A stretch of 24,088 bases of DNA from a virus. The position numbers and the translations under genes were made by a program. The notes beneath the pieces are model-generated. The model was not told the origin of the DNA and made no database searches. It saw only the letters and a program-made list of their open reading frames with translations. Below are positions 1 to 24,088 of this stretch, one piece after another; position 1 is the stretch's first letter; each line of letters opens with the position of its first letter. The stretch is from IMG/VR virus record IMGVR_UViG_3300017724_001187, positions 1 through 24,088 of that record, one strand, 5' to 3'.

Positions 1-37
1 ACCTAGCACGTCCAAATGCTTCTCTTTGTTTACCCAT
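1..37 (-). CDS. 5' end of a phage protein running off the left edge (partial)
   Basis: An ATG on the minus strand at 35-37 opens a frame reading MGKQREAFGRAR that stays open to the window edge. It starts 2 bases after the stop of the preceding gene, the tight spacing used throughout this operon. The ribosome-binding site is weak (CGGAT about 9 bases upstream). Only 12 codons are visible, so no function can be given. Unlike five neighbours it has no N-terminal capsid-targeting motif. It is probably the next member of the late operon. Confidence 0.5.
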   Translation of the reverse strand, partial: MGKQREAFGRAR

Positions 38-39
38 TT

Positions 40-276
40 TTATAAATCCGTATCGTGATTAAGTTTTTTACCTGATTTCTTTTTAACAATATATGCATTT
101 ACTCTTGCATGACCCCATTGTTGAGGAGTGGTCCCAGGACGATGGCCAGTTTTCCAAGCAGCTACGCCTCTATTATAAATCTTTTTAAGTTTGCCTACAC
201 TGTATCCAGACTTTGCAGCTTTGTCCGCAAGAGACTTGCCAGCATCTTCACTAATATATTGGCTAAATTTTAACAT
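40..276 (-). CDS. Small conserved phage protein with a capsid-targeting-like N terminus (DUF5824-like)
   Basis: A 78-residue protein. Residues 1-10 read MLKFSQYISE, matching the T4 internal-protein leader pattern (hydrophobic/aromatic stretch ending in I/L-x-E), so the prohead protease may cut after Glu10. The rest is one compact region: a Lys/Ala-rich helix, then RGVAAWKTGHRPGTTPQQW and ARVNAYIVKK. This block recurs in T4-like marine phage proteins and resembles, from memory, the DUF5824 family; its function is unknown. The start ATG overlaps the stop of the upstream nucleotidyltransferase gene (TAATG), so the two are translationally coupled in the late operon. Role as an internal head protein is inferred from the leader only. 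Confidence 0.8.
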   Translation of the reverse strand: MLKFSQYISEDAGKSLADKAAKSGYSVGKLKKIYNRGVAAWKTGHRPGTTPQQWGHARVNAYIVKKKSGKKLNHDTDL

Positions 277-1406
277 TAATCATCTCCGAACATTTGCTTA
301 AATCTTTTTGTATACTTACTAGGCTTAGTTTTAGCTTTTTTATCACCAGGTGCCGGTGTGTAAGCACTTTTATCATCATCAGCTTTCTTAGCATTCTTTT
401 TAAAGTGAGCATCACGTGCAACCTTAGTTGACTTCTTGAGCCCTTTATGATAATTGACTGGCTGAGAACCTTTGCGATCACCAATATCAGGATCTTCTGC
501 ATTCTTCTTTTCATTTTGGCCAGGTGTAGTTTTCTTAATATATTTTACTGAAGCATCTGTACCATAGTCATACTTAGCTTCTTCGACAATCTTTTCTACT
601 GAATCTAACCATTGACGTGTCTTACGATCAGCTGTCTCTACGATTACATAGTTAGCACCTAACATTGTAATAGTACCAACTTCATCAGTTTTCTTAATAA
701 TAACCTCATCACCTTCTCTGAATAACTCACCAGCAACAAAGGCTTCACGCTCTTTTGATACTGAAGCAAGTTCAACATGATTTTTAAATGATGCTTCTTC
801 CTTAATATTCATACCAGTTCTAATGCTATTAAATAGTTTCTTAGCATCACTGTTAGATATTGCTCTAGGTAAACCTTGACCAAATGAAGTAAAGTCATTT
901 GCTTTAGCTGCAGCTCTCATCTTAGATGCAGACATACCAGAGACACCCTCAGCATCAGGGTCTCTTTCTCCAGCGGATAATACTGTAATTTTCTCAAAGT
1001 TATAGAACCCGTGACGAGCTTTACTACCATTATATTTATTTAATAGAATATCAAACTCACGTATACGATCTGAACCAACAACCATAACAAGCTGTTTAAA
1101 GCCTTCATTATATAAAGCAACTGCCACATCCATGGCAGACTTAACTTTCTTATTAATAAGAATTTGTCTTGCATGTTTAGGAAACATCTTCCTTGCAATC
1201 TTAATCTTATCCATATACATTAGAGGATTCTTTGACTTGTCTTGAGATTGTGATAGGTATACACGATATGGATTTCTTCCAGCTTTAGCTGCTAGTGAAT
1301 TCAATAACTTTTCATGACCAATCGTAGGAGGATTCATTCGTCCGAACGTAAAGTAAACGGACCTTTCCTCTTCAACTAGATACTGACTAAAACTTGGGAC
1401 GCTCAT
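276..1406 (-). CDS. Nucleotidyltransferase (HxGH cytidylyl/adenylyltransferase type), likely head-packaged
   Basis: A 376-residue protein. Residues 1-12 (MSVPSFSQYLVE) fit a capsid-targeting leader ending in L-V-E. The enzyme domain follows: YFTFGRMNPPTIGH (about residues 18-32) is the HxGH-type nucleotide-binding motif, and GMSASKMR (about 157-164) is the second signature, equivalent to ISSTxxR. The fold is shared by NMN adenylyltransferase and cytidylyltransferases, and the substrate cannot be told by eye. Residues about 220-275 form a small KOW/SH3-like beta region (GDEVIIKK, GTITMLGANYVIVET). The last 90 residues are Lys-rich and disordered-looking (KGLKKSTKVARDAHFKK, KAKTKPSKYTKRFKQMFG). 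It is TAATG-coupled to both neighbours. An NAD-metabolism role is possible but unproven. Confidence 0.85.
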   Translation of the reverse strand: MSVPSFSQYLVEEERSVYFTFGRMNPPTIGHEKLLNSLAAKAGRNPYRVYLSQSQDKSKNPLMYMDKIKIARKMFPKHARQILINKKVKSAMDVAVALYNEGFKQLVMVVGSDRIREFDILLNKYNGSKARHGFYNFEKITVLSAGERDPDAEGVSGMSASKMRAAAKANDFTSFGQGLPRAISNSDAKKLFNSIRTGMNIKEEASFKNHVELASVSKEREAFVAGELFREGDEVIIKKTDEVGTITMLGANYVIVETADRKTRQWLDSVEKIVEEAKYDYGTDASVKYIKKTTPGQNEKKNAEDPDIGDRKGSQPVNYHKGLKKSTKVARDAHFKKNAKKADDDKSAYTPAPGDKKAKTKPSKYTKRFKQMFGDD

Positions 1407-1768
1407 TATTTACCACGTTTCCTTGCGATTTCTTTTTTGCGAACATCTTTAATTAATCTTTTTGCTATTCGATTAATACGTGGTTTCATCTTATCTAAGC
1501 GTTTTTCCATTTCGGCTTTACGAGCATTAGTTAGATCACCTTTTCCAATACCCTTAGTAATCTTACGAACCATCTGGTTTCTTGCTGCTCTTTGAGCACG
1601 CTTCTTTAACACGCCGTGACTTGCTATTTTATTTGCGGCTTTTTTGCGACCAATAGCTAACTTAGCTTTGTTCTTGCGAAGACTAATAGCCTTTTTTCTT
1701 CGCTGCATAATAGATAGCGCTTCGTCAACGCCTGAGCCTTCTTCTAAGAATGTCTTAAAATTCTTCAT
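1406..1768 (-). CDS. Highly basic small protein with capsid-targeting leader
   Basis: A 120-residue protein starting MKNFKTFLEE, very close to the T4 internal-protein leader, with a predicted prohead-protease site after Glu10. After a short acidic linker (GSGVDEALS) the remainder is extraordinarily rich in Lys and Arg (RRKKAISLRKNKAK, KKRAQRAARNQMVRK, KDVRKKEIARKRGK) and probably helical. High positive charge is what would be expected of a DNA-associated internal head protein, as in T4 IPI-IPIII. No enzymatic motif is seen. The ATG follows directly on the stop of the upstream ligase-like gene, and its own stop overlaps the next start. The coding call is firm; the role is inferred from charge and leader. 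Confidence 0.8.
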   Translation of the reverse strand: MKNFKTFLEEGSGVDEALSIMQRRKKAISLRKNKAKLAIGRKKAANKIASHGVLKKRAQRAARNQMVRKITKGIGKGDLTNARKAEMEKRLDKMKPRINRIAKRLIKDVRKKEIARKRGK

Positions 1769-2995
1769 TTATTTACCTGCCTTTTCCCATCCTTTAACAA
1801 CATTGGGTGAAAAGTTGTTGTATGAAAACTCCATACGATCAACGATTTTCACTGCATCACCACCAAGTTTGTCGATTGCAACATAGCCTTCTGCCCCAAC
1901 GGTTTTAAATCCGTTTTTAGTTTTAACAAAAGCCTTAGTCATACTCAACTGGTTAAGTCTATTTATAAGTTTTAATTTAGCAAGTACCATTAACTTTTGT
2001 AATTCAAACATTTTTATTAGATTTGCTTTATTCTTATCTGAAAAGAATTCAAGTGTCGCACTTAACTTATCTCGTTGAGTGGTTTTACCTCTCTCCGACT
2101 TTCTTTTGTTAATTTCTTTACCAAACCTAAGTTTGATCCAACGTATAAGCATGGCAGTATGCCGTGATGTATCCTTGACAATCTGTCCTTTTCTAACATA
2201 CTTATTGTTGAACTGTTCGATGAGTTGTGCAAGGTCTTGCTTTGATTCAAGTTCTTTGAGTGTGCTACTGGAGATTTGGTTGAATAGCTTACCGCACTCA
2301 CTGAGGTACTTATTAACTTCATCTGTTTCCTTCTTTGACATAGTAAACTTTGTCATATCTCTTAGCATGGCGTCTTGTGACCAGACATTTTTTGTAGACT
2401 TAAAAGCAGACACGTTGACTCCGTAACTGGCTTTAAGGGAGGCAAAGTCGTTACCTGTATATGTGGTGTGCCATACGACACCAATTTTGGCTGCTTTAAT
2501 GGCTTTTGCTGATTCACTTGCCACAGGGACAGCATAAACAATAGTATTAGGATGGAAAGTGAGATACGCTTCACGATTAATTTTTTCCTTCTTTACATCT
2601 CCAGAGCTAAACAAAAAGTCGCCCTGTACAATACCTTTAATACCTAATGCAGGCAAATATCTAAGAGCCTCTTTGAGCTTAACAGCTAGGTCTCCACTTG
2701 TGTCTTCATCTACATCAGCTTTAGTTTTGTATACCTTAGGGTTCTTATTAAAGATACCTTTCTTAGCAACAAAGAATTTACCATCACGGGGATCTGTACC
2801 AGCAAAGATAGCAGGTGCTCCATCCCATTTTACTGATACACTACCAGCGTGTTTACCACCTAGCATATCTCGCATATCTCTTAGGGCGAAGATAGCTTCA
2901 CGAGTACCCTTAACACCACCATAGAGAACCTTATCCTCGATGTGTGTCATGTGAGTATTCTTTTGCTCAGTAAGTGTTTCTTTAAATGTTATCAT
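1769..2995 (-). CDS. Ligase/nucleotidyltransferase-like phage protein (DUF6267-like)
   Basis: A 408-residue protein. The N terminus MITFKETLTE is another capsid-targeting-type leader. Residues 17-45 lead into VSVKWDGAPAIF (about residues 54-65), a K-x-D-G motif I of the covalent nucleotidyltransferase (DNA/RNA ligase) type. FFVAKKGIFN, GIVQGDFLF and VVWHTTYTG follow at the spacing expected of ligase motifs Ia, III and IV/V. The family resembles DUF6267 proteins of T4-like marine phages, for which I know of no proven activity. An OB-fold is not obvious in the Lys-rich C-terminal 200 residues. A sigma70-like promoter sits at 3002-3030, so transcription could start almost on this ATG. No good Shine-Dalgarno precedes it; Met16 is an alternative start that would remove the leader. 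Confidence 0.8.
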   Translation of the reverse strand: MITFKETLTEQKNTHMTHIEDKVLYGGVKGTREAIFALRDMRDMLGGKHAGSVSVKWDGAPAIFAGTDPRDGKFFVAKKGIFNKNPKVYKTKADVDEDTSGDLAVKLKEALRYLPALGIKGIVQGDFLFSSGDVKKEKINREAYLTFHPNTIVYAVPVASESAKAIKAAKIGVVWHTTYTGNDFASLKASYGVNVSAFKSTKNVWSQDAMLRDMTKFTMSKKETDEVNKYLSECGKLFNQISSSTLKELESKQDLAQLIEQFNNKYVRKGQIVKDTSRHTAMLIRWIKLRFGKEINKRKSERGKTTQRDKLSATLEFFSDKNKANLIKMFELQKLMVLAKLKLINRLNQLSMTKAFVKTKNGFKTVGAEGYVAIDKLGGDAVKIVDRMEFSYNNFSPNVVKGWEKAGK

Positions 2996-3001
2996 ACTTG
3001 G

Positions 3002-3030
3002 ATTATACCATATTTGTTTTAATAAGTAAA
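3002..3030 (-). promoter_or_regulatory. Sigma70-like (early-type) promoter
   Basis: On the minus strand: -35 TTTACT (3025-3030), a 17-bp spacer, and -10 TATAAT (3002-3007). It is preceded by AACAC as in the other early-type promoters of this window. The predicted transcription start falls at about 2995-2996, on or next to the ATG of the ligase-like gene, so the transcript would be leaderless or would use Met16. Confidence 0.6.
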
Positions 3031-3033
3031 GTG

Positions 3034-3255
3034 TTAAGTTCGGCTATCCCAAAAAGATTTGCTCATCTCACCTCTGGTTCTATTAGTATCGCCTACTTTA
3101 CGAACCTCAACATATACTTCTGTACCATTTTTAAATTGTCTAATACCATTAGTTTGTTTTTGCCACAGTGGTCGAAGAGGGCTACCTACACCAGGATCTG
3201 CTGGTGCGTTATTGTATTGCCAACCTGTATTATTTGTTATTGCTACCCAAGCCAT
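3034..3255 (-). CDS. Small conserved phage protein of unknown function
   Basis: A 73-residue protein, MAWVAITNNTGWQY at the start, rich in Asn, Gly and Trp, then SPLRPLWQKQTNGIRQF and EVYVEVRKVGD. The pattern looks like a small all-beta domain. Its start shares TAATG with the stop of the upstream 321-residue gene, so it is coupled to it in the late operon. It is the only complete gene of this operon without a capsid-targeting leader. I recall similar short proteins in T4-like marine phages but cannot give a function; a small structural or accessory virion protein is a guess from the late promoter. Confidence 0.75.
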   Translation of the reverse strand: MAWVAITNNTGWQYNNAPADPGVGSPLRPLWQKQTNGIRQFKNGTEVYVEVRKVGDTNRTRGEMSKSFWDSRT

Positions 3256-4220
3256 TAAACTGTTCCTTTAAATTTTCTGCCTTGAATTGGCATGATTACT
3301 ATTCTAGTACCTTTTACTCCAGCATCACTACGATCACCTTTATAGATAGCTGATAACACAGGCTCAAATCCTAAATCGTCAACCTTATCTCCGTTATAAT
3401 GGATATGGTTAGATTGGAATTCGTATGCTCTACCTTTCTTAACCAGCTTTACTGGTCCTTGAATAAGGATAGAAGTATTCTGTCGCCCTAGTGCTCTACC
3501 ATATTGGTTACCATATACACTTAGATTTTTTAATTTCTTATCTTTAATCTTGCGATATAAAGAAGTGGCACGTGGTAAGCCATCTGGATATTGTGTTTTT
3601 AAATCATTAATAAATGCTTGTACTTCTTTATGATTGTGAATTGTAGGTTCTGATCTCTTTGAGATACCGCCCCATTGTTGGAAGTCTTTTGGACCTTTAC
3701 CATCTTTATGAGAAATCCAAACACATTCTTTACCATCAACATCAATTAAATGGAAGTCAGACTTTGGTACACCAGGTGTTGTCTCAGTAGCTGCAACATT
3801 ATAAATCTTTTTACCAACTTTTATAGGAACATAACCCATAGCTGTTTTAGTACGAATATCATTTAATTGTTTACGCAAGCTTGCAAGTTCAGCATCTTCT
3901 TTAGCTGTACCAGATCCAGCACCCTTACCACCAAACTCTGCAGTTTTTCCAAGTGCACTAATTCTATATGTTTTACCATCATCACCGGTTAGACGAACAT
4001 CTCTGAGTGTAGCTTGATTCCCTTTAGCTACAACTGCAGCTACCTTTGGCTCATATTTAAAGGTAACTTTACTACTACCTTTTGCTAATTCAAATGTGCG
4101 TTCTTTCTTATCCTTTGATTTATACTTGCGAAGAAATACCTCAATACGCCATTTGTATTTTACCATTTCTTTTGGAGATAAAGAAGCCATTTCTGTTATA
4201 AACCCTTTAAATGTTTTCAT
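3255..4220 (-). CDS. Late phage protein with capsid-targeting leader and a possible PD-(D/E)xK-like core
   Basis: A 321-residue protein, first gene behind the late promoter at 4247-4254, with a GGAAAAGAG ribosome-binding site. The leader MKTFKGFITE differs from the T4 IPIII leader (MKTYQEFIAE) at only a few positions, and cleavage is expected after Glu10. Residues about 10-110 are basic and beta-rich. The centre holds PKSDFHLIDVDGKECVWISH followed by K and DFQQWGG; the spacing P-x-x-D ... E-x-x-x-x-x-x-K resembles degenerate PD-(D/E)xK nuclease cores, but this is a visual match only. The C terminus is beta-rich (IHYNGDKVDDLGFEP, RIVIMPIQGRKFKG). If it is a packaged nuclease it could act on host DNA on entry; that is speculation. 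Confidence 0.75.
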   Translation of the reverse strand: MKTFKGFITEMASLSPKEMVKYKWRIEVFLRKYKSKDKKERTFELAKGSSKVTFKYEPKVAAVVAKGNQATLRDVRLTGDDGKTYRISALGKTAEFGGKGAGSGTAKEDAELASLRKQLNDIRTKTAMGYVPIKVGKKIYNVAATETTPGVPKSDFHLIDVDGKECVWISHKDGKGPKDFQQWGGISKRSEPTIHNHKEVQAFINDLKTQYPDGLPRATSLYRKIKDKKLKNLSVYGNQYGRALGRQNTSILIQGPVKLVKKGRAYEFQSNHIHYNGDKVDDLGFEPVLSAIYKGDRSDAGVKGTRIVIMPIQGRKFKGTV

Positions 4221-4246
4221 ACTCTTTTCCAGATATTATTTGCTAG

Positions 4247-4254
4247 TATTTATA
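4247..4254 (-). promoter_or_regulatory. T4-type late promoter TATAAATA
   Basis: The minus strand reads exactly TATAAATA, the T4 late promoter consensus recognised by gp55-type sigma with gp33 and gp45. It lies 26 bases upstream of the ATG at 4220, leaving a leader of about 18 bases that carries GGAAAAGAG. It directly abuts the T-run of the terminator at 4257-4281; the 17-bp junction TTTTTTTATTATAAATA is identical to that at 14113-14129. It is expected to drive the operon running to the left edge. Confidence 0.85.
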
Positions 4255-4256
4255 AT

Positions 4257-4281
4257 AAAAAAAAGCCACCCGAAGGTGGCT
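4257..4281 (-). terminator. Rho-independent terminator with UUCG tetraloop
   Basis: On the minus strand AGCCACC-TTCG-GGTGGCT is followed by eight T: a perfect 7-bp stem with an extra-stable UUCG loop and a U-tract. It ends the transcription unit of the DUF932 gene and the 60-residue protein, and insulates it from the late promoter that begins two bases after the T-run. Confidence 0.92.
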
Positions 4282-4303
4282 CAGTTAAGGGAGAAAGTTA
4301 ATA

Positions 4304-4486
4304 TTATACGAGTTGTCGGATATAAATCCTATCACCAATAAGATCAGTAATATACCTATAGGCATATCCATCATCTTTTAGAGACCTATTCATGTTATCA
4401 ACCATTTTTCCAATGGTGACTGCATCGTCGTTAGTTGCTTTAACGGCAACTAACTCAGCATCATTATTATCATTTACAAGTTGCAT
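4304..4486 (-). CDS. Small acidic protein of unknown function
   Basis: A 60-residue protein beginning MQLVNDNNDAELVAVKATND, with an alpha/beta-looking pattern and C-terminal YRYITDLIGDRIYIRQLV. The coding call rests on a strong Shine-Dalgarno (AAGGAGATATATC before ATG), placement 11 bases after the DUF932 gene, and a terminator 22 bases beyond its stop. No family is recognised. It shares the early promoter at 5509-5537 with the DUF932 gene. Confidence 0.75.
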   Translation of the reverse strand: MQLVNDNNDAELVAVKATNDDAVTIGKMVDNMNRSLKDDGYAYRYITDLIGDRIYIRQLV

Positions 4487-4497
4487 GATATATCTCC

Positions 4498-5472
4498 TTA
4501 GGCAGCAACAGCAAACTTAACTGCTTGCTCTGCTGCTTTTACTTTACGAAGCTGATTCTGTCCAAACCACTGGCTGTGCAATCTATTCTCTGCATTGCGA
4601 CCCTGTAAGTGATCTGTAACATAAGTAACAGAATTAAATGCCTGCCACCATGAGCCTTCACCATACTGTGCTCCAGGTTGTGTTTCTAAGTTATCTAAAC
4701 ATAACTGAGCTGTACGAGACATTTCCTCTTTAGCTTTTACTTCAGAAACCTTATTAGGTGTGTGAGTATGAGGGAACACATTGTTATAGTAGTTCAACAA
4801 ATCTTCAACTTTGAACTTACGTGATCCAAGGAACTGAGCCATTTCTTTATACTTGGCAAACTTCTCATGTGCAATGCCTAGTTGCTCTTTAACCATATCA
4901 GGATTAAATTCTGTTCGGTGACCTACAGCAACAGCACGATCAGCTTTGCTTTCTAGGCTCATTGTGAGGGTGTTATTACATACAACCCGTACAGGAGTAA
5001 ACCTAACATTAATAGATTTGCCATACTGATGGGGATTAGAAAAAAGTAAATAAGACTCAACAGTATCATCGCCAAATACATCAAAAGATTCCTTTATCTT
5101 TGCAAGAGCCCAGACTTGCTGACCACCCTTGAGTGAACCAGCTGTATGCATTTCCATATCTCCAGCTGCCACATATTCTGCAAAGAATTCAAATGCTTGC
5201 TCATTCTGAACAGGATTCCAACCTTTGCCTACATTTGTTAAAATTGAGTTATCAGAAGAACGAACAAGTGCTTGTTGTCCTGTTTTGATTTGCTCATCAC
5301 CTACATTGATAAAAGCATCTACTTTCTTGACGTTCCAATCAAGACCAGCTTTCTGCATCATCTGCAAAGGGCTCAAGTCATTATGAACTTGAGTACCAAG
5401 ACCATGCCAAGGTGTATCACCAACAAAAGCCATTTGAGCCACACCATCAATCATTTCTACTTCATGTGCCAT
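4498..5472 (-). CDS. DUF932 (phage/plasmid-like TIGR03299 type) protein
   Basis: 324 residues from the ATG at 5472. I chose this start over an in-frame ATG at 5520 because GGAG lies 8 bases upstream of 5472, the protein then begins MAHEVEMIDGVAQMAF as in this family, and the upstream ATG falls on the -10 box of the promoter. Hallmarks are FVGDTPWHGLGTQV near the N terminus, LTNVGKGWNPVQNEQAFEFF, FSNPHQYGKSINVRFTPVRV and VCNNTLTMSL. These match the DUF932/TIGR03299 family common in phages and plasmids, whose biochemical role is not established. It is early-expressed from the promoter at 5509-5537. Confidence 0.9.
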   Translation of the reverse strand: MAHEVEMIDGVAQMAFVGDTPWHGLGTQVHNDLSPLQMMQKAGLDWNVKKVDAFINVGDEQIKTGQQALVRSSDNSILTNVGKGWNPVQNEQAFEFFAEYVAAGDMEMHTAGSLKGGQQVWALAKIKESFDVFGDDTVESYLLFSNPHQYGKSINVRFTPVRVVCNNTLTMSLESKADRAVAVGHRTEFNPDMVKEQLGIAHEKFAKYKEMAQFLGSRKFKVEDLLNYYNNVFPHTHTPNKVSEVKAKEEMSRTAQLCLDNLETQPGAQYGEGSWWQAFNSVTYVTDHLQGRNAENRLHSQWFGQNQLRKVKAAEQAVKFAVAA

Positions 5473-5508
5473 TATATAATCTCCATTCCATTTTTTGTTT
5501 CTAAAATT

Positions 5509-5537
5509 AGTATAACACATCCAATCACAGATGTAAA
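5509..5537 (-). promoter_or_regulatory. Sigma70-like early promoter for the DUF932 unit
   Basis: Minus strand: -35 TTTACA (5532-5537), a 17-bp spacer ending TGTGT, and -10 TATACT (5509-5514). The spacer end and boxes match those at 6163-6191 and 21175-21203. The leader is about 30 bases to the ATG at 5472 and includes GGAG. Confidence 0.85.
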
Positions 5538-5560
5538 CAACTAATTTGATTTTTTTTCAA

Positions 5561-5956
5561 TTAATTTGCTTTTATCTCGACAATGTTCATAAGGTCTTTA
5601 ACCAACTGCTTACCATAGTCAGTAAACAAGATGCCACGAGACCAGACCCAGTGAGATACACATTGCTCAGAATAAAACTTATCCTCTTGAGTCATCCAGC
5701 GCAGAGCAGTTTCTCTGTCTTTAGCACCTAGCTCAATCATATCAAGTATTTCACCAGTGAACTCAAACACATTACGAGCAGCACGCCGCTCATCATCTTG
5801 AGTAACTGCTTCAAGCTCATCACAAAGAGCATTATATAGCTCATTCTTCTGGCGAGGAGTACGAGAGTTCCACTCATCCATAGCTTCACCACGAGGACGA
5901 TATCCATAAACATCTTTATGAAGATCAGAAAATAAATCAGTTGTGTAAGTATACAT
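5561..5956 (-). CDS. Conserved phage protein of unknown function
   Basis: 131 residues from the ATG at 5956, whose first base is the last base of the stop of the preceding small gene (TAATG). The frame is open further upstream to an ATG at 6019, but that would run through the overlapping 59-residue gene. The N terminus MYTYTTDLFSDLHKDVYGYR with RGEAMDEWNSRTPRQK is a pattern I have seen in hypothetical proteins of many phages. The middle is strongly helical and acidic (LYNALCDELEAVTQDDERRA, EILDMIELG), and the C terminus has VSHWVWSRGILFTDYGKQLV. Function unknown. It lies in the two-gene early unit behind the promoter at 6163-6191. Confidence 0.8.
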   Translation of the reverse strand: MYTYTTDLFSDLHKDVYGYRPRGEAMDEWNSRTPRQKNELYNALCDELEAVTQDDERRAARNVFEFTGEILDMIELGAKDRETALRWMTQEDKFYSEQCVSHWVWSRGILFTDYGKQLVKDLMNIVEIKAN

Positions 5957-6135
5957 TATACAGCTTCCTTTTCCATTTCGCTTTCCATGCGAGTTACATT
6001 TTTTTGAAGAGTAGTACAAATCATATCAAGCTCGATTAACACGTGCTCTTTAGAACAGCCATCAGCTCGTCTGATCACACCTTGAATAAGATCCTCTACT
6101 AATAGAGCGTCTTGAATATCATTTACTTTAATCAT
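5956..6135 (-). CDS. 59-residue helical protein, coupled by TAATG to the next gene
   Basis: Translation from the ATG at 6135 gives a 59-residue protein beginning MIKVNDIQDALLVEDLIQGV and ending ESEMEKEAV, rich in Glu, Leu and Ile and probably an all-helical dimer. Support: a GGAG Shine-Dalgarno (CGGAGATACATT before ATG), an early promoter 28 bases upstream, and a TAATG overlap with the following gene at 5956. No family is recognised. Confidence 0.75.
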   Translation of the reverse strand: MIKVNDIQDALLVEDLIQGVIRRADGCSKEHVLIELDMICTTLQKNVTRMESEMEKEAV

Positions 6136-6162
6136 AATGTATCTCCGTTATTTGATATAAGT

Positions 6163-6191
6163 AGTATAACACAACTAAATATGGTTGTAAA
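6163..6191 (-). promoter_or_regulatory. Sigma70-like early promoter
   Basis: Minus strand: -35 TTTACA (6186-6191) preceded by AACAC, a 17-bp spacer ending TGTGT, and -10 TATACT (6163-6168). It drives the 59- and 131-residue genes. The inverted element at 6218-6235 lies 26 bases upstream of the -35 box. Confidence 0.85.
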
Positions 6192-6217
6192 GTGTTTATT
6201 TGATAATAATACAAATG

Positions 6218-6235
6218 TGTAACAAATATGTTACA
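6218..6235. repeat. 18-bp inverted-repeat element TGTAACAAATATGTTACA (copy 1)
   Basis: TGTAAC and GTTACA flank a 6-bp centre. The same 18 bp occurs without mismatch at 23511-23528, with related versions at 14990-15007 and 16065-16082. This copy lies between the divergent transcription units, upstream of the early promoter at 6163-6191 on one side and 11 bases before the plus-strand ATG at 6247 on the other. It could therefore be an operator acting in both directions. Function inferred. Confidence 0.6.
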
Positions 6236-6246
6236 ATGAGGCGAAG

Positions 6247-6669
6247 ATGAAATTTTATATTACTGGTACTAGACGAGGTCTAGGTGAAGCATTAAAACAA
6301 AAATATGATACTGTATCTACATTAGAAGAATGTGATATATTCATTAATTGTAAACATGATGGCTTTGAGCAAGTAGATATGCTGTACAAAGCAGCAGCTC
6401 TTAATAAACGTATCATTAACATAGGATCTCACGCAAGTGATTTTACATATCTACACAAATATGCTGTAGAGAAAAGAGCCTTACGAGAAGCTAATAACCA
6501 GTTGTTCATAGCTGGTAAGAAAACAACGTGTCTGAACTTTGGTTACTTTGATACTGAAAGATCAGCACATAAAGATGTTGAAAAGATGCCTTTAGATTAT
6601 GTGATAGATGTTATCGAATGGGTTCTTATTCAAGAATACAATGTGAAAGAATTAACAGTATGCGCATAG
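6247..6669 (+). CDS. Compact short-chain dehydrogenase/reductase (SDR)-like protein
   Basis: A 140-residue protein, the first of only two plus-strand genes. TGTRRGLG (residues 6-13) is the TGxxxGxG cofactor motif of classical SDRs. IFINC (about 31-35) corresponds to the NAG strand, NIGSHAS (about 58-64) to the catalytic Ser strand, and YAVEK (72-76) to the YxxxK dyad. At 140 residues it is far shorter than the usual ~250, with most peripheral helices trimmed, yet the Ser-Tyr-Lys order is kept, so it may be active on a small substrate. GAGGCGAAG precedes the ATG. It overlaps the following oxygenase gene by 10 bases. I see no strong promoter of its own. Confidence 0.8.
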   Translation: MKFYITGTRRGLGEALKQKYDTVSTLEECDIFINCKHDGFEQVDMLYKAAALNKRIINIGSHASDFTYLHKYAVEKRALREANNQLFIAGKKTTCLNFGYFDTERSAHKDVEKMPLDYVIDVIEWVLIQEYNVKELTVCA

Positions 6670-7097
6670 ACATAGAACATATACTATTAGAACTACAGGG
6701 CTTACCTGAGTATGAAGAACAATTGTCCTTACAGGTTACAAAAGATAATGTTGGTGGGGAAGGTCGTCTGACTAAACTTGTTAATACAGAACAAGATTTT
6801 AATGTATATGCATATGATCTGCCATATACTAATTCTGTATTAGATTCATTAGGAATGTATAGATCAAGGCTTATGAAGTTAGCACCTAAGTCATGCTACA
6901 CATATCACCGTGACCCTACTCAAAGAATGCATATACCATTACTTACTAACGAGAATAACTTTTTTGTTATAGATGATGTTGTAAGCAGGTATCCGGCAGA
7001 TGGTTCTCACTATCTAGTCGACACCAGAAAGAAACATACATTTGTAAATGCTTCTATGGAGTACCGTCTTCATATTGTGGGTTGCGTAGATAGTTAA
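6660..7097 (+). CDS. AspH-like Fe(II)/2-oxoglutarate dioxygenase
   Basis: 145 residues from the ATG at 6660; an earlier in-frame start lies deep inside the SDR gene and is unlikely. The C-terminal half has the metal centre of aspartyl/asparaginyl beta-hydroxylase-like oxygenases: YHRDPTQRMHIPL supplies H83-x-D85 and the RxHIPL strand, KKHTFVNAS supplies H126, and RLHIV supplies R136, the expected 2-oxoglutarate-binding Arg. In this superfamily such enzymes hydroxylate peptides or small molecules using Fe(II), O2 and 2-oxoglutarate. It is paired with the SDR gene. Its 3' end overlaps the convergent minus-strand gene at 7054-7629 by 44 bases. Confidence 0.82.
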   Translation: MRIDIEHILLELQGLPEYEEQLSLQVTKDNVGGEGRLTKLVNTEQDFNVYAYDLPYTNSVLDSLGMYRSRLMKLAPKSCYTYHRDPTQRMHIPLLTNENNFFVIDDVVSRYPADGSHYLVDTRKKHTFVNASMEYRLHIVGCVDS

Positions 7098-7629
7098 TAT
7101 CGCCTTTATAAAATACATACTGTAGATTATTTGCTTTCTTTAAAGGTGGGCTTCCTATCTGTAGTTTATCTGGATACACTTGCCAATCTTCAAATATATC
7201 AGGGCGTGCTCTTTTGAGTTTAGTAAAGAAACCTTTACTGAATTCACGTGTCCAAATTATAAGAGGAGCATCAAGGTTGTCGACACAGTAATTTAGCTCC
7301 TTAAAGTTATCCACCTTCTCAAACATAGACGTACCATCTGTTCTATAATTTTTATAATGGTAATACCTAGACATAACTCTTACAACACCAGGATATATGG
7401 TCTCGCAACCTGAACATAAAACTGGATTGTTTCCATCAAATACAAAGTTAAACATTACCATTCTATCTAAGTTTAAATTTTTATAAGAATAGTTGTCTGA
7501 TAATCTATCAGTGTCTTTCTCTACCTGTAGTTGCAGAAAGGCATCATGGCATTGATCTGGTTCCTCATAAGTAGGCTTTGAATCTTTTATATACGGAACT
7601 ATTCTCACTTCTTTACTCCTAGTATCCAC
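7054..7629 (-). CDS. Unknown protein, last gene of the late oxygenase operon
   Basis: A 191-residue protein, not recognised. It has a mixed alpha/beta pattern: a charged N terminus, a strand-like block MVMFNFVFDGNNPVLCSG, then TIYPGVVRVMSRYYHYKNYR and LIIWTREFSKGFF, ending in QYVFYKGDINYLRNP. The order strand - Pro/Gly turn - Arg-rich segment - helix - YVFYKG is loosely reminiscent of GNAT-type acetyltransferase-like proteins of marine phages, but no acetyl-CoA loop is evident, so I leave the function open. It overlaps the upstream gene by 25 bases, and its end is antisense to the plus-strand oxygenase gene. Confidence 0.75.
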   Translation of the reverse strand: MDTRSKEVRIVPYIKDSKPTYEEPDQCHDAFLQLQVEKDTDRLSDNYSYKNLNLDRMVMFNFVFDGNNPVLCSGCETIYPGVVRVMSRYYHYKNYRTDGTSMFEKVDNFKELNYCVDNLDAPLIIWTREFSKGFFTKLKRARPDIFEDWQVYPDKLQIGSPPLKKANNLQYVFYKGDINYLRNPQYEDGTP

Positions 7630-8087
7630 AGATCGCCGTTACCTTCTACGCTATGATAATACTTTGAGTTGTTTATAAACATAATACTATTATCTTTCAC
7701 AGTAATCTTTTCTAGTTTTTCTTTTGTTTTTATATCATGTAAAAATATATTATGGTACCCAGACAAAGATATACAAAGAGATCCTTTATGTTGAGCTTCA
7801 TGATCTATATGTATTGGACACTTTGGAAACTCTTGGTTGTATCTCCATATACATGTATATCCATGCTCATATATTGTATCTAAGCCTGTAATTATTTTAA
7901 GTTGTTCCTTAACTTCGTTAAGCCCCTCTGCTTTATAAAAGGACCACGTGTAGGAATTTAAAGTTATATGAGATGTTCTATGCCATACTTCTTGATCGTC
8001 TGGCTCACCTTCTAATTTTTTATTGCATATATTAGATATTTTTTCTTTTAAATCATCATTTATAGTATATGATGTTTGCCAGTTCAT
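7605..8087 (-). CDS. 2-oxoglutarate/Fe(II) oxygenase-like protein
   Basis: A 160-residue protein. The second half looks like a double-stranded beta-helix: CPIHIDHEAQHKGSLCISL provides H93-x-D95, then GYHNIFLHD, VKDNSIMFINN and YYHSVEG provides H145. A conserved Arg after the distal His is missing (the tail reads GDLWILGVKK), so 2-oxoglutarate binding is less certain than in its neighbours; a cupin-type iron protein is the alternative. The N-terminal 80 residues contain SYTWSFYKAEGLNEVKEQL and are unassigned. Its ATG shares bases with the upstream stop (ATGA). Confidence 0.7.
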   Translation of the reverse strand: MNWQTSYTINDDLKEKISNICNKKLEGEPDDQEVWHRTSHITLNSYTWSFYKAEGLNEVKEQLKIITGLDTIYEHGYTCIWRYNQEFPKCPIHIDHEAQHKGSLCISLSGYHNIFLHDIKTKEKLEKITVKDNSIMFINNSKYYHSVEGNGDLWILGVKK

Positions 8088-8749
8088 AATATAGACTCAA
8101 CTCTTTCTTTAAACGAATGGAAGTCAATAGGTGGTATATTATTCCATCTTGTCACAAATGCACATCTGGGTGCCTCTGTAATAATTACTCTATGCATTAC
8201 TTCTGTATCAATAAGACAAGGCTTATCAATAATGATCTCACCAATCTTACGATCAGCTAAAAACTTTTCAAACTCTGGTGTGCCTTGACCCATCTGACTC
8301 TGTGCTTTAAACTCATGATAGTAATAATATCCTTGAGCGTTCTTTTCAGGTAGGCATATTTCGTCTTCTAGTGTTTCATAATAATCTAAACGACTTGCTC
8401 CAAGTACAGGATATATGATATTGTACCCTTGACTGTGTTCTCTATTCTGATCTATGTCGGTATGAGGGAATACATCTTTCTCTGTACTATCAGCAGTATT
8501 AAATCCAGTTGATCTAAACTGATAATGTGGATGCACCATTCTGTGCTGAGATAAGATAGGGTCATATATTTCTTCATAACCAGTATCCTTACCAGTCATA
8601 TTATATTCTAACGAATAACTCTCAAATGGTGTCTTACCAAAAACATTAAAGTCCTCCCCAGCCCTTACACCTTTTACTTTTTCATACAGGTCAAGTAATA
8701 ATTCATGCTGAGGATCAACATCTACATACTCTGCAATGCCTGGTATCAT
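8084..8749 (-). CDS. 2-oxoglutarate/Fe(II) oxygenase-like protein
   Basis: A 221-residue protein with a recognisable iron-binding set: VFPHTDIDQNREH gives H96-x-D98, GYNIIYPVLGASRLDYYET is the following strand pair, and IDKPCLIDTEVMHRV supplies H186, followed by PRCAFVTRW with R195 or R201 as the 2-oxoglutarate-binding Arg. The order and roughly 88-residue spacing between the first and last His fit the superfamily. The long insert at about 120-170 (Glu-rich, then YYYYHEF) is unusual and may shape substrate binding. It overlaps both neighbours by four bases (ATGA). The substrate is unknown; soluble, no signal peptide. Confidence 0.75.
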   Translation of the reverse strand: MIPGIAEYVDVDPQHELLLDLYEKVKGVRAGEDFNVFGKTPFESYSLEYNMTGKDTGYEEIYDPILSQHRMVHPHYQFRSTGFNTADSTEKDVFPHTDIDQNREHSQGYNIIYPVLGASRLDYYETLEDEICLPEKNAQGYYYYHEFKAQSQMGQGTPEFEKFLADRKIGEIIIDKPCLIDTEVMHRVIITEAPRCAFVTRWNNIPPIDFHSFKERVESIL

Positions 8750-9150
8750 AATACACCTTCAATAAACGGATCTGCATATTCTTTTACAAATACACCATCC
8801 TCTATAAGCATAGCATATCGTTTACATCTAATACCCATATAATCACCAAAGTCAACATCCTTACCCATATATTTACTGAATACAGCTAATGGATCTGCGA
8901 CTGCATCAATGTGAGGATGACCATATAATACATTCCATGCATGCATGACACTCGGATCATTAACCGCAACAAACACAACCTTAGCATCTAACTTGTCTAA
9001 ATTCTTTGCAAATCCTGGCAGATGTCTTTTAGTACAGCCTGGTGTAAATGCTCCAGGCACACCACATAAAATCACTTTACCCATTGGTAAATTATAAGGT
9101 ACATAATCATCATCTTTAAGTATGTACAAACCTTTAGTTTCTAATCCCAT
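8746..9150 (-). CDS. Peroxiredoxin (Prx5-like)
   Basis: A 134-residue protein. GVPGAFTPGCTKRHLPGF (residues 30-47) is the Prx5-type active site PGAFTPxC with peroxidatic Cys39 and Thr36, and VNDPSVMHAW is the second family block. These enzymes reduce hydroperoxides at the expense of thiols. It is shorter than the usual ~160 residues: the N-terminal strand is trimmed and the C terminus ends soon after VFVKEYADP. I see no resolving Cys at the usual C-terminal place, which suggests a 1-Cys mechanism or an external partner. It lies directly after the FMN reductase gene (10-base overlap) among iron-oxygenase genes, consistent with protecting them from peroxide. Confidence 0.9.
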   Translation of the reverse strand: MGLETKGLYILKDDDYVPYNLPMGKVILCGVPGAFTPGCTKRHLPGFAKNLDKLDAKVVFVAVNDPSVMHAWNVLYGHPHIDAVADPLAVFSKYMGKDVDFGDYMGIRCKRYAMLIEDGVFVKEYADPFIEGVL

Positions 9151-9725
9151 TTTTCATTCCAATCATTATATTTGTTTTTAAAATACTCTTTATTATCTGC
9201 TTTATATAGTAGATAGTTGTTTATCTTATCAGACATCTCAGTAAAGTGTTCTTGGTTATCTGGTATAACATGCTGCCAACCATATGTAGATACATCTGTA
9301 TATACAACATTTGCACCAAGTTTTTTAAATATATCTTTAGTCTGTTCCATATGTCTGCCACCACCTTCTTTTCCACTCGGAGTAAAGGTGAGAAGTATAA
9401 CATGTTTATCAGTCCAAGGGTATCCTTTACCATGATCTAAATTCATATTTGATATTACAACAGCCCAGTCTAATAGGTTCTTTGTACTTGAACTCATCAT
9501 TCCAGTAAACTCTGGTATTGCAAACACAAACTTATCAAACTGATGCATCATAAGAAATAAAGCAGCAACATCTTTAGGTATATCTGCGTCCATACCATTA
9601 ACATTTACTACAGGTATATCATAGTCAGCCAAGCAATCTATTCTATCAAAATCACAGCTGAGTAGTTTTAGCCCTCTGTAGTTGAGACTGTTAGATGCTT
9701 GTGAGGTACTGAGTGCTAATATCAT
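9141..9725 (-). CDS. NAD(P)H-dependent FMN reductase-like flavoprotein
   Basis: A 194-residue protein with a flavodoxin-like fold. STSQASNSLN (residues 6-15) is the FMN phosphate loop, IPVVNVNG is strand 2, and FVFAIPEFTGMMSSSTKNLL with DW is the diagnostic block of the NADPH-dependent FMN reductase family. HVILLTFTPSGKEGGGRHM matches the later strand and loop. The last 25 residues (KEYFKNKYNDWNEKWD) form a charged helix. In this cluster it could supply reduced flavin or electrons, or reduce quinones. It overlaps the TauD-methyltransferase gene by ATGA and the peroxiredoxin gene by 10 bases. Confidence 0.88.
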   Translation of the reverse strand: MILALSTSQASNSLNYRGLKLLSCDFDRIDCLADYDIPVVNVNGMDADIPKDVAALFLMMHQFDKFVFAIPEFTGMMSSSTKNLLDWAVVISNMNLDHGKGYPWTDKHVILLTFTPSGKEGGGRHMEQTKDIFKKLGANVVYTDVSTYGWQHVIPDNQEHFTEMSDKINNYLLYKADNKEYFKNKYNDWNEKWD

Positions 9726-11188
9726 AATGTAACATCCGCAACTAATCTGCGACCAGCAAATATATCAAGGTCGAGTTTATATTCTTTAAATTCTTTATAT
9801 GCATCTTTATATTCTTCCATACTATCTGCAATAGTGTTTAGAATAAGACCAGCTTTCCAGTGTCTTTGCCATGGCATAGGTTCTTGTATGATAGCATTAG
9901 GGCTTGAGTATAATTTATTTGTAATCTTATCAAAGAACTCAAAGTGATCATCTGGTCTGTATAGTAATACACCGCTCCATATTACTTGATCTACATCAAA
10001 GTCAACAAAGAAACAGTCTGGATCATTCCAACTCTCACATCTAAATTCTATATTACTATGATCTTTCCACTTTTCTGTTGCTATATCAATAGGCTCCTTA
10101 GATGTATCAAACCCCATATACTCAAAATCAGTATAACCCTTTGAGTGTAATATATCTAATACTGGTCCATGTCTACAGCCAACATCAACAATACCTTTAC
10201 ACTGTTTTTCTATAATAATATTTGCTTGAGTTTCAAATAGCTTATATGCTTCTGGTGAATCAAGATAAGCCATATCACTAAATTCATAATCTTCCTTCAG
10301 AGGCACTTTCTGACCATTCTCTATTTTTGTTTTAATCTCTGGCCATGGTATCTGCTTTGATGTTTTCTTATAATCAAATGCTGTTCTCCATAGTTGTCTG
10401 TCTTTATTCTTAACAGCAGACCTTCTATGACTTGTAGTGAGCTGATCCATAAAGAGTAGATCGCCTTTTCTAAACACATGGTGACTCATATATTTTGATC
10501 TGGTAATTTTACTATTTAAAATTTCATAGAAGTGTTCAAAGTCCTCTATCTCTACACCATTGTGCCATGCTTTTGTTAAGTAAATAAACATAGGATAAAA
10601 GTATTCACGACCAGACACTGGATGCTTTGCAACTAAAGGTCTACGATCCAACTTTTCTTTGTAGTGTTCTTGACCAATTCTAAAATTTTGTTCACCTTGG
10701 TTTTTATATGCTTTTGAATACTCTCCATCATTTCTCCATATTCTGGCACGTGGTCCAGAATTATCAAGATGAATATCAATAGCTCGATAATACTCTTTTT
10801 CTTTCTCTGGTAGTTCTTCAAACGCTCTACACTGATCTACCAACGACAGTACTGTATCAATACATTCTTCTACGCAATATAATCCTACACAAATTTCATC
10901 AAAGTTATATCTACCAGTACCATTGGCATGCCATTCAAGCTCAGTAGGTCCAAACATGCCTAATGCTTTACCATCGACAACCTTACCTGACACAATACTT
11001 ATCTGAGGGCTATCCTTTGGATTCATAAAATAATCCAATTCTTCAATTTCTCCAAAACGACTACAAGTTTCTACAAGTTGTTGTCTTGTTAAATCTTGAT
11101 CATGTAAAACCACATGACCATTCTCTAAAATCTTTTGAGTTAATTGCTCAAGCTCTACCTGTGTATAATCCATCAATTGTTTAGTCAT
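9722..11188 (-). CDS. Fused TauD-like oxygenase and class I SAM methyltransferase
   Basis: A 488-residue protein, about two domains long. Residues 1-285 are TauD/TfdA-like: NGHVVLHDQDLTRQQL, FMNPKDSPQISIVSG, then LEWHANGTG, where the proximal motif is H87-x-N89 instead of the usual H-x-D/E; MDQLTTSHRRSAV gives H254 and LWRTAFDY gives R268. Residues about 310-488 are a Rossmann methyltransferase: GIVDVGCRHGPVLDIL is SAM motif I, FEYMGFDTSKEPIDIA is motif II, and DFDVDQVIWSGVLLY is motif IV. The two domains in one chain suggest sequential oxidation and methylation. The N-terminal domain is clearly paralogous to the gene at 12074-12871, which also has H-x-N. Coupled to both neighbours by ATGA. 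Confidence 0.88.
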   Translation of the reverse strand: MTKQLMDYTQVELEQLTQKILENGHVVLHDQDLTRQQLVETCSRFGEIEELDYFMNPKDSPQISIVSGKVVDGKALGMFGPTELEWHANGTGRYNFDEICVGLYCVEECIDTVLSLVDQCRAFEELPEKEKEYYRAIDIHLDNSGPRARIWRNDGEYSKAYKNQGEQNFRIGQEHYKEKLDRRPLVAKHPVSGREYFYPMFIYLTKAWHNGVEIEDFEHFYEILNSKITRSKYMSHHVFRKGDLLFMDQLTTSHRRSAVKNKDRQLWRTAFDYKKTSKQIPWPEIKTKIENGQKVPLKEDYEFSDMAYLDSPEAYKLFETQANIIIEKQCKGIVDVGCRHGPVLDILHSKGYTDFEYMGFDTSKEPIDIATEKWKDHSNIEFRCESWNDPDCFFVDFDVDQVIWSGVLLYRPDDHFEFFDKITNKLYSSPNAIIQEPMPWQRHWKAGLILNTIADSMEEYKDAYKEFKEYKLDLDIFAGRRLVADVTL

Positions 11189-12093
11189 AAGTAATCCTCA
11201 AATAAAGGTGTTAAGCATATTCTAGCAGAATCATTCCAACGCATTCGTCTGCGTCTTGTGTAGTATCTATCATGTGTGGTTGCAAGGTAAAAGCAATCAG
11301 ATGGTGTAAAATCGTATTCTTTACAAATGGCAAGTTGCTTATCTTTATATTTTGTATGCATGGAATCTACAGCAAAGTTATTCATTAGAAGCTGCATCGT
11401 TCTTACACCACTATAATTCCAGTTCTCATATTCTTTTAATCTATGTAGAGTAGGGTGTGGTTCTTTAGTATAGACTAATCCTAATCTACTACCAATAAGA
11501 CCAAAACCTTTAGAGAAAGAAAAGAACACTTGCTCAGTTGTCTTAGGTACTTCTATTGTTTTAATAGCAGTGGATGATACATAAGTACAATCTAATATAA
11601 CTGGTGGTGAGTTTTTCCAACTATCAACAGGAGCGTTAAATATATTACCATCTGCCGCAGAAGGTGTTGAGATATATAAAGGCTTATTAGGATCAACTAC
11701 ACCAGGTAGTGCAGCTCTGTGAGTTTCTTTATCCATATACTGCCCTGGCACATCACAAGTAACGGATCCTTTAGAACCTATTATATCTCTATATTCATAT
11801 TCGCCATAACATAATTTCTGCCATGGTCTTTTATCTGTCATTTCCCAATGATGTATGGCATCAGTAACACCGTGAGTATAATAACAATATGGAAAATCTG
11901 ATAGATCAATCATAGGGCTTACCCAATGCCTATGTGTAGCCTCAACGTGATCTAGTTCTTTTGTTGCTTGCCCAGAACCTCTGCTAAAATATGTATCTGC
12001 CGCTGTCTGAGCCAACAGTAATATTTCTACAGACTTAAACCTAGGTACATTTACATATGGAAAGTTTCTTAATTCAGATTTTCGAATAGTCAC
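11185..12093 (-). CDS. PLP-dependent aminotransferase (fold type I)
   Basis: A 302-residue protein. Key residues are visible: YYTHGVTDAIHHW corresponds to the cofactor-phosphate loop, LYISTPSAADGNIF to the Asn-containing strand, VILDCTYVSS to the Asp168/Tyr171 pair that binds the pyridine ring, and VFFSFSKGFGLIGSRLG to the Schiff-base Lys195 (SxSK) with Arg203. RICLTPLF near the C terminus fits the carboxylate-binding Arg. It is shorter than typical (~370-400), mainly at the C-terminal small domain. By family it would transfer an amino group between an amino acid and a keto acid; the substrate is unknown. It lies between two TauD-like genes and overlaps the upstream one by 20 bases. Confidence 0.85.
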   Translation of the reverse strand: MTIRKSELRNFPYVNVPRFKSVEILLLAQTAADTYFSRGSGQATKELDHVEATHRHWVSPMIDLSDFPYCYYTHGVTDAIHHWEMTDKRPWQKLCYGEYEYRDIIGSKGSVTCDVPGQYMDKETHRAALPGVVDPNKPLYISTPSAADGNIFNAPVDSWKNSPPVILDCTYVSSTAIKTIEVPKTTEQVFFSFSKGFGLIGSRLGLVYTKEPHPTLHRLKEYENWNYSGVRTMQLLMNNFAVDSMHTKYKDKQLAICKEYDFTPSDCFYLATTHDRYYTRRRRMRWNDSARICLTPLFEDYL

Positions 12094-12871
12094 CTGCAGC
12101 TCTCCATAACATACGGTCTCCCATCACAGGCGTTCGTCTGTGCAGAGAAGTCAATTGATCCATTAGAAGCATATCACCTTTTTGGAAGATATGATGTGTC
12201 TGATATTTGCTCTGAAAGATAATGGGTTTTAATCTTTCAATAAGCTCATTATGATCTATGCGAGTTTTCCCATGCCATGCTCTACAAATAAAATGGTAGG
12301 GAAAATAAAAATAATACTTATCTGTATGAGGATGTCTACCGACTAGCGGTCGAATAGAACCTTTGTTCTTACTCATAAACTCAAGTTCTGGATCGTTATC
12401 ATCTAACTCATACATTGTATTATTTTTAAATTTAAGCCTAATCACTATATTCTTAAAGTATTCCTGATCCTCTTCAGACAAGTCATAGAAAGGATCTGAG
12501 GTATTACATATAGATAATGTAGTATTAGGATCACCTTCTACACAATAAAGGCTGATTAATATCTTATCTATTTTGTGCCTGCTATTACCATTAGAGTGCC
12601 AGCCTAATTCGCCACCACCGAACATACCAATTTTCTGTCCAGACTCATCTCGTTTATCAGTAACATAAAATAGTTCTGGCACTTCCTTTGAATTCATAAA
12701 CAACTCATGTCGTTCAAGTTCTCCAAAGCCTTTCATATAATCAATGTAAGATTGTTCAGTAAACTCTTGATCGTAGAATATCTTGTGACCCTTTATTTGT
12801 ACTTCACGTGCAATAGGCCAAAGGTGTGACTTGTTATAATACTGTTTACTATCACAAGTCATCTGTACCAT
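12074..12871 (-). CDS. TauD/TfdA-like oxygenase with H-x-N metal motif
   Basis: A 265-residue protein. It aligns by eye along its length with residues 1-275 of the fusion protein at 9722-11188 (FGELERHELFMNSKEVPELF, IGMFGGGELGWHSNG, RPLVGRHP, HHIFQKGDMLLMDQL, LWRAAGDY). The predicted iron ligands are H92, N94 (Asp in canonical TauD) and H244, with R257 for 2-oxoglutarate. The Asn is encoded by AAT and is present in both paralogues, so it is not a one-off read error. It overlaps its neighbours by 20 bases on each side. Likely a small-molecule oxygenase, or an enzyme with altered chemistry because of the Asn. Confidence 0.85.
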   Translation of the reverse strand: MVQMTCDSKQYYNKSHLWPIAREVQIKGHKIFYDQEFTEQSYIDYMKGFGELERHELFMNSKEVPELFYVTDKRDESGQKIGMFGGGELGWHSNGNSRHKIDKILISLYCVEGDPNTTLSICNTSDPFYDLSEEDQEYFKNIVIRLKFKNNTMYELDDNDPELEFMSKNKGSIRPLVGRHPHTDKYYFYFPYHFICRAWHGKTRIDHNELIERLKPIIFQSKYQTHHIFQKGDMLLMDQLTSLHRRTPVMGDRMLWRAAGDYSKI

Positions 12872-13454
12872 CCAAACTAAACATTAAAGCAATTCGTGGT
12901 TTGTCGCTCATGTTAACTACTGCATGGGGATAGCCGATGTTTAAAAAATAGGCAGTTCCACACTTAAGGTTATATGCCTCAACCTTATTGTCTCGTCTAA
13001 ACAGATTAACAGTGTTATTATCACCATAGATGGGTACAATACAACGTACCGCATAGGATACATCATAGTCCACATGGAATGGAATAGTTTTACCTGGTGC
13101 AAGTTTAGTAATACGAATACGAGATGCTGGTGCTTTACACTGTGTAACTATCTTTTCAATATAACTACCAGTATAATCCTCGGTTGCTACATTATATAAA
13201 TGTTCTTCTCTGCGTCTCAAGCGTTCCTTAATAGATGTTGTGTGAGGTAGTATCTCTGATGGTGTTGTAAGATTGATCTGTTCGAAGTTATCGTAAACAT
13301 CTTTTACAAGGTCTTCATGATTCATACAAAGCCCTGGATTTGCTGTTCTTACATCAACAAACTTTTCAGCAAGGGTGTTACAATTATCTCTAAGTAAATC
13401 TAAATCTATATTAACATTTAGTTTCATTATGGATGGTAATTGAGTTTTCTTCAT
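12852..13454 (-). CDS. AspH-like Fe(II)/2-oxoglutarate oxygenase
   Basis: A 200-residue protein. The N-terminal 100 residues are helical and unassigned. The catalytic core follows: RIRITKLAPGKTIPFHVDYD gives H127-x-D129, CIVPIYGDNNTVNLF is the strand pair, CGTAYFLNIGYPHAVVNMSD gives H177, and KPRIALMFSLDG gives R187. The arrangement PGxxIPxHxD ... N.G.xHxVxN ... R is typical of aspartyl/asparaginyl hydroxylase-like oxygenases. The ATG directly abuts the desaturase stop (TAGATG), with AAAGGAAAG upstream. Met10 is a possible later start. The substrate could be a peptide or a free amino acid; soluble. Confidence 0.85.
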   Translation of the reverse strand: MKKTQLPSIMKLNVNIDLDLLRDNCNTLAEKFVDVRTANPGLCMNHEDLVKDVYDNFEQINLTTPSEILPHTTSIKERLRRREEHLYNVATEDYTGSYIEKIVTQCKAPASRIRITKLAPGKTIPFHVDYDVSYAVRCIVPIYGDNNTVNLFRRDNKVEAYNLKCGTAYFLNIGYPHAVVNMSDKPRIALMFSLDGTDDL

Positions 13455-14093
13455 CTACTTTCCTTTAACAAATAATTTTTCAGCAATCCAACCTGCTGTA
13501 TCCCACTTATGCAATCTGACTTGTTTCCAATTAAGATGATGTTGTCTATGATAACCTTCACCTGCAATAAAAAGATTTAGCCATGCGACATCACTACCAC
13601 CTTCTTCATTATGACCAACAGTATTTAATAAACCAAATCCTACTTTTGCAAATACAAATGGTATTGCACAGAAAGCAAGCCAAAAGTATGGGCTTATTAT
13701 AAATGATACTATATTTGTAATGATAAGAATTTTTAACCAGTGGTGGTGACAAAATACCAACATAGGGTTCTTAAACAAGTCACGAGAATATTTTGGAGAT
13801 ATTTTTCTTATATTCCAAGTCGTAAATAAAACTTTCCAGTATCCTACATGCTTCCAAGAATGTGGATCTTTTTCACTATCAGAATGTTTATGATGCATTC
13901 TATGAGAAGCAATCCAACCAATAGGTGTTCTAATACAAGCGACCATTAACATTGAAAGACCTAGGGCTTCAAACCATTTAGGTACCTCAAATTGTTTATG
14001 GCAATAATGTCTATGTAATAGTATTGACGCACCAAAGTGTGATATAACTTGTGACCACAAAAGCCCTAGTACGACAGAAATAAAAAGAATCAT
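13455..14093 (-). CDS. Membrane fatty acid desaturase, first gene of the late oxygenase operon
   Basis: A 212-residue integral membrane di-iron enzyme. The three histidine boxes of acyl-lipid/acyl-CoA desaturases are present: HRHYCH (about residues 27-32), HRMHH (about 64-68) and YHRQHH (about 181-186), with an additional NTVGHNEEGG element. Hydrophobic segments occur at about 1-22, 44-60 and 122-150. At 212 residues it is shorter than the usual ~300, lacking the first membrane segment, but all ligands remain. It would introduce a double bond into a membrane or acyl-carrier-bound fatty acid and needs an electron donor not encoded beside it. It starts 20 bases after the late promoter, with GGAGAGG as ribosome-binding site. 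Confidence 0.9.
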   Translation of the reverse strand: MILFISVVLGLLWSQVISHFGASILLHRHYCHKQFEVPKWFEALGLSMLMVACIRTPIGWIASHRMHHKHSDSEKDPHSWKHVGYWKVLFTTWNIRKISPKYSRDLFKNPMLVFCHHHWLKILIITNIVSFIISPYFWLAFCAIPFVFAKVGFGLLNTVGHNEEGGSDVAWLNLFIAGEGYHRQHHLNWKQVRLHKWDTAGWIAEKLFVKGK

Positions 14094-14112
14094 AATACAC
14101 CTCTCCTATCCC

Positions 14113-14120
14113 TATTTATA
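14113..14120 (-). promoter_or_regulatory. T4-type late promoter TATAAATA for the oxygenase operon
   Basis: An exact TATAAATA on the minus strand, 19 bases before the desaturase ATG. It immediately follows the T-run of the terminator at 14123-14151 with the same 17-bp junction seen at 4247-4264. No other promoter was found down to 7054, so the ten metabolic genes are probably one late transcript. Confidence 0.85.
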
Positions 14121-14122
14121 AT

Positions 14123-14151
14123 AAAAAAAGAGGAGCTAACCATGGCTCCTC
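14123..14151 (-). terminator. Rho-independent terminator after the outer-membrane protein gene
   Basis: On the minus strand GAGGAGC (14145-14151) and GCTCCTC (14130-14136) form a 7-bp stem with an 8-base loop, followed by seven T at 14123-14129. It lies 37 bases beyond the stop at 14189. Confidence 0.92.
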
Positions 14152-14188
14152 ACGTGCTTATTAAGTAAGCAACCCTTATTCGTATTTA

Positions 14189-14557
14189 TTAGAAGTTAAA
14201 TGTTGCGCCCATAGTCACATCACCAAATTCTAGGTCTGAGTTTGTGCTAACTTCAGTGTAAGTACGAAGACCGCCACCTAGTGTATAACCAGCTACAAAG
14301 TCAAGACCAGTAAATGCGTCTTTAGATGCATCATTCAAAGATAGAACATCAAATGTTGTATCTACTGAGAAATCTACACCGAAGGCGTTAAGACCTGCCT
14401 TAGGAGTAAAATCCAAAGCCCACAGTTCGGTACCAGTTGTATAGTTCATATCAAATTCACCGCCGGCTGAAATAGTTTGGCCACCAATGTTTAGGTCTCC
14501 AGCAGATGCTGTAGATGCAGCCAATACTAGGGCTGCTGCTGTTAGTGCAATTTTCAT
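14189..14557 (-). CDS. Secreted outer-membrane beta-barrel-like protein
   Basis: 122 residues from the ATG at 14557, chosen because AAGGAAATTAAG precedes it and a signal peptide begins exactly there: MKIALTAAALVLAASTASAG, with a predicted signal-peptidase site after ASA. A longer in-frame start at 14611 would run through the 3' hairpin of the tmRNA. The mature ~103 residues alternate polar and hydrophobic residues (FDMNYTTGTELWALDF, FGVDFSVDTTFDVL, LDFVAGYTLGGGLRTYTEV) and end GATFNF, with a terminal Phe as recognised by the BAM complex. It would be a small barrel of roughly 6-8 strands in the host outer membrane. Possible roles are receptor masking, permeability or lysis; not assigned to a family. 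A terminator follows. Confidence 0.82.
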   Translation of the reverse strand: MKIALTAAALVLAASTASAGDLNIGGQTISAGGEFDMNYTTGTELWALDFTPKAGLNAFGVDFSVDTTFDVLSLNDASKDAFTGLDFVAGYTLGGGLRTYTEVSTNSDLEFGDVTMGATFNF

Positions 14558-14628
14558 CTTAATTTCCTTATATTGATGAATAGTTAATGCCACTTTTCTG
14601 TTGCTAAGCAAGTGGCCAGCTCCCTGTG

Positions 14629-14673
14629 TTATGCCGCTAGGGCGTAACCAGATGGTGCGAAATTTTCATTTGC
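14629..14673 (-). other. tmRNA tag reading frame: ANENFAPSGYALAA, stop TAA
   Basis: Fourteen sense codons plus TAA. The tag starts with Ala-Asn as most tmRNA tags do and ends Ala-Leu-Ala-Ala, the C-terminal signal read by ClpXP with SspB-type adaptors. The stretch directly upstream (CUAAAU) is A/U-rich, as expected for resume-codon placement. Confidence 0.93.
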
Positions 14674-14759
14674 ATTTAGTTTAGTTGATCTATACGCGAT
14701 CATCCGGTAAACTCCACTTCACTACGACACCTGTCGATCCTAGTTCAGCCCCATCAAAA

Positions 14760-14849
14760 TCACTCACCAGTACCAGCTAGGTATTTTGGTACCTCTGCTT
14801 CTTTCTTAGCCATCCAATTGTTATACGAATTAATAATCCATTTAATCAT
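14760..14849 (-). CDS. 29-codon ORF inside the tmRNA intervening segment
   Basis: An ATG at 14849 follows an excellent Shine-Dalgarno (AGGAG, 6 bases before the ATG) and reads MIKWIINSYNNWMAKKEAEV..., ending in LAGTGE and TGA at 14760-14762. It fits wholly between the CCA end of the acceptor piece (14870) and the first base of the coding piece (14752), i.e. in the part removed from mature two-piece tmRNA. The first half has Ile and Trp spaced as in an amphipathic helix, followed by a Lys/Glu stretch. No family is recognised. Translation is inferred from the ribosome-binding site and fit only. Confidence 0.5.
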   Translation of the reverse strand: MIKWIINSYNNWMAKKEAEVPKYLAGTGE

Positions 14850-14873
14850 TGTAATCTCCTAAGTGATTTTGGT

Positions 14874-14897
14874 GGAGCTGTGGGGTACTGCCCCCCA
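14874..14897 (-). other. tmRNA T-arm and 3' acceptor strand with atypical T-loop
   Basis: The minus strand reads TGGGG-GGCAGTA-CCCCA-CAGCTCC. The 5-bp stem is perfect and has the correct distance to the acceptor strand, but the 7-base loop GGCAGTA lacks the usual TTCGANT-type T-loop sequence found in tRNA and tmRNA. Confidence 0.7.
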
Positions 14898-14931
14898 GTC
14901 CAGTATGTGTTCACGTTGCTTCATCGTTTAC

Positions 14932-14960
14932 ATTTTATTTAGACCAAAGATCAGTCTAAA
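14932..14960 (-). promoter_or_regulatory. Probable promoter of the tmRNA gene
   Basis: Minus strand: -35-like TTTAGA (14955-14960), 17-bp spacer, -10 TAAAAT (14932-14937), placing the start near 14925, just before the acceptor piece. The region also forms an inverted repeat (TTTAGAC ... GTCTAAA, 14938-14960) and contains TCTAAATA at 14936-14943, one mismatch from the late consensus. Early or late use cannot be decided by eye. Copy 3 of the inverted element lies about 30 bases upstream. Confidence 0.5.
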
Positions 14961-14989
14961 TTAGTTTATGGAGAAAGTTTCTCCAAAAG

Positions 14990-15007
14990 TGTTACATATA
15001 TGTTACA
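14990..15007. repeat. Diverged copy of the 18-bp TGTAAC element (copy 3)
   Basis: The minus strand reads TGTAACATATATGTAACA, close to the element at 6218 and 23511 but with the second half-site changed, so it reads as a direct repeat of TGTAACA. It overlaps the stop of the DUF3310 gene and lies upstream of the putative tmRNA promoter. Confidence 0.45.
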
Positions 15008-15281
15008 AATCGTTATCATGGATATGTAACTGTATGAGAGCATAATGCAACACTTTCATAAGGTCTTTACGAGCATCTGCTTTAGTGCCCTTACGACCAT
15101 ATCTGTTTGAATACTTATCTACATTACCCATGCAGAAACCAGTTCCGTGACCTCTTTCGATAATCACTTCTGTTGATTGAAACTTATTTTGAGCATAGTG
15201 CCCACCATATGTCGAATCAATGTATTTCTTAAACTCGGCAATTAGATTACCTTCATTAAATTTATAATCAATATCTTTCAT
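15003..15281 (-). CDS. DUF3310 (SaV-like) small phage protein
   Basis: A 92-residue protein. HYAQNKFQSTEVIIERGHG followed by GFCMGNVDKYSNRYGRKG, KADARKDLMKVLHYALIQL is the DUF3310 signature (lxGfxxGNaxKYxxRxGxKg ... DLxKaxxYl). The family is widespread in phages and may bind nucleotides, but no activity is established to my knowledge. The ATG overlaps the stop of the SleB hydrolase gene (TAATG). The stop TAA falls inside the TGTAAC element at 14990-15007. Confidence 0.88.
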   Translation of the reverse strand: MKDIDYKFNEGNLIAEFKKYIDSTYGGHYAQNKFQSTEVIIERGHGTGFCMGNVDKYSNRYGRKGTKADARKDLMKVLHYALIQLHIHDNDL

Positions 15282-15733
15282 TATCTTGCCTTATAGAATA
15301 AATGTGTGCCGATAGTAGTAGTCAAATCCATGTCTTTAGACCAGTAAGGATTAACATAGTCTGCATGGTAGTGGTCGGCTCCACCAGTATTATCTTTATG
15401 TTCACCAGATAGAACAAGAGCTGCCGCTTGTTTAGCAACTGCCCAAGCATTACCTCTAGGTTTCTGATCTCGGATCTGATGCGTCCAGCTGAATTGGTAA
15501 GGTTGATATACAACATCACATATGCTATCAGGCCATCTAGTTGAAGCAACTCGGTTTAAAGTAACGTGAGCAATTGCATATTGCCCTTCAATACTTTCTC
15601 CTCTGGCTTCATGGTATATATTTAATGCCATGCATTGTGCTTCTGTAGTTTGTTCATGATTAAGAACACTATAGCAAGACACAATGCCAAATAAGCACAA
15701 TACACTCATAGATGTTGATAGCATATTTTTCAT
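15281..15733 (-). CDS. SleB-type cell wall hydrolase with N-terminal signal or lipobox (lysin)
   Basis: A 150-residue protein. The domain from about residue 30 matches SleB/CwlJ-type hydrolases (Hydrolase_2): ALNIYHEARGES with catalytic Glu, GQYAIAHVTLNRVAS, WPDSICDVVYQPYQFSWT, GGADHYHADYVNPYWSKDM, IGTHLFYKAR. These cut peptidoglycan, so this is a good lysin candidate. The N terminus is a hydrophobic leader (MLSTSMSVLCLFGIVSCYSV); IVSC fits a lipoprotein box, or the segment could be a signal-arrest-release anchor. AAGG lies only 2 bases from the first ATG, so Met4 may be the true start. TAATG-coupled to the DUF3310 gene; transcribed from the promoter at 15991-16019, with no exact late promoter seen. 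Confidence 0.9.
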   Translation of the reverse strand: MKNMLSTSMSVLCLFGIVSCYSVLNHEQTTEAQCMALNIYHEARGESIEGQYAIAHVTLNRVASTRWPDSICDVVYQPYQFSWTHQIRDQKPRGNAWAVAKQAAALVLSGEHKDNTGGADHYHADYVNPYWSKDMDLTTTIGTHLFYKAR

Positions 15734-15737
15734 AACC

Positions 15738-15959
15738 TTATTCTACAAACCAACGAGATATACTAGCACCTGATGAATCACCGTCAAAGAACCTAGTATC
15801 CCAACGGCGATCTTTGTCATCACCCATTGAGTAATCAGTACGATCTTCAACTGCATTATCACCACAGTAATCCATTGCAGCAACAGTAGCTTTTTTCCAG
15901 CTACCGTAAACACCTATTACGCCGTCATCATTTCCGTAAACTGTATATACATTTGTCAT
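15738..15959 (-). CDS. Small acidic early protein of unknown function
   Basis: A 73-residue protein beginning MTNVYTVYGNDDGVIGVYGS, with Asp-rich DRTDYSMGDDKDRRWDTRF and a C-terminal SRWFVE. It looks like a single small alpha/beta domain and is strongly acidic. It is the first gene behind one of the two strongest-looking early promoters (15991-16019), with AAGGATTATAAA before the ATG. That position and charge suit an early host-takeover or inhibitor protein, but this is inference. No family is recognised. Confidence 0.75.
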   Translation of the reverse strand: MTNVYTVYGNDDGVIGVYGSWKKATVAAMDYCGDNAVEDRTDYSMGDDKDRRWDTRFFDGDSSGASISRWFVE

Positions 15960-15990
15960 TTTATAATCCTTAATTATTGTTTCTATAACT

Positions 15991-16019
15991 CTTATACCAT
16001 ATCCACATACAGATGTAAA
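15991..16019 (-). promoter_or_regulatory. Strong early promoter module (copy A)
   Basis: Minus strand: AACACTTTACATCTGT with -35 TTTACA (16014-16019), 17-bp spacer and -10 TATAAG (15991-15996). It is preceded by phased A-tracts at 16023-16048. The transcribed leader AGTTATAGAAACAATAA is shared with the promoter at 23436-23464, so the two are copies of one ~80-bp module. Confidence 0.9.
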
Positions 16020-16022
16020 GTG

Positions 16023-16048
16023 TTTTTTTAACTTTTTTTAATTTTTTT
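16023..16048 (-). promoter_or_regulatory. Phased A-tracts (UP element or curved DNA)
   Basis: Three runs of seven A on the minus strand (T at 16023-16029, 16033-16039 and 16042-16048) are spaced 9-10 bp apart, close to one helical turn, immediately upstream of the -35 box. Such phasing bends DNA and can bind the RNA polymerase alpha subunit. Confidence 0.7.
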
Positions 16049-16064
16049 ATAAAATAACTAATAG

Positions 16065-16082
16065 TGTTACATATTTACTACA
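16065..16082. repeat. Diverged copy of the 18-bp TGTAAC element (copy 4)
   Basis: The plus strand reads TGTTACATATTTACTACA, a degenerate match to the element at 23511-23528. Like that copy it sits about 45 bp upstream of the -35 box of a strong early promoter and overlaps the stop codon of the upstream gene. Confidence 0.4.
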
Positions 16083-16290
16083 TATTGGTTAGTTTCTTAA
16101 TACCAAGGGTCCAATTCTCTGCAGCATCTTCGACATAACCAATAGCCTTATTAGGGAACTCTTCAATAAAGAATTGCTTACCATTTGCATCAAAGTATTT
16201 GATATATGCATATTCTTCTTTATAATCAAAATGCACTTCACAATGACCTCTGCCTGGTGGTGCTTCCCAAGTGCTTAGTTTACGACCCAT
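16078..16290 (-). CDS. Small unknown protein downstream of thyX
   Basis: A 70-residue protein beginning MGRKLSTWEAPPGRGHCEVH, then EEYAYIKYFDANGKQFFIEE and a C-terminal helix (AAENWTLGIKKL). The first 45 residues look like a small antiparallel beta-sheet. The ATG overlaps the ThyX stop (TAATG), with AAGGAG upstream. No family is recognised. It closes the replication-gene transcript; the next 90 bases hold the TGTAAC element, A-tracts and an early promoter. Confidence 0.75.
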   Translation of the reverse strand: MGRKLSTWEAPPGRGHCEVHFDYKEEYAYIKYFDANGKQFFIEEFPNKAIGYVEDAAENWTLGIKKLTNM

Positions 16291-16952
16291 TAAACATACT
16301 CCTTTATTGGTTGATAAATTTTAGAGATAGCTTCGGCAATGGCAATAGCCAATTCCATGTGTTCTTTTTGAGTACCATTAGATGATCTTAGTTCAGCATA
16401 ATGGATCCAGCTACGAATAGTTCCGTTAACATATAAACGGCTAATTGTATTACCCTCTGGCAAGACTGCTCTGGCTTGCTCTTTAGCAATACCATTATCA
16501 ATAGCCCAAGCATATGCTTCCTTAGATGCATTAATAACCATCTGTTGTTTAATCTGCCACATAGTTTCTAGTTCACGATCATCTACATCAACACTATTCT
16601 GGCGATTCTTAGGATCTTGCAGACGGGCTTCACGCAATACAAATGTATTTTCCATATCCCTTGGATCTGCATATCTTTGAGAAAACTCTTGGAAAGAGAA
16701 AGAACGATGTCGTAATAGCTGACGTGCAATATCACGTGTCGTTTCTACTTCTAAGGTAGCAGATGCCATTTCAAAGGGAGACCAGTGTTTATGTTTAGAA
16801 AGATAAGCAAGTAATTTAGGTGCAGTCTCTTGATTAATTTGATTACTAGGGTTAGATACTCTTGCACAATATGCAATAATGTCTTGTACATTATCTAATC
16901 CAATAAAAGCGCCTTCAGGTGGTTGAGTGTAGCCTACAATTTTTACTTGCAT
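16290..16952 (-). CDS. thyX: Flavin-dependent thymidylate synthase ThyX
   Basis: A 220-residue protein, normal length for the family. RHRSFSFQEFSQRY (residues 81-94) is the ThyX signature RHRx7S with flanking Ser-Gln-Glu. LLAYLSKHKHWSPFEMASAT, ETTRDIARQLL, ARAVLPEGNTISRLYVNG and RSWIHYAELRSSNGTQKEHM are the other conserved blocks, including the dUMP-binding Arg region. It makes dTMP from dUMP using methylene-tetrahydrofolate and FADH2, supplying thymidylate for phage DNA. It follows the helicase gene by 3 bases, in the same transcript as uvsX. Confidence 0.97.
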   Translation of the reverse strand: MQVKIVGYTQPPEGAFIGLDNVQDIIAYCARVSNPSNQINQETAPKLLAYLSKHKHWSPFEMASATLEVETTRDIARQLLRHRSFSFQEFSQRYADPRDMENTFVLREARLQDPKNRQNSVDVDDRELETMWQIKQQMVINASKEAYAWAIDNGIAKEQARAVLPEGNTISRLYVNGTIRSWIHYAELRSSNGTQKEHMELAIAIAEAISKIYQPIKEYV

Positions 16953-16955
16953 TTA

Positions 16956-18320
16956 TTAATCCATTTTAAAGTTGTTAAATTTGTCTTGTGCTTTAGAGTT
17001 GTCAAACACTGGCACATCTTGTACAAGACCCTCGGTTGAATTATCTACATCTACCAAGCGCATCTTTGCTCTATCAATACCAACAACAAATCTCTTATTA
17101 GAAGTTGGATCATTATATCTATTCTTTAATTGTTTAACTAATAGTTGCCCTTGCTGTTCTAATTCTTCTGTTGATATAAGTGCAAACATTAAGTCTGCTG
17201 TAGCGGGTAATCCAAAAGACTCACTCGTGTCTTCAAGCCCAACATCTGAGTTACCAAAACCAGACCTCGTCGTCTGTGTTGCAGAGACAATCGGTACGTT
17301 GAACTCGACTGCAAGCCCACGCATTTCTTCTGCAATGGCTTTAATATATGTATAAGAATTAATTGATCCTCCCATGGCTTTCATTCTGGCACTAGAACAG
17401 ATATTTAGATAATCAATAAAGATCATCTGTGGTACAAACTTTTTCTTTAGTTTAAGTTCATTGAGTAGTGCCCTGAAGTGTGATGCATTGGCTGAACCAG
17501 TTGGATATTCTTTTACGATTAGTTTACCATTGGTAGACTTTTTAACCTTGGCAATCTTTTCAGCATACATTGATTGAGATAAAGTATCAAGTTGATCAAT
17601 TGGTATGTTAAGAATATTTGCATCTATACGTTCGGCAATCTTTTCTTCTGACATCTCCATAGTGATATACAATACATTCTTGCCTATCTCCATAGCTGCA
17701 GCTGCCATGTGACACATAAACAAAGACTTACCAACACCAGTACCAGCTAGTGCAATATTAAGAGACTTGTTAGGCAAGCCACCCTTGGTAATCTTATTAA
17801 ACATTTCCAGATCAAATGGCACTTTTTCTTCTTCTGTATGATAGAAGTCAAACCGTTTTTGGAAATCTTCAATATAGTCATGACCGATTTGTGTATCGAA
17901 GGTGACACCCAGAGCCTTTGTGAGCAAGTCAGGTAGGGCGTTCTTTGATAAAGATGGGTGTTTACCATCAATAATTGTAATGGATTCCATAATTGCATTA
18001 TGTACAGCCCTATCTTGGCACCACTTCTCAGTCTTATCAACTAACCATTCTTGGTCAATTTCTTCTTCTTTGAAAATTTCTGGTAGAATTTCTACTGCAT
18101 GTCTGTAGTGCTCATCTGAGAAACCATCTGCTTCATCTAGTTCAATCTTAAAAGATTCCAGAGTTGGCAGTTTGTTATACTTTGCAACAAACTTACCAAC
18201 CTGTTTAAATAGATTTTTGTAGACACCTTCAAAGTATTCTGGTTGAACAAAAGGCAATACTTTACGCATATACTTTTCATCAACCAAAAGATTGCGAAGG
18301 ATAACCTGTTCAATATTCAT
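16956..18320 (-). CDS. 41: T4 gp41-type replicative DNA helicase (DnaB family)
   Basis: A 454-residue protein. The N-terminal ~150 residues are the helical domain (MNIEQVILRNLLVDEKYMRK, FKIELDEADGF). The RecA-like motor follows: LNIALAGTGVGKSLFMCHM contains Walker A (AGTGVGKS), NVLYITMEMSEEKIAERI is motif H1a, FIDYLNICSSAR holds the Walker B Asp, VSATQTTRSG is H3, and KQLKNRYNDP is near the arginine-finger region. It unwinds DNA ahead of the phage fork and works with the primase. The ATG overlaps the preceding stop (ATGA). The order uvsX - small gene - helicase is the same as T4 uvsX-40-41. Confidence 0.95.
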   Translation of the reverse strand: MNIEQVILRNLLVDEKYMRKVLPFVQPEYFEGVYKNLFKQVGKFVAKYNKLPTLESFKIELDEADGFSDEHYRHAVEILPEIFKEEEIDQEWLVDKTEKWCQDRAVHNAIMESITIIDGKHPSLSKNALPDLLTKALGVTFDTQIGHDYIEDFQKRFDFYHTEEEKVPFDLEMFNKITKGGLPNKSLNIALAGTGVGKSLFMCHMAAAAMEIGKNVLYITMEMSEEKIAERIDANILNIPIDQLDTLSQSMYAEKIAKVKKSTNGKLIVKEYPTGSANASHFRALLNELKLKKKFVPQMIFIDYLNICSSARMKAMGGSINSYTYIKAIAEEMRGLAVEFNVPIVSATQTTRSGFGNSDVGLEDTSESFGLPATADLMFALISTEELEQQGQLLVKQLKNRYNDPTSNKRFVVGIDRAKMRLVDVDNSTEGLVQDVPVFDNSKAQDKFNNFKMD

Positions 18321-18607
18321 TTACTTTCCCTTGTGATTAGTTCATCTTTTTCTATAGCGTTAAGCATTATTGAGTATAATATATCACCAGCGAGAGTTTG
18401 TAAAGCATTATTTGAACTATCAAGGTCTTCGTCAGGGCTTTCAATTACACCAAAGTTAAATGACATCAGAGGATCTTTATCTGTGCCATCAACTTTAATT
18501 TCTCCAAATGCAATACAAGTTTCAATAAACTCGCCTTTAAGAATACGGACTGCCCAAGCATCATCATCTCCTGGGATTAATTCAAAATCTGTATTCTCAC
18601 TCAACAT
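18317..18607 (-). CDS. Conserved small acidic protein in the T4 gene 40 position
   Basis: A 96-residue acidic protein: MLSENTDFELIPGDDDAWAV, RILKGEFIETCIAFGEIKV, then FNFGVIESPDEDLD and a C-terminal helix (LAGDILYSIMLNAIE). I recall similar proteins between uvsX and the helicase gene in marine T4-like phages. T4 has gp40, a head-vertex factor, in this slot, but I see no convincing sequence similarity, so only position is shared. GGAGGTAGAATTAG is a strong ribosome-binding site. It overlaps uvsX by 11 bases and the helicase start by ATGA. Confidence 0.82.
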   Translation of the reverse strand: MLSENTDFELIPGDDDAWAVRILKGEFIETCIAFGEIKVDGTDKDPLMSFNFGVIESPDEDLDSSNNALQTLAGDILYSIMLNAIEKDELITRESK

Positions 18608-19634
18608 CTAATTCTACCTCCGCTTTGTATCCAATAGTAAATTGATGTTTGACAAACTCTTTAAAGGTTGTCTCGCCTAAAATACGTGACCAAAACTCTG
18701 GTTGAAGTGTATCTGCCATACGTGATTTCTTAGTAAGAATTTCACCAGTTGCTGGATTAACACCTTCATACCAACCATTACTTGGTTTCTGAGCAAAGCC
18801 ACCAGCAAGAGCAACTTCTAACAAACCAGAATATTGTTCTACGCCGCCTTCCCACGATACTGAGATAGGGATTTTTGATTTCTCTTTAACAGACCGAGAC
18901 TTCTCAACATTAATAACAAAGTCATAACCAGTAACCTCTGTGCCAGTCTTATTCTGACGGCGACCAATAATCCAAATATCATTAGCTGAGTAATAGATAC
19001 CAGTACCACCAGATACAATAGCTTTAGGGAATAAGCCTTGCTCTAGGTAGATGTGGTTAACAGCAAGCATAGAAATATCTTTCATAGCCAGATATGGTGT
19101 ACACATACGGAACAAACTCTTTAGCTGTTTAGCACGAGACATATCTGCAACAGACTTCTCATTAATAGCATCATCCATTTCTTTCTTAGATGCTAGGTTG
19201 CCAATTGAATCTATAACAACAATTACTTTATCTTTCTTATTAATACCTTCAAGTTGAGAGATAAGATCAAACTTTAATTCTTCTACATTGGTAATAGGTG
19301 TATGCAGTACACGTGAGGTATCAATACCAAATTGTTGGAAGTATGCTTGAGGTGAACCAAACTCTGAATCGTAGAATAGCATTACTGCATCTTTATGTGC
19401 TTCAAGATAAGCACCAGCCATAAGTAAAGCAAATGATGTCTTAAAGTGTTTGGATGGTCCAGCTAATACTGTAAGACCAGGAGCCAAGCCACCATCCATT
19501 GAGCCAGATAAGGCTACGTTAACCATGGGAACCGAAGTCGGTACCATTTCTTTACTGTTGAAGAAACTTGATTCTGATAGCACCTCAGTGTTTTTCAGTT
19601 TACTATTCTTCTTGAGTTTGTCCATTATACTCAT
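18597..19634 (-). CDS. uvsX: UvsX-type RecA-like recombinase
   Basis: A 345-residue protein. Walker A is the UvsX-style GPSKHFKTS (about residues 59-67), followed by LMLFYDSEFGS-like VMLFYDSEFGSPQAYF, Walker B VIVVIDSIGNLASKK, and ISMLAVNHIYLEQGLFPKAI with GGTGIYYSAND, all as in T4 UvsX. The C-terminal part has RMADTLQPEFWSRIL. It forms filaments on single-stranded DNA for strand exchange and recombination-dependent replication. The first ATG overlaps the upstream stop (ATGA) and has AAAGGAAAG; Met4 is also possible. Located as in T4 upstream of the gene 40 slot and the helicase. Confidence 0.96.
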   Translation of the reverse strand: MSIMDKLKKNSKLKNTEVLSESSFFNSKEMVPTSVPMVNVALSGSMDGGLAPGLTVLAGPSKHFKTSFALLMAGAYLEAHKDAVMLFYDSEFGSPQAYFQQFGIDTSRVLHTPITNVEELKFDLISQLEGINKKDKVIVVIDSIGNLASKKEMDDAINEKSVADMSRAKQLKSLFRMCTPYLAMKDISMLAVNHIYLEQGLFPKAIVSGGTGIYYSANDIWIIGRRQNKTGTEVTGYDFVINVEKSRSVKEKSKIPISVSWEGGVEQYSGLLEVALAGGFAQKPSNGWYEGVNPATGEILTKKSRMADTLQPEFWSRILGETTFKEFVKHQFTIGYKAEVELDVE

Positions 19635-20065
19635 GTAGATTTCTTTCCTTTATTTTCACATACGCGAGTCCTCAAGTCTGTACTTGAGAACCGATGATTT
19701 CTGCTGTTAAAGTATAAACCAATGCCGAGTTGTCGACATATATCTTTACCAGTAAAATCTTTTTCTTTATATTCGTCACCAAGGATGCGAACATCAATTG
19801 GATACATTTGCAATATATCTAGTAAGTCCTGTTCAGACGCATATACAATAATCTCATCAACATATCTAACAGCTGCAAGTTGTGTATATCTTTCAACAAC
19901 AGTTTGAATTGGTGCATTCTTTTCTTTTCTATCTGCAGAAGGATCAATCTGTAAACAACAGATTAGATAATCACATTGAGATTTAGCCTCACGGAGCATA
20001 GCAACATGCCCTGCGTGAAGTAAATCAAATGTAGATGCTGTGATACCAGTTTTCTTACCAGCCAT
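19631..20065 (-). CDS. Glycerol-3-phosphate cytidylyltransferase-like (TagD-type) nucleotidyltransferase
   Basis: A 144-residue protein, the length of a single cytidylyltransferase domain. GITASTFDLLHAGHVAML (residues 7-24) has the HxGH nucleotide-binding motif, and HRFSSTDLR (about 126-134) is the ISSTxxR equivalent that contacts triphosphate. VERYTQLAAVRYVDEIIV is the conserved middle block. TagD, RfaE C-terminal and ethanolamine-phosphate enzymes share this fold, so the substrate remains open. It sits just after the nucleotide-sugar genes, suggesting a shared role in activated sugar or alcohol building blocks. Confidence 0.88.
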   Translation of the reverse strand: MAGKKTGITASTFDLLHAGHVAMLREAKSQCDYLICCLQIDPSADRKEKNAPIQTVVERYTQLAAVRYVDEIIVYASEQDLLDILQMYPIDVRILGDEYKEKDFTGKDICRQLGIGLYFNSRNHRFSSTDLRTRVCENKGKKST

Positions 20066-20204
20066 CTGGGAATGCCCACAAATAATATTGATGCATTAGA
20101 TTTTCTCCACCAACAGTAATCCGTTGGTGCAGTTCTTTCATAGAGATGCCGTGATATTCACAAGCACCTTCCATGAGACGATCTGCTGCCGACTTAGTTG
20201 ACAT
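20055..20204 (-). CDS. 49-residue protein between the epimerase and cytidylyltransferase genes
   Basis: The ATG at 20204 with TAAGGAGTATTATA upstream reads MSTKSAADRLMEGACEYHGI, then SMKELHQRITVGGENLMHQY and ends LWAFPDGW before TAA at 20055-20057. It overlaps the epimerase stop by 11 bases and the next gene by 11 bases, and fills what would otherwise be the only sizeable gap in the operon. Helical with a Trp-rich tail; no family is recognised. Confidence 0.72.
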   Translation of the reverse strand: MSTKSAADRLMEGACEYHGISMKELHQRITVGGENLMHQYYLWAFPDGW

Positions 20205-21153
20205 TATAATACTCCTTATACCAACTTACAAAGTTTTCTACACCAACATCAATAGGTGTAGTTGGTTTATAACCAAGTGCTTGCAGTTTAGTAGTATCAG
20301 ACCAAGTGGCATGTGTATCTGCAGGGTGCATAGGCACTAGATCACGGATAGCTTCACGACCAAGATTGGTTTCGATATGATCTACAAAATCAACAAGCTT
20401 GACTTGTTCACCATAACCAATATTAAAGATAGTATCATATTTGTCACCATTACGTTTTTGAGTATCTTCAAGAACAATCTTAATGCCTTGTACAATATCA
20501 TCAACATATGTAAAGTCACGGATCATATCACCATAGTTAAATAGTTGAATAGGCTCACCAGCCACAATATTTTTAGTAAAGTCAAATAGTGCCATATCAG
20601 GGCGACCCCATGGACCATAAACAGTAAAGAAGCGAAGACCAACTGTCTTGGTAATTGAACTAGACATAAACTGTGACTCGTTAGTAAACTTAGTAAAGCC
20701 ATATGGGTTTAATTGATAACCACATTTCTCGTCTTCTTTCCATGGTAGTTCATTACCAGCCATAGTGCATGATGTAGAAGCATAAACAACTTGATCAACA
20801 CCAGCGGCGTTACAAGCTTCGATTAGATTTTGAGTACCAGTCACATTATTATCAATGTATGTTTGTGGTTCTTCTAACGAGTGTCGTACACCGGCATATG
20901 CTGCAAGATGCATTACAATATCTGGTTTATGTCGTTTCATAAATTCAGTAAGACCAGTTAAGTCTTTTAGATCAACATACGATACTTCAATACTACGTTC
21001 ACGCAAATTGTTTGCTCGAGCATTTTTTAGACTAACATCATAGTAGTGGTTAAAGTTATCAAAGCCAGACACCGTGTGTCCGTCATCTTGTAGAGATTGT
21101 GCTAGGTGATAACCAATAAACCCAGCGCAACCAGTAATCATTACATGTGCCAT
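20194..21153 (-). CDS. NAD-dependent nucleotide-sugar epimerase (UDP-glucuronate 4-epimerase-like)
   Basis: A 319-residue extended SDR. TGCAGFIGYHLAQSL (residues 7-21) is the GxxGFIG NAD motif, and FDNFNHYYDVSLKNAR is the characteristic block of UDP-glucuronate 4-epimerases. HLAAYAGVRHSLEEP follows, then the catalytic Ser/Thr cluster YASTSC (124-129) and Tyr151-x-x-x-Lys155 (YGFTK), FFTVYGPWGRPDMALF, and RDFTYVDDIV. Most likely it interconverts UDP-glucuronate and UDP-galacturonate. The usual SSS(V)YG motif is STSCTMAG, a mild deviation. It has its own early promoter (21175-21203) overlapping the end of the UDP-sugar dehydrogenase gene, whose product would be its substrate. Confidence 0.92.
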   Translation of the reverse strand: MAHVMITGCAGFIGYHLAQSLQDDGHTVSGFDNFNHYYDVSLKNARANNLRERSIEVSYVDLKDLTGLTEFMKRHKPDIVMHLAAYAGVRHSLEEPQTYIDNNVTGTQNLIEACNAAGVDQVVYASTSCTMAGNELPWKEDEKCGYQLNPYGFTKFTNESQFMSSSITKTVGLRFFTVYGPWGRPDMALFDFTKNIVAGEPIQLFNYGDMIRDFTYVDDIVQGIKIVLEDTQKRNGDKYDTIFNIGYGEQVKLVDFVDHIETNLGREAIRDLVPMHPADTHATWSDTTKLQALGYKPTTPIDVGVENFVSWYKEYYNVN

Positions 21154-21174
21154 TTAATTCTCCTTATATATTGT

Positions 21175-21203
21175 ATTATAACACACCAATTAAGATATGT
21201 AAA
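21175..21203 (-). promoter_or_regulatory. Sigma70-like early promoter for the epimerase
   Basis: Minus strand: -35 TTTACA (21198-21203), 17-bp spacer ending TGTGT, -10 TATAAT (21175-21180). The -35 box lies inside the last codons of the upstream dehydrogenase gene. The leader to the ATG at 21153 carries AAGGAG. Confidence 0.85.
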
Positions 21204-22014
21204 CAACATTCTGCTCTTTTTCTCTGGCGTCTAATTCATATTGAGAACGCACACTATTGTTCTCTGCAATAACTAACTTTAGAATAGAGAGGTGATCTGC
21301 TCCAGCAAATGAAGATAAAGCATTTGTGTCTTTGGGGAAACAAGCACCACCAAAACCACTGCGACCATCAGGACCAGGAACCTGAGTATGACTGTGACTA
21401 ATCCTGGGATCAGTGCCAACAGCAGTAATAATATTATCGTAATCGGCTCCATGACTATCAATTAACTCCTTATATTGATTGAACCACATAACTTTAGTGG
21501 CAAGAAAACTATTAATGCCATACTTTACAAAAGCGGCATCTTGTGCAGCCATCTTATATACAGGGGCTGGCTTACAACGACTGAACTTATTATATAAATT
21601 CTCAAGGGTGTCTACAGACTTACCTTCACCACCAAATATATGCATAGGTGGGTTTACAAAATCTTCAAGAGCATTACGCTCAGTTAGAAATTCTGGATTG
21701 TAAATCACTCGGCTATTCTTAGTGCTTAGTTCTTTTACAATACTAGGGATAACTGTTGACTTAATTACAATCAGACCAGTAGTTTTCTCAATAAGTTTGT
21801 TTGTGACATCAACAACAATGGAGGCATCTATCTGACCATCATCACCAAACGGTGTGGGAACACAGACAAATGACACATCGACATCAGTCATATCGTCAAC
21901 AGAATTATTATAGAGAAATGGATCAATCAACTGGATCTTATTCTTTTTAGTATTAAAGCCATATTCGCATGCCTTACCGACATAACCATGACCAACGATA
22001 GCAATCTTTTTCAT
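21190..22014 (-). CDS. Compact UDP-glucose/GDP-mannose dehydrogenase-like protein
   Basis: A 274-residue protein, against about 430 for the usual family. IAIVGHGYVGKACEYGF is the NAD-binding motif, and VSFVCVPTPFGDDGQIDAS, IVIKSTVIPS and VIYNPEFLTE are the N-terminal domain blocks. AAFVKYGINSFLATKVMWFN is the central helix with the catalytic Lys/Asn, and GFGGACFPKDTNAL carries Cys225, the catalytic thiol. The chain stops soon after, so the separate C-terminal nucleotide-sugar-binding domain is absent although all catalytic residues remain. It probably oxidises a UDP-sugar to a uronic acid, feeding the epimerase. AGAAAGG precedes the ATG. Confidence 0.88.
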   Translation of the reverse strand: MKKIAIVGHGYVGKACEYGFNTKKNKIQLIDPFLYNNSVDDMTDVDVSFVCVPTPFGDDGQIDASIVVDVTNKLIEKTTGLIVIKSTVIPSIVKELSTKNSRVIYNPEFLTERNALEDFVNPPMHIFGGEGKSVDTLENLYNKFSRCKPAPVYKMAAQDAAFVKYGINSFLATKVMWFNQYKELIDSHGADYDNIITAVGTDPRISHSHTQVPGPDGRSGFGGACFPKDTNALSSFAGADHLSILKLVIAENNSVRSQYELDAREKEQNVVYIS

Positions 22015-22060
22015 ATTTTACCTTTCTTTGTACGCACTGTATATAGCGCAATCAAAATTT

Positions 22061-22453
22061 CTACTGACCAAGAGTAAGTGCGCCTTCAGCTTCCCATTGA
22101 TGCTTTTCTTTCTCAATTCTTTTTCCTCCATAAAAGGCATTAACACAAACAATGCAACAATATATTTCACGACGGTCGAGTTCCGGAGGTCTAGGCCCAC
22201 TTTTTTTCATTCTCTCCCATGTCTCATCATCAACATTTTTAATTCTTTTAAATGCATGTTTGCGCTTTTTCATTTTTAAAGCATCTTCAATTGATACATG
22301 AAGTTCAGCTTTACGAACACCAATGGCTTCTTCCCTACCACCTCTTTTATAACTTTTGCAGTTACAACAGTCAGGTGTGTTAGCTGAATCCCATACGACA
22401 GTTTCTTCTTCATTATCGAATAGAGGTGCTGATTGTGATATTATTTTTGTCAT
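22061..22453 (-). CDS. Cys-rich, possibly zinc-binding protein of unknown function
   Basis: A 130-residue protein. Two Cys clusters, PDCCNCKSY (about residues 28-36) and IYCCIVCVNAF (about 97-107), could bind one zinc across a Lys/Glu-rich helical middle (ALKMKKRKHAFKRIKN, ETWERMKK). No named family is recognised. The ATG is 3 bases after the preceding stop, with only a weak AGAAAG, so coupled translation is likely. A shorter overlapping frame on the same strand lacks such support. A 46-base gap separates it from the dehydrogenase gene. Confidence 0.68.
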   Translation of the reverse strand: MTKIISQSAPLFDNEEETVVWDSANTPDCCNCKSYKRGGREEAIGVRKAELHVSIEDALKMKKRKHAFKRIKNVDDETWERMKKSGPRPPELDRREIYCCIVCVNAFYGGKRIEKEKHQWEAEGALTLGQ

Positions 22454-22456
22454 AAT

Positions 22457-22972
22457 TTAAACTTTCTGCGTACAGAACATAAGGTCGATACCCTCAGCTT
22501 CTGCTTCTGCTGTTAAGTGAGTTTCTACCTGATGATTACGAGGTAGATCAATAGATACAGTGCCATTAGTTACTGGGCAAAAGTATTCTGAGTGTACACG
22601 TGGTACTGAGATACCATAAACATCAACACGAGTTTCATATGTGAAATCTTCTTTTAGATGAGTAATGATCTTACGATTGGTTGCTTCGCCTTTAGGATCG
22701 ACACCATATGTACCGATACGTCCAGCCCAACCATTTGTTGATCCAGCTTTACCAATCTTGACCAAGCTGTCGTTAACATACATACCATATACAATATCAC
22801 CCATTGCTTTATAGTCACGTGTTTCCATACCATCAGCTTTAGTAAAAACCAATTTCTCAAATGTGCGAGAAGGTTTATCATTGCTGACGTTTGTGGTGTG
22901 CTCAGCAATTGTAAAGTAACCAAGGTAAGTACCAGCTTTTTTAATTGCAATTTCAATAGAAGGTTTTCTCAT
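22457..22972 (-). CDS. Unknown protein with a GIY-YIG-nuclease-like segment
   Basis: 171 residues from the ATG at 22972, chosen over an upstream ATG at 22999 because GGAGATTTATATT precedes it and the promoter at 22998-23026 overlaps the longer start. IVYGMYVNDSLVKIGKAG (residues 60-77) followed by WAGRIGTYG (Arg85) resembles GIY-YIG core spacing (GxYxxx...KIGxx...Rxxxy), and Glu residues near the C terminus (VETHLTAEAEAEG) could supply the metal ligand. The match is suggestive rather than firm. It is the first gene of an early unit, followed by the Cys-rich and nucleotide-sugar genes. Confidence 0.72.
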   Translation of the reverse strand: MRKPSIEIAIKKAGTYLGYFTIAEHTTNVSNDKPSRTFEKLVFTKADGMETRDYKAMGDIVYGMYVNDSLVKIGKAGSTNGWAGRIGTYGVDPKGEATNRKIITHLKEDFTYETRVDVYGISVPRVHSEYFCPVTNGTVSIDLPRNHQVETHLTAEAEAEGIDLMFCTQKV

Positions 22973-22997
22973 AATATAAATCTCCAAGTTTGTAAAC

Positions 22998-23026
22998 ATT
23001 ATAGCATAAAGAGAGGGCTTTGTAAA
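22998..23026 (-). promoter_or_regulatory. Early promoter whose -35 box lies in a terminator loop
   Basis: Minus strand: -35 TTTACA (23021-23026), 17-bp spacer, -10 TATAAT (22998-23003). The -35 hexamer is the loop of the hairpin at 23011-23033, and the downstream half of that stem is in the spacer. Confidence 0.8.
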
Positions 23027-23033
23027 CCCTCTC
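23011..23033 (-). terminator. Hairpin terminator overlapping a promoter
   Basis: On the minus strand GAGAGGG - TTTACAAAG - CCCTCTC is a perfect 7-bp stem with a 9-base loop, 7 bases after the stop of the 120-residue gene. It is followed only by TTTATG, so termination may be partial. Confidence 0.65.
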
Positions 23034-23040
23034 AGTTGAA

Positions 23041-23403
23041 TTATATAAATTCTGCTAGTTTCATTGAAAAAGGAACCTTAGTTTCTAACCAAGCAATTGC
23101 TTGTGTAGGAGTATCGAATTCCTTTTCATCAGATGTGAAGCCATCTTTAACTTCGATTAACCAATCTCCGTTAACACAACCATTAGGTTTAGCTTTAACA
23201 TTCTTAAAACCAAATTCTGCAACAGCATCTTCATATGATAGACCTGTTTGCTTCCACTTAGGATCTTCATAAGAAGCAACCCAACCAACACATGCTACTT
23301 GCTCTAAGTAACAAGGTGAAATTGAGTTAGTAGCTTTATAGAAGTTATCGAATTTAGTAGTTGAAAATTCCATGTTTGATGAAAATACGTTTGAGTTTGA
23401 CAT
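23041..23403 (-). CDS. Early protein of unknown function
   Basis: A 120-residue protein beginning MSNSNVFSSNMEFSTTKFDN. The middle has CYLEQVACVGWVASYEDPKW, the C-terminal half NGCVNGDWLIEVKDGFTSDE, and a final helix QAIAWLETKVPF. The alternation suggests a small alpha/beta domain of about 90 residues after a Ser/Asn-rich tail. It lies directly behind the strong early promoter module at 23436-23464, with AAGGAATTATATT before the ATG, and is closed by the hairpin at 23011-23033, so it is a one-gene unit. No family is recognised; early monocistronic expression suggests a host-directed role. Confidence 0.78.
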   Translation of the reverse strand: MSNSNVFSSNMEFSTTKFDNFYKATNSISPCYLEQVACVGWVASYEDPKWKQTGLSYEDAVAEFGFKNVKAKPNGCVNGDWLIEVKDGFTSDEKEFDTPTQAIAWLETKVPFSMKLAEFI

Positions 23404-23435
23404 AATATAATTCCTTAGTTATTGTTTCTATAACT

Positions 23436-23464
23436 CTTATACTACAAACAAACACAGATGTAAA
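23436..23464 (-). promoter_or_regulatory. Strong early promoter module (copy B) with phased A-tracts upstream
   Basis: Minus strand: AACACTTTACATCTGT with -35 TTTACA (23459-23464), 17-bp spacer, -10 TATAAG (23436-23441). Three A-tracts (T at 23468-23475, 23478-23484 and 23488-23494) begin exactly 10 bp apart. The leader and core match copy A at 15991-16019. Confidence 0.9.
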
Positions 23465-23510
23465 GTGTTTTTTTTACTTTTTTTAACTTTTTTTGTATTT
23501 AATGCGATAT

Positions 23511-23528
23511 TGTAACAAATATGTTACA
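23511..23528. repeat. 18-bp inverted-repeat element TGTAACAAATATGTTACA (copy 2)
   Basis: Identical over 18 bp to 6218-6235. It overlaps the stop of the 64-residue membrane protein gene and lies 46 bp upstream of the -35 box of promoter copy B. Confidence 0.65.
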
Positions 23529-23718
23529 CTATCATTAATACTAAGATTTGTAATATCACCAGTAAGCCTTGGAATATGCTTACACATATAACCAGAACCT
23601 TTACCGAATATTCTAATTTTTTATGACGAGTCATACCATTTAGATATGTTTGATACGCCCAAGTTATGGATATCGTACAAAGAGCCAATAAAATTGTGAG
23701 CCAAACTATTGTTTGCAT
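23524..23718 (-). CDS. Small two-helix membrane protein
   Basis: A 64-residue protein with two predicted transmembrane helices (about residues 3-24, IVWLTILLALCTISITWAY, and 41-63, VKVLVICVSIFQGLLVILQI) joined by a short basic linker (LNGMTRHKKLEY). The size and hairpin topology would fit a holin-like or superinfection-type inner-membrane protein, but nothing proves either. The ATG overlaps the 3' end of the 45-residue basic gene by 13 bases; AGG lies 8 bases upstream. The stop TAA is inside the TGTAAC element. Confidence 0.65.
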   Translation of the reverse strand: MQTIVWLTILLALCTISITWAYQTYLNGMTRHKKLEYSVKVLVICVSIFQGLLVILQILVLMIV

Positions 23719-23843
23719 GATCGAGACCTACGTGCCCTTCTCATTTTTGCATACAATCTTTCGGTCTTCTCTTCAAGAATAACCTTTAATTTTTTACGAC
23801 GGATACGTGCTTTTTGAGATTTAGCAATTCTTTGTGCTTTCAT
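23706..23843 (-). CDS. 45-residue Arg/Lys-rich protein
   Basis: The ATG at 23843 shares TAATG with the stop of the upstream gene and reads MKAQRIAKSQKARIRRKKLK, then VILEEKTERLYAKM and RRARRSRSCKQ before TAG at 23706-23708. Nearly half of the residues are basic, and a single long helix is likely. It may bind nucleic acid. Support comes from the coupling overlap and the lack of any other gene in this interval; no separate Shine-Dalgarno is needed with TAATG coupling. Confidence 0.6.
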   Translation of the reverse strand: MKAQRIAKSQKARIRRKKLKVILEEKTERLYAKMRRARRSRSCKQ

Positions 23844-24088
23844 TATAGTGTTCCATTTCTGTAAATATACTCAAGGGCCCTATCGGCTTCAGTCTCCAAT
23901 GGGCGGTTCTCATACCAGTTACCATTCTCTACATCAAACTGTTTACATAATTCAGCAATCTGTGTTGATGATATAGGATAGCCTCTGTATGTTGCGTTGC
24001 CTGCTATCTTAACCATAATAGCATACATCTTAGAATACCAACCAGTGTCTGATATGGTTAGATATTCACCAGCCAAATCTTTTGGCCA
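23843..24088 (-). CDS. Unknown protein, C-terminal part (runs off the right edge)
   Basis: The frame is open from the right edge (WPKD before LAGEYLTISDTGWY) to TAA at 23843-23845, at least 81 codons. The only candidate start in view is TTG at 24076 with no good ribosome-binding site, so I treat the gene as truncated by the window. Visible blocks are SKMYAIMVKIAGNATYRGYP, STQIAELCKQFDVENGNWY and a C-terminal helix ETEADRALEYIYRNGTL; the second looks like a helix-turn-helix-sized unit. No family is recognised. Confidence 0.7.
   Translation of the reverse strand, partial: WPKDLAGEYLTISDTGWYSKMYAIMVKIAGNATYRGYPISSTQIAELCKQFDVENGNWYENRPLETEADRALEYIYRNGTL

Follow-up and report, generated by a model that had tools for sequence, protein, structure and literature searches.

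A conserved enzyme cassette of marine T4-like phages, probably late-expressed and with an unusual HxN motif in its TauD proteins

Which task a phage might accomplish with a long block of enzyme genes is the question raised by a 24,088-nucleotide stretch of viral DNA (IMG/VR record IMGVR_UViG_3300017724_001187, hereafter the window), whose source is a marine, T4-like virus with SAR11 bacteria as its probable host. The first-pass annotation had described ten overlapping metabolic genes in one operon between 7054 and 14120. All ten minus-strand ORFs are present at 7054-14093, where neighbours abut or overlap by a few bases according to the ORF calls, and the description as one operon-like cassette stands. 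Its limits had to be moved, since the unit runs on to 6247 through two convergent plus-strand genes, the SDR-like X5 and the AspH-like ASPH2, which travel with the cassette (Table 1). The ten-gene cluster is part of a larger conserved cassette with roughly twelve enzyme genes, many of which encode oxygen-using enzymes that depend on iron.

Table 1. Features of the cassette and of its upstream region in the window.
Feature	Positions	Strand	Evidence or remark
X5, miniature SDR-like protein	6247..6669	+	assigned from its motif; no Pfam hit reached the cut-off
ASPH2, second Asp/Asn hydroxylase-like protein, convergent with U10	6618..7097	+	PF05118 2.1e-7; co-occurrence
U10, GNAT-fold protein	7054..7608	-	AF2 + Foldseek; ORF listed to 7629
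OG9, HxD..H protein, possible oxygenase or cupin	7605..8087	-	conserved HxD..H alone
OG8, distant AspH-like oxygenase, HxD..H..R	8084..8749	-	hhalign to ASPH
PRX, peroxiredoxin	8746..9150	-	Redoxin 2.7e-16; phrog_2281 5.8e-18
FMNR, NADPH-dependent FMN reductase-like	9141..9725	-	PF03358 7.1e-16
TAUD2-MT, HxN TauD domain fused to class I methyltransferase, 488 aa	9722..11188	-	PF02668 7.9e-23; Methyltransf_25 3.2e-6
AT, small fold-type I PLP enzyme, aminotransferase-like	11185..12093	-	AF2 + Foldseek
TAUD1, TauD-family protein, HxN iron motif (H92, N94, H244)	12074..12871	-	PF02668 7.3e-18
ASPH, aspartyl/asparaginyl hydroxylase-like oxygenase, HxD..H	12852..13454	-	PF05118 7.9e-7
DES, acyl-CoA-desaturase-like di-iron membrane enzyme, 212 aa	13455..14093	-	PF00487 1.8e-11
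Predicted T4-type late promoter TATAAATA	14113..14120	-	27 nt before first ATG; conserved in relatives
Intrinsic terminator of upstream gene	14130..14151	-	directly before promoter; 7-bp stem, 8-nt loop, T-run

Late expression had been proposed from a single exact promoter match. Such a lone match proves nothing, since the window contains three copies of TATAAATA as compared to 3.74 expected, which is not above chance. In relatives, the sequence lies 16-39 nt before the cassette head in 8/12 upstream-region clusters (7/11 on a strict count), with respect to a mean of 0.26 and a maximum of 3 in the shuffle control. This recurrence supports the prediction of a T4-type late promoter ahead of the cassette, so that the proposal is retained on the strength of its conservation. 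The 47-nt stretch that contains the upstream terminator has a folding energy of -14.5 kcal/mol (z -3.73).

DES matched SCD structures (4zyo, E 1.6e-5; 4ymk, E 2.8e-5), and nine His and one Asn are invariant in 14/14 sequences, which we take to be the di-iron site layout of SCD-type acyl-CoA desaturases. ASPH matched the beta-hydroxylase structure 7v4f (E 3.7e-7) and keeps H127, D129 and H177 in 17/17 (three divergent rows of A8 were excluded from its profile). Profile and HxD..H motif place ASPH and ASPH2 among the Asp/Asn hydroxylase-like proteins through PF05118, and OG8 through hhalign only (probability 82, E 1.1e-5 against the ASPH profile). The residues H96, D98, H186 and R195 of OG8 are kept in 24/24; the protein gave no match in Pfam or among solved structures, and its alignment members gave one Pfam DUF match only, below cut-off. 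OG9, a candidate oxygenase or cupin, conserves H93, D95 and H145 in 10/10, with no Pfam match and only weak, unrelated rows among solved structures; profile comparisons of OG9 with OG8 and ASPH2 were not significant, and kinship with either was discarded.

The PLP enzyme AT scored only 0.055 in Pfam, under the cut-off. Its AF2 model (pLDDT 89.9) matched 2o1b in Foldseek (E 1.4e-10), and the PLP lysine, K195, is present in 33/34; as modelled, AT is a fold-type I PLP enzyme, which could alternatively be a decarboxylase or a lyase, as such structures are among its fold matches. No match to AT was found on plasmids. The tenth gene, U10, had been left as an unknown. No Pfam match was obtained, and the AF2 model (pLDDT 85.5) has a GNAT fold by Foldseek (5wjd, E 6.7e-5, TM about 0.5), with an acyltransferase role as a prediction; comparison of the ORF with relatives indicates that the GTG at 7608 is its likelier start. 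The idea that U10 is a distant form of the NAT found in other phages was rejected, since profile comparison was negative twice. X5 keeps G7, G13, Y72 and K76 in 9/9. NCBIfam gave for the cassette only far-below-cut-off matches (DesA, PtlD, taurine dioxygenase, ScoE and trans-aconitate methyltransferase).

Two readings of the cassette can be judged on these family assignments. A host aminolipid might be hydroxylated, desaturated, methylated or acylated, in the manner of the Ols enzymes of ornithine lipids. Members of the AspH family and GNATs are found in ornithine-lipid-type pathways, and DES is SCD-like; however, apart from DES no acyltransferase or lipid family was matched, and the PLP enzyme, the FMN reductase and TauD would have no clear place, which leaves tailoring of an envelope aminolipid rather unlikely. 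The methyltransferase half of TAUD2-MT weakly matches a tRNA methyltransferase family (phrog_4752, 2.1e-5), as would suit nucleic-acid hypermodification, but otherwise the ten proteins matched no Tet/JBP, thymidylate-synthase or nucleic-acid-binding family. We reject this very improbable reading, because no fitting family was matched.

The two TauD domains match the PF02668 family profile and do not have the 2-His-1-carboxylate triad HxD/E...H, as the usual carboxylate iron ligand is missing from both. When TauD domains only were counted, HxN was found at the iron site in 98/99 distinct cassette TauD proteins, and the remaining one is without the segment; a single apparent HxE case proved to be a methyltransferase and not a TauD protein. 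As a control, other Bdellovibrionota TauD proteins have HxD/E in 20/20 readable cases. The 2OG-binding Arg after the distal His (R253 and R257) is present in 30/30. The ScoE and TauD dioxygenases are matched at family level (3.3e-6 and 3e-4), and differ in having HxD at the iron site. Identity with the Fe(II)/2OG halogenases, whose site is given as HxA/G...H in the accessible text of PMC10947486, was rejected, the cassette site having Asn and not Ala or Gly. No HxN triad was found in the literature text that was available. The HxN site across the cassette TauD proteins appears, at the level of sequence, to be a new observation. Oxygenase chemistry may have been lost in these proteins; if the clade is active, a large enzyme family would gain an iron-site variant that occurs in nature. 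The earlier estimate of five or more Fe(II)/2OG active sites has to be qualified: both TauD sites are HxN, and OG8 and OG9 are better called candidates.

The cassette recurs in dozens of IMG/VR contigs and in Pelagibacter phage Mosig, which is in culture; part of it also lies on the chromosomes of a few Bdellovibrionota MAGs. Gene order and flanks vary between relatives, and the genes remain together. With two independent anchors, AT (66 loci) and OG8 (56 loci), at least two other cassette families were found at each of the 56 OG8-anchored loci, so that the genes are not scattered in relatives; loci of different scans overlap, and these co-occurrence counts are not independent of one another. 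The exact ten-gene set is variable (among the 66 AT loci PRX is present in 37, U10 in 24 and OG9 in 10, many contigs being incomplete), and U10 and NAT were never found in one locus (0/66 and 0/56). Fusions join TauD with MT, FMNR with MT, MT with U10 and X5 with ASPH2; a further one links MT to an HxD..H domain. For 30 distinct MT genes that stand alone, the upstream neighbour on the same strand could be read, and in all 30 it is a gene of 2OG type (TauD 19, OG8 5, P4H-like 5, other HxD..H protein 1). Values of dN/dS between 0.02 and 0.20 in 10/12 genes reveal purifying selection; the TAUD-MT value of 0.31 was left out of use, since the L095 relative has a different N-terminal domain. The cassette is a conserved, mobile neighbourhood in marine phages in which the active sites are kept.

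That the genes keep together, become fused and preserve a fixed oxygenase-MT slot argues for one pathway rather than for independent auxiliary genes, and the Bdellovibrionota chromosomal relatives with many cassette genes count in the same direction. Independent genes might, for example, draw down 2-oxoglutarate and alter nitrogen status, an effect proposed for cyanophages in the part of PMC3037559 that was available. The many 2OG-type enzymes would agree with this, as would the presence of several of them elsewhere in marine T4-like phages, according to the portions of the literature consulted; nevertheless MT, GNAT, SDR and DES use no 2OG, and we hold such independence to be improbable. We favour, with a probability of about 0.58, a single late-expressed pathway for the oxidative tailoring of a small metabolite of acyl or amino type, and the resemblance to small-molecule tailoring that had been pointed out earlier agrees with the enzyme set. 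In such a pathway AT would put on or take off an amino group, acylation of the metabolite would fall to the GNAT protein (U10 here, NAT in other phages), and the SCD-like desaturase and the 2OG-type enzymes would desaturate or hydroxylate the scaffold. The methyltransferase would act beside the oxygenase encoded upstream of it, X5 would perform a redox step, and FMN reductase and peroxiredoxin would keep iron reduced and clear peroxide. The oxygenases would be exchangeable; since the family of the one before MT varies, phages probably differ in the product that they make. Late timing would place the role of the product at the end of infection. The more specific suggestion of a role in assembly or lysis, or in altering part of the virion or envelope, goes beyond the evidence; nothing that we found names a substrate.

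The closest known system is that of Pelagibacter phage Mosig EXVC030M (MT647606.1, Mosig_00072-00081), which has the same cassette and shares DES, AT, FMNR, PRX, OG8, TauD, MT, an N-acetyltransferase and an AspH-like protein, with two copies of TATAAATA ahead of the head gene. It differs in that TauD and MT are separate, TauD is single and NAT takes the place of U10; its annotation is gene by gene and describes no pathway. The Mosig cassette adjoins tail-fibre genes, as might be expected if AspH-like, P4H-like, methyltransferase and GNAT enzymes acted late in infection to modify a protein of the virion or envelope. Protein substrates are frequent for Asp/Asn hydroxylases, P4H-like enzymes and GNATs; the best fold match of U10 is Naa80, a protein acetyltransferase, and one NAT from a bacterium is joined to a SET domain. 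Modification of a protein is unlikely all the same, as an SCD-type membrane desaturase, a PLP enzyme, an SDR and TauD proteins are ill-suited to a protein substrate, and the cassette of the window is not adjacent to tail genes.

Literature searches turned up no description of this gene set, in agreement with the earlier remark on its novelty, and no published account of a phage pathway composed in this way is known to us. The available text of PMC9599517 reports 2OG oxygenase plus ferrochelatase groups in pelagiphages, which resemble the cassette in that SAR11 phages there have several 2OG oxygenases near one another; the words desaturase, peroxiredoxin, aminotransferase and taurine are absent from that text. 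For the pelagimyophage group PMP-D, the part of PMC7029224 that was available names a stearoyl-CoA desaturase as well as a 2OGFeDO protein, with no description there of a pathway or cassette. Since the cassette is widespread among marine contigs and also occurs in a cultured phage of SAR11, the product of the predicted pathway can be sought directly.

The occurrence of the same genes on Bdellovibrionota chromosomes suggests, from gene content, that a biosynthetic module passes between phages and bacteria. A bolder version, which we consider doubtful, is that marine T4-like phages and Bdellovibrionota have in common a complete diversifying natural-product-type pathway, in which the TauD clade with its natural Asp-to-Asn iron-site change does non-hydroxylation chemistry (e.g. 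halide or other anion transfer, C-N chemistry) to give a phage-specified late compound. The bacterial MAG clusters (L036/L116 and L037) have HxN TauD, AT, DES and ASPH as in the phage cassette, and L036/L116 additionally carry OG8, OG9, MT, FMNR and U10. They differ from the phage cassette in being chromosomal and larger, with radical SAM and other genes.

The first-pass annotation had described a cluster of ten genes, and ten tightly packed minus-strand ORFs were confirmed (see the table below). The unit proved to be larger, however, since two plus-strand genes convergent with the U10 gene accompany the cassette: X5, whose SDR-like label comes from a motif only, and ASPH2, which adds another protein of the Asp/Asn hydroxylase-like type, the two being fused in 7 loci among those listed. 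Pfam backed the identities proposed for the desaturase (DES), the AspH-like protein (ASPH), the two TauD proteins (TAUD1 and TAUD-MT), the methyltransferase (MT), the FMN reductase (FMNR) and the peroxiredoxin (PRX), whereas the putative PLP aminotransferase (AT) gave a weak match and OG8, OG9 and U10 no assignment. OG8 matches the AspH profile in a profile comparison, and OG9 is putatively assigned by its HxD..H motif alone. Structure prediction, proposed earlier as a check, was run on AT and U10. The AT model (pLDDT 89.9, pTM 0.90) has an aminotransferase (2o1b, E 1.4e-10) and HisC-like enzymes as best structural matches; a threonine-phosphate decarboxylase, alliinase and ACC synthase are also among the 50 matches listed. 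The models identify AT as a small fold-type I PLP enzyme and U10 as a GNAT-fold protein (pLDDT 85.5; match 5wjd, E 6.7e-5, TM about 0.5).

Coordinates and fusions of cassette features and neighbours
Feature	Sequence	Position (strand)	Remark
Ten-gene cassette	window	7054-14093 (-)	
Permuted alphaproteobacterial-type tmRNA gene	window	14586-14979 (-)	just upstream of cassette; Rfam alpha_tmRNA 94.5 bits, tmRNA_permuted 104.6 bits
Nucleotide-sugar epimerase-like and UDP-glucose dehydrogenase-like genes, next to each other	window	20194-22014 (-)	phrog_540, phrog_9148
Run adjoining cassette	Mosig (L003)	60990-71305 (L003 20266-30581) (+)	annotated nitroreductases, MoaA-like proteins, aminotransferase, carbamoyltransferase, methyltransferase
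Radical SAM gene preceding cassette	L083	6001-7131	Pfam check run
Radical SAM gene preceding cassette	L086	5689-6801	
Bacterial relative of NAT fused to SET domain	L037	12380-13384 (+)	PF00856, 2.2e-9
TauD-MT fusion	window, L004, L005, and same contigs again		
FMNR-MT fusion	L086, L092		
MT-U10 fusion	L083-L085, L096		
Fusion of HxD..H domain with MT	L029, L031, L033		

The TAUD-MT protein as query found 31 viral loci and the AT alignment 66. Among the latter, by best label per ORF and with many contigs incomplete and loci of different scans overlapping, TAUD was present in 65, DES and ASPH in 59 each, MT in 52, OG8 in 46, FMNR in 43, PRX in 37, ASPH2 in 27, U10 and X5 in 24 each, NAT (an N-acetyltransferase of other phages) in 21 and OG9 in 10. 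The claim of a linked set, which scattered genes would contradict, held: with OG8 as anchor, every one of the 56 loci had two or more further cassette families (exactly two in one locus, three in another). Gene order and flanks vary between loci, and the cassette is both conserved and mobile. A T4-type Gp23 capsid gene was found in 5 of 12 longer cassette contigs tested, all five above 120 kb (in one it is interrupted by stops), and was not found in one 124-kb cassette contig. When TAUD-MT, AT, OG8, DES and TAUD1 were each searched in 50,697 phage records, only Pelagibacter phage Mosig was matched, in which genes 00072-00081 make up this cassette; together with the tmRNA type, this points to a SAR11 host.

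The fused pairs vary among relatives. U10 and NAT never occur in one locus (0/66 AT loci, 0/56 OG8 loci), which would fit a need for a single GNAT-type enzyme; the loci with neither (17 and 6, respectively) were judged mostly to miss sequence. Thirty distinct stand-alone MT genes have an upstream neighbour on the same strand, and in every case this is a 2OG-type gene: TauD in 19, OG8 in 5, a 2OG-FeII_Oxy_3-like protein in 5 (L043 by Pfam, 6.9e-14, the other four by similarity) and, in L072, an HxD..H protein lacking a Pfam match. Because these genes belong to differing families, the oxygenase beside MT is exchangeable. Fusions, exclusion and gene order may be read as traces of one process. Against the nearest distinct relative, dN/dS was 0.02-0.20 in 10 of 12 genes; ASPH gave 0.55 with dS at just 0.02, and the figure for TAUD-MT was not used.

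A single exact late promoter had been proposed. The window has three copies of TATAAATA, which is not above chance, but the motif is conserved before cassette heads in relatives: among heads with a gap of 15 nt or more upstream, it lies 16-39 nt before the start in 8 of 12 upstream-region clusters, as compared to a mean of 0.26 and a maximum of 3 in 500 shuffles. Since the L034 group and L097 clusters share a promoter stretch, the stricter count is 7 of 11. It is found in 0 of 14 cases where the cassette sits within a longer gene run, twice before the head gene of Mosig, and in the window directly after an intrinsic terminator.

Alignment with ScoE showed WH(S/A)N in cassette TauD proteins in place of WHAD. 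This HxN occurs in 98 of 99 distinct TauD-domain ORFs (the remaining one lacks the segment), of which 7, from L036-L038, are a biased sample found partly via a pattern containing the motif; the viral ORFs were found through other peptides or AT. As a control, 29 PF02668 rows from 97 Bdellovibrionota genomes gave 20 HxD/E (one below the family cut-off), 5 HxN, all cassette relatives, and 4 unreadable. In the parts consulted, halogenases are described with HxA/G and AspH with two His (PMC10947486), and P4H and TauD are reported to have become inactive once the Asp was removed (PMC2767507). In view of these rules, HxN could mean a different chemistry, a weak ligand or a lost oxygenase function. 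Both His, D233, D238, R253 and R257 are unchanged in all 30 aligned cassette TauD proteins, and E88 is Glu in 29; such strict conservation would speak against decay.

We read the cassette as one late oxidative tailoring pathway, in which AT would act at an amino group, the GNAT would acylate, desaturation, hydroxylation and methylation would follow from the respective enzymes, and SDR, FMN reductase and peroxiredoxin would give redox support. DES, GNAT and AT together lead us to guess a scaffold of acyl or amino-acid type. No such gene set was described in the literature searched (a limited negative, covering few subscription papers), nor in the parts consulted of PMC9004378, PMC7029224, PMC9599517, PMC3037559 and PMC7892664.

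A genome scan gave bacterial relatives: L036, a Bacteriovoracaceae MAG (placed by NCBI within Bdellovibrionota), L037, a contig of 349 kb on which we read an EF-Tu gene, and L038, a Bdellovibrionia MAG. L036/L116 contains AT, DES, ASPH, TAUD, OG8, OG9, MT, FMNR and U10; L037 contains AT, DES, ASPH, TAUD and NAT; L038 contains TAUD, DES and AspH-like genes, and AT was not found in its genome. Of 368 Bdellovibrionota genomes, 13 have AT relatives at E 1e-8, and several of these relatives adjoin radical SAM, SPASM or GNAT genes (L118-L129); the radical SAM proteins before viral cassettes are look-alikes of one of these. A short phage-like cassette contig (L035, 8585 bases) lies in a Candidatus Paceibacter MAG, which may be a binning error.
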